Below are positions 1 to 45,308 of a stretch of 45,308 nucleotides of DNA, piece after piece. This stretch comes from a virus. Location of the stretch: the IMG/VR virus record IMGVR_UViG_3300008262_000227, positions 1 to 45,308 of that record, one strand, 5' to 3'. How positions within the stretch are numbered: position 1 is the stretch's first letter; the number at the start of each line of letters is the position of its first letter. Both the position numbers and the translations under genes were made by a program. The notes beneath the pieces are model-generated. The model ran no database searches. It saw only the letters and a program-made list of their open reading frames with translations, and was not told the origin of the DNA.

Positions 1-1
1 T

Positions 2-148
2 ATGATCGCAGACGAGGCAGTAGAAAGAAAGAAAAATTTTAATAAAATAAAATTAAGTCCAATCAGAATAAAACAATATATTTCATCTGTTGAAAACCAT
101 ATACAAAAAAAACTTATAGAACAAGAAACAAAATGTATATTTGTTTAG
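2..148 (+). CDS. C-terminal part of an unidentified protein (partial)
   Basis: An open plus-strand frame enters at the left edge and ends with TAG at 146-148. The 48 visible residues are Lys-rich and hydrophilic (ending TKCIFV). An ATG lies at position 2, but the frame is open to the edge, so the true start is probably upstream. It converges with the gp14-like gene with a 4-base overlap, the tight packing seen between real phage genes. Not recognised. Confidence 0.5.
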   Translation: MIADEAVERKKNFNKIKLSPIRIKQYISSVENHIQKKLIEQETKCIFV

Positions 149-771
149 TAATCGCCGTATACTGAATCATTGCTACATGGATTATCTATGTATGAGAAAT
201 TTTCCTGTGAGGCTTGTTCTAATTCATCATTATCGTTCCTGTTATTATTTCCAACACCAGGACCAGGAGAACCTGGTTCGTTGCTATACTCATAACGTCT
301 AGCTTTAAAAAACCATAAATAATGTCCACCCAATGGGTTTATTTGAAATTCATCTATAACTTCTGTTAATTCGTAAACAGTTGCTCCTCTTTTTGGAAAA
401 TGTATTCTATCTGATCCATATTCGGTTAATTCAACAACATCACCAGCCTTTGGTTCACTTCCTTCTCCAAAAACTTCCTCATACATTTTTGGGTGAATTA
501 CACCATTCAAATCACTGTCGGCTACAATACCAAATTTAGATAAAAGATAACTATCATTATTTAAATTTAGTAAAACTATTAGATTTTTACCTTCACCAAA
601 ACCACTAACAGTATCTTCTCCATATAAAGAATCTACAGAAGAGAGTGTTGTTAAATTAGAAAAAAATTTAATATCTTGACCATACATTTGAATCTGTTCA
701 CGATTCCAATTGTCAAAATTGTTTCTTTCGTTTAAATTTATTTGTTTATTTAAAAATCTAACAGATTCCAT
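145..771 (-). CDS. T4 gp14-like neck / head completion protein
   Basis: 208 residues. In T4, gp14 joins gp13 in the neck that closes the filled head and receives the tail. Visible here: EQIQMYGQDIKFF (residues 25-37), then a LYGEDTVSGF segment, LLSKFGI, a PKAGDVVEL stretch and a KARRYEYSNE segment near residue 160. These come in the order and spacing of the gp14 neck family in T4-like phages. The Gly/Pro/Asn-rich tail (GSPGPG) is typical of a flexible virion surface. Assignment is by motif recall, not alignment. The next gene upstream carries a capsid-targeting-like start, consistent with a head-gene neighbourhood. Confidence 0.72.
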   Translation of the reverse strand: MESVRFLNKQINLNERNNFDNWNREQIQMYGQDIKFFSNLTTLSSVDSLYGEDTVSGFGEGKNLIVLLNLNNDSYLLSKFGIVADSDLNGVIHPKMYEEVFGEGSEPKAGDVVELTEYGSDRIHFPKRGATVYELTEVIDEFQINPLGGHYLWFFKARRYEYSNEPGSPGPGVGNNNRNDNDELEQASQENFSYIDNPCSNDSVYGDY

Positions 772-772
772 T

Positions 773-1114
773 TTATTTTTTCCTTACAACATAGTATTTA
801 TTATTGTTTCTTACTAAATTTAAACCACTTCTTTTTAAAGACATGCTAAAATTTTTTTTATCATTAGTTATTTTTAATTTAAAAATATTAGCTAATTCAA
901 AAACAATTTGTTCGGAAGGAAGTGGAATAAATTTTAAATTTTGATTTTTTTCGAATTTTTTTATTATATAATGTGATCTTTTTACATTATCTGATCTAGG
1001 AACAAAATATTGGTGCTTTCTATCAACTCCTCTATTTAATGACTGTGTGTGTTTTCTAGACGTTTTAGTAGGTTTTAAAAAACTATTTTCCTCGATGTAT
1101 TGTTTAAAACTCAT
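773..1114 (-). CDS. small basic protein with capsid-targeting-like N-terminus
   Basis: 113 residues if begun at the ATG at 1112-1114. An in-frame ATG at 1141 would make the N-terminus overlap the terminator hairpin at 1133-1153, so the inner start is preferred. The protein then begins MSFKQYIEEN, very close to T4 internal-protein leaders (MKTYQEFIAEA), with an I-E-E tripeptide at residues 7-9. The rest is Lys/Arg-rich, as expected for a DNA-associated internal protein, and I recognise no domain. A late-type TATAAATA box lies just upstream. Probably packaged in the head (inference). Confidence 0.68.
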   Translation of the reverse strand: MSFKQYIEENSFLKPTKTSRKHTQSLNRGVDRKHQYFVPRSDNVKRSHYIIKKFEKNQNLKFIPLPSEQIVFELANIFKLKITNDKKNFSMSLKRSGLNLVRNNNKYYVVRKK

Positions 1115-1118
1115 ATAT

Positions 1119-1127
1119 CTATTTATA
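1119..1127 (-). promoter_or_regulatory. T4-late-like promoter box TATAAATAG
   Basis: The minus strand reads TATAAATAG just after the terminator hairpin and a few bases before the ATG at 1114. TATAAATA is the T4 late promoter -10 element. Supported by position (after a terminator, before a predicted internal-protein gene), but the motif is AT-rich in an AT-rich genome. Confidence 0.45.
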
Positions 1128-1132
1128 AAAAA

Positions 1133-1153
1133 ACTCCACATTAAATGTGGAGT
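1133..1153 (-). terminator. bidirectional intrinsic terminator
   Basis: ACTCCACAT and ATGTGGAGT form a perfect 9-bp stem with a 3-base loop (TAA), with T-tracts on both sides. On the minus strand it ends the transcript of the acidic-protein gene that stops at 1183. Confidence 0.85.
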
Positions 1154-1182
1154 TTTTTTGTTTTTAATCTATTTTTATGTTT

Positions 1183-2064
1183 TTACTTATTATCAATAAA
1201 GCTTTTGTTTCCAGCATTTACAGCAGATACTTTATTGTTTTTACCTTGTAAGGTTTTTCCTTTATCACCATGAGCGGATGCTTCACCCTTAAAACCTTTA
1301 CCGGTTAATGGGACTTGTGCTTTCTTTTTCTTGGCAGAAATAGAACCCTTAACAACACCATTACTTGGTTTGTTCATTCCTTTTAAGAGTTTTTCTTGAT
1401 CAACTAAAGAATGACCTAAAACTTCTGCATCAACTTCTTCTTTTAACTCATCTTCAGACTCTTCATCTTCAGAGCCTTCGTACTCTTCTTCAGAACCTTC
1501 TTCTTCTTCTTCAGAACCTTCTTCTTCTTCTTCTTGAGAACCTTCTTCTTCAGAATCCATTTCACCACCAACTGCTGCTTGTAAAATATCAATTAATTTT
1601 GATGCAGTTTCTTTGTCTAAAGTAATTGTAACATCTTCAGAACCTTCTTCGTCTAAAGAATCTTCTAAATCTTCATCAGAGTCACCCATATCATATTCCA
1701 TTTCATTAGGAGATTCTGAATTAAAAGGAGACTCTTCTCCTTCTTCTTCGTCTTTTTCAATTTCCCAACCAAAAGTATCATCTTCGGAAAGAATTTTATT
1801 ATAAAGATCTTCAAATGGATTTACAGAATCTTTAACAACTGTTTTTGCTTTTTGTAAATCACCCTTTCTTGATTGACCGGAATTTCTTTTATCTTCTGTT
1901 GGTTTTGAAATCTTAGCATTTTTTGTTGTGCTATTTTTATCTTTGTTCATTTTTTCAGAACCTTCGAATGATTTTCCAGGTTTATTTTTTTCACCTTTAA
2001 CAGTGCATTCATTTTTTCCTTCGGTTAAGACTTCTAGATATTTTTGAGTTAATGGGTCTATCAT
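1183..2064 (-). CDS. highly acidic low-complexity internal-head-like protein
   Basis: 293 residues from the ATG at 2062-2064; an upstream ATG at 2097 would translate through the TAAGTA motif. It begins MIDPLTQKYLEVLTEG, with an L-T-E tripeptide at residues 13-15, like a prohead-protease site. The middle (about residues 95-210) is dominated by Glu/Asp/Ser (GSEEEEEGSEEE type), around a short ordered stretch (ITLDKETASKLIDILQAAVG). The tail is Lys/Gly-rich. This charge segregation suits a scaffold or prohead-core protein, but no family is recognised. It follows the nuclease gene by about 45 bases and ends at the 1133 terminator. Confidence 0.65.
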   Translation of the reverse strand: MIDPLTQKYLEVLTEGKNECTVKGEKNKPGKSFEGSEKMNKDKNSTTKNAKISKPTEDKRNSGQSRKGDLQKAKTVVKDSVNPFEDLYNKILSEDDTFGWEIEKDEEEGEESPFNSESPNEMEYDMGDSDEDLEDSLDEEGSEDVTITLDKETASKLIDILQAAVGGEMDSEEEGSQEEEEEGSEEEEEGSEEEYEGSEDEESEDELKEEVDAEVLGHSLVDQEKLLKGMNKPSNGVVKGSISAKKKKAQVPLTGKGFKGEASAHGDKGKTLQGKNNKVSAVNAGNKSFIDNK

Positions 2065-2086
2065 AAATTTATATAGTTTGTAATAA

Positions 2087-2092
2087 TACTTA
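2087..2092 (-). promoter_or_regulatory. TAAGTA candidate late-promoter motif
   Basis: TAAGTA on the minus strand, about 23 bases before the ATG at 2064. It is one of eight such motifs found just upstream of predicted virion or packaged-protein genes in this window. Confidence 0.35.
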
Positions 2093-2109
2093 CACAAGAA
2101 TTATACATT

Positions 2110-2937
2110 TTATATAAATAATTTTTGTTTTTTTAAAATAAATTTAGCTTCTTCTTGTAATGGAAGTGTTTTAATTAATTCATATTGTTTACTTTCTGGA
2201 AACCAAACAATATGTAAACTATCTACTTCAAAATTAGTATTTTTTTCTAAAATATGTTTATATATATGAAGTTGTAGTGAATATTTGATTAATTCACAAT
2301 CATCTAAATGAGATAACTCGTTTAGCATCTTTTTACCCTTGTATCCTTTTGTTTTTATACTTTGATTTGTTTTATAATCTAAAATTGATAGTTTTTTTGT
2401 TTCTTTATTAAGAGATAAATTGTCAATAGTTCCACATACTTTACTTTCATAATCACCTACAACAAACTCAGATTTTAAAAAATGAAAAGAAGAGTCATAC
2501 CATTTATAAAATTTTAAAAAATTAAAAATCATATTTTTCATAACATCTCTATATGTTTCTTTTTTTGTTTCGATGTCACTTGAATTTTCTGACAACAAAA
2601 AATTATTAAATGCAACATCATCTAGTGATACAAACTTCTTATTTAAGAAGTTTTCAACATACTTGTGAAATTCTGTTCCTTTAAAACAAGAATAATTTTT
2701 CTTATAATCCCATTCTTTCAAAACATCTTCAACCATTCTCTTTTGTTTATACGCTACATTTTTTGCTATTTTTTCAGATTCAAATTCTTCTGAATATTGT
2801 TTTAAAAGAGATGTTACTGAATAATTGCATAACTCTCCATTTATCTTATATTTATGATCTTTTTCATAAAACATTACATTTTTAAACGTTTCATTTAAAA
2901 GTAAGTAATCATTAAATGTATCTATTGACTTTAACAT
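2110..2937 (-). CDS. PD-(D/E)XK (RecB/Cas4-like) nuclease
   Basis: 275 residues. RecB/Cas4-like nuclease motifs occur in order: KGTEFHKYVENFL (about 85-97), SEFVVGDYESKVCGTIDNL (about 157-175, with the metal-binding D), LDYKTN (the D-x-K core) and YSLQLHIYKHIL (about 218-230, the QxxxY motif). There is no four-Cys Fe-S cluster, so it is not Cas4 itself. Family members cut DNA, often exonucleolytically. The N-terminus TFNDYLLLNET carries an L-N-E tripeptide like a capsid-targeting leader, so it may be packaged and injected (inference). AT-rich upstream with no clear Shine-Dalgarno. Confidence 0.72.
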   Translation of the reverse strand: MLKSIDTFNDYLLLNETFKNVMFYEKDHKYKINGELCNYSVTSLLKQYSEEFESEKIAKNVAYKQKRMVEDVLKEWDYKKNYSCFKGTEFHKYVENFLNKKFVSLDDVAFNNFLLSENSSDIETKKETYRDVMKNMIFNFLKFYKWYDSSFHFLKSEFVVGDYESKVCGTIDNLSLNKETKKLSILDYKTNQSIKTKGYKGKKMLNELSHLDDCELIKYSLQLHIYKHILEKNTNFEVDSLHIVWFPESKQYELIKTLPLQEEAKFILKKQKLFI

Positions 2938-2988
2938 AGAAAAATTATATTATTTTTTTTAATAAAACACAAGAAAATATTTATTGAT

Positions 2989-3330
2989 ATGAAATTTACA
3001 AAAAAACAAATTAATAAAATCTACGATGAATGTGTTCAATTAATAAAAAAACAAAAACCAAGTTTTTTTGTTTTTAGAAAAATGAGAGGAATAGCTGGTC
3101 TTTGCTATGATGATAAATTAGAGTTTGATTATAGAAAAGATGTTATACCTACTATGTTTCATGAATGTATACATTTTATATATCCAGAATGGTCAGAAAC
3201 AAAAGTTTTATTAGCTGAAAAAAGATTAATAAATAATTTAACAGGTTTACAAATAACCGAATTTTTAAAAATTTTATCAAATAAACTTTATTTGTCAGAA
3301 GTTAAAAAACATGAAAGGGACACTTTTTAA
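2989..3330 (+). CDS. small HExxH metallopeptidase-like protein
   Basis: 113 residues with FHECIHFIYPEWSE near residues 58-71. HECIH is a zinc-binding HExxH motif; the Glu of PEWSE is a plausible third ligand, as in gluzincins or SprT-like minimal proteins. No signal peptide, so probably cytoplasmic. The substrate cannot be told. The 3' end overlaps the convergent gene by 29 bases. Confidence 0.6.
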   Translation: MKFTKKQINKIYDECVQLIKKQKPSFFVFRKMRGIAGLCYDDKLEFDYRKDVIPTMFHECIHFIYPEWSETKVLLAEKRLINNLTGLQITEFLKILSNKLYLSEVKKHERDTF

Positions 3331-4036
3331 TACCAAAAATTTTTTTTGCCCTAAAATTATTTTTGTAAATATTAAAAAAGGAAGAACTTGCTTTGTACCA
3401 CTTATAAATTAAGTTTTTATTCTTTTTATGAAAAGATAAATTAAATCTTTCTCTTCTAAATGGAATAACCTGAGCAATAGGTGTTCCTTTTGGAATAAGA
3501 CCTACAAAATCCTTTTTAATATAAAAAGGAAAATTTACGGACAATGGAAAATTATCTGTATCAACCAAACCACTTAGAACCTTAAATGGAAGATCATCAT
3601 AATAAGAAGGATGAATAAATAAACAAGACCAGTTTTTAGGTGTTTCAAATATCCAAAAATTATTAAATTTAAATGGTTGTGGATTGAATATTTCTTCAAC
3701 AGGAAGTGTTTTTGATTGATTTTCGTTATGAGGTTCTATTAAAGGTAAATGTCCTAACCCCCATCTAAAACTAACATTTTCGTTGTTTGCATTTTCAACC
3801 CAAACATCACATGGTAAAGGAATATGATAACCAGCCCCTATTAAATCTCTTACTGGCATACAATTTTTTATTGTAGAAGTAGGCATATTATATTCATCTA
3901 TATTTTTAGTTGGTGTATAATATGTTGTTGTTTTTTTTATCCAATCTGGTGTTTTTCTAATTGCTTGATATGGTCTTTCTAAATATTCCAAATATTCTTC
4001 TTCTGTTGGATAAATTTTTATTTTTATACTAGACAT
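3302..4036 (-). CDS. conserved phage protein (DUF6065-like)
   Basis: 244 residues. YLERPYQAIRKTPDWIKK (about 17-34), TIKNCMPVRDLIGAGYHIPLPCDVWV (about 55-80), then IPKGTPIAQVIPFRRE (about 185-200) resemble a conserved myovirus protein of unknown function that I recall as DUF6065. The dUTPase-like phrase IPKGTPIAQV suggests a beta-rich fold. No catalytic site is evident. Promoter-like boxes at 4043-4072 precede it. Confidence 0.55.
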   Translation of the reverse strand: MSSIKIKIYPTEEEYLEYLERPYQAIRKTPDWIKKTTTYYTPTKNIDEYNMPTSTIKNCMPVRDLIGAGYHIPLPCDVWVENANNENVSFRWGLGHLPLIEPHNENQSKTLPVEEIFNPQPFKFNNFWIFETPKNWSCLFIHPSYYDDLPFKVLSGLVDTDNFPLSVNFPFYIKKDFVGLIPKGTPIAQVIPFRRERFNLSFHKKNKNLIYKWYKASSSFFNIYKNNFRAKKIFGIKKCPFHVF

Positions 4037-4042
4037 GACAAA

Positions 4043-4072
4043 ATATTATCATTAAATATGAATAATAGTCAA
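4043..4072 (-). promoter_or_regulatory. sigma70/Bacteroidota-type promoter
   Basis: Minus strand TTGACT (4067-4072), 18-bp spacer, TAATAT (4043-4048), followed by TTTG and the ATG of the gene starting at 4036. Confidence 0.5.
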
Positions 4073-4073
4073 T

Positions 4074-4232
4074 ATGAAATTTTTTAATTTATTTCTAGCT
4101 TGGTTTTTTTATCTTTTAGGAGATTTTTTATGCAAATTTCCTTTTTACCTTTGTTATGTTTTATATTCAAAAACTATGAATCTTTCTGTAAAGTTCGATG
4201 AGAAATGTGGATATAAAATATGGAAAGAATAA
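4074..4232 (+). CDS. 52-residue membrane-associated phage protein
   Basis: ATG at 4074-4076 to TAA at 4230-4232. Residues 1-30 are strongly hydrophobic and aromatic (FFNLFLAWFFYLLGDFLC), then a polar tail SVKFDEKCGYKIWKE. Similar small proteins with a GD(I/F) step and a V-x-(Y/F)-D-E-x-x-G-(Y/F) tail occur in many T4-like phages, unassigned. Lies in the nrdB leader, same strand, 40 bases ahead. Confidence 0.6.
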   Translation: MKFFNLFLAWFFYLLGDFLCKFPFYLCYVLYSKTMNLSVKFDEKCGYKIWKE

Positions 4233-4234
4233 TC

Positions 4235-4264
4235 TTGCTTTTACTCCCGATTTTATGATAATTA
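4235..4264 (+). promoter_or_regulatory. possible nrdB promoter
   Basis: TTGCTT (4235-4240), 18-bp spacer, TAATTA (4259-4264), 8 bases before the nrdB ATG. The short leader contains no Shine-Dalgarno. Weak match. Confidence 0.3.
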
Positions 4265-4271
4265 TAGTACT

Positions 4272-5246
4272 ATGATTTTCGAAGAACAAATATCACGCAA
4301 ACCTAATCTTTATCCTTGGACCGAACAATTCATAGAATCTATGCATAATGGATTTTGGACAGATAAAGAATTCTCTTTTAAATCTGATGTTCAACAATTT
4401 AAGGTTAAATTGACTGACCAAGAAAAGGAAATTGTAGTAAGAACATTATCTGCTATTGGTCAGATTGAGATTGCTGTTAAAACATTTTGGGCAAAACTCG
4501 GAGAAAATCTACCACACCCAGCATTACAAGATCTTGGTTATGTAATGGCTAACACCGAGGTAATCCACAATAATGCATACGAAAGACTAATTACAACACT
4601 TGGTCTTGAAAAAGTATTTGAAGATAATTTAAAACTTGATTGGATTCAAGGTCGTGTTAAATATCTCAAGAAGTACACGCACAGATTTTATAAAGATTCA
4701 AAAAAACAATACCTATATGCACTTATTCTTTTCACATTGTTTGTCGAAAATGTTTCATTATTTTCACAATTTTATGTCATCAATTGGTTTGCTCGTCATA
4801 AGAATGTTTTAAAAGATACTGATCAACAAGTTAAATATACTCGAAATGAAGAAAATATTCATGCTTTGGTTGGTATTAAAATCATTAATACAATACGTTC
4901 TGAATATCCCGATCTTTTTGATGATGAATTGGTCGAAAAGGTTGTGAGTGAAGCAAAAGAAGCATATGAATCGGAAGCTAAAATCATCGACTGGATGGTT
5001 AATGGAATTAAAGAAGAAGGATTGAGTGCTGTTGTTCTTAAAGAATTTGTTAAAAATAGAATCAATGAATCATTAGAACAAATAGGATTTCCCGAAGTAT
5101 TTGAAATTAATAAAGAACTTGTCAAAGAAACATTTTGGTTCGAAGAGGAACTTTTGGGTAACAATATGGTTGATTTTTTCAGTTCCAGACCGACAGAATA
5201 CTCTAAAAAATCACAATGTTTTGATGAAGATGCATTATTCGGTTAA
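4272..5246 (+). CDS. nrdB: class I ribonucleotide reductase, small (radical) subunit
   Basis: 324 residues, close to the usual ~340-375. It houses the diiron-tyrosyl radical that starts ribonucleotide reduction in NrdA. Ligand motifs: EVIHNNAYERL (about residues 96-106: Glu, His and, four residues on, the radical Tyr), FVENVSLFSQF (about 157) and NEENIHALVG (about 193). The acidic/aromatic C-terminus (CFDEDALFG) is the tail that docks on NrdA. It is expressed ahead of the peptidase-like gene and nrdA on the same strand. High confidence. Confidence 0.95.
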   Translation: MIFEEQISRKPNLYPWTEQFIESMHNGFWTDKEFSFKSDVQQFKVKLTDQEKEIVVRTLSAIGQIEIAVKTFWAKLGENLPHPALQDLGYVMANTEVIHNNAYERLITTLGLEKVFEDNLKLDWIQGRVKYLKKYTHRFYKDSKKQYLYALILFTLFVENVSLFSQFYVINWFARHKNVLKDTDQQVKYTRNEENIHALVGIKIINTIRSEYPDLFDDELVEKVVSEAKEAYESEAKIIDWMVNGIKEEGLSAVVLKEFVKNRINESLEQIGFPEVFEINKELVKETFWFEEELLGNNMVDFFSSRPTEYSKKSQCFDEDALFG

Positions 5247-5294
5247 TTAATTTAGTATTCAGTAGGTCGAGTGATACAACAACAGCGAAATAAA

Positions 5295-5858
5295 ATGAAA
5301 TTTGATATTCTAGTTGAACAAATTTTAAATTCTAAAAAAATTGTAATTGTAAGTGGATTACATGGTGATGAACCTGCTGGTAATTTAGCAGCACAATACT
5401 TTAAAGATCAACCAAATATTAAAGTATTTTCAAACATTAATAAAACAAACAAAAGGAGAATAGACGGTGAAGATCCTAACAGACATTTTGATACTGATGA
5501 TCAAACCGACTTGCAGGATAGAATTTTAAATGCTATTGAAAACATAAATCCAACACTTGTTATATCATTGCATGAAGATGATGAAGTAGATGGTGTTTAT
5601 GCTTATTGTTCATCAGAAATAGAAGATCTTGTTAAAAATTCTTTATCTAAAAGTAAAATAAAATTGACTCATAAAGCGCATGGTGATATAACTAATGACG
5701 GCGTGATTACAAAAGGACAACAACCATATAAAGGAACTCTTGAACGAGCTTTGAAAAGAAGGAATATTCCATATTGCACACTAGAAACACCATCTTCAAA
5801 AGAAGATATTCAAAAAAGAGCAGAAACTTTAATCTCAATCATAAAAGACTTGATCTAG
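5295..5858 (+). CDS. M14-like zinc hydrolase (succinylglutamate desuccinylase/aspartoacylase type)
   Basis: 187 residues from the ATG at 5295 (a GTG at 5271 would add 8 unsupported residues). The start is VIVSGLHGDEPAGNLAA, the HxxE zinc site of the AstE/AspA and M14 families; the second zinc His is in VISLHEDDEVDG (about 95-106); a candidate catalytic Glu is in PYCTLETPSS near the C-terminus. The family removes acyl or C-terminal groups from amino acids or peptides; the substrate is unknown. It is shorter than cellular members (~300) and looks like a catalytic core. Its place between nrdB and nrdA is unusual. Confidence 0.75.
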   Translation: MKFDILVEQILNSKKIVIVSGLHGDEPAGNLAAQYFKDQPNIKVFSNINKTNKRRIDGEDPNRHFDTDDQTDLQDRILNAIENINPTLVISLHEDDEVDGVYAYCSSEIEDLVKNSLSKSKIKLTHKAHGDITNDGVITKGQQPYKGTLERALKRRNIPYCTLETPSSKEDIQKRAETLISIIKDLI

Positions 5859-5906
5859 GTCTTGTTTAAAGTAAAATCGTTCGTAAATAATTTAACATTT
5901 TAAAAC

Positions 5907-7574
5907 ATGAATAAAGATATATATTGGCTTAACAAAGACTCGCGTAAATTTCTCGAAAGAGGTTATTTGTTAGAGGGAGAAACAGCAGAACAAAGAATTA
6001 GAGATATGGCAGAAACCGCTGAAAAATATCTAAACATGAAAGGATTTGCTGATCAATTCGAAGATTATATGCATTCCGGTTTTTACTCTATTAGTTCTCC
6101 AATCTGGGCGAATTTCGGAAGAAAAAGAGGTCTTCCAATCTCATGCTTTGGATCTTATGTTGGGGATACTATGGAAGAAATCATGAACAAAGTTTCTGAG
6201 GTTGCTTTAATGACCAAGCATGGTGGTGGAACATCTGCTTACTTTGGTGCATTGAGGGGTCGAGGAACTCCTATTTCTTCTGGTGGAGAGTCTACTGGAT
6301 CTGTTCATTTCATGGAACTTTATGATAAGCTTATGGAAGTAGTTTCTCAGGGCTCTGTTCGTAGAGGTTCGTTTGCGGCATATCTTCCAATTGATCATCC
6401 AGATATTGAAGAATTTTTAAAGATTCGTGGGGAAGGTCATCCAATTCAAAATCTTTCTATTGGAGTTAGTGTTTCTGATGAATGGATGAAGAAAATGATT
6501 GATGGGGATAAAGATGCTCGTAAAATTTGGGGTCTGGTTATCAAAAAACGTTTTGAGTCTGGTTATCCATATATTTTCTTTTCAGATAATGCCAATAAAC
6601 AAGCACCACAAATTTATAAAGACAAAGGATTAAAAATTAATAATTCAAATCTTTGTTCTGAAATCATGCTTTCAAATTCGGAAGATGAATCGTTTGTATG
6701 TGATCTTTCTTCCATGAATTTGGAAACTTGGGAAGAATGGAAAGATACCGATGCAGTAGAAGTTTTGGTTTATTTCTTGGACGCGGTAATGTCTGAATTC
6801 ATTGAAAAAACTGAAGGAATGAAATTCATGGAAGCTCCTAGAAATTTTGCTATTAGTCAAAGAGCATTAGGAGTGGGTATTCTTGGTTGGCATTCTTTAT
6901 TACAATCTAAGATGATTCCTTTTGAATCCATGGAAGCCAAGATGCTTAACAATCAAATTTGGAAAAGAATCAGAGAACGTGCTGATAATGCAACATGTGA
7001 ATTGGCAAAACTTTTTGGCCATGCTCCGATATTTTCCTTTTCTGACAACAAACCAGAATACAACAGAAGAAATACAACAACTCTTGCAGTTGCTCCAACC
7101 ACATCATCTAGTTTCATTCTTGGGCAAGTATCACCAAGTATAGAACCTCTTAATAGTAATTATTTTGTGAAAGATCTTAGTAAAGGTAAATTTACATATA
7201 AAAATCCATATCTTAAAAAACTTCTAAAGGAAAAAGGTAAAGATGACGATGATACATGGAAGTCTATTCTCATTAAAGGTGGGAGTGTTCAACATTTAGA
7301 TTTTTTAAATGAAGACGAAAAAAACGTCTTTAAGACTTTTGGAGAAATTTCACAAAAAGAAATTATCATTCAAGCCGCTCAACGCCAAAAGTATATTGAT
7401 CAAGGACAAAGTTTGAATATTATGATTCCACCAAACACAAAACCAAAAGATGTAAATGAGCTTATGATTTTTGCTTGGGAACAGGGAATTAAATCTCTTT
7501 ATTATCAGCGAAGCGCAAATCCAGCACAGGAACTTGCTCGTTCTATTCTATCTTGTAAATCTTGTGAATCTTAA
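5907..7574 (+). CDS. nrdA: class I ribonucleotide reductase, large (catalytic) subunit
   Basis: 555 residues versus ~750 in E. coli. The N-terminal ATP-cone is absent, so dATP shut-off by that domain is not expected. Active-site elements are present: ISCFGS (about 72, redox Cys), NSNLCSEI (about 246-253, Asn/thiyl Cys/Glu triad), VCDLSSMNL (second redox Cys), SLYYQRS (about 533, the Tyr pair of the radical path), and a C-terminal CKSCES that can regenerate the active-site disulfide. KHGGGTSAYFGALRGRG is the specificity-loop region. Works with NrdB to make dNDPs. The sequence is contiguous, with no intron. Confidence 0.95.
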   Translation: MNKDIYWLNKDSRKFLERGYLLEGETAEQRIRDMAETAEKYLNMKGFADQFEDYMHSGFYSISSPIWANFGRKRGLPISCFGSYVGDTMEEIMNKVSEVALMTKHGGGTSAYFGALRGRGTPISSGGESTGSVHFMELYDKLMEVVSQGSVRRGSFAAYLPIDHPDIEEFLKIRGEGHPIQNLSIGVSVSDEWMKKMIDGDKDARKIWGLVIKKRFESGYPYIFFSDNANKQAPQIYKDKGLKINNSNLCSEIMLSNSEDESFVCDLSSMNLETWEEWKDTDAVEVLVYFLDAVMSEFIEKTEGMKFMEAPRNFAISQRALGVGILGWHSLLQSKMIPFESMEAKMLNNQIWKRIRERADNATCELAKLFGHAPIFSFSDNKPEYNRRNTTTLAVAPTTSSSFILGQVSPSIEPLNSNYFVKDLSKGKFTYKNPYLKKLLKEKGKDDDDTWKSILIKGGSVQHLDFLNEDEKNVFKTFGEISQKEIIIQAAQRQKYIDQGQSLNIMIPPNTKPKDVNELMIFAWEQGIKSLYYQRSANPAQELARSILSCKSCES

Positions 7575-7577
7575 AGA

Positions 7578-7583
7578 TAAGTA
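7578..7583 (+). promoter_or_regulatory. TAAGTA candidate late-promoter motif
   Basis: TAAGTA 10 bases before the ATG at 7594, right after the nrdA stop. Would let the tagged gene downstream be transcribed late, separately from nrdA (inference). Confidence 0.35.
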
Positions 7584-7593
7584 TATATTTAAA

Positions 7594-7938
7594 ATGAAAC
7601 AACAAGAATTTAAATCACTAGAAAAAATTTACGAATCAATTTCTTTGAAAAATAAAGAAGTAATATCAGAAGATGCTAATGAAAGTTTAGGTGCTGGTAT
7701 TGTTTGGATTATAGTGTTTGGTCTTCCTCTTATTTTTGATTATTTTTCAAAAAAATATCCAGATCTTAAAGAAAAATTTGAATCAATAAAAAATGATTTG
7801 AAAAATACAAACATAAAAGAGGATATTAAAGGTATTTTAAGCAGAGAAAAACAAACAGAACAAAAACCAAAAGAAGATGGTATTTCTTCACTTTTAACAG
7901 GTGGAGTAAGAAAAACCCCTCCAGGTTCTAGGTTTTAA
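7594..7938 (+). CDS. tagged membrane protein (candidate packaged protein)
   Basis: 114 residues from the ATG at 7594; a longer frame from 7471 overlaps nrdA and is rejected. The start MKQQEFKSLEKIYESI aligns with the MKNKDQILLENLYDSI type of tag, although the E at residue 10 is preceded by S-L rather than L-L; an I-Y-E follows at 12-14. A membrane helix (GIVWIIVFGLPLIFDYF) lies near residues 38-55, followed by a charged Lys/Glu tail. It is the only plus-strand member of the tag family. Confidence 0.65.
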   Translation: MKQQEFKSLEKIYESISLKNKEVISEDANESLGAGIVWIIVFGLPLIFDYFSKKYPDLKEKFESIKNDLKNTNIKEDIKGILSREKQTEQKPKEDGISSLLTGGVRKTPPGSRF

Positions 7939-8625
7939 TTAATTTCCTCTAAAAGTTTTATCAACAGTCCAGTAATCATTACCTTGAAGTTTTCCTTCCT
8001 TGTATTTTGGTGGAGTGTGTTGAACAATATATGTTCGTAAAAAGGAACCTATTGTTCCTTGTTTAAAGTTTTGTTCGTCTTTTATTTCCTTAATAATATA
8101 CTTAAAAAGGTTTTGTTGATTGATACCGTTGTTTGTATTTTTTGTAGCCTCTCCTACTTTATTATAAATATCTTTCAGAACAACTTCAGCGTTTAAATTA
8201 TTATTTGCTGTAGAATCTAATTTTGTATCAATTTGTTTGAGGTTGTCTATTGCCTTCTTTTCACCAGAAAAAGGATCTTTTTCTGCTTTTGCATATACGT
8301 CTTCTAAAAATTTATCCACTTCTTTCCATGACTCTTCTGAGGTCATGTTAAAGATATTACCAGCCTTTACCATATCTTCGTATGTAACTTCATTCTGGTT
8401 AGTATTAACCTTATTCCTTATATCCTTAGATGCATAACCAACAGAAGAAGATCCGCCTCTAGTAACAGCATCTGCCATATCAGATGATGTTACTTGATTT
8501 GCTTTAGCTCCACCTAAACCAGCTAAAGCCATTGCTCCGGTTGCTACTAATGGTTTCCAATTAAGTTCATTTAAGATAACTTGTTCATATTGTTTTTCTA
8601 AAAGAATTTGATCTTTTGATTTCAT
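7939..8625 (-). CDS. KDQ-tagged protein of unknown function
   Basis: 228 residues beginning MKSKDQILLEKQYEQVILNEL, with possible processing tripeptides L-L-E (8-10) and L-N-E (18-20). An Ala/Gly-rich hydrophobic segment (PLVATGAMALAGLGGAKA, about 25-42) follows, then a hydrophilic, probably helical body. No recognisable domain. Convergent with the previous gene, the stops adjacent. A TATAAATA box sits 10 bases before its start, supporting late expression. Confidence 0.7.
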   Translation of the reverse strand: MKSKDQILLEKQYEQVILNELNWKPLVATGAMALAGLGGAKANQVTSSDMADAVTRGGSSSVGYASKDIRNKVNTNQNEVTYEDMVKAGNIFNMTSEESWKEVDKFLEDVYAKAEKDPFSGEKKAIDNLKQIDTKLDSTANNNLNAEVVLKDIYNKVGEATKNTNNGINQQNLFKYIIKEIKDEQNFKQGTIGSFLRTYIVQHTPPKYKEGKLQGNDYWTVDKTFRGN

Positions 8626-8635
8626 TTATTAATAT

Positions 8636-8643
8636 TATTTATA
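8636..8643 (-). promoter_or_regulatory. T4-late-like promoter box TATAAATA
   Basis: Minus strand TATAAATA ten bases upstream of the ATG at 8625 of a tagged gene. Matches the T4 late -10 element. Confidence 0.45.
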
Positions 8644-8653
8644 AATTTTGTTA

Positions 8654-8682
8654 TTGATATAACATAAAAATTCTAGTATTAT
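8654..8682 (+). promoter_or_regulatory. promoter of the dUTPase gene
   Basis: TTGATA (8654-8659), 17-bp spacer, TATTAT (8677-8682), 9 bases before the ATG at 8692. Confidence 0.5.
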
Positions 8683-8691
8683 ATTACCTTA

Positions 8692-9111
8692 ATGAAAATA
8701 AAGTTGTTAGATACAAATGCAAAAATACCAACAAAAGGAACAGAAGATTCAGCTGGATATGATTTATATTCTTTAAATGATTACTATGTGTATCCTCAAG
8801 AAAGAACAAATATTAGAACTGGTATAGTTTTAGAAATACCAAAAGGTATCTATGGAAGAATAGCACCTAGATCTGGATTAGCTAATAAAAATGGTATTGA
8901 TGTTCTTGCTGGTGTTATTGATTCTGATTACAGAGGAGAGATCGGTGTAATATTGTATAATACTAGCAAAGATCAGATTTTCACTATTAAAAGATTTGAT
9001 AGAATAGCACAAATTATTTTTGAAAAATATTTTGAATTTGAATTTGAATCTGTAGAACATTTAGAAGAATCCACTAGAGGAAGTGGAGGATTTGGTTCTA
9101 CTGGTTCTTAA
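8692..9111 (+). CDS. dut: dUTP diphosphatase (trimeric dUTPase)
   Basis: 139 residues, normal for the homotrimeric family. It hydrolyses dUTP to dUMP and PPi, keeping uracil out of DNA and feeding thymidylate synthesis. All five motifs are visible: AGYDLYS (about 21-27), the beta segment leading to GIYGRIAPRSGLA (motif 2), GIDVLAGVIDSDYRGEIGVIL (motif 3, catalytic Asp), RIAQIIF (motif 4) and RGSGGFGSTGS (motif 5, the glycine-rich arm). Pairs functionally with ThyX at 10003. High confidence. Confidence 0.96.
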   Translation: MKIKLLDTNAKIPTKGTEDSAGYDLYSLNDYYVYPQERTNIRTGIVLEIPKGIYGRIAPRSGLANKNGIDVLAGVIDSDYRGEIGVILYNTSKDQIFTIKRFDRIAQIIFEKYFEFEFESVEHLEESTRGSGGFGSTGS

Positions 9112-9137
9112 AAATAGAAAGGAGAATACATACACAC

Positions 9138-9341
9138 ATGAACGCATATGAAATTAGATTAGAAGTATTGAAGATGGCACATTCTGATTGTTTTGCATTT
9201 TATGCTGAAACATTGAATAACCACAAGTTAGCTTCTGAAAATGGTCATATAGAAGAACATTTAATAACCGATCTTCTACCAAGTCCAGAACAAATTATTT
9301 CTAGAGCAACTGAATTGTATAAATTCGTTGAACAGAATTAA
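9138..9341 (+). CDS. small conserved phage protein
   Basis: 67 residues, start MNAYEIRLEVLKMAHSD. A short helical protein of this kind is found near hsp20 in T4-like phages (recalled, not searched); function unknown. AAAGGAG lies about 13 bases before the ATG, one of the few clear Shine-Dalgarno sequences here. It ends just before an intrinsic terminator. Confidence 0.65.
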   Translation: MNAYEIRLEVLKMAHSDCFAFYAETLNNHKLASENGHIEEHLITDLLPSPEQIISRATELYKFVEQN

Positions 9342-9367
9342 AAAAATTATATAATATATAATTTAAA

Positions 9368-9391
9368 GCCACTAGAAATAGTGGCTTTTTT
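9368..9391 (+). terminator. intrinsic terminator
   Basis: GCCACTA-GAAA-TAGTGGC: a 7-bp stem with a GAAA tetraloop followed by a T-run. Ends the dut unit, so hsp20 needs its own promoter. Confidence 0.9.
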
Positions 9392-9414
9392 CTTTTTTAA
9401 ATATAAATATTTTT

Positions 9415-9442
9415 GGTTTTAGTGCTCAACAAAGACTAAAAA
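9415..9442 (+). repeat. left arm of inverted repeat flanking hsp20
   Basis: GGTTTTAGTGCTCAACAAAG followed by ACTAAAAA. It matches the reverse complement of 9973-10000 at about 24 of 28 positions. Each arm can also fold by itself (TTTTAGT/ACTAAAA) around a GCTCAACAAA loop. It lies in the hsp20 leader. Confidence 0.55.
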
Positions 9443-9481
9443 CTAAAAAATTACTCGCTTTTATAAAGGAGAAATAAAAAA

Positions 9482-9970
9482 ATGAATACAATAACAACAC
9501 AACTAATACCTGGACATTATTCGTCCACAGAGAGGGTTTATCGCCAGTTACCCGCTTTGTTTAATGACAACTGGTTTAACAATGTATTTGGTGAATTCGA
9601 AAAAGCTTTCGATGTTCCAAATGCTGTATATCCATACAATGTAAAAACAGTTAAAGACAAAGACAACAATTTAAAAGAATATGTTGTCGAAGTTGCTTTA
9701 GCTGGTGTAGGAAAAAATAACATTGATGTAAAGGTCCGAGATGGACATTTATATATCAGTGTATTAAAAGAAGAAAAAACAGAAGATTGTAAGGATTCTT
9801 GCTCTTATGTTAAGAGGGGAATTAGTACAAGAAAAGGTCATTTGTCATTTTTATTAAATGAAAATGCAAATGTTAAACAAATAAAATCAAGTTATATAGA
9901 CGGGTTATTGCGAGTAACCGTCCCTGTAACTCAACCGGAGGTATTAAATATCGACATTAAAGTTGATTAA
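9482..9970 (+). CDS. small heat shock protein Hsp20 (alpha-crystallin)
   Basis: 162 residues. An aromatic N-terminal arm (residues 1-45) is followed by an alpha-crystallin domain: EYVVEVALAGVGKNNIDVKV (about 60-80), ISVLKEEK, then GLLRVTVPV (about 140) near the C-terminus. Such proteins bind unfolding proteins without ATP. Phage-encoded Hsp20 is common in T4-like cyanophages and may protect virion proteins during assembly. Preceded by AAAGGAG at good spacing, implying strong translation, and flanked by an inverted repeat pair. Confidence 0.9.
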   Translation: MNTITTQLIPGHYSSTERVYRQLPALFNDNWFNNVFGEFEKAFDVPNAVYPYNVKTVKDKDNNLKEYVVEVALAGVGKNNIDVKVRDGHLYISVLKEEKTEDCKDSCSYVKRGISTRKGHLSFLLNENANVKQIKSSYIDGLLRVTVPVTQPEVLNIDIKVD

Positions 9971-9972
9971 TA

Positions 9973-10000
9973 CCTTTTAGATTTTGTTGAGCCTAAAACC
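9973..10000 (+). repeat. right arm of inverted repeat flanking hsp20
   Basis: Reverse complement reads GGTTTTAGGCTCAACAAAAT then CTAAAAGG. It lies between the convergent hsp20 and thyX stops and may act as a weak terminator or RNA-binding site. Confidence 0.55.
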
Positions 10001-10002
10001 AC

Positions 10003-10647
10003 CTATAACCAACCCAAAGCAATAGAAGTATTAGGAAAATTTTCCATTAAAATTTTCTGTATTCCAAGAGCAATATCTCTATGTTCTTTTTGTGTAGATT
10101 CTTCTGTTCTTATGTTTATATAATGAATCCAAGATCTAATAGTACCAGACATATATATTTTTGTCATGGTATTTAATGGTAGAACCATTCTTGCACATTC
10201 TTTTGCGATTCCTTCTTTAAGTAAAGAATTGTAAACATCAAGACATTCTTGTTGTAACATTTTTAATTTTAAATCGAGACTAGATGGTAAATTTACAACT
10301 TCATCACCAACTTGTCTGTTAGTTTTTCCTTGCATTCTCCATTCAATATTCTCTAGTTCTGTTGCATTTGAATATCTTTGTGAAAACTCCTGAAAACTAA
10401 AGCTTCTATGTCTTAGAATTTGAGATGCTATTGCTCTGCTTGTTTGTATTTCAATTGTCATAGAAGCCATTTCGAAAGGACTCCAGTGATTATGTTTTAT
10501 TAAATAATTTAATAGCTTTGGTGAAGTTTCTGTATTTAATTGATTTAATGGATTCGAAACACGAGCGCAATAAACTATTAATTCTTCAGCAGAAGAAATA
10601 ACCGACGCAGATTTTGGGTCGGTTAATGATACTAATTTAACATTCAT
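10003..10647 (-). CDS. thyX: FAD-dependent thymidylate synthase ThyX
   Basis: 214 residues, usual length. It makes dTMP from dUMP with methylene-THF, NAD(P)H and FAD. The signature RHRSFSFQEFSQRYS (about residues 79-93) fits the ThyX motif RHRxxSxxxxSxR. Upstream NHWSPFEMASMTIEIQTSRAIASQILRHR and the later WIHYINIRTEESTQKEHRDIA match the FAD/dUMP site region. Completes a phage dTTP pathway with RNR and dUTPase. Stop is 3 bases from the hsp20-flanking repeat. Confidence 0.95.
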   Translation of the reverse strand: MNVKLVSLTDPKSASVISSAEELIVYCARVSNPLNQLNTETSPKLLNYLIKHNHWSPFEMASMTIEIQTSRAIASQILRHRSFSFQEFSQRYSNATELENIEWRMQGKTNRQVGDEVVNLPSSLDLKLKMLQQECLDVYNSLLKEGIAKECARMVLPLNTMTKIYMSGTIRSWIHYINIRTEESTQKEHRDIALGIQKILMENFPNTSIALGWL

Positions 10648-10653
10648 TTATAA

Positions 10654-10893
10654 TTAAATTTCTTCTACTTCTACTTCTCTAAATTTTCTTTTTGAACTTT
10701 TTTGTTGTCTCTGCTGTTTTCTTTCCCTTTTCTGATCTTCAGAAAGAATACCTAAAATATCTTCTCTCCATGTTCTATTGGCTTCTTTTCTAGAAAGAGA
10801 AGGTTGACCCTTCTCTGCTTTTTTCTTTAATTGTTCTCTCATTTCGTGCATCATAGGTGATGACTTTAACGATTTCCATGTTGATGTTATCAT
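10654..10893 (-). CDS. small basic protein, unknown
   Basis: 79 residues, rich in Lys/Arg/Gln/Glu (REDILGILSEDQKRERKQQRQQ). Probably helical, no recognised domain. Stop is 6 bases from the thyX start, so likely cotranscribed with thyX from the promoter at 10903-10931. Confidence 0.6.
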   Translation of the reverse strand: MITSTWKSLKSSPMMHEMREQLKKKAEKGQPSLSRKEANRTWREDILGILSEDQKRERKQQRQQKSSKRKFREVEVEEI

Positions 10894-10902
10894 ATGTTTA
10901 AT

Positions 10903-10931
10903 ATATTAATATTTTTTTTATTTAATTTCAA
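10903..10931 (-). promoter_or_regulatory. promoter for the 10893 gene and thyX
   Basis: Minus strand TTGAAA (10926-10931), 17-bp spacer, TAATAT (10903-10908), 10 bases before the ATG at 10893. Confidence 0.45.
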
Positions 10932-11212
10932 GTATTTTTTTGAATTATTAAATTTTTATTTTTTTCTAAAATAGAATGAATTAGTCCAATCATCATTAAT
11001 GGTTCTATTGTACTAATAGAATTATGTTTTTCTAAAATAGTATTGAGTTCTTCTATATAAATTTTATATAGATTTTCAAAATCAACAGAAAAATCAAATT
11101 GATTACATACTATTTTTACGTAATCTTCTGGTTCAATATCTTCTATATTATTGTTTATAAGAACTTTTAATTCTTCTATAAAAGACAAATATACTTTATT
11201 TTTATCAAACAT
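10928..11212 (-). CDS. hypothetical acidic protein
   Basis: 94 residues, helical, Glu/Asn/Ile-rich (FIEELKVLINNNIEDIEPEDYVKI). No recognised family. Tightly packed, 3 bases from the gene upstream. Confidence 0.55.
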   Translation of the reverse strand: MFDKNKVYLSFIEELKVLINNNIEDIEPEDYVKIVCNQFDFSVDFENLYKIYIEELNTILEKHNSISTIEPLMMIGLIHSILEKNKNLIIQKNT

Positions 11213-11215
11213 AAA

Positions 11216-11443
11216 TTATCTAGGAATGTTAATAGCAAAATGATCAAAACAATCAGTTTCTTTATATACAGAATTCCAATCTCCTTCCCAATTATATTCT
11301 CCTTCTCTCTTTCTTAAATTAAGTTTTATTTTTACTTTTTCTAATTTAGAAATATTATTGTATCCATCTTCATAACCATCAACAACAACAATCATATCAG
11401 GATCTTGTTCTGATAATAAAGATATTAGTTCCTTTACTTTCAT
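11216..11443 (-). CDS. conserved small protein
   Basis: 75 residues. The start MKVKELISLLSEQDPDMIVVVDGYEDGYNNIS is a pattern seen in many phage and bacterial small proteins (helix, then DPDxxVVVxGYEDGY). Function unknown. In a run of closely spaced minus-strand genes. Confidence 0.65.
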   Translation of the reverse strand: MKVKELISLLSEQDPDMIVVVDGYEDGYNNISKLEKVKIKLNLRKREGEYNWEGDWNSVYKETDCFDHFAINIPR

Positions 11444-11448
11444 ATTTT

Positions 11449-12147
11449 TTAATTTTTATGCTCAAAAAGTTCATTTATATCTAATAAACGATGTCTACAA
11501 TTATTTATTTCTTCACTACAAGAAGAATGAAAATGACCATAATAATGATATTTTGGTTTACATCTTTTGAAAATTTCGTCCATAACTGCTCTTTCATCAG
11601 TTAAATCTTCTATTAGATATGCATCTTCTCTTGCCCATCCATATACAATTTCGTTAAATTGTTGTGGAAAACATTGAGATGGTGTAGTGTGTGTAACAAG
11701 AATATCAACTTCTTTTATAAGTTCTGATTTATAATTAACTCCTTCATCTGACCAATAAGAAATACCTTCTTTTCTTCCTGTTCTGTCAATAGAAATAGCT
11801 CCACCAATAAATTGAATAGATTGGTTATTATACTCGAAAACAGAATAGTCTTCAATTAATTCAAAATTACTAAGAACAATTCTTTCTTCTCCACTAAAGA
11901 AAGATGGATCATCATGATTTCCTCTAATTCCATAAAAATTAATATTTTTTTCTTTAAATTCATTATTCAAAGATTTATATAATGGATATTCTTTGTTATG
12001 AAAACCTACACCTAAATCACCCACCGAGATAATATAACAATCTTTTAAATTGTTTTTATTGATCAAATAAAACAACTCATTCCATGCACCATGATTATCT
12101 CCTAAAAAAATTAAAGGCTTATCTTTATTTAAGATATTATTGTTCAT
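11449..12147 (-). CDS. calcineurin-like metallophosphoesterase
   Basis: 232 residues with the full dimetal signature: FLGDNHGAW (about 14-22, D-x-H), ISVGDLGVGF (about 40-49, GD), GIRGNHDDPSFF (about 74-85, GNHD), ILVTHTTPSQ (about 150) and YYGHFHSS (about 202, GHxH). Cleaves a phosphomonoester or phosphodiester; the substrate (protein, nucleotide or nucleic acid) cannot be told. Overlaps the next gene start by 4 bases. Confidence 0.87.
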   Translation of the reverse strand: MNNNILNKDKPLIFLGDNHGAWNELFYLINKNNLKDCYIISVGDLGVGFHNKEYPLYKSLNNEFKEKNINFYGIRGNHDDPSFFSGEERIVLSNFELIEDYSVFEYNNQSIQFIGGAISIDRTGRKEGISYWSDEGVNYKSELIKEVDILVTHTTPSQCFPQQFNEIVYGWAREDAYLIEDLTDERAVMDEIFKRCKPKYHYYGHFHSSCSEEINNCRHRLLDINELFEHKN

Positions 12148-12386
12148 TGTTTTTTTCTATTAATCGAATCAAAATTAAAATGTGTTTTTGCTATTTCATA
12201 TATAGAAAATGCTTTCATACAAGCACCTATTTGAGTATTATATTGTTTTAATAGGTCAATGTCTCCGTTTTTATTGAATTCATCATATAATCGTCTACAT
12301 CTTCTATTTTGACAAATTATGTCTTTAGCCAAAAAAAATATAAAAGATGTTGTATTATCACCATTCCAATTTTTAAAAATTTTCAT
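12144..12386 (-). CDS. hypothetical protein
   Basis: 80 residues (CQNRRCRRLYDEFNKNGDIDLLKQYN). Mostly helical, not recognised. ATGA-type overlap with the downstream phosphoesterase gene suggests translational coupling. Confidence 0.55.
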   Translation of the reverse strand: MKIFKNWNGDNTTSFIFFLAKDIICQNRRCRRLYDEFNKNGDIDLLKQYNTQIGACMKAFSIYEIAKTHFNFDSINRKKQ

Positions 12387-12410
12387 TTTTTTATAAAAAA
12401 AAATAATATA

Positions 12411-12983
12411 CTATATTAGAAATAAATTCCAGTCTTTTATTTCTTTTTTTCTTTTAATATAAAAAGAAACTGGCATTATTCTAGGTTTTGAAGGAATCTT
12501 TAGAAGTTTTAAACCTGCTTGTTCTGGTGTTTTATTTGCCTTTTTAGAATTTATATCTTTATGAGCTAATACACAATTCTCCCAACATGTTTTTCCTCCT
12601 TGTGACCTTGGTATTACATGATCTATATTTCCTGTTAATTTAGTTAATTTTTTACCAGTATATTGGCATGTAAAATTATCTCTTTCCCATAAACTTTTCT
12701 GTGTGAATTTAATAGTCTGTCTTGGTATTTTATCATTGTTATTTAATACAATAATATTAGGGATTTTAATACGTCCATTTACTGTTTTAATGATTTCATC
12801 AGATTCTTTTAATTCAAGAGAAGACCAAGAGTTCCAGTCTAATGAAATAAAATTTCCATTATCTACAATCAATCCTTTTGCATTATCAACATACATTAAT
12901 GCAAATGAATGTTTTACAGATGTTGTGTTTATTGGTATCCAGTTTTTATTTAAAATTAAAACACTTTTATCAAGGTTGTTCAT
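12411..12983 (-). CDS. HNH endonuclease
   Basis: 190 residues. The N-terminus VLILNKNWIPINTTSVKHSFALMYV is typical of a widespread bacterial and phage HNH family. The nuclease core is FTCQYTGKKLTKLTGNIDHVIPRSQGG, then CWENCVLAHKDINSKKANKTP (about 110-155), giving the H-N-H triad. The second knuckle is degenerate (CQYTG has one Cys). Could be a homing enzyme or a host/phage DNA nicking enzyme; no intron is nearby. Confidence 0.85.
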   Translation of the reverse strand: MNNLDKSVLILNKNWIPINTTSVKHSFALMYVDNAKGLIVDNGNFISLDWNSWSSLELKESDEIIKTVNGRIKIPNIIVLNNNDKIPRQTIKFTQKSLWERDNFTCQYTGKKLTKLTGNIDHVIPRSQGGKTCWENCVLAHKDINSKKANKTPEQAGLKLLKIPSKPRIMPVSFYIKRKKEIKDWNLFLI

Positions 12984-13251
12984 TTATTTTTTCCAGCTGT
13001 TTTTCTAAAATATTATTAATAATATCATTAACAGATAAATCCTTTTCACATGATTCTGCTATCAAAAATTCTAAAATATCTCTATTCCATTCAGAAATAT
13101 CTATATCTATTTTTTGAAATTTTGTCAAGATAATACCATCATCTGTTTCTTTAAAAGAAAACTTATCACCTTCTTTTATATTTAATTTAACTAATTCATC
13201 TTCTGTAAATTTAATACAGACCTCTCCTGTTGATTCTACTTTTTTTGTCAT
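12970..13251 (-). CDS. AbrB/SpoVT-like DNA-binding protein
   Basis: 93 residues. VCIKFTEDELVKLNIKEGDKFSFKETDDGIILTKF (about 11-45) has the swapped-hairpin AbrB/MazE pattern (L-x-I-x-x-G-D, then beta strand), with a helical tail (SVNDIINNILEKQLEK). Such proteins bind DNA as transcription regulators or antitoxins; no toxin partner is adjacent. Overlaps the HNH gene by 14 bases, so they are probably coupled. Confidence 0.6.
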   Translation of the reverse strand: MTKKVESTGEVCIKFTEDELVKLNIKEGDKFSFKETDDGIILTKFQKIDIDISEWNRDILEFLIAESCEKDLSVNDIINNILEKQLEKINEQP

Positions 13252-13253
13252 AA

Positions 13254-14096
13254 TTAAATCTTTCTTCTATATTGTTCAATCGAATAAATCATACTTTCAT
13301 TAACATCAGGTAATTCAAGACCAAGTTTTTTAATTTTATCTGTATTTAAAATACAGTTACTTCTTTGAACTTTAAAATTGGCATCTTCTATTTCTATAAA
13401 TTTCCATTTCTCGTTATCTAAAAAATTATTTCTCATTAAAGAAATTATTGTACGAGCATCTATAGATCCTGTGTTTGTTACGTTATATACTCCTAATTGT
13501 GGTTTTTTTTCTATAAACTTATAAACAAAATTTACTAAATCATTAACATTAGTTACTGAATTTTGTTTATTAATTAAATTGTCATAATGCAATAATTTAT
13601 ATAAATAATTTTTAGGTTCGGGTACTTCATTAAATGGTATTCTTATTCTAAGAATATATCTATTCATCGAAGAACTTAATTTTTCAAATGCATCTTTTGT
13701 TTTAGAATAAAAAGAACTTTCAAAAGAATCTGCTCCAAAATTTGGAAGATCGTTTTCTGTATATTTTTTGTCATATCCATTATATATACAACCAGACCCT
13801 ATATGTACTATAGGAATGTTTAAATCATTTGCTACTCTTGTTAAATATAAAGGAACTGTAACATTATAGTGATAGCAATTTTCTTTATCATCTTCACATG
13901 AATCAACGTTTGGTTTTCCAGTATATCCAGAACAATTTACAATCCAATCAAAATTTGAACCTTTTAAATAAGGAATAAAAATTTCTGGCTTGGAATAATC
14001 TAAATCAGATTTTCCTATGTTTGTAATATCGTGTTTAGTATTTGCTGATGATATATAATGCCCAATATATCCTTTTCCTAATATTAATATTTTCAT
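13254..14096 (-). CDS. NRS/ER-like nucleotide-sugar epimerase/reductase (RmlD-type)
   Basis: 280 residues. Extended SDR fold: N-terminal Rossmann motif ILGKGYIGHYI (about 4-14, GxGxxG); VNCSGYTGKPNVDSCED (about 53-69), close to the AGVTGRPNVDWCE signature of plant and giant-virus nucleotide-rhamnose synthase; HIGSGCIYNG (about 97-106); catalytic YSKTK (about 130). Family members make UDP- or dTDP-L-rhamnose from a 4-keto-6-deoxy sugar. Heads an island with two glycosyltransferase-like proteins and a sulfotransferase. No 4,6-dehydratase is in the window, so the substrate is probably host-made. Confidence 0.8.
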   Translation of the reverse strand: MKILILGKGYIGHYISSANTKHDITNIGKSDLDYSKPEIFIPYLKGSNFDWIVNCSGYTGKPNVDSCEDDKENCYHYNVTVPLYLTRVANDLNIPIVHIGSGCIYNGYDKKYTENDLPNFGADSFESSFYSKTKDAFEKLSSSMNRYILRIRIPFNEVPEPKNYLYKLLHYDNLINKQNSVTNVNDLVNFVYKFIEKKPQLGVYNVTNTGSIDARTIISLMRNNFLDNEKWKFIEIEDANFKVQRSNCILNTDKIKKLGLELPDVNESMIYSIEQYRRKI

Positions 14097-14099
14097 AAT

Positions 14100-14354
14100 T
14101 TATTCTTTAAAAAATGAAATAGTTTTTTCGGTTTCATTTATTAAGCTTTTATACTCTTCTATTTTTAGTTTTAATTCTTTTTCACATGAAAAATATGGTG
14201 AATTGTGGTTGGTAAGAATTATATGTTTTTTATCATTTTTATCTTTTATTATAAAACCAACATTATCCATTTCCCATGCTATGTTACAAACAGGAAATCT
14301 ATGAATAATTTTTCCATATTTTTTTTCTATTGTTTTTTCTAAAGAACTTTTCAT
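14100..14354 (-). CDS. hypothetical protein
   Basis: 84 residues. Beta-rich middle (IAWEMDNVGFIIKDKNDKKHIILTNH) and helical C-terminus. Not recognised. First gene after the promoter at 14368-14396 and 3 bases from the epimerase gene, so it probably leads that operon. Confidence 0.6.
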   Translation of the reverse strand: MKSSLEKTIEKKYGKIIHRFPVCNIAWEMDNVGFIIKDKNDKKHIILTNHNSPYFSCEKELKLKIEEYKSLINETEKTISFFKE

Positions 14355-14367
14355 GTTTTATTTTCTA

Positions 14368-14396
14368 ATATTAAAGAAATATTTATTTAAAGTCAA
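14368..14396 (-). promoter_or_regulatory. promoter of the 14354 gene and epimerase
   Basis: Minus strand TTGACT (14391-14396), 17-bp spacer, TAATAT (14368-14373), 13 bases before the ATG at 14354. Confidence 0.6.
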
Positions 14397-14408
14397 TAAA
14401 AAATGTTT

Positions 14409-14666
14409 TTATTGAATTAAATCTTTTCCGTATTCTGATCTTTGATTCCATAGAGACATCATATGTTCGTCTTGGTAAATTTCACAACATGTTGCAGGGG
14501 AAACATCTTGAAACATATTATTGTAAGGCTCGTTCCATTCTGATTGCATAACCCAACCCAATTTGTCTAAAGCTTCTTCTAAGGCTTGTTCGTAGCTCAT
14601 TGATTCTAAATTAATTTGTTTGTTTGGGTCTTCTTTAGAAGTTATTTTGTGAAATTGTCTTGGCAT
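14409..14666 (-). CDS. hypothetical protein
   Basis: 85 residues (SYEQALEEALDKLGWVMQ, then CCEIYQDEHMMSLWNQRSEYG). Acidic, helical, not recognised. About 41 bases after the glycosyltransferase-like gene. Confidence 0.55.
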   Translation of the reverse strand: MPRQFHKITSKEDPNKQINLESMSYEQALEEALDKLGWVMQSEWNEPYNNMFQDVSPATCCEIYQDEHMMSLWNQRSEYGKDLIQ

Positions 14667-14707
14667 AATATTCTTTTAATAAAAATCAAAATTTCTTATA
14701 TTTGGTT

Positions 14708-15424
14708 TTATCCATTTTTTTCTAATTCTTTGATTAAAGATATTCTTAAATCATCACACGGTATTTCTTTTAATTCAGGAAAGTTGTTTTTAGTTTCTTG
14801 TACAGACCTGTGAGCAAAATGAAATAATTTAAGATCTTTCATTTCAGGGTTTTTTCTTTCATAAAGTCTAACGTATTTCCTTGCTGGGCAAATATTATAA
14901 TTTAAACGTTTGTGGTTTAACACTAAAAATTCTTGATCGTGATAATTGGTAAGTCTTTTTTCTTGATATTGTTTTTTTAAATCTGAAATATTTTCAATGC
15001 TGTAAGAAATTATATCTTCACAAAACGAAAAAAATTGTTTTGTTATTCCATAAACAAGACATGGACAATACCTATCCATGAACGTTATCTTTTCGTTTGT
15101 CTCGATTATTTCAGATGCTTTAAATTTTTTGTTTATGACATCATAATCAGATACGATAAAAGGTTCAATATCTGTTTGTGCGGAATAAGCAAGCCATCTT
15201 ATGTAGCAAGATAATCCATATAGTGTTATATCTTTTCCTGTTATATCTAAATGTATTTGTTTAATTTTATTTACAAATTCTTCATAGTATGTGTTTTTTT
15301 TAGCATCTTCTAAAGATAACACAATAGCGTTAAACCCATTTGCTTCCCAACTTTCTTTCCATAGTTTAATCAACTCGTTTTGGTTTTTGAAATTTATATT
15401 TTCATAATATGTATATATTTTCAT
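14708..15424 (-). CDS. glycosyltransferase-like protein (GT-A type)
   Basis: 238 residues from the ATG at 15422-15424, which overlaps the sulfotransferase stop as ATGA; a second ATG two codons upstream is less likely. IYTYYENINFKNQNELIKLWKESWEANGF opens a Rossmann-like half; LYGLSCYIRWLAY (about 78-90) and FIVSDYDV (about 98-105) resemble the nucleotide-sugar site and DxD metal motif of GT-A enzymes. Acceptor and donor unknown. Confidence 0.6.
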   Translation of the reverse strand: MKIYTYYENINFKNQNELIKLWKESWEANGFNAIVLSLEDAKKNTYYEEFVNKIKQIHLDITGKDITLYGLSCYIRWLAYSAQTDIEPFIVSDYDVINKKFKASEIIETNEKITFMDRYCPCLVYGITKQFFSFCEDIISYSIENISDLKKQYQEKRLTNYHDQEFLVLNHKRLNYNICPARKYVRLYERKNPEMKDLKLFHFAHRSVQETKNNFPELKEIPCDDLRISLIKELEKNG

Positions 15425-16284
15425 TTGCAATATTTATTATAAATTTTTCTATCGAATTCGGTTCTTGATAAGAATCTTTTTTTTGTATCATCTTCTAATT
15501 CATTAAAGAGTATGATAATTTTTTTTTGTGTTGAATTTTTATCCACATTAAAAGAAAAATCACTAAAAGAACTTTTTTTTATACCATAACATTCTAAAAA
15601 AACATCATCTATCATTTCTTCGACATATTTTATATCTTTTATATAAAAATTTTCTAATATATAACAAGTGTTAATAAATTCTTTTTCGGTTATAATTTCT
15701 TCATCTGATATACCATTTAACCTCCTTACTAACCAACTATCTTCCAACTGGGGGGAATTTATATAATCTATAAAAGTATCACAAATAACTTTATTGTGAG
15801 TTGGTTCGTGTATAGATTTCGAACTTTTAATGTAGTTAAACATAGACAAAGCTCTGTCATATGGTTCCCTTAAAACGGTATAATAAAAAGGAATAGAGTC
15901 TACTGTTTCACACAAAGATTTGAAAAGACCATTCTTTATATATTTTGTTCCATGGTCCTCAACAATAATAGAAAATAAATTTAAATTTTTGTTTTTTAAT
16001 TTTTTTTCAAATTCATGTAATTCAACTAAATTACAATAGTCATCATAAGAAACATGTTTAAATTTTGGATTACTGTTTCTCGTTTTATAAGGATCATACA
16101 CAAACAACGTTGCTATTTGAATTCCACCTTTTTGTAAAAGAATTCTTCTTAAATTTAAGTTCCAATTTAATTCATTTCTCCATCCCTTGCTTATTCCATA
16201 ATGTCTAAACAATTCCATAGTAACACCTAAAACATAAGTTCCGGCGTTTTTTGGAATATGAAGAAATACAGGAATTTTATTCAT
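15421..16284 (-). CDS. sulfotransferase family protein
   Basis: 287 residues. VFLHIPKNAGTYVLGV (about 5-20) is the 5'-phosphosulfate-binding loop of carbohydrate sulfotransferases (Sulfotransfer_2 type: hhHIPKxxGT). YTVLREPYDRALSMFNYI (about 152-169) is the 3'-phosphate-binding motif (LR-x-P-x-x-R). PAPS would be the donor. A sulfotransferase beside glycosyltransferases suggests sulfation of a glycan on the virion, or of host surface sugars. Uncommon in phages. Confidence 0.75.
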   Translation of the reverse strand: MNKIPVFLHIPKNAGTYVLGVTMELFRHYGISKGWRNELNWNLNLRRILLQKGGIQIATLFVYDPYKTRNSNPKFKHVSYDDYCNLVELHEFEKKLKNKNLNLFSIIVEDHGTKYIKNGLFKSLCETVDSIPFYYTVLREPYDRALSMFNYIKSSKSIHEPTHNKVICDTFIDYINSPQLEDSWLVRRLNGISDEEIITEKEFINTCYILENFYIKDIKYVEEMIDDVFLECYGIKKSSFSDFSFNVDKNSTQKKIIILFNELEDDTKKRFLSRTEFDRKIYNKYCK

Positions 16285-16468
16285 TTTTATATTCTATATG
16301 CCAACCAAGTCCATTTATTAAATTTTCTAAAGCAGACAAATACTTGTCTCTATCAGTTGTTCTCTTTACGTGTTCTAAAGATTGTTCCAAAGCTCTTTCA
16401 ATATCATCAGTTTCTAAATTAAATGTTCTTCCTCCTTCTGGAGTATTATATGCTCTAATCCAATACAT
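16277..16468 (-). CDS. hypothetical small protein
   Basis: 63 residues (TDDIERALEQSLEHVKRTTDRDKYL), helical, not recognised. Overlaps the sulfotransferase start by 8 bases, so it is probably coupled to it. Confidence 0.55.
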   Translation of the reverse strand: MYWIRAYNTPEGGRTFNLETDDIERALEQSLEHVKRTTDRDKYLSALENLINGLGWHIEYKNE

Positions 16469-16477
16469 TTTTTTATC

Positions 16478-17266
16478 TTATGTTAAAAATAATCTATCAT
16501 ATTCAGATGATGTAACTATTTCAGCTAAAGAAGTATCTTTACATCCATGATGAATTACAGAATTTTTATCTAATGGATTATTATAAGAAACCGAACCACC
16601 TAAATCACCATTATCATCTCCTTGTATTTTAAAAGGATTGTGATGAATTTTATAATTTACCGTACGGAATCCTTGTTGAATTAAATTAGTATCTGCTGTG
16701 TTTGGAACAATTTCCCATTGTGTTATAACATCAAACGCCGTATCCAATTGATCAACATATTTCCATATACTACATATTTCATCTATGTTGTGTGGATAAA
16801 TTGCTGTTCCTTGTAAATGTTTAGCTATATTAATTCTAAACATATCTTTTGTTATTGTAGTGGTATCTTGAATAGTGCCCAAACAAGGTTTTCCTTTTTT
16901 ATGATATTCATTTTCAAGAATATCAGCCCATAGAGGTTTTAATGGTAAACAATCTAATTCCATCCAAAACCAAGGAAGCTTATTTCCTTCAGAAAGCAAA
17001 AAATCTATTGTTTTTTTCCAATAAAAATTTGGACCTTGTGGCCATCCAGAAGGACCATCTTCATCAAATATGTAAAAATTTTTAGATTTAAAAAGGTCGT
17101 CAATTACTCCATACAATGCTTTTGCATAGACAACATCCGATGGTCTAGTTACTATTAGAAGGTCGTGTTTAGTATAAGGACCAAATTTTCTAAGTGCTTT
17201 AATGAAAGAAAAAATATTTAAATAATTTTTAAAATCATTATACGAAACAGGAATTACAATTAACAT
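16478..17266 (-). CDS. glycosyltransferase-like protein
   Basis: 262 residues. MLIVIPVSYNDFKNYLNIF opens with a Rossmann strand; SGWPQGPNFYWKKTIDFLL (about 88-106), then WFWMELDCLPLKPLWADIL (about 112-130), where ELDCLPL stands at the DxD position of GT-A glycosyltransferases; HHGCKD lies near the C-terminus. A similar protein type occurs in other phages and in glycan gene clusters. Donor and acceptor unknown. Confidence 0.6.
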   Translation of the reverse strand: MLIVIPVSYNDFKNYLNIFSFIKALRKFGPYTKHDLLIVTRPSDVVYAKALYGVIDDLFKSKNFYIFDEDGPSGWPQGPNFYWKKTIDFLLSEGNKLPWFWMELDCLPLKPLWADILENEYHKKGKPCLGTIQDTTTITKDMFRINIAKHLQGTAIYPHNIDEICSIWKYVDQLDTAFDVITQWEIVPNTADTNLIQQGFRTVNYKIHHNPFKIQGDDNGDLGGSVSYNNPLDKNSVIHHGCKDTSLAEIVTSSEYDRLFLT

Positions 17267-17284
17267 ATTATATATAAAAAAGTA

Positions 17285-17356
17285 TTAATACCCGTAAACT
17301 CTAATTTTACCGGTAATTTTAACTTTAACTGCTGGTTTTATATTTAACAAACCCAT
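17285..17356 (-). CDS. possible 23-residue peptide
   Basis: ATG at 17354-17356 to TAA at 17285-17287, sequence MGLLNIKPAVKVKITGKIRV plus YGY. It fills a 135-base gap and has a sensible Lys/Val composition, but is too short to be sure. No ribosome binding site. Confidence 0.25.
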   Translation of the reverse strand: MGLLNIKPAVKVKITGKIRVYGY

Positions 17357-17400
17357 ATTTTTATATATTGTAAAATATATTTATCTTTTAAATGAAAGAT

Positions 17401-17655
17401 TTATACTAATTTCCATCCCCATTTTAAAATAAACCAAGAATATTCTTTTTCTATTGCTTTTTTTGAAAATTTTAAATCTTTCATACCGTTAGAAATAAAC
17501 CATTCTTTAAATTCATTATTTTGATTTTCTGACCATTCTTTTTTATCGTACCAGTCTGTATTTTCTTTTGTAAATTGTTCATCAAAAGAACTAAATCCAA
17601 CATAAGTAAACATTTTATCTAATGCTTTTTTAACAAATTTATCATATTTATTCAT
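17401..17655 (-). CDS. hypothetical protein
   Basis: 84 residues, Trp/Lys-rich (WYDKKEWSENQNNEFKEWFI). A repeated W-x-x-x-x-F-x-x-W pattern suggests a small helical fold. Not recognised. Has its own promoter at 17662-17690. Confidence 0.6.
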   Translation of the reverse strand: MNKYDKFVKKALDKMFTYVGFSSFDEQFTKENTDWYDKKEWSENQNNEFKEWFISNGMKDLKFSKKAIEKEYSWFILKWGWKLV

Positions 17656-17661
17656 AATAAA

Positions 17662-17690
17662 TAAATATCATATTTAAGATAAAAAGTCAA
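17662..17690 (-). promoter_or_regulatory. promoter of the 17655 gene
   Basis: Minus strand TTGACT (17685-17690), 17-bp spacer, TATTTA (17662-17667), shortly before the ATG at 17655. Confidence 0.5.
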
Positions 17691-17692
17691 TT

Positions 17693-17866
17693 TTATATTT
17701 TATAAAACTTATTATAATGTGGATCATAATAATCACCAACATTAAATTTATTCCAAGTTTGTTTATTAACATTAACTTCTTTAAGTTCACCATCTTCACC
17801 TTCAACAATATACGTATACCATGTTAATATAAAAAACCCCCATTTATCTTTATGTATAATTTTCAT
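17693..17866 (-). CDS. 57-residue conserved-looking protein
   Basis: ATG at 17864-17866 to TAA at 17693-17695. MKIIHKDKWGFFILTWYTYI, then VEGEDGELKEVNVNKQTWNK and a FNVGDYYD ending look like a small beta-rich fold. It starts 3 bases after the previous gene stop, good support for a real gene. The promoter of the next gene overlaps its stop. Confidence 0.65.
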   Translation of the reverse strand: MKIIHKDKWGFFILTWYTYIVEGEDGELKEVNVNKQTWNKFNVGDYYDPHYNKFYKI

Positions 17867-17868
17867 TT

Positions 17869-18168
17869 TTACAAATCTTTATATGTATTTTCTTCCCATC
17901 GATTATTTTCATAGTCCCAATGTCTGCAATCATAAATTCTCATACTCATTCCAAAAGAAAATAATATGATTCCAATCTCTGGTCCTGCATGATCTTTTCC
18001 GGTAAAAGTTAAATTAATTTCAAATTTAAATATATAACTATCATCAAAAAACCTTTCAATTTCTAAAAATTTATGATTGGATAGTTTTTTATACCAATAC
18101 CAATAATTATTCCAACAATTTTTACAATTCCATTTAAATGGATTTTTAATATTTAAAAGAAAAAACAT
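17869..18168 (-). CDS. conserved phage-like protein
   Basis: 99 residues. FKFEINLTFTGKDHAGPEIGIILFSF (about 48-73) and MRIYDCRHWDYENNRW (about 76-91) resemble a small phage protein with GKDHAGP and D-x-RHWD motifs; function unknown. The N-terminal Trp/Tyr-rich part (NCWNNYWYWYKKL) may be membrane-peripheral. Confidence 0.6.
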   Translation of the reverse strand: MFFLLNIKNPFKWNCKNCWNNYWYWYKKLSNHKFLEIERFFDDSYIFKFEINLTFTGKDHAGPEIGIILFSFGMSMRIYDCRHWDYENNRWEENTYKDL

Positions 18169-18174
18169 ATTACT

Positions 18175-18468
18175 TTATATATATTCATTTACGGTTTTCC
18201 ACAAAGATGGAATATCATAACAAATTTCATTATCATCTTTATCCCAAGCTTTCAAAATATTTCCAGAGGGACTAACTCGCTCATAAAGATACCAACCAAT
18301 CCAATCATTTCCTTCCTTTCCAAATACTTCCAACATTAGAAGCGAATTGATTTTTTGAAGAGGTTCGTCATAATTCATTAGATCTACTCCCAGGTCATAC
18401 AATTTAGAATGGCGTTCTGAAATAGATTCAAGCTCAAGAATCAGTTTTTCGAATGTTTCGTATTTCAT
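18175..18468 (-). CDS. conserved phage-like protein
   Basis: 97 residues: MKYETFEKLILELESISERHSKLYDLGVDL, then WIGWYLYERVSP and an acidic tail. Helix-rich start with aromatic C-terminal half. Type commonly seen in phage accessory regions; function unknown. Overlaps the next gene by 4 bases. Confidence 0.6.
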   Translation of the reverse strand: MKYETFEKLILELESISERHSKLYDLGVDLMNYDEPLQKINSLLMLEVFGKEGNDWIGWYLYERVSPSGNILKAWDKDDNEICYDIPSLWKTVNEYI

Positions 18469-18788
18469 GTATCTTTTAGAGAGTTCGTCAAAGTTTCAAT
18501 TTTAGAATCAATCATGTTGATTATTCCTTTGTGATAAGTGTTTGCAAGTTCAATGACAGCTTTCAGTTTTTCCTGTAATTCGATTTTCTCCAATTCTAAA
18601 TTAGTTACTAACTTTGTTTGCATTTTGAATGCTTCTTGAATATCTCTTATTAGAATCCTACCATATTTGCTTATAGCATTTTTAGCATAATCATCAAGAT
18701 CTTCAAAACATCCATGTGCAGACAAACCACTTTCATAAAAAGCATGTTCTTCTATCTGTTTTAAAAGTTCATCATTCATATATTCCAT
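18465..18788 (-). CDS. coiled-coil hypothetical protein
   Basis: 107 residues, helical throughout with a heptad-like stretch TKLVTNLELEKIELQEKLKA (about 55-74). No recognised domain. Overlaps neighbours on both sides, so translation is probably coupled. Confidence 0.6.
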   Translation of the reverse strand: MEYMNDELLKQIEEHAFYESGLSAHGCFEDLDDYAKNAISKYGRILIRDIQEAFKMQTKLVTNLELEKIELQEKLKAVIELANTYHKGIINMIDSKIETLTNSLKDT

Positions 18789-19042
18789 GTTGTTGTGCTA
18801 ACTGTATCTCCGCACTGTTCACAAACATGTGGGTCGTATTCATAATCATCATATTGAAATAACTTAACAACATCTTCTAAAAGTATTGTTTGTTCACCAA
18901 CACCTTCCTTTATCTTCTCAAAGAGATAATTTAACATTTCATCGTATTCTGATTTTGACACATCAGAAAAAGATTTGTCGTTAACAGTAAAATCAAAAGC
19001 AGTACAACCAGTCGTTTCTACAAATTTATATTTTGTTTGCAT
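18776..19042 (-). CDS. hypothetical protein with C-terminal Cys pair
   Basis: 88 residues. The C-terminus HVCEQCGDTVSTTTWNI holds a single CxxC, half of a zinc knuckle. The N-terminus is beta-like (YKFVETTGCTAFDFTVNDKS). Not recognised. Overlaps the next gene by 13 bases. Confidence 0.55.
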   Translation of the reverse strand: MQTKYKFVETTGCTAFDFTVNDKSFSDVSKSEYDEMLNYLFEKIKEGVGEQTILLEDVVKLFQYDDYEYDPHVCEQCGDTVSTTTWNI

Positions 19043-19051
19043 AAAATTAAT

Positions 19052-19558
19052 TTATTCATCCTCATATGGTGTTTCTCCGTTTTGTAATTTAACATCTTTA
19101 GATACCCAATATTCTTCTGTTTCTGAATTACATGCTTTATATCCTAGCTTTCTAGCTTCTTCATAAGAAAGAGTTTTATACCAACCACCACGATGACATA
19201 AACATCCATGCTTACCAGATTCTTCACATGTTTGTGCGGATTTTCTTTCTGCTTCTGAAATAATGTCATCAATAATATCCCAATCGAGTCTGGTTCCACC
19301 TTCTCCACCGTAATAAAAACTAAGAGTTGCGAATTTTGATTTTATTTGTGTAGCAACAACCTGAATCGGATTACCATTTTTTGTACAAAGATCACAAAAA
19401 TGCTGAAGTTTTTCCATGCATTTATCAAGAAGATCATTCCAGCCATCGCCATCCGTTTCAATTCCAAATGCCATGCATGTCTGCATTGGATCTCCTCTAT
19501 AATCTCTTAGAATTTTTGGATACTTTTTAACAAATTCAAGTTCTGTCTCGTATTTCAT
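19052..19558 (-). CDS. conserved phage-like protein
   Basis: 168 residues from the ATG at 19556-19558. A longer frame to 19594 is rejected because its first codons lie on the promoter. MKYETELEFVKKYPKILRDY is followed by CMAFGIETDGDGW (about 28-40) and a Cys-rich part (CEESGKHGCLCHRGGWYKTL, about 122-141), which may bind metal. Occurs with similar small genes in many phages; function unknown. Confidence 0.65.
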   Translation of the reverse strand: MKYETELEFVKKYPKILRDYRGDPMQTCMAFGIETDGDGWNDLLDKCMEKLQHFCDLCTKNGNPIQVVATQIKSKFATLSFYYGGEGGTRLDWDIIDDIISEAERKSAQTCEESGKHGCLCHRGGWYKTLSYEEARKLGYKACNSETEEYWVSKDVKLQNGETPYEDE

Positions 19559-19566
19559 ATAATCCA

Positions 19567-19594
19567 ATATTAATATATTTTCGAAAGAAGTCAA
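19567..19594 (-). promoter_or_regulatory. promoter of the 19558 gene
   Basis: Minus strand TTGACT (19589-19594), 16-bp spacer, TAATAT (19567-19572), 8 bases before the ATG at 19558. The resulting leader is only a few bases. Fixes the start choice. Confidence 0.6.
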
Positions 19595-19627
19595 TAGAAA
19601 AATACAATATAAAAGATAAATAATTAT

Positions 19628-20608
19628 ATGACCAAATTAAATAATACGGAACGAGAAGAGTTTATATGTCATGCATACCTTAATAGAACGCATACTACAA
19701 CACAACTTCAAAAAGAATTTAAAATATATCCGACAGAAATATACAAAGTGTTAAAGAAAAACAATATAGAACTCAGAGGTTCAAATTTACCAAAAGAAAA
19801 AGCATTAAAAATTTGTGAAGAATATAAAAGCGGTAAAAGTTTCAAAAAAGTATGTAAAGATTTAAATATCGCTGAATCTACAGTGATAAAAATTTTAAAA
19901 AAATATAAGATACAGACGAGAAAAGAGGTAGGGCGTTTTTTTAGAATCTACAATTTAGACGAAACTATATTAAAAAATATAGATACTTTTGAAAAAGCCC
20001 AATTTTTAGGGTTGATATACTCAGATGGATCTTTATCTAAATACAATAAAAATATATCAATTAGGTTAAGAGAAGATGATAAGGGATATTTGGATGATTG
20101 GAGAATTAATTTTTTAAAATCTAATAAACCATTAAGTCATACATATACTCCAAAAATGGTGGGACCGACTACAGGAAAAGTTTATGATAGAACATTAGGA
20201 AGTACTATTCTCGATATTTCATCTGTAACCATATACAAAGATGCATTAAAATTGGGATTGTGTCCAAATAAAACTAAAGCAAACCTACCAATGCCGAACA
20301 TTCCAGAAGAGTTAAAAATAGCATTTATTTTAGGATTATTTGAAGGAGATGGAAGTGTATCATTTTGTTTGAATAACAAAAGTAGATATTTTTCTATAGC
20401 ATGTCAAGAAAATATGGGTTTCGATTTAAAAAAATACTTTGATTCTATTGGGTTGTTATCTTCTTTCCGTAAAAGAAAACATATATGTACAGTAAAAATT
20501 ACACGCAAAGAGGATTTAGTAACACTTTATGAGTTGATGTATAAAAACGCAACCATATATATGAAAAGAAAAAAACTAAAATTTGAAGAAATTTTAAATG
20601 CTTTCTAA
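19628..20608 (+). CDS. free-standing LAGLIDADG homing endonuclease
   Basis: 326 residues. N-terminal helix-turn-helix repeats (ALKICEEYKSGKSFKKVCKD, about 55-75, then LNIAESTVIKILKKY). Then two LAGLIDADG helices: AQFLGLIYSDGSLS (about 121-134) and AFILGLFEGDGSVS (about 234-247), each ending in the catalytic Asp. A monomeric double-motif enzyme would cut a long target and spread itself by repair. It lies on the plus strand in an otherwise minus-strand array, with no intron around it. Confidence 0.85.
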   Translation: MTKLNNTEREEFICHAYLNRTHTTTQLQKEFKIYPTEIYKVLKKNNIELRGSNLPKEKALKICEEYKSGKSFKKVCKDLNIAESTVIKILKKYKIQTRKEVGRFFRIYNLDETILKNIDTFEKAQFLGLIYSDGSLSKYNKNISIRLREDDKGYLDDWRINFLKSNKPLSHTYTPKMVGPTTGKVYDRTLGSTILDISSVTIYKDALKLGLCPNKTKANLPMPNIPEELKIAFILGLFEGDGSVSFCLNNKSRYFSIACQENMGFDLKKYFDSIGLLSSFRKRKHICTVKITRKEDLVTLYELMYKNATIYMKRKKLKFEEILNAF

Positions 20609-21225
20609 GTCCAGAAATAATCTCTTCTTTTTATTAATTCTGTTAAAATTTCAGTATCTTTATCGCTTATTTCTTTTTCCAGACGATCCACTTCCCCATA
20701 CTTCACATCATATGGAACACCATCATCTTTAAATTCAAAAACTCTTTTTCCATTTTCATCAGTTTTAAGTTCAAACATTTCATCTAAAGGTTTCGATTGT
20801 GGGTAAGAACAATCTCTCCTGTTTTCTAAAATAGAACGTTCAACAGTAATATAACGATAAGATTTAGTCAACCATTCTGCAAACTCTTTGTGATGTTCTG
20901 TTGCTTCCCAATCTACAATATTTGCGTTGTATTCATCTTCATAGAATGCTTTGATAAATTCAAAATTAATATCAACAATCAAACTAGAAATGTCTCTGTA
21001 TTGACGAGGAACTGCTTTTCGAATTCTTTTGTTACGAGGGCTAAAGAAAGGCTTGATGTAGTCATAGTAATACAAACTCCAACGATAGGGGAGTAAATCC
21101 CAAACATCCCAAATTCCAAATTTTTCAAGTATATATGATCTAATAGAATATATGAAAGATTTGTTTTTTTCTTCAAAATCAATCTTTAAACAATGGTTTC
21201 TTGCTTCAAATGTTTCTTTATTCAT
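20605..21225 (-). CDS. conserved phage-like protein
   Basis: 206 residues from the ATG at 21223-21225, which overlaps the previous stop; the frame extends upstream without support. KFGIWDVWDLLPYRWSLYYYDYIKPFFSPRN (about 37-67) is an aromatic stretch, then a charged helical C-terminus ending RRDYFWT. No domain recognised, but this length and ending are seen in phage accessory proteins. Convergent with the homing endonuclease, 4-base overlap. Confidence 0.6.
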   Translation of the reverse strand: MNKETFEARNHCLKIDFEEKNKSFIYSIRSYILEKFGIWDVWDLLPYRWSLYYYDYIKPFFSPRNKRIRKAVPRQYRDISSLIVDINFEFIKAFYEDEYNANIVDWEATEHHKEFAEWLTKSYRYITVERSILENRRDCSYPQSKPLDEMFELKTDENGKRVFEFKDDGVPYDVKYGEVDRLEKEISDKDTEILTELIKRRDYFWT

Positions 21226-21502
21226 TTTTATTAATCCATTTGGTAAATTTATCAGAAGTATCTTGTAAATGTTTTTCACAAGCAATCATAGCGGCTTCTT
21301 CTGTTTTATAAAACTTATTGGAAACTCTTGTGATATCATCATCATATTTTGAAAAGAATAATCCGCCAATAAAACCAAGATTTACGCCAGATTTATAATC
21401 ACTATCCACAATATATTCCCAACCAATAACAGGAACTTTTGCAGAATAAAAATATCCAGACTTGTCATCTAACCATTTTTTTTTCCAGTTTAGCTTTTTC
21501 AT
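21218..21502 (-). CDS. hypothetical protein
   Basis: 94 residues from the ATG at 21500-21502, which forms an ATGA overlap with the previous stop. MKKLNWKKKWLDDKSGYFYS, a beta-like middle with Gly-Phe (NLGFIGGLFFSKY) and a helical C-terminus with a single Cys. Not recognised. Confidence 0.55.
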   Translation of the reverse strand: MKKLNWKKKWLDDKSGYFYSAKVPVIGWEYIVDSDYKSGVNLGFIGGLFFSKYDDDITRVSNKFYKTEEAAMIACEKHLQDTSDKFTKWINKNE

Positions 21503-21798
21503 TCTTCGTAAATTTTCCATTGAGGTTTCTTGTAACCATTAATCATATAGATATGGCTATTTTTTTCCCAATCATTGTTCCAGAATTTTTTAACAACATC
21601 AAGATATTCTTTTGCTTCTGATTTTGTGGAAAAATATTTAATCGGCGTGGGCTTTTCTATCAATTTTGAAAATTCTTTTTTACATATAGGAACGCTCGTT
21701 GTCCAACCATCAATAGGACTTGTACTTTCTTTATTAACATAAGTGTACATATCTGGTTTATGGTTATATTCACATATTTTATATTTTTTAGTTTTCAT
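21499..21798 (-). CDS. hypothetical protein
   Basis: 99 residues. Begins KTKKYKICEYNHKPDMYTYV; C-terminal half has KEYLDVVKKFWNNDWEKNSH. Not recognised. ATGA overlaps on both sides. Confidence 0.55.
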   Translation of the reverse strand: MKTKKYKICEYNHKPDMYTYVNKESTSPIDGWTTSVPICKKEFSKLIEKPTPIKYFSTKSEAKEYLDVVKKFWNNDWEKNSHIYMINGYKKPQWKIYEE

Positions 21799-22094
21799 GT
21801 TAAAAATGCTTCTTCTTTTTGTTTTTGAGTTTCAGTCCAAGCCTTCTGTCTCTCTTTAGTGGCTTTATCTGCTTCTGGTGTATCTAATAATTTCCAGAAT
21901 GCATTGTTTATGGTTTGTTTTTGCTTTCTATCAGAAAGCTCTCCATTACCAATTCTGTGTGCATAAGACCAATTATCAGCATTATATACAAGTTCTCTTA
22001 TGCCATCATTATTAGAAGATATGATAAACATATTAATCTTATGTAGATAAGATTCATACATTTCTACTTTTTGTTTAAGTGTCGGCTTCTTCAT
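21795..22094 (-). CDS. hypothetical helical protein
   Basis: 99 residues, helical, with repeated Lys/Gln/Glu (KATKERQKAWTETQKQKEEA). NADNWSYAHRIGNGELSDRK in the middle suggests a conserved turn. Function unknown. Confidence 0.55.
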   Translation of the reverse strand: MKKPTLKQKVEMYESYLHKINMFIISSNNDGIRELVYNADNWSYAHRIGNGELSDRKQKQTINNAFWKLLDTPEADKATKERQKAWTETQKQKEEAFLT

Positions 22095-22443
22095 ATTTAA
22101 TATCTAATAATTCTCTTAAAAACCAAAGTGAATTTGAAGTATAATCGCAACTAGCCCAATCTCTAAATTGCATTGAATCTTCAAAATACTTCTCTTGTTG
22201 TTTAAGTTTTTTTATTAACTCTTTTTTAAAATCCTCGGATATACTTTTCTTTATTAAATCTAGAAGGGGATTAATATCTTCGTCATCTAAATGGAGATTT
22301 AAAGTAGCTCCATCTTTTTTAGATCCATAATTAAATTCTATTTTTACTTCAATCGGAGGAATACAATCCCCAAGATTTTTTCCAGAAAAATCTGAATAAA
22401 ATACAGCTTCTTCTCGTTCCGCTGGTTTAGTTATTTTTTTCAT
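22075..22443 (-). CDS. hypothetical protein
   Basis: 122 residues. Begins MKKITKPAEREEAVFYSDFS; VKIEFNYGSKKDGATLNLHL (about 33-52) is beta-rich, then a long helix. Not recognised. The start overlaps the upstream stop as ATGA; the end overlaps the next gene by 20 bases. Confidence 0.6.
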   Translation of the reverse strand: MKKITKPAEREEAVFYSDFSGKNLGDCIPPIEVKIEFNYGSKKDGATLNLHLDDEDINPLLDLIKKSISEDFKKELIKKLKQQEKYFEDSMQFRDWASCDYTSNSLWFLRELLDIKYEEADT

Positions 22444-23066
22444 AATTCGTATGGTTTTTCTACAATAACATAATAACTTCCATTTTTGACAACCTTAGTG
22501 GAGCTTCCTTTCGGTAAAGGTTTTTTCTTAAAAGACTTATCAACAATTTCCCAAACCTTTTTGAAGTTTTTTTCTTTCATTGCCTTATCCATGGGTTCTT
22601 GGTATCTTTTAGAAATTAAAAATACCATCATTGGCGACCAGTAGCCATTATGATCTCCTTTAATCTTAGGAACCGGTATGTCACTAATTTGTATAACCCC
22701 ATCACCAGAAACATCTCCTATTTTTCTAATTCCATTGTTTCTTTGATAATGCTGGTATTCTTCAATTGTTTTTTTTATTTCCCAAGCAACCGTTCCATCT
22801 TTTAATTTTTCTTGACCAACACCATAATATGCGTTTCTATTTTTCATTAACTCGTCGTCTTTATGAAAAACGACAGTCCTAACAAAACTTTCTATAGCCT
22901 CTCCGTCATTATAATTAAGGTTTTTGTCCCAAAACGCAGCGTCCATTGCAAACTTAATTTGACCGGAACGAAGACGACTATAAACTTCTAACGATGTTGT
23001 TAAGGTTGATAAATGCCTCTCATCAAACTCTATTGAAACTTTTTTATAAATTTTTTTATTTTTCAT
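22440..23066 (-). CDS. hypothetical protein
   Basis: 208 residues from the ATG at 23064-23066; upstream in-frame codons overlap the previous gene. KKVSIEFDERHLSTLTTSLE (about 7-26), FAMDAAFWDKNLNYNDGEAI (about 35-54) and IRKIGDVSGDGVIQISDIPV (about 108-127). The GDVSGDG phrase looks like a dockerin/EF-hand-type loop, but one loop is not enough to claim calcium binding. Function unknown. Confidence 0.6.
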   Translation of the reverse strand: MKNKKIYKKVSIEFDERHLSTLTTSLEVYSRLRSGQIKFAMDAAFWDKNLNYNDGEAIESFVRTVVFHKDDELMKNRNAYYGVGQEKLKDGTVAWEIKKTIEEYQHYQRNNGIRKIGDVSGDGVIQISDIPVPKIKGDHNGYWSPMMVFLISKRYQEPMDKAMKEKNFKKVWEIVDKSFKKKPLPKGSSTKVVKNGSYYVIVEKPYEL

Positions 23067-23070
23067 TTTA

Positions 23071-23391
23071 TTATGATTCAATCTTCTCACAAATATTATT
23101 CAGACAATTACATATATTTTCTCGCAATGGTGATCCAACAACTAGACTTACATTAGTTCTAGTTTGTTCCTCGATATGTTGTAAAACCTTTTTAGCTTTC
23201 ACAAGTTCTTCTTCTAGCTCTTTGTTGATGTTATGTAAGTCTGCTATTTGAGCATGAAGCAGTTCACAGTCATGATACCATTCTTTAAGAAGACGAGAGT
23301 TTTCTTCTTTGAACTTTTCGATATGTTGATCCATCAAAGCAAAGTCCATATTAAATTCAAAGTCGCAGTCGTTCAAGTTCTCCTTTTTCAT
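23071..23391 (-). CDS. coiled-coil hypothetical protein
   Basis: 106 residues with long heptads (LLHAQIADLHNINKELEEEL, about 47-66, then VKAKKVLQHIEEQ). Acidic. Overlaps the YopX-like gene by 35 bases. Probably a multimerising accessory protein. Confidence 0.55.
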   Translation of the reverse strand: MKKENLNDCDFEFNMDFALMDQHIEKFKEENSRLLKEWYHDCELLHAQIADLHNINKELEEELVKAKKVLQHIEEQTRTNVSLVVGSPLRENICNCLNNICEKIES

Positions 23392-23728
23392 TCCAAATAT
23401 AATCTTTCATAATATTACCAACAATTTCTAAAGAGTCAAGTTCAATCTTCATGATAGGAACATATCCATTATCATAGTGAATTGCATAAGCACAGTAATC
23501 CACCATATATATTATCACTCCTAATTTATATTCATTAGAAGAATATATAAATTTCACAACATCCCCTTCATAGACTTCTTTCATGTTTGAGTCTAAAATT
23601 CCAAGAAACTGTTGAGGTTTAAGAAAATCATCTGGTTCAAACAATTCATCTATAAATCCATTATATTTGTAATTCTGTACAAATGACTTGGATTGTGGAT
23701 TCCAAAATCTGTATTTATTTTTATTCAT
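23357..23728 (-). CDS. YopX-family phage protein
   Basis: 123 residues. NKYRFWNPQSKSFV at the start, QQFLGILDSNMKEVYEGDVVKF (about 38-60) and a C-terminal SLEIVGNIM (about 98-106) follow the YopX pattern (K-x-R-x-W, Q-x-x-G-x-x-D, YEGD, GN). Widespread in phages, function unknown. A second, diverged copy lies at 25110-25544. Confidence 0.8.
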   Translation of the reverse strand: MNKNKYRFWNPQSKSFVQNYKYNGFIDELFEPDDFLKPQQFLGILDSNMKEVYEGDVVKFIYSSNEYKLGVIIYMVDYCAYAIHYDNGYVPIMKIELDSLEIVGNIMKDYIWNEKGELERLRL

Positions 23729-23729
23729 T

Positions 23730-24122
23730 TTATTCTTTCCAACAAAAAACTACATTATCAAATTTAGATAATGTTCTTACTAGATTGTCTTTAATTAGAT
23801 TTTCCCAAATAAGATATCTATTTGCAAGTCCACCACCAAGTTGAGAAATATAAAAAGTTTTTTCTGGCCTTTTTTCTACAATTTTTGCTAACTTATAAAG
23901 TTCTTCAAAAAATACTTCTTGATATTCTTCTTTATGATAAAAAGATGTATCTCTATTATCTGGAAACTTCTTAGTGATAAATCCAAAGGCGTGTGGATGA
24001 TCTCTTAATTGTGCAGCACCACCATACCCTCTTCTTTCTAGATTATCTCCAAATATAAAATATGCATTTGGATTACTATCTAGAAAATACTTTGTAATTA
24101 TAATATCTTGATACTTTGCCAT
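23730..24122 (-). CDS. conserved phage protein with FGDN/GYGG motif
   Basis: 130 residues. AYFIFGDNLERRGYGGAAQLRDHPHAFGFITKKFP (about 20-54) is a strong signature of a widespread phage protein family that I recall as DUF7831; later TFYISQLGGGLANR (about 88-101). The GDN, GYGG and GGG loops look like a nucleotide or ADP-ribose binding fold, possibly macro-like, but this is inference. Stop is one base from the previous gene start. Confidence 0.65.
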   Translation of the reverse strand: MAKYQDIIITKYFLDSNPNAYFIFGDNLERRGYGGAAQLRDHPHAFGFITKKFPDNRDTSFYHKEEYQEVFFEELYKLAKIVEKRPEKTFYISQLGGGLANRYLIWENLIKDNLVRTLSKFDNVVFCWKE

Positions 24123-24130
24123 AATCGAAT

Positions 24131-24631
24131 TTATTTATAAAAGAAAAAGAGAGCGTATATAAAAATAATAGATGCGGTCATTAGGATGATTGCTTCTACT
24201 AAATGTCGTTTAAAATTATTAACACATTTCTTAAACTCTACTAATTCTTTTTGCAATCTCTCAACTTCGTATGTAATAAACATATCACTTTGTTTGAGTT
24301 TTCTTTCCAAGTCATTTACTTGTTGCTTTGCAAAATTCGTAGATGTTTCTAAAATACTAATTTCTAGTTCTTTTAAAGTTTGGTTAGTTGTATCGTTAGT
24401 CATGTGATAAAGTTTAACAGTTTTTATTTGAAACTCAAGAAAATTTTCTGCTCCATAATTTTCTGAGTCATTAAATGATGATTTTGTTAAAAGTTCTTCT
24501 GCTTCCTTCTTATTTTCAAATGTCGTTGCATCTGGTTTTAGACACAAACAAATCATTGGAACGCCTTGTTTATTTTCTTTAAAGAATACCCAACACTTAG
24601 TTGGCTTGTGGTAACATGCAAATTTATTCAT
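24131..24631 (-). CDS. coiled-coil protein with C-terminal membrane anchor
   Basis: 166 residues. N-terminal Cys-containing part (ACYHKPTKCWVFFKENKQ), a long coiled coil (about 85-135, ETSTNFAKQQVNDLERKLKQ) and a C-terminal membrane helix AIILMTASIIFIYALFFFYK. Tail-anchored to the inner membrane, most of the protein cytoplasmic. Function unknown. Confidence 0.65.
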   Translation of the reverse strand: MNKFACYHKPTKCWVFFKENKQGVPMICLCLKPDATTFENKKEAEELLTKSSFNDSENYGAENFLEFQIKTVKLYHMTNDTTNQTLKELEISILETSTNFAKQQVNDLERKLKQSDMFITYEVERLQKELVEFKKCVNNFKRHLVEAIILMTASIIFIYALFFFYK

Positions 24632-24639
24632 TTTATAAT

Positions 24640-24729
24640 TTATTTTTGAAACATTCTAAAAAGAAAACCAAAAAAGAAACCTAAACAATAGCAAAAAACT
24701 TCTACAAAACTCCAATCAAAAAGGTTCAT
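24640..24729 (-). CDS. 29-residue membrane peptide
   Basis: ATG at 24727-24729 to TAA at 24640-24642. Almost wholly hydrophobic (VEVFCYCLGFFFGFLFRMF). Fits neatly between two membrane-associated protein genes, 4 bases after the previous stop. Possibly an accessory to the adjacent SH3b protein. Confidence 0.45.
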   Translation of the reverse strand: MNLFDWSFVEVFCYCLGFFFGFLFRMFQK

Positions 24730-24733
24730 GTTA

Positions 24734-25108
24734 TTATTTTTTTATAAGATGATCGTTATATATCAATTCTAGTCTATCGAAATAAATATACCCAAATCTA
24801 TCGTCTTCTGTTCTTATCCTATACCAGTTTTCTGTTTTGTCAACTATAAATACAATTTGTTTATTGTTTAATTTAAATAAAACTTTTGAGGAAGTATTGG
24901 GTAACTCTCTAACATTAACCCAGCCATCCAAATCATTAACTATAGCAAGTTTTTGTGCTTCTACTGTTCGTTCTTCTTTTTGTTTTATAGGTTTATCATT
25001 AGTGATCAGTATTCCCGACTCGATAACGTAGGTTAATAAAGCAGTAACAGCAGTCACTACAGCAGCAAAACCAGTTAAAAATACACCAAAGCTTTTCCAA
25101 CCTTCCAT
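24734..25108 (-). CDS. membrane-anchored SH3b-domain protein
   Basis: 124 residues. One N-terminal membrane helix (VFLTGFAAVVTAVTALLTYV, about 8-27). After a charged linker, a bacterial SH3 domain: DGWVNVRELPNTSSKVLFKL (about 61-80), NWYRIRTEDDRFGYIYFDRL (about 94-113). SH3b domains often bind peptidoglycan, so the domain probably faces the periplasm, but orientation is inferred. Confidence 0.75.
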   Translation of the reverse strand: MEGWKSFGVFLTGFAAVVTAVTALLTYVIESGILITNDKPIKQKEERTVEAQKLAIVNDLDGWVNVRELPNTSSKVLFKLNNKQIVFIVDKTENWYRIRTEDDRFGYIYFDRLELIYNDHLIKK

Positions 25109-25109
25109 A

Positions 25110-25544
25110 TTATTCTTTAAATTTTAAAAACGGACAATCGCTCAACCAAGCATCACAAACCAAACATTCTCCATTATGATCTGGATTGCAAGGAAGTTCG
25201 AATTTATGTCCAAGCACTTCAATATCATCTCCACTCCATAAACCAGCATATGTTTTGTCATCAATTTTTACATTGAAGGCAGCATCTACAAAAACCACTT
25301 CTCCATCATAGTTTTCATTTATGAATTCTGCTGAATATGATCTAATAATATCGCCTTCGTAAATCTCTTTTTTATTCTTATCATATTCTCCAGTAAATTG
25401 CTGAACAACACATTCATCACCACCAGAACCATTCTGAAGGTTTTGAAATCTTCCATTCAAATCCAGAACATAATGTCCTTGATATCCCTTATCTGGATAG
25501 ATGAATCGTTTTTCTAGTTTATCCCAAACGCGGAATTTTATCAT
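25110..25544 (-). CDS. YopX-family phage protein (second copy)
   Basis: 144 residues from the ATG at 25542-25544, where the family's start MIKFRVWDKLEKRFIYP begins; an upstream ATG at 25568 reads through the HNH gene end. CVVQQFTGEYDKNKKEIYEGDIIR (about 50-73) and IEVLGHKFE (about 112-120) match YopX. The Cys-rich tail (CNPDHNGECLVCDAWLSDC) is extra. Overlaps the HNH gene by 26 bases. Confidence 0.78.
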   Translation of the reverse strand: MIKFRVWDKLEKRFIYPDKGYQGHYVLDLNGRFQNLQNGSGGDECVVQQFTGEYDKNKKEIYEGDIIRSYSAEFINENYDGEVVFVDAAFNVKIDDKTYAGLWSGDDIEVLGHKFELPCNPDHNGECLVCDAWLSDCPFLKFKE

Positions 25545-26124
25545 TCTTTGTGTATTTGTTATATCCATAGTTTTCAGTTTTCTTATGACAAATTTTACAC
25601 AATGTTATACCGTTTGTCAAGTCCCATAATTTTTCACATTTTTTAGCATCTTCCACAGTATCGATTTCATTTTCATAACAAAGTTTAGCAAAAGGGTAGA
25701 TGTGATGAGCCTCTAAGTTTCCTCCTTTATTATCTCCACAATTTTGGCAGGTAAAATTATCCCTTTTAAATACCAACAAAACCCAATCCCTGTAAACTTT
25801 ATTTGCTCTTATTAAAAGGTAGTTTTTACATTTTCCATGCTTGAAATTTGGAGAGTTTTTTCCAGTAAAATTATCAGATCTCCATTTACCATAGCATTTC
25901 AAGTCGCAAAACAATCCCTGTTGACTTGGTTTTCTTTTTATCAAAAAATTATTACAATATCTGCAAGGTATTTCGGATATTTTTGTAATTTTTCTGCACT
26001 TATATTTTCTTATATATTCCGATGATGTTTTTCTATTGTTTTTACAACCGTATCTTAAATGATTTGATACTGATTTTTTATTTTTAAATGTTAACCCGCA
26101 AAATTTACATAAATGTATTTCCAT
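25519..26124 (-). CDS. zinc-finger HNH homing endonuclease
   Basis: 201 residues. C2H2-like start (LCKFCGLTFKNKKSVSNHLR, about 5-24), CRYCNNFL and CDLKCYGKW treble-clef pieces (about 52-80), GKNSPNFKHGK linker typical of phage homing enzymes, then the HNH core FTCQNCGDNKGGNLEAHHIY (about 123-142), NGITLCKICHKKTENYG (about 172-188). Free-standing, no intron. The start codon lies at the edge of a 20-base palindrome that may hide it. Confidence 0.85.
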   Translation of the reverse strand: MEIHLCKFCGLTFKNKKSVSNHLRYGCKNNRKTSSEYIRKYKCRKITKISEIPCRYCNNFLIKRKPSQQGLFCDLKCYGKWRSDNFTGKNSPNFKHGKCKNYLLIRANKVYRDWVLLVFKRDNFTCQNCGDNKGGNLEAHHIYPFAKLCYENEIDTVEDAKKCEKLWDLTNGITLCKICHKKTENYGYNKYTKNDKIPRLG

Positions 26125-26140
26125 ATAAATATTTATATGG
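26121..26140 (-). promoter_or_regulatory. perfect 20-base palindrome at the HNH start
   Basis: CCATATAAATATTTATATGG is its own reverse complement and includes the HNH gene ATG. In RNA it would pair the start region; as DNA it could be an operator. Confidence 0.5.
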
Positions 26141-26164
26141 AAATTGTTTTATTTGTCTATTTTT

Positions 26165-26221
26165 CATATTTCTTCCTCTAAATTCTTTTTTCTTCAAGTC
26201 AAGCTTTAAGTTGTCTGTTGT
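26165..26221 (-). pseudogene. possible remnant related to the 26404 gene C-terminus
   Basis: Directly after the stop at 26222, the same frame reads TTDNLKLDLKKKEFRGRN, resembling KKLDLKRKEVRLERKKYNL, the end of the neighbouring gene. The DNA shares CTTCAAGTCAAG with 26444-26460. No start codon. May be debris from the HNH insertion. Confidence 0.3.
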
Positions 26222-26407
26222 TCATTCTCTTGCTTCTATAATAACTTTAATTTGTTCTGGTGTCCAGTTCTTTTCAATAGCTTCTTTAATAAGTTCTGCT
26301 CTCTTGTTTTTCTCTTTTCTTTCTAATGTAGACATATAACAAAGCCCTAACGTCACAAAAGCAGGTAACACTATAGCTATAATGAGCGGATCAATTTTTT
26401 CTTTCAT
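26222..26407 (-). CDS. small membrane protein
   Basis: 61 residues. Membrane helix PLIIAIVLPAFVTLGLCYM (about 7-25), then a charged amphipathic part (AELIKEAIEKNWTPEQIKVI). Looks like single-span bacterial membrane proteins with a cytoplasmic AIEKG-x-TPEQ tail. ATGA overlap with the gene upstream. Confidence 0.6.
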   Translation of the reverse strand: MKEKIDPLIIAIVLPAFVTLGLCYMSTLERKEKNKRAELIKEAIEKNWTPEQIKVIIEARE

Positions 26408-26667
26408 AAATTATATTTCTTTCTCTCAAGTCTAACTTCTTTTCTCTTCAAGTCAAGTTTTTTGATTTGTTCCTCAAGTTTTTTGTTTCTCTGTTTTCCG
26501 AAATCAAAATTAAAAGCTCCAAAAGGTGACATCATATGTTTAAGATGCGAAATCTGTCTATCCAGCTTTTGTAATTTTTTAAAAATGGTCGAAGAAGCAC
26601 GACTCGAACGTGCGCCACTCATGCGTCCATGGTTGTTCTGTCCACCTAAACTATTCTTCGGTTTCAT
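26404..26667 (-). CDS. basic helical protein overlapping a tRNA-like element
   Basis: 88 codons from the ATG at 26665-26667, but codons 3-28 lie exactly on a tRNA-like sequence (26586-26660) and read as atypical Gly/Arg/Ser/Asn. If that RNA is made, translation may start at ATG 26535 (MMSPFGAFNFDFGKQRNKKL) or nearby. The C-terminal half is a Lys/Glu coiled coil (LEEQIKKLDLKRKEVRLERK). Function unknown; start uncertain. Confidence 0.5.
   Translation of the reverse strand: MKPKNSLGGQNNHGRMSGARSSRASSTIFKKLQKLDRQISHLKHMMSPFGAFNFDFGKQRNKKLEEQIKKLDLKRKEVRLERKKYNL
26586..26660 (-). tRNA. degenerate tRNA or tRNA-like element
   Basis: 75 bases on the minus strand. Acceptor CGAAGAA/TTCTTCG pairs perfectly with an encoded A-CCA end; D arm GTTT/GAAC with a GG-containing loop; T arm GCACG-TTCGAGT-CGTGC perfect. 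The 21 bases between D and T arms (AACCATGGACGCATGAGTGG plus C) do not form a normal anticodon stem, and no T33-anticodon-A37 loop is clear. Either a decayed tRNA or a tRNA mimic. GC-richer than its surroundings. Confidence 0.55.
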
Positions 26668-26839
26668 AATATTTTTCTCTCAAAATATTAAACAAAATCT
26701 CTTTGCTTTCTTTTAGCATACTATCAAAGAAACAAAGACCTGTTTCTTCTAATTTAAAATCTGTAACGTTAATCGTATGAATTAGTTTTCCTTCTTCATC
26801 TCTTACTGCTAATTCTAGAATAAAGGTTTTGCTTTTCAT
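26651..26839 (-). CDS. hypothetical protein
   Basis: 62 residues (FILELAVRDEEGKLIHTINV then a helical, acidic C-terminus). Beta-hairpin-like start. Not recognised. Its last 10 bases overlap the 5' end of the tRNA-like element. Confidence 0.55.
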   Translation of the reverse strand: MKSKTFILELAVRDEEGKLIHTINVTDFKLEETGLCFFDSMLKESKEILFNILREKYYETEE

Positions 26840-26842
26840 AAT

Positions 26843-27109
26843 TTATTCTTTCCATTTTCCAATAACTTTTAAAAAATTCTCAGCACGTTGACGTTCAGTG
26901 GAACAACATAAACTTTTTTCAAAGCTACAATAATATTCATCCCAAGATTGTGGATCTATATTCATAAGCCAATTTTCTGCCTTTATCATTGCTTCGTGAT
27001 TATTACAAAAATCTGGCAAACCTTCTCTACCATCTTCATGATGCCAACCGTCTACATAGTGCCATCCAATCTCTTGTCCAATAGCTTCGTTAATTTGTTG
27101 GTCTGTCAT
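26843..27109 (-). CDS. DUF2591-like phage protein
   Basis: 88 residues from the ATG at 27107-27109 (MTDQQINEAIGQEIGWHYVD), preferred over an upstream ATG at 27145 that overlaps the previous gene. LPDFCNNHEAMIKAENWLM (about 31-49) matches the phage pattern T-x-x-x-I-N-x-x-I-A/G-x-x-x-G-W followed by lPdfcnd-x-x-A-M. Function unknown. Confidence 0.65.
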   Translation of the reverse strand: MTDQQINEAIGQEIGWHYVDGWHHEDGREGLPDFCNNHEAMIKAENWLMNIDPQSWDEYYCSFEKSLCCSTERQRAENFLKVIGKWKE

Positions 27110-27125
27110 AGTATCGATACTATTA

Positions 27126-27461
27126 TTATTCGTAGGACAAGTCAAGCCAATTCGTATCTTGTGGCATAATTTCTACCTTAACTTCCACTTCTTCGGACTT
27201 GTTAATAATGTCATTTAGAACACCATTACCATACATATGCATACCATATATTCCTTTATAACATTTGTAAACAGAACCAGAAAATCCTTCAAACAACCAA
27301 GAATCTTCTCCTTCTGTTACTGCTTTAATACCACTATTCATCTTCCAAGAATTAGAGCCAAGATAACCACCAAACCAACAACCAAAAACTTTGTAAGTCA
27401 AAGGAACATTCTTTCCTTCAATTTTTACAACTACCCATTTATCAGGAACGTATTCACTCAT
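27126..27461 (-). CDS. hypothetical protein
   Basis: 111 residues: beta-rich (KWVVVKIEGKNVPLTYKVFG, then WFGGYLGSNSWKMNSGI). Gly/Trp-rich, typical of small phage proteins of unknown function. Nine bases after the previous stop. Confidence 0.6.
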   Translation of the reverse strand: MSEYVPDKWVVVKIEGKNVPLTYKVFGCWFGGYLGSNSWKMNSGIKAVTEGEDSWLFEGFSGSVYKCYKGIYGMHMYGNGVLNDIINKSEEVEVKVEIMPQDTNWLDLSYE

Positions 27462-27469
27462 TTTTTAAT

Positions 27470-27679
27470 TTAATCTTTATAAAACCAAGGCTTTTCAGCT
27501 TCTCCATCTAAGTAAGCTTGTATCTGCCCTTCTCTGTAATACTTTTGAAATTTTTTAGGGTACTTTGCTTTTTGCCAAAAGTATTTTTTATCTCCCCAGG
27601 CATGATCTAAAAGAGGATATCCCCAGCATTGGGCTTCGTATCCTGAATCGTACCATTCTTTCTGTTCAGAAGTTATCAT
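27470..27679 (-). CDS. hypothetical protein
   Basis: 69 residues, Trp/Tyr-rich (QKEWYDSGYEAQCWGYPLLD, then a Lys/Tyr-rich helix). Not recognised. Closely spaced in the minus-strand array. Confidence 0.55.
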   Translation of the reverse strand: MITSEQKEWYDSGYEAQCWGYPLLDHAWGDKKYFWQKAKYPKKFQKYYREGQIQAYLDGEAEKPWFYKD

Positions 27680-27683
27680 AATT

Positions 27684-27911
27684 TTAATTTTCTTTTATAT
27701 CAAACCAACCAAGCTCGTATACCAATTCTCCAGTTTCCTCTAGCGTAACACCAGTTGAAGAAGAAGCAACCATAATATTCGTTACCGTATATTCTTTTCC
27801 TTCTTCCAGCTTTTTAGCATTCTCTACTCGGTCTTTAAAGTAGTGCCATTCCCCTGCTTTCTTGAAGATAATTTTATCTCCTCTTTTTGTATTTTTGTAG
27901 TCTGCTCTCAT
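27684..27911 (-). CDS. SH3-like small phage protein
   Basis: 75 residues. RGDKIIFKKAGEWHYFKDRV (about 10-29), LEEGKEYTVTNIMVASSSTG, then GELVYELGWFDIKEN. The G-D-K-I, L-x-x-G-K-x-Y-T-V and W-F layout resembles small SH3-like phage proteins. Function unknown. Overlaps the next gene by 4 bases. Confidence 0.6.
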   Translation of the reverse strand: MRADYKNTKRGDKIIFKKAGEWHYFKDRVENAKKLEEGKEYTVTNIMVASSSTGVTLEETGELVYELGWFDIKEN

Positions 27912-28309
27912 TTTACCAAATAGTCTATATACTTCTGCATGTTTGTCAAGTCTTCTTCTAAAATTCCTTGAACAGACAAAACGGAAGTCGGTCCAAAAAA
28001 ACCTTTCCTTTCATTTAGTTCGGTGTCTGGATAATATCTCAAATCAATAACAAAATAGTCTTCAAATACTGGCACAACTGCTTCTAGATGCAATCTTCGA
28101 TTAGTTGACCACTTACTTCTAAAAGTGAACTGCCAGTGACAATAAGAGTCATAATCTGGCTCGTCCATAGATACAGACAAATCCTTCCAACATCCAGAAT
28201 ATATTCCATCTGTATACCACATATATTCAAAGTGATGGAAGTTAAATTCTCGAAGGGTTTCTTGTATCTTTTCTGCTTTTTTAAAATATTTTATTGTGTC
28301 AGCTTTCAT
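27908..28309 (-). CDS. hypothetical protein
   Basis: 133 residues. FNFHHFEYMWYTDGIYSGCW (about 23-42) and a beta-rich middle (VFEDYFVIDLRYYPDTELNE). Not recognised. One-base overlap (TAATG type) with the upstream gene. Confidence 0.6.
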   Translation of the reverse strand: MKADTIKYFKKAEKIQETLREFNFHHFEYMWYTDGIYSGCWKDLSVSMDEPDYDSYCHWQFTFRSKWSTNRRLHLEAVVPVFEDYFVIDLRYYPDTELNERKGFFGPTSVLSVQGILEEDLTNMQKYIDYLVK

Positions 28310-28515
28310 TAGGAAAAGTATAAGTCGTATGGATAGCGTTGTCCGTTTTCATCAACAAGAATCATCTTCCATGTTGGTGGATCAGTTTCTTGTCTCTCAA
28401 CAGAAACGTCAACAATGTTAAATTTAGATTGTTGTGGTTCTTCAACCACATCATCAACAATTGCGGTTACAATAGGTTTTGATGCTTTTACTTGAATTGG
28501 TAGTTTGCTATACAT
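28309..28515 (-). CDS. hypothetical protein
   Basis: 68 residues, mainly beta (FNIVDVSVERQETDPPTWKM, then ILVDENGQRYPYDLYFS). Not recognised. Directly after the small membrane-protein gene at 28519. Confidence 0.55.
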   Translation of the reverse strand: MYSKLPIQVKASKPIVTAIVDDVVEEPQQSKFNIVDVSVERQETDPPTWKMILVDENGQRYPYDLYFS

Positions 28516-28518
28516 AAA

Positions 28519-28659
28519 TTATTCAAAAGGGTTATCCCAACCATCTCTGTGTGCTTCTTCTAAAGCTTTTGGAATTTCGATTAAAATTAACCAAAAAACT
28601 ACAAATGAAACAAGACCAAAAATAATTCCAAAAATAATTCCAAAAATAATCCAAAACAT
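28519..28659 (-). CDS. 46-residue membrane protein
   Basis: ATG at 28657-28659 to TAA at 28519-28521. Hydrophobic first 28 residues with a repeated F-G-I-I (MFWIIFGIIFGIIFGLVSFV), then polar ALEEAHRDGWDNPFE. The FGII repeats are also exact short DNA repeats (AAAATAATTCC units). Position 3 bases from the next gene supports it being real. Confidence 0.6.
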   Translation of the reverse strand: MFWIIFGIIFGIIFGLVSFVVFWLILIEIPKALEEAHRDGWDNPFE

Positions 28660-28672
28660 ATTTTTACGTAAA

Positions 28673-29194
28673 TTAAAAATGTCTAATTATAAACATTCTA
28701 ATTTTTCCTAAAACCTTTTCAATGTTATAAATTCCAATATCAATTTTTCTCCAAAACCATCTCCAACCAAATGGTCGAACAATATTTTTAAAACGGTTCC
28801 AAGGCTTTTTCTTTTCTTCTTCTATTTGTTTTCTAATTTTTTCGTTATGAATTAAATAATTTTCACATTTAGAAAATTCAAGAAGTTTAATTTTGTCTAA
28901 CTTTCCATATACAAAATAAGCATTAAATTCTAGATTAAAATCTTCTTTCTCATTAAGATGCTCATATGTATAAAAATTAATAACTCCGTGATGATTTGTG
29001 TTATGATATTATGGAATATACTCTCTTTCTGTTCTTTTTTCTACAAGTTCATCATATTCATTAATGTAATATAATGACATACAATTTTCTAGGTCTTTTG
29101 TTTGAAACCTATGTTTTTTCCAATCACAAAAGTTTTTAATTTCTTCTGGAATAGGAAGATCTTTTTTTACTTCAATTTCATCAAACATTCCCAT
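28673..29194 (-). pseudogene. phage MGMFDEI-family gene split by an in-frame TAA
   Basis: From ATG 29192-29194 the frame reads MGMFDEIEVKKDLPIPEEIK ... FQTKDLENCMSLYYINEYDEL ... EYIP, then TAA at 29009-29011. The same frame continues without a start codon: YHNTNHHGVINFYTYEHLNE, a long charged part and WRWFWRKIDIGIYN, ending TAA at 28673-28675. The family (MGMFD...FQTK-x-L-x-x-C...HHGxINFY) is normally one protein of about 170 residues; the joined length is 173. So one nonsense change cuts it. The first 61 residues may still be made. Confidence 0.7.
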
Positions 29195-29268
29195 TATTTT
29201 ATCCTCATCCTTCTATTTGTATTTGATGAAATAAAATTCATCAAAATTAATTTTTTATTAATTTTCAT
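29194..29268 (-). CDS. possible 24-residue leader peptide
   Basis: ATG 29266-29268 to TAA 29194-29196; MKINKKLILMNFISSNTNRR plus MRIK. Its stop overlaps the next ATG as TAATG, and its end contains AGGATGAGGA, a Shine-Dalgarno-like stretch for the next gene. First ORF after the promoter at 29275-29303. Confidence 0.35.
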   Translation of the reverse strand: MKINKKLILMNFISSNTNRRMRIK

Positions 29269-29274
29269 ATTTAT

Positions 29275-29303
29275 ATGATAAATTATTTTTATATTAATGT
29301 CAA
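29275..29303 (-). promoter_or_regulatory. promoter
   Basis: Minus strand TTGACA (29298-29303), 17-bp spacer, TATCAT (29275-29280), followed closely by the leader ORF at 29268. Confidence 0.55.
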
Positions 29304-29318
29304 ATTAAATATTCCAAG

Positions 29319-29894
29319 TTAATTTGTATTTTTATTTAATTTTCTCAAATCATCATAACTTGTAATAATATTACCTTCTCCTAAAACTTCACTTTTCCAT
29401 TTTTTAACATGGGTTTTAATATCTTTTCCTAAAATTTGAGAAGCTAAATCTAACATTCTTAAATTTGGCCATGCTTCGGGTCTTATAGCTAAAACATAAT
29501 CCAAAGCATTGTCAATTGTTTTTCCAGAAAGAACCAAAGTTATAATAGCTAGAGCAGATGATCTAGAAATACCAGCAAAACAATTAATTCCTACATTATG
29601 AACTTTATCATCTTGAACTACTGGTTTTAAAAAATTAATATAATTTTCAATGTGTTTTATTGTTGGTGCTTTGGGTTTTAAGCTCTCCCATTGTATACCA
29701 TCTTCATCAGACCAATCTGCAAAAAACTGTGAATAAAAATTAATTCCTTTAGAAAAGAAATTTCTTCTCATTCTATCAATTTTTTTTCTTTCAACGTCAT
29801 CTACAGCCGTTATCCACACATCATATTTTTTATCAGAATTAAAAGAATATGATTCTGCTTTAGACAAATCTGTTATTATTATTTCATTAATCAT
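29319..29894 (-). CDS. dual-specificity (PTP-like) phosphatase
   Basis: 191 residues. VGINCFAGISRSSALAII (about 101-118) contains the C-x5-R P-loop of cysteine phosphatases (CFAGISR). A candidate general acid Asp is in DWSDEDGI (about 60-67). Downstream ALDYVLAIRPEAWPNLRMLD (about 130-149) matches the DSP helix pattern. Likely dephosphorylates protein or small phosphorylated substrates in the host cytoplasm. Overlaps the next gene by 8 bases. Confidence 0.8.
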   Translation of the reverse strand: MINEIIITDLSKAESYSFNSDKKYDVWITAVDDVERKKIDRMRRNFFSKGINFYSQFFADWSDEDGIQWESLKPKAPTIKHIENYINFLKPVVQDDKVHNVGINCFAGISRSSALAIITLVLSGKTIDNALDYVLAIRPEAWPNLRMLDLASQILGKDIKTHVKKWKSEVLGEGNIITSYDDLRKLNKNTN

Positions 29895-30156
29895 TTTTTA
29901 ATGTTTCTTTTTCTTCTTTAATTTTTTCCTCTAAAATTTCTTTTAATCTACCAAGAGCCAGTTCATAACTGTTCCAAATCTCTTCAATTTCATCTAAAAT
30001 ATATCCATAGTGACGAATTATGTATTTAGGATTAAGTCCATAACTCCACACAGTTTCAATATACCAGTGACAATCTCGGTCTTTATGATGATCTGGTCCA
30101 ATTAAAATATACCACTCTTCTGTTAACTTTGTTATTTCTTTTATTAAATCGTTCAT
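29887..30156 (-). CDS. conserved phage-like protein
   Basis: 89 residues. EEWYILIGPDHHKDRDCHWYIETVWSYG (about 13-40) is a distinctive DHHKDRDCHWYI motif; helical acidic C-terminus. Similar short proteins occur in phages and bacteria; function unknown. Overlaps both neighbours. Confidence 0.6.
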   Translation of the reverse strand: MNDLIKEITKLTEEWYILIGPDHHKDRDCHWYIETVWSYGLNPKYIIRHYGYILDEIEEIWNSYELALGRLKEILEEKIKEEKETLKND

Positions 30157-30527
30157 TTTAACAAAACATCAGACTTATTATGTATTGTATTTAATTCACC
30201 AGAAGAAAAATTTTCAAAAGGACTTGGATATGATGTTTCTAAATCCGCCTCATATGAACTCATATGAAACATAGGGTTGTCTTTATTTAGAGAAACATTC
30301 ATCTCTTCTAAATAATGATCAAATCCATCATAATTATCTTCTTGTAAATTAAAAATAAAATCAAACAAATAATCTTCATATTCCTTATTTAAATTTATGT
30401 CTTTAACAAGACTATTAAAATAATAATCTTGAACTATTTGTAGTTCATTTATGAATTTTTTTGTTTTATAGATTAAATCTTCTGGATGTGAGTTATTTTT
30501 TGTGAAATATAGTTTTTTCATCATCAA
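30153..30527 (-). CDS. hypothetical acidic protein
   Basis: 124 residues (IYKTKKFINELQIVQDYYFN, then many Asp/Glu/Tyr). Not recognised. First gene after the promoter at 30530-30558. ATGA-type overlap with the next gene. Confidence 0.6.
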   Translation of the reverse strand: MMMKKLYFTKNNSHPEDLIYKTKKFINELQIVQDYYFNSLVKDINLNKEYEDYLFDFIFNLQEDNYDGFDHYLEEMNVSLNKDNPMFHMSSYEADLETSYPSPFENFSSGELNTIHNKSDVLLK

Positions 30528-30529
30528 TG

Positions 30530-30558
30530 AAATTACTATATTTTTTTTATAATGTCAA
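30530..30558 (-). promoter_or_regulatory. promoter of the 30527 gene
   Basis: Minus strand TTGACA (30553-30558), 17-bp spacer, TAATTT (30530-30535). The -35 box overlaps the stop of the gene upstream. TTG-N20-TAATTTCA resembles the Bacteroidota consensus. Confidence 0.55.
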
Positions 30559-30758
30559 TTATTTTTATATCTACTATTTCTCCACCCTGATCTATATTTA
30601 ACAATCCATTCTATTAAAGCAGTATCAAACCCTATATCATAACCTTTTTTTTCGCTTTCAATCCACTTATGTTTTAGAACTTCTTGCTTTTCTTCTAAAA
30701 ATTCTTTATAAATTAAAGAATTAAAAAAGAAAGATTGTGTTCCAGTAAGAGCATTCAT
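30555..30758 (-). CDS. small conserved protein with HKWIESEK motif
   Basis: 67 residues. LKHKWIESEKKGYDIGFDTA (about 28-47), then LIEWIVKYRSGWR. The HKW-x-x-SE-x-x-G-x-DIG pattern is recurrent in phage and bacterial proteins of unknown function. Follows the tail fibre gene by 3 bases. Confidence 0.6.
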   Translation of the reverse strand: MNALTGTQSFFFNSLIYKEFLEEKQEVLKHKWIESEKKGYDIGFDTALIEWIVKYRSGWRNSRYKNN

Positions 30759-30761
30759 GTA

Positions 30762-33464
30762 TTATTGATATAATGGAAGTTTATATGTAACACCAGAAAC
30801 ATTAACATCTAACCATGCAGCAATATGATTATTAACAATAGGGGGAGTTCCTGTTGTTTCAAAACTTATTGATAACAGTGTACCACCACTTAAAGGTAAA
30901 AAGTTTGTATGTACATATTCATTTGCCTTTAAATTGTCCCAATTTTCAGAAGAATTATTATTAACTACACTATAAACAGAGTTCCAGTTACCAGAAGTAT
31001 TAACTACATCGGTGTAAACAGAGTTCCAGTTACCAGAAGTATTTGATACATCGGTATAAACAGAGTTCCAATTAGAAGAAACTGGTGAAACATCAGTATA
31101 AACTGAATTCCAATTAGAAGAAGTATTAACTACATCGGTGTAAACAGAGTTCCAGTTACCAGAAGTATTAACTACACCGGTGTAAACAGAATTCCAGTTA
31201 CCAGAAGTATTTGATACATCAGTATAAACAGAATTCCAGTTACCAGAAGTATTTGATACATCAGTATAAACTGAATTCCAATTAGAAGAAGTATTAACTA
31301 CACCGGTATAAACAGAGTTCCAGTTACCAGAAGTATTAACTACATCAGTATAAACAGAGTTCCAGTTACCAGAAGTATTTGATACACCGGTATAAACAGA
31401 GTTCCAATTAGAAGAAGTATTTGATACATCAGTATAAACAGAGTTCCAGTTACCGGTTAGTTGTTTAATATCGGTTCCTTGGTAAGTCCACTCTGATGAT
31501 GTATATTTAACATATGTATATGTATCATTCCATATAGACGATACGTCTTTTACATCAGTATAAACATTATTCCAATTAGATGAATTAGAATTTACTGTAG
31601 TAAAAGTACTTTCCCAATTGGAACTAAGTTGTTTTAAATCAGTTCCTTGGTAGCTCCAAACAGTAGCTGAATTAGAATTTACTGTATTAAAAGTATTTTC
31701 CCAATTAGAACTAAGTTGTTTTAAATCTGTTCCCTGGTAATCCCAATTGGATGAATTAGAATTTACTGTAGTAAATGTATTTTCCCAATTCGAACTAAGT
31801 TCTTTTAAATCTGTTCCAGTATAACCACCAGCACCACCCGCAATTTGCCATACTGATGAATTACTATTAACCAAACTATATACAGAATTCCAATTATTAG
31901 AAGTTCCGTTTGAATTATATATTACATCAGAACAACTTAAAGAACCATTTATTGATAATTTATGATTTGGTGTTGGTGTGTTTATTCCAACATTACCACC
32001 ATCTTTAACTATTAATGCTATATTAGAATCATCATAAAAAGAAACAATGTCATTAAATCCTATTTGTGTTGCTTTTAAAGCAGGACCAGAACCATAATTA
32101 GTTATATCTAAAGAACTTGTTGTTTGTATTTTTGTTTCTATAGTAGTAGTATCACCTAAAACTGAAATATTTCCGTTTATGGTTAAATCACCCGATATGG
32201 AACCACCACTTAATGGTAAAAATTTATTATTACAAAATTCAGTAGTAGCGTATGATGAACTATTATTTCTATATATAGTTGAATCACTATAAGCAGTGTC
32301 CCAAATTGCAGAATTAACTAAAACTGAACTATATGTATCTTCCCAATAAGAAGAATTGTTCTGTACTAATGAAGTTACGTTTCCGGTAATTTCACTAACA
32401 CTGTTATTGATATTATCAACACTTAAAGATATATTGTTTATTGTACTATATACAGAATCCCATAATGCTGATGATTCAGAAACTTTTGTAAATGTGTTAT
32501 TCCAATTAGATGACACAGGAAATACACTATTATATACACCACTCCAATTACCAGAATTATTTAATACAGAAGTATAAACAATATTCCAATTAGAAGAAAA
32601 TGTATTAATTGTGTCGTATGAAGAATTCCAATTAGGAGACAATAATAACACATTATTATATACAGTATTCCAATTAGAAGAAACAGGAGAAACTGAATTA
32701 TAAACATCATTCCAGTTTCCAGATGTAATGTTTACAGAATTATATACATTGTTCCAGTTAGAAGAAATAGGAATAATAGAACTATAAACACTATTCCAGT
32801 TTCCAGATGTATTGTTTACAGAACTATATACATTGTTCCAGTTAGAAGAAATAGGAACGACTGAATTATAAACACTATTCCAATTAGAAGAAATAGGTAA
32901 TACTTGATTATAAACAGAATCCCAATTAGATGATGTATTTAATACATTTGAATATACAGAATTCCAATCATTAGAAGTCCCGTTTAAGTTATATATTATA
33001 TCAGAACAACTTAAAGAGCCGTTTATTGATAATTTATGATTTGGTGTTGGTGTGTTTATTCCAACATTTCCACCTTTTTTAATTATTAATGATACATTAT
33101 TACTGTCTATAAAAGATGCGATATCATTATTTCCAGTTTGAATTGCCTTTATTGCTGTTCTTGTTCCTGAATTAGTAACTTCCAATGCACTTGTTGTTGA
33201 TAATACTGTTACTGTTGTTACAGATGTTCCTAAAACAACAAGATCTCCTCCTATCAAACAGTTTCCATTTGTTTTTAATGAAGATAATGTTGCTTCTGCA
33301 TTAGAATTTATTATTTGATTTGATTTTAAAAAATAAGAATTAGAATCTATATTATTTGATGATAATAAATTGTGACATGTAATTTTATCACGAGATATTA
33401 ATTCATTTTCAATATCTACTGTAGATAAAACTTTAAAATAATTACTATATAATTCTTGGGACAT
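30762..33464 (-). CDS. repetitive long tail fibre protein
   Basis: 900 residues. Two copies of a module (about 100-170 and 470-540): a LSTTSALEVTNSG-type beta segment and a GGNVGINTPTPNHKLSINGS motif common in phage fibres. Two blocks of 14-residue repeats (consensus GNWNSVYTDVSNTS): about 15 diverged units after the first module and 12 near-identical units near the C-terminus, with W and V spaced 3-4-3-4 as in a trimeric coiled coil. LPLSGG linkers occur at about 455 and 865; the short C-terminal domain ends in VTYKLPLYQ. Probably binds the host surface or extends the receptor-binding tip. Confidence 0.85.
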   Translation of the reverse strand: MSQELYSNYFKVLSTVDIENELISRDKITCHNLLSSNNIDSNSYFLKSNQIINSNAEATLSSLKTNGNCLIGGDLVVLGTSVTTVTVLSTTSALEVTNSGTRTAIKAIQTGNNDIASFIDSNNVSLIIKKGGNVGINTPTPNHKLSINGSLSCSDIIYNLNGTSNDWNSVYSNVLNTSSNWDSVYNQVLPISSNWNSVYNSVVPISSNWNNVYSSVNNTSGNWNSVYSSIIPISSNWNNVYNSVNITSGNWNDVYNSVSPVSSNWNTVYNNVLLLSPNWNSSYDTINTFSSNWNIVYTSVLNNSGNWSGVYNSVFPVSSNWNNTFTKVSESSALWDSVYSTINNISLSVDNINNSVSEITGNVTSLVQNNSSYWEDTYSSVLVNSAIWDTAYSDSTIYRNNSSSYATTEFCNNKFLPLSGGSISGDLTINGNISVLGDTTTIETKIQTTSSLDITNYGSGPALKATQIGFNDIVSFYDDSNIALIVKDGGNVGINTPTPNHKLSINGSLSCSDVIYNSNGTSNNWNSVYSLVNSNSSVWQIAGGAGGYTGTDLKELSSNWENTFTTVNSNSSNWDYQGTDLKQLSSNWENTFNTVNSNSATVWSYQGTDLKQLSSNWESTFTTVNSNSSNWNNVYTDVKDVSSIWNDTYTYVKYTSSEWTYQGTDIKQLTGNWNSVYTDVSNTSSNWNSVYTGVSNTSGNWNSVYTDVVNTSGNWNSVYTGVVNTSSNWNSVYTDVSNTSGNWNSVYTDVSNTSGNWNSVYTGVVNTSGNWNSVYTDVVNTSSNWNSVYTDVSPVSSNWNSVYTDVSNTSGNWNSVYTDVVNTSGNWNSVYSVVNNNSSENWDNLKANEYVHTNFLPLSGGTLLSISFETTGTPPIVNNHIAAWLDVNVSGVTYKLPLYQ
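30951..31454 (-). repeat. 12 tandem 42-bp repeats in the tail fibre gene
   Basis: Exactly 12 units of 42 bases (14 codons) with only scattered differences. Much more alike than the older repeat block at about 32270-32960, so recently expanded or homogenised. Confidence 0.85.
31927..32000 (-). repeat. 74-bp direct repeat, copy 1
   Basis: Near-identical to 33001-33074 (offset 1074). Encodes the NVGINTPTPNHKLSINGSLS part of the duplicated fibre module. Confidence 0.8.
33001..33074 (-). repeat. 74-bp direct repeat, copy 2
   Basis: Partner of 31927-32000. The protein module copies are similar over about 80 residues. Confidence 0.8.
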
Positions 33465-33491
33465 ATGTTTCTAAAAAGGTAATTCTTACTA

Positions 33492-33497
33492 TACTTA
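33492..33497 (-). promoter_or_regulatory. TAAGTA candidate late-promoter motif
   Basis: TAAGTA about 28 bases before the tail fibre ATG at 33464, in the fibre leader. Confidence 0.35.
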
Positions 33498-33533
33498 CCG
33501 TTTTTTAGATAAAATAATCCCAATTATAATAAA

Positions 33534-33827
33534 TTAATAACCATTGTATTTATCTAAAGAAGAATTAAAATCAATATCACCGTTGAATGAAATTTCTCCA
33601 CTTTTCATAACCAAAGAATCCCATAATTTACCTATATTAACTTCGTTAACTTCTATACTATCCCATTCTTGATCAGAAAGATTTTCTAATTCGGTAGGTT
33701 CTTGGTTTAACCAACTTAATACATTATATATCTGAACAGGTGGTCTTTGTGTTGCTTCTGAATAATTTGATTTCTTAAATTCAAACTGTGGATACAACTC
33801 TGATAATAATTCTATAGTGTCTTTCAT
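33534..33827 (-). CDS. hypothetical protein
   Basis: 97 residues: TIELLSELYPQFEFKKSNYS, a Trp-containing acidic middle, ending DIDFNSSLDKYNGY. Might be virion-associated because it lies between the fibre and the lysis genes. Not recognised. Confidence 0.55.
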   Translation of the reverse strand: MKDTIELLSELYPQFEFKKSNYSEATQRPPVQIYNVLSWLNQEPTELENLSDQEWDSIEVNEVNIGKLWDSLVMKSGEISFNGDIDFNSSLDKYNGY

Positions 33828-33935
33828 TTAAATTAAAATTCCTAAAATAAAACCAACCAAAAACCCAAATAAAAATATAGATTTACCTGGATGATCCCAT
33901 GTGAAATCTATTATCCTTTGTAATAATTTATTCAT
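33828..33935 (-). CDS. 35-residue membrane protein (holin-like candidate)
   Basis: ATG 33933-33935 to TAA 33828-33830. Polar start MNKLLQRIIDFTWDHPGKS, then a membrane helix IFLFGFLVGFILGILI. Starts within the spanin-like gene's stop (ATGA). A single short helix beside a spanin fits a small holin or an accessory lysis protein, but composition alone cannot prove it. Confidence 0.55.
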   Translation of the reverse strand: MNKLLQRIIDFTWDHPGKSIFLFGFLVGFILGILI

Positions 33936-34543
33936 AATATTCCTTTTATTCTAAGATATGTTGCGCCTCCAATAAATAATAATAATAAAAATATTATTAT
34001 ATTTCTTTTTAAGATAGCTAAGTCCTTTTCTACTAATTTTTTTTGCATTATATTCAGATCTTTAATCATCTGTTCCCTATATTCTAGTTGTTTTTGTAAT
34101 TCTTGATCGACTTCAAGTTTAAACATTTTTTCTGTTTCTAAATCGTTTTTTAATTGTTCTAAAATTTGTTTATCTTCTAAAAGTTTTTGATATTCTTCTG
34201 AATTAACAACAACAACTGTATCGTTTTTATATTGTTCTGGAATTATAAGAATTCTTTGTTTATTTAAAGTTTGTGGCTCTTTTGGTTTTGAACTACTAGC
34301 AACAACATTAATTGTTGTTGTTGTTTTCTTATAAACAGATTCTATAGGAATTCTTTTCTTAGGTGGTTTTACTATTCTTGTAGCTTCTACAGAATAAGTT
34401 AAAGCAGAATCTATTCTTGCCTTTTCTATAGAATCTCTTGTAGCATAAACAGATCTAGAAAGTGCTTCTGATTGTTTTTCTGTATAAACAGTACAGCTAT
34501 TTAAAAATAATATTAAAAAACAAAAAATAAAAAACCTTGTCAT
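33932..34543 (-). CDS. predicted unimolecular spanin (lysis)
   Basis: 203 residues from ATG 34541-34543. N-terminal lipoprotein signal with lipobox-like FLNSC (Cys about residue 17), a periplasmic stretch, a coiled coil (YQKLLEDKQILEQLKNDLET, about 118-137, and on) and a C-terminal membrane helix IIIFLLLLFIGGATYL (about 181-196). An outer-membrane lipoprotein joined to an inner-membrane anchor is the layout of T1-type u-spanins, which fuse inner and outer membranes at lysis. Asn at -2 of the Cys is unusual but acceptable in Bacteroidota-type lipoboxes. Confidence 0.65.
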   Translation of the reverse strand: MTRFFIFCFLILFLNSCTVYTEKQSEALSRSVYATRDSIEKARIDSALTYSVEATRIVKPPKKRIPIESVYKKTTTTINVVASSSKPKEPQTLNKQRILIIPEQYKNDTVVVVNSEEYQKLLEDKQILEQLKNDLETEKMFKLEVDQELQKQLEYREQMIKDLNIMQKKLVEKDLAILKRNIIIFLLLLFIGGATYLRIKGIL

Positions 34544-34575
34544 ATTTATATTTATCAAAACATTTAAATCTTAAA

Positions 34576-34851
34576 TTAAAAATCAACACCCAAAACAGTA
34601 AAAACATCGGTTCTTATTTCTTTACCAAAATGGTCATAACTAGGATTTACTTTACCGGATAAAAACAAACCCCATTTTTTATGACTAGGTTCATATAATT
34701 TTACATGGTATTCAATATATAATTTAGTAGTCAGAGATGAACTTGATGATTTTGAATAATCCGTTTCACCAGAAACATTTGTTATTTTTGTTTCAATTGC
34801 ATATAAATTAAAACAGAAAAACGTTAAAATTATTTTTATAAGTGTTTTCAT
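34576..34851 (-). CDS. secreted beta-rich envelope protein
   Basis: 91 residues. Signal peptide KTLIKIILTFFCFNLYAIET (cleavage near residue 18-19), then a beta-rich body (KLYIEYHVKLYEPSHKKWGL) and a C-terminal aromatic end FTVLGVDF, like an outer-membrane strand. Too short for a full barrel. Could be periplasmic or part of superinfection exclusion. Own promoter upstream; not recognised. Confidence 0.6.
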   Translation of the reverse strand: MKTLIKIILTFFCFNLYAIETKITNVSGETDYSKSSSSSLTTKLYIEYHVKLYEPSHKKWGLFLSGKVNPSYDHFGKEIRTDVFTVLGVDF

Positions 34852-34859
34852 TCTTTTTT

Positions 34860-34888
34860 AGAATACACATTATTTAATTTTAAGTCAA
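34860..34888 (-). promoter_or_regulatory. promoter of the 34851 gene
   Basis: Minus strand TTGACT (34883-34888), 17-bp spacer, TATTCT (34860-34865), followed by AAAAAAGAATG at the start. Confidence 0.55.
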
Positions 34889-34906
34889 TATAAAATTTAA
34901 TTTTAT

Positions 34907-34996
34907 TGGAGCCAACGGTGGGACTCAAACCCACAAAGGATATTACTCCATACCCGATTACAAATCGGGGCCGTTATCAATTCCGGTCACATTGGC
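34907..34996 (-). tRNA. tRNA-Thr(UGU) with a long variable arm
   Basis: 90 bases. Acceptor GCCAATG/CGTTGGC, U73 and encoded CCA. D arm region GACCGGAATTGATAACGGC resembles class II (Leu-type) tRNAs. Anticodon arm CCCGA-TTTGTAA-TCGGG gives anticodon TGT. Variable arm of about 18 bases with a GGA/TCC stem. T arm GTGGG-TTTGAGT-CCCAC. Thr identity elements G1-C72, C2-G71, G35 and U36 are present. A long variable arm is not expected for Thr. Confidence 0.85.
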
Positions 34997-35003
34997 ATTA
35001 AAA

Positions 35004-35088
35004 TGGTGGGCAGTGCTGGACTCGAACCAGCGAACTCCGAAGAGAGGAGATTTACAGTCTCCGGCAATTGCCGCTATGCGAACTACCC
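35004..35088 (-). tRNA. tRNA-Tyr(GUA)
   Basis: 85 bases. Acceptor GGGTAGT/ACTGCCC, A73, CCA encoded. Anticodon arm GGAGA-CTGTAAA-TCTCC gives GTA. Long variable arm (TCTCTTCGGAGTT), as normal for Tyr. T arm GCTGG-TTCGAGT-CCAGC. Confidence 0.93.
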
Positions 35089-35123
35089 ATGGTTTTATAA
35101 ACTTATAAAAATATTTTAATATT

Positions 35124-35708
35124 TCAAGTATTTTTGAATAAATCCCAAAAAAAATCTATTGAATTAAGGTCTTTTAATAAAAAAGAATATCCTCTGGAAT
35201 ATGTTAATTGTGTTATTTTTGTATTTAAAACTTCTTTTAACGTAAGATATCCGCAAATAGAATATGTATTATTATCCCAAAATTTTATTGCAATAAAAAA
35301 GTCATCATTATGAAATTCAGATTCTTTTATAAGAAGTCTTATTCTTTTTTTACCATCACTATCAGGTGGTATAGATTTAACTTCTATTTTTTTATCTAAA
35401 ATTTTAACATCATATTTTGGTAATTCTTTTTGGTTTTCTGAAAAAAGTTTTGGAAAATCGCTTTTTTCTTTCAAATTTTTCTTTTTAATATGATCTCTGA
35501 ATATTATTTCACCTAATACACCCCAGTATTCATCACCATACTCACCTTTAGATGGATCGTTCCAATGTCTTTTTGTATTATAACTTCTATGAAAATCTCT
35601 TCTTTTTTTAGCTACATATAATGCTGCTTTTTTAAAATCTTCATTTATATTAAAATTTTCATAATTTTTATTTGAAAATAAATTAACTTTATTGTCTGTG
35701 TATGTCAT
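35124..35708 (-). CDS. PD-(D/E)XK-like nuclease
   Basis: 194 residues from ATG 35706-35708. GDEYWGVLGEIIFRDHIKK (about 58-76) supplies a helix Glu; KYDVKILDKKIEVKS (about 97-111) has D followed by E-x-K, the PD-(D/E)XK core; then LLIKESEFHNDDFFIAIKFW (about 125-144) like phage- and restriction-type nucleases. A DNA-cutting role is inferred; a homing or host-takeover nuclease sitting between tRNA genes is plausible. Confidence 0.6.
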   Translation of the reverse strand: MTYTDNKVNLFSNKNYENFNINEDFKKAALYVAKKRRDFHRSYNTKRHWNDPSKGEYGDEYWGVLGEIIFRDHIKKKNLKEKSDFPKLFSENQKELPKYDVKILDKKIEVKSIPPDSDGKKRIRLLIKESEFHNDDFFIAIKFWDNNTYSICGYLTLKEVLNTKITQLTYSRGYSFLLKDLNSIDFFWDLFKNT

Positions 35709-35736
35709 ATATTTATGTATCAAACCATTTTTTAAT

Positions 35737-35812
35737 TGGTAGCAGAGGTGGGATTCGAACCCACGATCTCTTGGTTATGAGCCAAGCGACTTAACCACTT
35801 GTCCACTCTGCA
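35737..35812 (-). tRNA. tRNA with CAU anticodon (Met or Ile2)
   Basis: 76 bases. Anticodon arm CTTGG-CTCATAA-CCAAG; T arm GTGGG-TTCGAAT-CCCAC; acceptor GCAGAG/CTCTGC preceded by a T1-T72 mismatch; A73 and CCA encoded. The 1-72 mismatch recalls initiator tRNA, but the three G-C pairs of initiator anticodon stems are missing. Elongator Met or lysidine-modified Ile(CAU) are alternatives. Confidence 0.9.
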
Positions 35813-35821
35813 TTATAAATT

Positions 35822-35920
35822 TTTATTCGATGGATGGCTGTGAACAATCTCGAAACACCTTATTAAGCACCATCTCGCTTTCGAGCGCACCGAAATATAT
35901 TTATATATTCACCGAATAAA
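35822..35920 (-). ncRNA. unexplained structured RNA candidate (~99 nt)
   Basis: No ORF. Closed by TTTATTCG/CGAATAAA at its ends; inside are GATGG/CCATC (35833-35837 with 35870-35874) and a tight CGCT-TTCG-AGCG hairpin (35876-35887). Locally GC-richer than coding DNA. Lies between tRNA-Met and the tmRNA. Not matched to a known family from memory. Confidence 0.4.
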
Positions 35921-35981
35921 TTGTTTAGAATATGTTAAATAGTTCGAGTCACACTTGATCTATTTAACATATTCTAAACAA
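35921..35981 (-). repeat. perfect 22-bp inverted repeat after the tmRNA
   Basis: TTGTTTAGAATATGTTAAAT plus AG (35921-35942) pairs fully with 35960-35981, leaving a 17-base loop (TTCGAGTCACACTTGAT). Starts 6 bases downstream of the tmRNA 3' end, so could act as a terminator or processing signal. Confidence 0.7.
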
Positions 35982-35987
35982 AAAAAC

Positions 35988-36441
35988 TGGAGATGAGGGG
36001 AATCGAACCCCTGTCCAATGAACTTTCATTTCACGATTCTTCACATGTTTGAGTATATTCAAAATTTCAGCTACCTTAAGGCAACGAAGACAAAAGGCTT
36101 TTTGGTTATACTAACCGAGTTTAATGTCTGCCTATATGAGCGTAGAGTCTCATATCACTCCACTGTTTATTCTTTATGGGACTTTACAGTATATCCCTCC
36201 CTCTGTAATTCAAAACGGATTTAGAGGATTACCGTTAGGCTTTTAAGCGGCGAGAGCGTAGGACTCTTCCTCAATGCCACCGAGAAACTCGTCAGCATTG
36301 TTGAAGATGTATTCAGCTTCGGCTAAAAGATCAGAAGTGTTATCTTCTGCATTTAGTTTTTAATCGATTTTTAAGGAGGCCATCGATTAACCTCCACATG
36401 CATCGTGGAATTAGAATTCAATGTCGAATCCTTTCATCCCC
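35988..36441 (-). ncRNA. ssrA: tmRNA (ssrA) with a predicted 35-residue tag
   Basis: 454 nt. 5' GGGGATGAAAGGATTCGACA (with the conserved GGATTCGAC) pairs with 3' CATCTCC-A to form the acceptor stem; T arm GGGG-TTCGATT-CCCC; CCA not encoded. Pseudoknot 1: GGAGG/CCTCC with TTAATCGAT/ATCGATTAA (36357-36397). Nine bases on, the ORF 36350-36243 starts at GCA and encodes AEDNTSDLL...EEESYALAA then TAA, ending with the canonical ALAA degron. About 25 residues longer than the E. coli tag. Rescues ribosomes stalled on broken phage or host mRNAs. Confidence 0.95.
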
Positions 36442-36474
36442 GTAAAATTTTCAAAGATCAAGTTTGTATATTAT

Positions 36475-36502
36475 AATTTATCAGATATTATTTTTTTGTC
36501 AA
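36475..36502 (-). promoter_or_regulatory. tmRNA promoter
   Basis: Minus strand TTGACA (36497-36502), 16-bp spacer, TAAATT (36475-36480); TATAAT follows 4 bases later. About 30 bases of leader before the GGGG 5' end. Confidence 0.55.
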
Positions 36503-36723
36503 TTGTTTTGTAATAAAAATGTCAATCTATCTATAAGAGTTTCTAAAACTTTCTTATAATCTTCCTGGCTTAAATCAAAAAGTACAGGAGTTAAATCATT
36601 CATAATATCATGAACAATTTTTCTTTTTTGTTGTTCATCGATATTTGAATCAACAAGAGCTTCACTTTCTTTTAAAATATTTTTATATAAATTTTCTAAT
36701 ACAATTTGGTCTTTATTTTTCAT
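36499..36723 (-). CDS. small KDQ-tagged protein
   Basis: 74 residues. Begins MKNKDQIVLENLYKNILKES; V-L-E at 8-10 is a near match and I-L-K-E follows. The rest is one helical, acidic domain (KIVHDIMNDLTPVLFDLSQE). Function unknown, probably capsid cargo. Its stop overlaps the tmRNA promoter. Confidence 0.7.
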   Translation of the reverse strand: MKNKDQIVLENLYKNILKESEALVDSNIDEQQKRKIVHDIMNDLTPVLFDLSQEDYKKVLETLIDRLTFLLQNN

Positions 36724-36729
36724 TTTAAC

Positions 36730-36735
36730 TACTTA
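36730..36735 (-). promoter_or_regulatory. TAAGTA candidate late-promoter motif
   Basis: Minus strand ATATAAGTAGTTAAAATG: TAAGTA 6 bases before the ATG at 36723. Confidence 0.4.
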
Positions 36736-36759
36736 TATTTTTTAAATTATTTAACCAGA

Positions 36760-36984
36760 AAGTTCTTCATTGGCTACCGTGTTTCTCTCACGTTGGACGA
36801 AGTTTACTTGTCACCCTCTGCCTAATCGAGTCTGGCGATAAGTCCGTAGTGGTTAGCTTTTTAAGAACAGCACAGCACACCATTCCCACCCGACTTATCA
36901 AATTTTAAAATCTTCAAAGAACATCCGATTTTGTATTCGTAGATGACACATCTACCCGTTGGCTTATCGGGAACCAACTATCTA
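36760..36984 (-). ncRNA. unexplained ~225-nt structured RNA candidate
   Basis: A 304-base gap (36724-37027) with no ORF and clearly higher GC. Starts a few bases after a TTGACA/TAAATTTG promoter. Visible pairings (minus strand): GTTGG/CCAAC with CCC/GGG forming an H-type pseudoknot near the 5' end; GTAGATG-TGT-CATCTAC hairpin; GATAAGTC/GACTTATC long-range helix; CGTG-AGAGAAA-CACG hairpin near the 3' end. Not recognised as RNase P, 6S, SRP or a second tmRNA. Confidence 0.6.
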
Positions 36985-36990
36985 ACATCA

Positions 36991-37019
36991 AATTTATATT
37001 ATTTTATAATAAATGTCAA
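36991..37019 (-). promoter_or_regulatory. Bacteroidota-type promoter of the structured RNA
   Basis: Minus strand TTGACA (37014-37019), 17-bp spacer, TAAATT (36991-36996) continuing TTTG: TTG-N20-TAAATTTG matches the Bacteroidota TTG/TAnnTTTG consensus. Confidence 0.65.
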
Positions 37020-37027
37020 TGTAATTT

Positions 37028-37399
37028 TTATAAAGTGTCTAACTTTGAATCACCAATTGCCCAATTATAAACCCAATCTTGAATATCTGAAAGGGTAGGG
37101 TTTGTTTCGTTGGTTATATCAAAAAGAAACTCTGTTTCTTCCGAATCTTTTTTGTATGCTTTTGCCCAGTTTATTTCAACACCCACCACCGAATCATCAT
37201 AAAACCCTGATTCCATTTTCTTCTCATAACTAACTTCGTAGCAATATGGTAATTCGTTAGGGTCATTAAACATTACAGTATCTTCTTTGTAAAAGATATC
37301 ACTGTCATCATCACGATTATGATCATCTTCTCTATCATAAAATTCTTTTAAAATTTTAGAATATTGTTTTTCGAGTAGAATTTGATCTTTATTTTTCAT
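37028..37399 (-). CDS. KDQ-tagged acidic protein
   Basis: 123 residues. Begins MKNKDQILLEKQYSKILKEF with L-L-E at 8-10. Then an Asp-rich linker (DREDDHNRDDDSDIFYKED) and a beta/alpha body with a Trp pair (LSDIQDWVYNWAIGDSKL). Function unknown; predicted internal head protein. Confidence 0.7.
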   Translation of the reverse strand: MKNKDQILLEKQYSKILKEFYDREDDHNRDDDSDIFYKEDTVMFNDPNELPYCYEVSYEKKMESGFYDDSVVGVEINWAKAYKKDSEETEFLFDITNETNPTLSDIQDWVYNWAIGDSKLDTL

Positions 37400-37400
37400 A

Positions 37401-37898
37401 CTAACTACTTACATCAAACAATTCACATAATAATTGAATGGTATCAGAGTCATTCATTTGATTGTATTGATTTACATATTTTTTAGTATCTTCAACTCCA
37501 GAAGATGAACCATAATCACCATAAGGATCGCTTGAGTCGAATGTGTTTGTTTTTATAGTTAAAGCTTCCTGTTCTTTATTTTTTTCATTTGATTTGTGTA
37601 TAATCAAACATAACAAATGTTCGTTTTGAGTAATTTTTTTAGTGGACTGAACAAACTCAACAATGTCAGATTTTTTAAATTTACCTTTTAGTTTTGAAAA
37701 AGGTTCTAAATATTCACCAAAAACATACAATGGAATATATTTACGTGCTATATCAGCACAATCTTTGATAACATGATAGGCAGATTTGTTATGAATAGTT
37801 ATACCATTTTCTGGATTTTGACTTGCCTTAAATGCTGGTGCATAAAGCTTTACGATTTTGTCTGAACTGTTCTCTAAAATTATATTAATGAAATTCAT
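37401..37898 (-). CDS. hypothetical protein with CTS-like start
   Basis: 165 residues. Start MNFINIILENSS places I-L-E at residues 7-9, like a targeting leader lacking the KDQ core. Body: IVKLYAPAFKASQNPENGIT, CADIARKYIPLYVFGEYLEP, then a Ser/Gly/Asp-rich tail. Not recognised. Confidence 0.6.
   Translation of the reverse strand: MNFINIILENSSDKIVKLYAPAFKASQNPENGITIHNKSAYHVIKDCADIARKYIPLYVFGEYLEPFSKLKGKFKKSDIVEFVQSTKKITQNEHLLCLIIHKSNEKNKEQEALTIKTNTFDSSDPYGDYGSSSGVEDTKKYVNQYNQMNDSDTIQLLCELFDVSS
37406..37411 (-). promoter_or_regulatory. TAAGTA candidate late-promoter motif
   Basis: Minus strand GTAAGTAGTTAGTATG: TAAGTA 6 bases before the ATG at 37399, and inside the 3' end of the gene upstream. 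Same TAAGTAGTTA context as 36730. Confidence 0.35.
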
Positions 37899-38079
37899 TT
37901 TGAATTTTTTCGAACTCCTTTTCTAAATCATCTAATTCTTTACTTATTTCGCAAAGTTCTATTAAAAGTTTTTTACATTCTTTTGGATGCTTCTTGTATA
38001 AATCAAGAATATCATCAGTTGCACATCCAGACTTTTCTTTTAATTCATTAATTTCTTGTAATTCCGAATATACATTCAT
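37885..38079 (-). CDS. small coiled-coil protein
   Basis: 64 residues, acidic helix (KKLLIELCEISKELDDLEKE). Overlaps the next gene by 14 bases and the previous stop as ATGA. Not recognised. Confidence 0.55.
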   Translation of the reverse strand: MNVYSELQEINELKEKSGCATDDILDLYKKHPKECKKLLIELCEISKELDDLEKEFEKIQNEFH

Positions 38080-38255
38080 CGAATAAGTTTCATTCCTCCT
38101 GTTTCAAGATTAGTAACTCTATAAACAGTGTTTGTATTTGGATAATACTTGCTGTATTTTGCATGATATGTTTTAATATCTTCTCTTGTATTAAAAGGAG
38201 ATAGCATTACTTCATACCAAGATCCTTCGTTTTCTTTTCTTTCTAGTTTATACAT
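38076..38255 (-). CDS. 59-residue hypothetical protein
   Basis: ATG 38253-38255 to TGA 38076-38078, overlapping the next ATG as ATGA. MYKLERKENEGSWYEVMLSP, then HAKYSKYYPNTNTVYRVTNL. Beta-strand-rich. Packing makes it a convincing gene. Confidence 0.65.
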   Translation of the reverse strand: MYKLERKENEGSWYEVMLSPFNTREDIKTYHAKYSKYYPNTNTVYRVTNLETGGMKLIR

Positions 38256-38256
38256 A

Positions 38257-39309
38257 TTATGCTTTAATAGTTTTACCTAATGTAGAAATAATCGCTTTCT
38301 TGTTTGTAACAAGAACATTTTCAACAGCTGCTTCCTTTTCCGAATAATTAATAATAGAAAAGGCGTTTTGCCAATTAGCTGCTGATGCATAAACTGGTTT
38401 TAAACTACAAGCACATCCATTTTCATATACTCTAACAATTTGTTCCTTCTGTGAACCAATAGAAGGAATTCTTTGTGATGTCATTCCAATTCTATGTGTG
38501 TGATTGCACATGATAGAAGTAAACCATTTTTCAAAAAGACCTCTTGCTGAATATCCACCATGACGACGAACAACATCACCGTGCATAACAATAAAACCTG
38601 GTACGATCTCCACATAGTCTACTAATTTTGTTCTGTTCCAATCTCCGGTTGGATAAAAAACAGATTCATATGATAATTTTTCTTTAATCTCTGGAATTTC
38701 TGCAAGTTCACCAATTCTATCAGACAAATATCTCCACCATCTTCCTTCTAAACCATCACCAGAATGGTTTGAATTTGTTTCAAATATATCAGAACTATAA
38801 GAAGATGTTACATCATGCAACAATCTTAAAAATTTATGATATTCTTCTCTTTCTCTCATAAGAGAATTTCCAAATCTAATATCTTTTGGATATCTACTAA
38901 TCGAAAACATATCAAGAGTATCTCCATTTAGAATAATAGTAGATGGTTTAAGTTCTTCTATAGTCTGAAGGAAAATATCAAGAACATTCCAATCCTCTGA
39001 ACCAAAGTGCATATCACCTATAACAAGTGCATAAGGATTTGGACTTGATGTTATTTTATTTCTTACTGGAGTATCGTACTCTATTGGTGAAAGCTGTAAA
39101 ATAAAATCAACAATTTCTTCTTTAGAAGAAATAAAAGAACCAGCTTTTTCTTTTTTAAAAGCAACTGGCTTTGATCCATCACACCGCTTTCTGTCTCTAA
39201 CCCAATCCCAAACAGTTGATGGTTTGGAATCTAACATGTCTGCTATTTGACGAAAACTAAAACCATTGGAGTTTAGTTCTTTTGCTTTTTGTATTTTTTG
39301 GTTTATCAT
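38257..39309 (-). CDS. helix-turn-helix / metallophosphoesterase fusion
   Basis: 350 residues. N-terminal recombinase-type HTH: AKELNSNGFSFRQIADMLDS, then KPSTVWDWVRDRK (about 9-41). Then a phosphoesterase: LVIGDMHFGSEDW (about 94-106), IILNGDTLDMF (about 123-133), ETNSNHSGDG (about 178-187), FIVMHGDVVRRHGG (about 236-249) and SIMCNHTHRIGM (about 263-274). The GNHE position reads SNH. HTH-MPE proteins are known in phages; the role is unclear, perhaps a site-directed nuclease or phosphodiesterase. Confidence 0.8.
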   Translation of the reverse strand: MINQKIQKAKELNSNGFSFRQIADMLDSKPSTVWDWVRDRKRCDGSKPVAFKKEKAGSFISSKEEIVDFILQLSPIEYDTPVRNKITSSPNPYALVIGDMHFGSEDWNVLDIFLQTIEELKPSTIILNGDTLDMFSISRYPKDIRFGNSLMREREEYHKFLRLLHDVTSSYSSDIFETNSNHSGDGLEGRWWRYLSDRIGELAEIPEIKEKLSYESVFYPTGDWNRTKLVDYVEIVPGFIVMHGDVVRRHGGYSARGLFEKWFTSIMCNHTHRIGMTSQRIPSIGSQKEQIVRVYENGCACSLKPVYASAANWQNAFSIINYSEKEAAVENVLVTNKKAIISTLGKTIKA

Positions 39310-39319
39310 TACAAACCCA

Positions 39320-39348
39320 AACTTACATCAAATACTTTATAAGGTCAA
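39320..39348 (-). promoter_or_regulatory. promoter of the HTH-phosphoesterase gene
   Basis: Minus strand TTGACC (39343-39348), 17-bp spacer, TAAGTT (39320-39325), continuing TTTG: TTG-N20-TAAGTTTG is a full Bacteroidota-type match. Confidence 0.65.
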
Positions 39349-39357
39349 GTGTTTTTT

Positions 39358-40002
39358 TTATACTTGAACAATATCTAGTCTAGCTGTCCAATGATATTGG
39401 TCGGTTATATCTGTTCCTCCCACAGCTTTAACTTGTAATGTTTTATATCCTACTCTATTGTCTGCTTCTATTAATACATCTGTATTAATATTATCTCTAG
39501 AATGTATTATTTTAGACGGAGTACCCACAAAAGATACTTCTCCTAATGTGCTATTTCTTATAAGTCCATTAAACTCAACACTTGTACTATTTGATAATGC
39601 TCTGGAAGAAATTCCTATTACAAAAAGTTTAAAAAACCAAGAGGAACCTACCTGTATCTGTAAGTATTTTTCAGAGTTTACGTCTCTACTAAGAGTAATT
39701 GTGTTTCCAATCGTGGTTCCTTTTAAAATAAAACTATTTGATTGGTTTTTTTCTGTAGGATTTCCCATTAATATAGGAGAATTCTGTACATTTATTGGTT
39801 TTTTAAATTCAACTTCTCCACTAAAAGATGCTTCTTTTATTGATAAAAACAAAGAACTCATTGGTACTTTGTATGTGTCTGGATATTCTGGAACGTCTAA
39901 ATCATTAAAGTTTGCTGGTACTACACAAGAATTCCATAAAGCATCATGTTGTGCTTTTTGAAATAATGTTAATTGACTAATTCTTTTTGATGTAGTAGCC
40001 AT
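39358..40002 (-). CDS. probable virion structural protein
   Basis: 214 residues, beta-rich with Ser/Thr/Asn (ILKGTTIGNTITLSRDVNSE). Start MATTSKRISQLTLFQKAQHDALW resembles N-termini of phage fibre or baseplate accessory proteins. AAAGGAG lies just before the ATG. Its EFKKPINVQNSPILM has a fibre-like style shared with the 30762 gene. No firm family. Confidence 0.55.
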   Translation of the reverse strand: MATTSKRISQLTLFQKAQHDALWNSCVVPANFNDLDVPEYPDTYKVPMSSLFLSIKEASFSGEVEFKKPINVQNSPILMGNPTEKNQSNSFILKGTTIGNTITLSRDVNSEKYLQIQVGSSWFFKLFVIGISSRALSNSTSVEFNGLIRNSTLGEVSFVGTPSKIIHSRDNINTDVLIEADNRVGYKTLQVKAVGGTDITDQYHWTARLDIVQV

Positions 40003-40385
40003 TATTCTCCTTTTTTAGTTTGTCTTTCTATATAGACCAAACGTTCATTGTATTTTTCAAGCTCTTTTTGATATGTATAATTAAGTAAATTAAAAGATTT
40101 AAGTTGTTCTGTAAAAATTGTTTGATTATTAATGATATTTTCTAATTTTGTTTGTGTTAGATCGAACCTAGATTTTAAAACTTCGTCTTGTTGCCTATCA
40201 AAATCTATTTGTTTTTCAACATATTCTGCAAACTTGTCTTGTTTAACATAATTAACAGATAACCACATACTATAATATCCTAATCCTAAAAAAGCAAAAA
40301 GCGTTAATAAAGGTTTTATTATCAAGTAAATAATTGCTCTGTTTTTGTTTTCAAATTGGTTGAATTTTTCTATACTACTAGGCAT
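40002..40385 (-). CDS. membrane-anchored coiled-coil protein
   Basis: 127 residues. One membrane helix IIYLIIKPLLTLFAFLGLGY (about 19-38), then a periplasmic or cytoplasmic coiled coil (QKELEKYNERLVYIERQTKK). Not recognised. One-base overlap with the next gene. Confidence 0.6.
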   Translation of the reverse strand: MPSSIEKFNQFENKNRAIIYLIIKPLLTLFAFLGLGYYSMWLSVNYVKQDKFAEYVEKQIDFDRQQDEVLKSRFDLTQTKLENIINNQTIFTEQLKSFNLLNYTYQKELEKYNERLVYIERQTKKGE

Positions 40386-40403
40386 AACACAAATATAATC
40401 TAT

Positions 40404-40559
40404 TTATCTTTTTTTAAATAATAATTTGATTTTTTTAATAAATTTTTTGAATTTTATCCATAAATTAGATTTTAATTCTTCTGTTTCAATTTTTTTAATG
40501 GCCTTTTCAACTTCTGTTTGAAACATATCTCTATAAAATCTATTATTACTGTATTTCAT
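40404..40559 (-). CDS. 51-residue basic protein
   Basis: ATG 40557-40559 to TAA 40404-40406, ATGA overlap with the gene upstream. MKYSNNRFYRDMFQTEVEKA, then a strongly Lys-rich C-terminus. May bind nucleic acid or membrane phosphates. Confidence 0.6.
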   Translation of the reverse strand: MKYSNNRFYRDMFQTEVEKAIKKIETEELKSNLWIKFKKFIKKIKLLFKKR

Positions 40560-41380
40560 ATATCTTTATAATTTATTTTCATTGATTTATTTAAATCATC
40601 ATTATTATTAGTTTTAATTGTTTCTTTTTTTATTAAAGTTTGTTTTTTTTCTATACTATTATTATATGCTAATAATAAACAAACAGCTAAAGGATCAAAA
40701 ACAAAAACAATTATAATAGTAAACCATTTTACAATGGTAGAAACATCTTTATTAAATAGCTGAGAAACAAACTTTAATGTTCCTATATCGGTTGATTTTG
40801 ATTCCTCGTTTTTTAAATTTATAAGTTCTTCGTTTATATTAGAAATATTTTTTTGTTTTTCTTCTAATTTTAAATTTATTTCGGATATTTCATTGTTTGA
40901 TTTTTCAATAGAAGCGTATGCTTGTTCTCTTGGTGTTTTATAATTTCCAGAATCTAAAACTCGTTGTTCTTGTTTTAGTCTAACTTCATTTAAAACATCA
41001 ATTCTTTTTTTAAGAAAATCTACGTCAGTTAAAACGCTATCCTTCTTTGATTCTAGTGTTAATCTTTTTGTTTCAACCAATTCTATCTTAGAATGACTTT
41101 GTTGGTATGCTGACATTAAAAACCCAAATATACCTAAAGAAGTAATTCCCATTAATGTTAAAACGGATATAATTAAATACGTCTTTAATAAAAAAGATGT
41201 TTTATTCCAATATCTATGAAGATAACTAGCAGCTACTAGTTTTCCGGCTTCTAATACACCAGCCATTATACAAACAGAAATAAATTGACCAGAATATAAC
41301 GTAGCTATTCCTTGAACAGAAAAATAAGCCGAGCAACCAGCTAACAATAATGAACATAGTCCTAGTATTATAGAAAACAT
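40556..41380 (-). CDS. conserved phage multi-span membrane protein
   Basis: 274 residues. Four membrane helices at about 2-22, 34-55, 66-90 and 215-240. Signatures: GCSAYFSVQGIATLYSGQFI, LEAGKLVAASYLHRYW and FVFDPLAVCLLLAYN. A long coiled coil lies between helices 3 and 4. Very similar proteins occur in T4-like cyanophages and other aquatic myoviruses; function unknown. Possibly remodels the host membrane. Confidence 0.75.
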   Translation of the reverse strand: MFSIILGLCSLLLAGCSAYFSVQGIATLYSGQFISVCIMAGVLEAGKLVAASYLHRYWNKTSFLLKTYLIISVLTLMGITSLGIFGFLMSAYQQSHSKIELVETKRLTLESKKDSVLTDVDFLKKRIDVLNEVRLKQEQRVLDSGNYKTPREQAYASIEKSNNEISEINLKLEEKQKNISNINEELINLKNEESKSTDIGTLKFVSQLFNKDVSTIVKWFTIIIVFVFDPLAVCLLLAYNNSIEKKQTLIKKETIKTNNNDDLNKSMKINYKDI

Positions 41381-41385
41381 AGAAC

Positions 41386-41391
41386 TACTTA
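41386..41391 (-). promoter_or_regulatory. TAAGTA candidate late-promoter motif
   Basis: Minus strand AATAAGTAGTTCTATG: TAAGTA 5 bases before the ATG at 41380. Confidence 0.4.
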
Positions 41392-41407
41392 TTTTTAAAA
41401 TAATAAA

Positions 41408-42001
41408 TTAAGCAAAAAAGTTGATTATACAACCAGAATAATCAACTACTGATGTCACTTCTAAATTTAAAGAAATGTTTTCTGATGGGGGAACTGGTAT
41501 TTCACAGTTCATACCACTGGAAAGAATTAATGATACATAAGATAATGTGTTGGTTTTATTATATATAAGTATTTGTTTTGATACAAAAGAAGGATTTCCT
41601 GATGTTTTAGTTTCACATTTAGTAAAACTAGGATTTGTAATATATACATTAAGAGCACTTAATGATGGATTTACTGAAGCAAAGTTTCCTTCTCTGTCTC
41701 CTATAGTTACATCATCCTCGCTTGATTCAAGATCTTGGCTTATTACTCTTAATGCACCAGAACCAACACCAACAGAAACAATGTCAGCCTGTAATCCAGA
41801 AGATGCATCTTCTAGTTTTACTGATCCTATCTTAATGCTAGGTGACTGAACATTTATTTTAAGATCATCTAAATTAGTAACATAAGCAGCCTGAGCATAT
41901 AATGATCTATTGGCATTATTATCTACCTTAATCCAAGAATTATTATGGCACAAATTGCCATTTTGTTCAGAACAAGAAAGTTGATTTACTAAATTGTACA
42001 T
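41408..42001 (-). CDS. probable virion structural protein
   Basis: 197 residues, beta-rich and Ser/Asn/Val-rich: INVQSPSIKIGSVKLEDASS, ADIVSVGVGSGALRVISQDL, LILSSGMNCEIPVPPSENIS. Looks like a phage head or fibre decoration protein. Its last codons double as the terminator hairpin at 41413-41446. Confidence 0.55.
   Translation of the reverse strand: MYNLVNQLSCSEQNGNLCHNNSWIKVDNNANRSLYAQAAYVTNLDDLKINVQSPSIKIGSVKLEDASSGLQADIVSVGVGSGALRVISQDLESSEDDVTIGDREGNFASVNPSLSALNVYITNPSFTKCETKTSGNPSFVSKQILIYNKTNTLSYVSLILSSGMNCEIPVPPSENISLNLEVTSVVDYSGCIINFFA
41413..41446 (-). terminator. intrinsic terminator inside the gene end
   Basis: Minus strand AGTTGATTAT - 9-base loop - ATAATCAACT, then T6: a perfect 10-bp stem. 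It encodes the last residues of the protein (VDYSGCIINFF). Confidence 0.75.
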
Positions 42002-42005
42002 ATTT

Positions 42006-43196
42006 TTAATGTTCTGTTAAGAATGTAAATCTAACATCTTTTCTTTGTGCAGGAGCATCGCTATCACCACCAGGAAGTGTTATAGTATCAAATTCTTTGA
42101 GTTCACCTTCTTGTTTTGGTAATTCGTCTGTATATTTCATTCTTGATACATCGAGTTTGTTTCTCAAATAATCATATTTAGGATTTGGATGTGTATTATA
42201 AAAATCTACTATTCTTTTTCTAAGTTCTTCTTTTGCTTCTGGACTCTTAAATTTTGATTTACCTGATTCATCTTTAACATAATGTGGTCCCTTTGTCATG
42301 AAAAATTCTCTAAACACATCAGTAGGTACTGTTATTTGAGTATGTGTTTGTGATAAATCTCCAGCTATTTTCTTTTGCTTTTCGGTTGCTCCGCTAGAGA
42401 ACACAGTTTTAATTCCTTCTTGTTCTCCAAGCTTTATATATTTTCCCATTTTTGTATAAACGTATGAGGATGAATTATATCCTTTGGCTTTTAATGCTTT
42501 ATCAACATTTACTGCAATTTTAAAATAAGTTTCACTGAAAAAATCACCAGCATCATTCCAACGAATTTTTAATTCTTTTCCTTCTTGTTGTGCTTCAAAT
42601 GCAAACCTTTCTGCTTCCATGAATGCGATTTTTTCATACTGTTCTGGATGATTCATCATCAATTGTAATCTATTCAACAATTTAATATTCTTTCCATCGT
42701 TCATTATATAAAACCCTTGCATAGCATAGCAGTTATTGATACATTCACCAGCACCAGGGCATGTGTTTATAACATAAAAATTATTATCTTCTTCATCATA
42801 AATAACAGCCTTTAATGCTGGTATTCCTGTATTGATTGTCATTTTATTTTCATCAGATGTATGCAAAGACTTTTCACCCTTATCAAATATAGTTTTTGGT
42901 CTTTGCATTAACTGTTTTTTAAACTGTTCTATGTTTGCCTTTCCTTCTTCGTCTGTTGGAATATTTCCTTTGCTGATTCTTGCAAATTTTTTACTTGCCT
43001 CTGGTCTATTTTTAGTTATCTTTAATCTATCTAATTCATCATTCAATGCTTTAGCTACTGATTCTGGTGTATAGCATACTTTAGATACATCTTTAAATTC
43101 ATCTTGCCATTTAACTTCCATAACCAATCTATATGGATTTTTTTGAATAGAATTTGTGTATAAACTTTCTAATAATATAGTATCTCTGCTTCTCAT
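42006..43196 (-). CDS. KDQ-type-tagged GP88-like protein
   Basis: 396 residues. Tag MRSRDTILLESLYTNS with L-L-E at 8-10. Body: VINTCPGAGECINNCYAMQG (about 141-160), the C-x5-C-x3-C-Y-A cluster of the phage GP88 family, then EGKELKIRWNDAGDFFSETY (about 205-224) and SYVYTKMGK. The Cys cluster suggests a bound metal or Fe-S centre. The family's reaction is not settled. The tag implies it is packed in the capsid and delivered with DNA. Late-type TAAGTA at 43208 may lie in the upstream gene end. Confidence 0.75.
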   Translation of the reverse strand: MRSRDTILLESLYTNSIQKNPYRLVMEVKWQDEFKDVSKVCYTPESVAKALNDELDRLKITKNRPEASKKFARISKGNIPTDEEGKANIEQFKKQLMQRPKTIFDKGEKSLHTSDENKMTINTGIPALKAVIYDEEDNNFYVINTCPGAGECINNCYAMQGFYIMNDGKNIKLLNRLQLMMNHPEQYEKIAFMEAERFAFEAQQEGKELKIRWNDAGDFFSETYFKIAVNVDKALKAKGYNSSSYVYTKMGKYIKLGEQEGIKTVFSSGATEKQKKIAGDLSQTHTQITVPTDVFREFFMTKGPHYVKDESGKSKFKSPEAKEELRKRIVDFYNTHPNPKYDYLRNKLDVSRMKYTDELPKQEGELKEFDTITLPGGDSDAPAQRKDVRFTFLTEH

Positions 43197-43202
43197 AACA
43201 TT

Positions 43203-43448
43203 TTATTTACTTACCTTTAATATGCTTGTAAGTATAGAATGTAATCGCATAGCACTTGCTATACTTAAATAAATCAAAAGACCACTAAAAGAAAATTTTA
43301 TAACAGTGTCTTCTTTTACTTCTCCACTTTCGTCTAAAACCTCTTCTACAGTAAAATCGTTTATAAGAAATCCCTGATTTTTTTTACGCTTTTTCTCGAT
43401 CTCTTTTACCCACATTCTCTTATTCCAATTTGTGTTTTTTCCTGCCAT
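43203..43448 (-). CDS. hypothetical protein
   Basis: 81 residues. Basic start (TNWNKRMWVKEIEKKRKKNQ), acidic middle (VLDESGEVKEDTV), then a hydrophobic C-terminus (SGLLIYLSIASAMRLHSILT). Not recognised. Lies between two tagged genes; its end encodes V-S-K across a TAAGTA motif. Confidence 0.55.
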   Translation of the reverse strand: MAGKNTNWNKRMWVKEIEKKRKKNQGFLINDFTVEEVLDESGEVKEDTVIKFSFSGLLIYLSIASAMRLHSILTSILKVSK

Positions 43449-43461
43449 AGTATTATTATAA

Positions 43462-43467
43462 TACTTA
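43462..43467 (-). promoter_or_regulatory. TAAGTA candidate late-promoter motif
   Basis: Minus strand AATAAGTATTATAATAATAC then T-ATG: TAAGTA about 13 bases before the ATG at 43448, in the short gap after the small CTS gene. Confidence 0.4.
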
Positions 43468-43506
43468 TTGTTTCAGAGGCTTGAAAAAGCAATAATTGAG
43501 AATTTA

Positions 43507-43629
43507 TTATTTTTTCTTTTTCTTTTTAGGAACACAATTTGGAACCATTTTATTTCCCTTTTTCTTCATTCCAACTTGTTTATAATTTTTCCAACAAGCT
43601 TCTGTAAAATATTGTTTAAACGGTTTCAT
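43507..43629 (-). CDS. 40-residue basic protein with T4-type capsid-targeting leader
   Basis: ATG 43627-43629 to TAA 43507-43509; ATGA overlap with the ADP-ribosyltransferase-like gene. MKPFKQYFTEACWKNYKQVG then MKKKGNKMVPNCVPKKKKKK. The first 11 residues are almost the T4 internal-protein leader MKTYQEFIAEA; F-T-E at 8-10 would be the cut site. The GMKKKGNKMVPNCVP core recurs in T4-like phages. Lys-rich, so probably DNA-bound inside the head. Confidence 0.75.
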   Translation of the reverse strand: MKPFKQYFTEACWKNYKQVGMKKKGNKMVPNCVPKKKKKK

Positions 43630-44096
43630 ATTATCTTTAATATATTTACATTATAAATTGCAAAAGCATCGTTTGATCTATCATATAATGCATCTATTCC
43701 AAGAGATGTCATAATAGAAGGGAATTCATCAAAACCCATAAAATCAGTTATCTTTCTTCCTTTATATTTTAAATTTATATATACATCCCAGTCATCAGAA
43801 TCTCTTAAATCCAATACTTTATTAATCGGATTCATTTCAAATTTTAATACAATACCACCTTCTTCATCTCCAGAAAAATCAGCATAATTACTTCTTGCTA
43901 ACTGTTCATCGGTAGTTACATAAAAAGCTTTTCCAAAATAACCTCTATCACATTTACTTAAATCGAGTCCGTTTTTTTTAATATCATTTGCAGATTCCAA
44001 ATCAGTTCCATGAAAAACTGTCAAAGGGTAGGAAAATTTATCATTTGATATAGAATCATATAAATTCTCCAGTAATATTTGGTCTTTATTTTTCAT
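43626..44096 (-). CDS. KDQ-tagged ADP-ribosyltransferase-like protein
   Basis: 156 residues. Tag MKNKDQILLENLYDSI (L-L-E at 8-10). Catalytic-type body: LTVFHGTDLESANDIKKNGL (about 25-44, the FHGT NAD-binding His), GYFGKAFYVTTDEQLARSNY (about 52-71), LKFEMNPINKVLDL and ALYDRSNDAFAIYNVNILKI (about 136-155). This order fits DUF3990/PARP-like ART folds; the catalytic Glu is not obvious. T4 Alt is an injected capsid ADP-ribosyltransferase with the same kind of leader, so a host-modifying injected role is a strong analogy. Confidence 0.65.
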   Translation of the reverse strand: MKNKDQILLENLYDSISNDKFSYPLTVFHGTDLESANDIKKNGLDLSKCDRGYFGKAFYVTTDEQLARSNYADFSGDEEGGIVLKFEMNPINKVLDLRDSDDWDVYINLKYKGRKITDFMGFDEFPSIMTSLGIDALYDRSNDAFAIYNVNILKII

Positions 44097-44328
44097 TTAC
44101 TGGATCGGGCAAATATTCGTTTAACTTTTGTTTGAAAGGTATTACAAGATGACTTCCATAATCTTCTTTTATTATTTGTGCGATTACCATAGCAACATCA
44201 CCATAAGAATCCGATTCGGTGATAGCTTCAGATAATCTTTGTTTTAATGATGATATATCTTTTTTTGGTGTAAACTCTGAGACTTCATCATATATATTCT
44301 CCAGTAATATTTGATCTTTTGTTTTCAT
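44086..44328 (-). CDS. small KDQ-tagged protein
   Basis: 80 residues. Tag MKTKDQILLENIYDEV; body of two helices (DISSLKQRLSEAITESDSYG, DVAMVIAQIIKEDYGSHLVI). Not recognised. Its first 33 bases are part of the 64-bp repeat. Confidence 0.7.
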   Translation of the reverse strand: MKTKDQILLENIYDEVSEFTPKKDISSLKQRLSEAITESDSYGDVAMVIAQIIKEDYGSHLVIPFKQKLNEYLPDPVNEK

Positions 44329-44359
44329 TATAATTTTGCTTTCTTTAACTTTGAATAAT
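44296..44359 (-). repeat. 64-bp perfect direct repeat, copy 1
   Basis: Identical to 45245-45308 (offset 949). Covers the end of a DUF5661-like gene and the start of a KDQ-tagged gene (TAATG junction). The second copy runs to the window edge, so the repeat is at least 64 bases. Confidence 0.95.
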
Positions 44360-44597
44360 ACTTAGGATTCTCTGCAAGATGATCCATAGCAATTCTTTTT
44401 GCTTTTTTTATGTTTACCCCATGTTCCTTTTCCACCTTCTGACCCATCTTGATTTGTTTCTTAATAGTAGAAACAGAAACATCGTGCTTCTTTGCAATAT
44501 CTTCCAAGTCCATTCCAGCGGACATTCTTTTATATTTTTCTAAAAAATATTGTTTGAATGATATATTATCTAGTAATATTTGGTCTTTGCTTCTCAT
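44328..44597 (-). CDS. DUF5661-like protein with KDQ tag and HTH
   Basis: 89 residues. Tag MRSKDQILLDNISFKQYFLE (L-L-D instead of L-L-E, followed by a second leader-like FKQYFLE). Then an HTH-like LEDIAKKHDVSVSTIKKQIK (about 31-50), followed by GQKVEKEHGVNIKKAKRIAM and DHLAENPKYYSKLKK (about 52-86), the E-H...A-x-x-I-A-x-DHL-x-E-x-P-x-Y-Y pattern of DUF5661. AAAGGAG precedes the ATG. Function unknown. Confidence 0.75.
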   Translation of the reverse strand: MRSKDQILLDNISFKQYFLEKYKRMSAGMDLEDIAKKHDVSVSTIKKQIKMGQKVEKEHGVNIKKAKRIAMDHLAENPKYYSKLKKAKL

Positions 44598-45277
44598 TTA
44601 ACTCCTTTTACCCACATGTAATCTTCTCCACGTTTCAAATATTGTTTTAATAGTATTTGATCACATTCAAATCTTGATAAATCTGGAGAAATTCTTTTGC
44701 TGACCTCATTATACTCAAAACCTTCTTTTCTTCTTTCTTCCGATGCTTTTAATCTATCAGAAACTAAATTGGGAATTTTTGGATTGTCGTGTGGAAATCT
44801 TTCATCTGTATTCCACCATTCGGGTAATTTGTCTTTATAAACATATTCTGGATGTTTGTGGGGATTTAATGTGATAGACTTCCAATCACCACTTGATAAT
44901 ATACTAGGAATTTTGCTCATGTCAAACTCAACATCTTCAACAATTCCTTCCACAAGTAAGTTTGGTTTCTTTTTACCATATGCTGGATTTAATTGAACTT
45001 TTGAAAGATCACTGTGTTTTACTTCTGCACTACAATTTTTTAATAATAATGTTCTTGCATTATGAACAACTTTCCATTTTAACTTTCCGTTTTCTTCAAC
45101 TAATTCCTTTATAGACCATGCCATATAATGATTAGGATCACTTTCTGGTGTACCTTGAATTGCAGGATGTACTTGAACTTTCTTTCCAATCAATTCTTGT
45201 GGATTCTCCATTACAACCTTTTCCTCGTAAATTAATTGGTATAAATTCTCCAGTAATATTTGATCTTTTGTTTTCAT
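44594..45277 (-). CDS. KDQ-tagged protein of unknown function
   Basis: 227 residues. Tag MKTKDQILLENLYQLIYEEK with L-L-E at 8-10. Body: ENPQELIGKKVQVHPAIQGT (about 24-43), KLKWKVVHNARTLLLKNCSA, NPHKHPEYVYKDKLPEWWNT. Basic and rich in Pro/Trp/His; no domain recognised. ATGA overlap with the gene downstream. Flanked by a 64-bp repeat that begins inside its tag. Confidence 0.7.
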   Translation of the reverse strand: MKTKDQILLENLYQLIYEEKVVMENPQELIGKKVQVHPAIQGTPESDPNHYMAWSIKELVEENGKLKWKVVHNARTLLLKNCSAEVKHSDLSKVQLNPAYGKKKPNLLVEGIVEDVEFDMSKIPSILSSGDWKSITLNPHKHPEYVYKDKLPEWWNTDERFPHDNPKIPNLVSDRLKASEERRKEGFEYNEVSKRISPDLSRFECDQILLKQYLKRGEDYMWVKGVK

Positions 45278-45308
45278 TATAATTTTGCTTTCTTTAACTT
45301 TGAATAAT
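45245..45308 (-). repeat. 64-bp perfect direct repeat, copy 2
   Basis: Partner of 44296-44359, running into the right edge of the window. Confidence 0.95.
45277..45308 (-). CDS. C-terminal end of a second DUF5661-like gene (partial)
   Basis: Stop TAA at 45277-45279 preceded on the minus strand by Y-S-K-L-K-K-A-K-L, identical to the end of the 44328-44597 protein. Implies a tandem paralogue, or a duplicated gene end, to the right of the window. Confidence 0.55.
   Translation of the reverse strand, partial: YSKLKKAKL

What the first reader, a model, noticed from the sequence alone, without database searches (positions are those of the whole stretch)
36724..37027. Unidentified promoter-driven structured RNA of about 225 nt
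A 304-base gap with no ORF, higher GC, a near-perfect Bacteroidota-type promoter (TTG-N20-TAAATTTG), a 5' H-type pseudoknot (GTTGG/CCAAC plus CCC/GGG), a GTAGATG hairpin and a GATAAGTC/GACTTATC long helix. A competing CGATAAG/CTTATCG pairing could make a switch. It sits beside a tmRNA and tRNAs and between two tagged genes.
Basis: partly seen in the sequence, partly recalled or inferred. Interest (0 to 1): 0.7.

Follow-up and report, generated by a model that had tools for sequence, protein, structure and literature searches.

The report
Phage stable-RNA operon head with boxA
A phage gap contains the start of a non-coding RNA operon: a promoter, a folded leader carrying the same signal that bacteria place before their ribosomal RNA genes, and two small structured RNAs found only in related viruses; what those two RNAs do is unknown.

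Summary
Relatives split it into three parts.

(1) A leader sits right after a TTGACA-N17-TAAATT promoter. It has hairpin P1, a covarying hairpin P2, and a pseudoknot joining the P1 loop (CCGAU) to a downstream AUCGG. The exact 10-mer GTTCTTTGAA follows; it also occurs in rRNA leaders of several Bacteroidota, as boxA. The leader family is in 25 or more viral loci. In 23 of 28 copies an RNA gene starts within 400 nt (6% at random positions). The strict motif occurs only twice in the window: here and just before the tmRNA.

(2) RNA-A1 (63 nt).

(3) RNA-A2 (about 81 nt), which also occurs without A1, mostly just upstream of tmRNA, with a fully swapped closing helix.

No Rfam match, no match in 50,697 phage records, and no exact-pattern match in 84,980 species genomes.

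Best explanation: the head of a phage stable-RNA operon built like an rRNA operon, where pseudoknot plus boxA recruits host Nus factors so that untranslated RNAs are transcribed through. Architecture and covariation are shown; antitermination is inferred; the targets of A1 and A2 are unknown. The CCC/GGG pseudoknot and the CGATAAG switch are not conserved.

The parts
36991..37019 (-). promoter, TTGACA (37014-37019) - 17 nt - TAAATT (36991-36996); start of transcription expected near 36983-36986
   Evidence: conserved as TTGACA-N17-TATAKT or similar in most relatives. Transcription itself not shown.
36958..36978 (-). leader hairpin P1 (36974-36978 with 36958-36962) with invariant loop UUCCCGAU
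   Evidence: two pairs with compensatory changes in 22 leaders
36939..36955 (-). leader hairpin P2, GUAGAUG/CAUCUAC
   Evidence: 6-7 bp stem in 23 of 23 full-length leaders with 15 distinct arm pairs; absent in short second copies
36925..36970 (-). leader pseudoknot: loop CCGAU (36966-36970) with AUCGG (36925-36929)
   Evidence: invariant in 22 leaders; divergent copies have UCGAU/AUCGA (L070) and UCGGU/ACCGA (L072)
36913..36922 (-). boxA, GTTCTTTGAA
   Evidence: the same 10-mer, or a one-base variant, lies in 16S leaders of Persicobacter, Hymenobacter, Prevotella, Phocaeicola and Rufibacter; only two GWTCTTTGAA sites in 45 kb
36837..36899 (-). RNA-A1 (63 nt): closing helix GAUAAGUC/GACUUAUC, inner helix with compensatory changes, invariant GUGUGCUGUGCUGUUCUUAAAAAGC in close members
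36755..36835 (-). RNA-A2 (81 nt): closing helix CCAGA/UCUGG, three hairpins, invariant internal pseudoknot AUUAGGC/GCCAAU
36450..36459 (-). second boxA, GATCTTTGAA, directly before the tmRNA
35985..36441 (-). tmRNA (tag EAEYIFNNADEFLGGIEEESYALAA)
36499..36723 (-). 74-aa ORF with N-terminal tag MKNKDQIVLEN between RNA-A2 and tmRNA

Best explanation
The gap is the head of a phage operon for stable, untranslated RNAs, laid out like a bacterial rRNA operon. A strong promoter starts a transcript whose first ~75 nt fold into a hairpin-pseudoknot leader followed by a boxA. Inferred: boxA binds host NusB-S10, and the pseudoknot next to it docks a host or phage factor (or RNA polymerase itself), so the polymerase becomes resistant to Rho and pausing and reads through long RNA that no ribosome protects. 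The leader's cargo differs between phages (RNA-A1/A2, other unknown structured RNAs, tmRNA, tRNAs). In the window the cargo is RNA-A1 and RNA-A2, two separately folding RNAs of 63 and 81 nt, probably cut out as stable RNAs. Their molecular targets are unknown; their company (tmRNA, tRNAs) suggests a role in translation, or in protecting translation from host attack, during infection.
For: Shown: the modules are separable. Leader and RNA-A are 530 nt apart in L003 and about 430 nt apart in L004, with other RNAs between. The leader directly precedes tmRNA in L005/L006 and tRNAs in L048, L070, L071 and L083. A2 occurs without A1 in at least eight distinct contigs. An RNA gene starts within 400 nt in 23 of 28 distinct leaders, versus 24 of 400 random positions in the same loci. 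Covariation: P1, P2 with 15 arm pairs, pseudoknot in two divergent copies, A1, A2 with the closing helix swapped CCAGA/UCUGG to CUAGA/UCUAG to UUAGU/ACUAA. boxA: GTTCTTTGAA in the leader equals, to within one base, the motif in five of eight Bacteroidota 16S leaders read, and is one base from the gamma-proteobacterial consensus GYTCTTTAANA (PMC5725501). [ACT]TTTG[AC] follows 17 of 23 leaders versus a shuffled mean of 2.0, maximum 6. GWTCTTTGAA is found only here and before the tmRNA in 45 kb, and most sites in relatives precede tmRNA, leaders, tRNAs or RNA cassettes. E. coli rrn likewise has boxB-boxA after its promoter and again before 23S (PMC10250234). Few Shine-Dalgarno sites (3 of 31 genes) fit a Bacteroidota host.
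Against: No transcript or Nus-factor data. Six of 23 leaders lack an obvious boxA directly after the pseudoknot (some have one further on; in L020 and L049 none was seen). Two leaders (L016, L049) have no RNA gene downstream and L036 has an ORF first. Chryseobacterium and Flavobacterium 16S leaders show no GTTCTTTGAA. In the window the tmRNA has a promoter-like site of its own, so A1/A2 and tmRNA may not share a transcript. Covariation of the pseudoknot rests on two divergent copies. The host is inferred, not known. The role of A1 and A2 is open.
Confidence: 0.6

Rival explanations
1. The leader is a 5' processing or stability element: the pseudoknot blocks 5' exonucleases or marks a cleavage site that frees the first RNA, and the TTTGA motif is only part of a cleavage or folding signal.
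For: It lies at the extreme 5' end in front of stable RNAs of every kind, and its structure is more conserved than what follows.
Against: Does not explain why the motif equals the rRNA boxA of Bacteroidota, nor why the same motif recurs inside arrays and before tmRNA without the pseudoknot.
Confidence: 0.17
2. The leader is a ligand-sensing riboswitch or attenuator controlling the operon.
For: Compact hairpin-pseudoknot with invariant loop and A-rich strand (ACAAAAUCGG), as in several small riboswitches (general knowledge).
Against: No Rfam riboswitch match up to E = 10; P2 is dispensable in short copies; no conserved terminator or expression platform follows; cargo is varied RNA genes, not one pathway.
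Confidence: 0.1
3. One reading: one RNA of about 225 nt with a CCC/GGG pseudoknot and a CGATAAG/CTTATCG conformational switch.
For: Leader, A1 and A2 are contiguous in the window and in L028, L033, L035 and L046.
Against: Parts are separated by hundreds of nt in L003/L004; A2 stands alone in others; CCC/GGG and the switch sequence are not conserved.
Confidence: 0.06
4. RNA-A1/A2 are not independent RNAs but a leader of the tmRNA that helps it fold or mature, as rRNA leaders do for 16S.
For: In most loci the order is A1-A2-boxA-tmRNA, and A2 alone also sits directly before boxA-tmRNA.
Against: In the window and L003, L026, L033 an ORF lies between; in L018 RNA-A is followed by a tRNA and by no tmRNA in view; no complementarity to tmRNA beyond chance.
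Confidence: 0.15

Closest known systems
rRNA operon leader (boxB-boxA-boxC) and lambda nut sites
   Same: Position right after the promoter of an untranslated RNA operon; hairpin then boxA; boxA repeated before a second large RNA; 10-mer identical to boxA-like motifs in Bacteroidota 16S leaders.
   Different: A pseudoknot with invariant loop and AUCGG partner replaces the simple boxB hairpin; cargo is tmRNA, tRNAs and unknown RNAs; antitermination untested.
HK022 put RNAs
   Same: Structured 5' RNA that modifies RNA polymerase (general knowledge).
   Different: put is two plain hairpins and needs no boxA (general knowledge); not compared by a model here.
T4 RNAC and RNAD
   Same: Small RNAs of unknown role transcribed from a phage tRNA region (PMC3014915, PMC9697503).
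   Different: Different phage group; no boxA leader reported in what I read; RNA-A has no match in the phage records, which include T4-like phages.
GOLLD and ROOL RNAs
   Same: Phage structured RNAs near tRNA islands, function unknown (PMC12286853).
   Different: Hundreds of nt long and in Rfam; neither matched here. A1/A2 are 63 and 81 nt.

Membership tests
boxA-dependent (rrn-type) antitermination leader | boxA sequence of the likely host phylum in the nascent leader | tested here: met
   GTTCTTTGAA at 36913-36922, same as in 16S leaders of several Bacteroidota; host phylum itself is inferred
boxA-dependent (rrn-type) antitermination leader | located just after the promoter of an untranslated RNA operon | tested here: met
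   promoter; RNA genes downstream in 23 of 28 leaders
boxA-dependent (rrn-type) antitermination leader | binds NusB-S10 and suppresses Rho termination | not testable with these tools
   needs binding and readthrough assays
any Rfam 15 family (including riboswitches, RNase P, 6S, GOLLD, ROOL) | covariance-model match | tested here: not met
   no match at gathering in the window outside tmRNA/tRNA; none relevant up to E = 10 in the gap or in L003 11500-12420; only tRNA/tmRNA in ten further loci
tmRNA / tRNA | ARAGORN or Rfam match for A1 or A2 | tested here: not met

The most novel reading that the evidence does not exclude
A group of phages, probably of Bacteroidota, carries rRNA-like operons led by a new pseudoknot-plus-boxA leader and filled with interchangeable RNA cassettes, including several unknown structured RNA families besides A1 and A2, which act together to take over or shield translation during infection.
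Probability: 0.35. Interest if true: 0.8.

Novelty: new variant of a known kind. Interest (0 to 1): 0.64.

Why it matters
Phages carry tRNA arrays, yet how they transcribe long untranslated RNA past Rho is rarely asked. Here a phage appears to use its host's rRNA antitermination signal, with an added pseudoknot, as a common head for interchangeable RNA cassettes. That makes a direct experiment possible, and it adds at least two structured RNA families with strong covariation and no Rfam entry.

Tried and rejected
Single-sequence folding (z = -0.5 for the whole) does not discriminate. RNase P, suspected from short motifs, has no Rfam support. The exact leader core found nothing because the window's GATAAG is unique. 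A pseudoknot between the A1 loop GUUCUU and AAGAAC of A2 looked nearly perfect in 18 sequences, but it fails in L018 and AAGARC persists where A1 is absent (L110, L111), so it is not claimed. Antisense pairing of RNA-A with tmRNA or tRNAs is at chance level. RNA-A in bacterial genomes: none by exact core pattern; leader likewise; both scans accept exact matches only. Weak RNA-A hits in L013 and L069 are not counted. Leader hits below about 20 bits look like chance matches, mostly in coding sequence.

Full report
What was checked. The window is a 45,308-nt IMG/VR viral record. Rfam gives tmRNA and three tRNAs in the window but nothing in the gap. The energy of the whole transcript is ordinary (z = -0.5); only the A1 part folds better than shuffles (z = -3.7). 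So single-sequence evidence is weak and comparison is needed.

Modularity. The metallophosphoesterase gene at 38257-39309 led to twelve related loci. BLAST of the gap against them showed two separate matches in the closest two: the 5' part (about 76% identical) and the 3' part (92-99% identical), 530 nt and about 430 nt apart. Between them lie other structured RNAs and, in L004, two tRNAs. In L005/L006 the 5' part sits directly before the tmRNA. The gap is therefore a leader plus separate RNA genes.

The leader. A pattern for its core found 26 viral loci, one of which (L047) looks like a chance coding match; a slightly stricter pattern found none in 84,980 species genomes. Twenty-two distinct copies were aligned. 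P1 has compensatory changes at two pairs. P2 is a 6-7 bp stem in 23 of 23 with 15 different arm pairs. The P1 loop CCGAU and the downstream AUCGG are invariant in the set. Divergent second copies in related phages keep the pairing with other letters: UCGAU/AUCGA (L070) and UCGGU/ACCGA (L072). Short copies without P2 also head tRNA clusters.

What the leader drives. Within 400 nt downstream an RNA gene (tRNA, tmRNA or recurrent cassette) starts in 23 of 28 distinct leaders, against 24 of 400 random positions in the same loci, which are themselves enriched for such genes. The five exceptions are L016, L017 (contig end), L036, L049 and L072.

boxA. Right after the pseudoknot the window reads GTTCTTTGAA. 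Eight Bacteroidota 16S genes on plasmid records were read upstream. GTTCTTTGAA, or GTTCTTTGAG in Rufibacter, occurs 124-176 nt before the 16S probe in Persicobacter, Hymenobacter, Prevotella, Phocaeicola and Rufibacter; Flammeovirga has GTTCTTTTGA; Chryseobacterium and Flavobacterium lack it. The published gamma-proteobacterial consensus is GYTCTTTAANA (PMC5725501). In the window GWTCTTTGAA occurs twice in 45 kb, expected 0.7: in this leader and 8 nt before the tmRNA, both on the RNA strand. In relatives most G[AT]TCTTTGA sites stand before tmRNA, a leader, a tRNA or a cassette. This parallels E. coli rrn, with boxB-boxA after the promoter and again before 23S (PMC10250234).

RNA-A1 and RNA-A2. 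The core of A1 was found in 21 viral loci and A2 in 35. For A1 plus A2, 99.9% of cells pair and four pairs change on both sides. For A2 alone, with divergent members, five or six pairs change on both sides and 0-1 of 500 shuffles reach this. Its closing helix exists as CCAGA/UCUGG, CUAGA/UCUAG and UUAGU/ACUAA. A2 without A1 stands before boxA and tmRNA in several contigs. A1 and A2 are thus separate cassettes, one nucleotide apart in the window. RNA-A has no match in 50,697 phage records.

Host. Only 3 of 31 genes have a Shine-Dalgarno-like site, the promoter also fits the Bacteroidota type, and boxA matches that phylum. Bacteroidia ribosomes are known to ignore Shine-Dalgarno sequences (PMC9976891). 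The host is inferred, not shown.

Mechanism. Shown: architecture, conservation, covariation, association with RNA genes, boxA identity. Inferred: Nus-factor recruitment, antitermination, processing into stable RNAs. Unknown: what A1 and A2 bind. T4 RNAC and RNAD are precedents for small RNAs of unknown role made from a phage tRNA region (PMC3014915, PMC9697503); GOLLD and ROOL are larger ones near tRNA islands (PMC12286853).

Limits. Collection scans accept exact patterns, so distribution counts are lower bounds. Contigs are fragments. Sequences within a set are related, so pair counts are not independent events.

Noticed in passing
L003 11700-12240, L018, L021, L023, L025, L029, L030, L031, L034, L037: Other recurrent RNA cassettes behind the leader, each closed by its own terminal helix and without Rfam match where tested: B1 (ACCCGCC..GGCGGGT, 82 nt), B2 (TACCAAG..CTTGGTA, 103-117 nt), C (TTTGGTA..), D (AACTGG..CCAGT, 187 nt, 5 pairs with double changes), E and others.
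   Followed up: partly
L018 13860-13940, L031, L036, L110, L111: A second recurrent element (CTCTGCCAGAGGCAGGAAACCTACAGAGGCTTGACCGNTGAGCCAGC..AGCGGTAATGATCTTTGA) in several arrays, often between leader and first RNA, ending in a boxA.
   Followed up: no
L070, L071, L083, L094, L097, L099: Another short element (ACCTTGTAAAA..ATTGGAATAGATTTTTGATA) recurs before tRNAs.
   Followed up: no
window 8625, 36723, 37399, 44096, 44597 (gene starts, minus strand): Five ORFs share the N-terminal tag M(K/R)(N/S)KDQILLE and then differ; the same tag starts many ORFs in relatives. Function unknown; perhaps a localisation or packaging signal.
   Followed up: no
window 26586-26660 and L110 7963-8037: tRNA-like call with a four-base anticodon gacg in two different contigs; the window copy overlaps small ORFs.
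   Followed up: no
L004 8301-8418, L018 13346-13467: tRNA genes with an unusually long insert (117-122 nt in all) in or after the anticodon region.
   Followed up: no
window 38257-39309: Helix-turn-helix (Terminase_5-like) fused to a calcineurin-like phosphoesterase, well conserved in the relatives.
   Followed up: no
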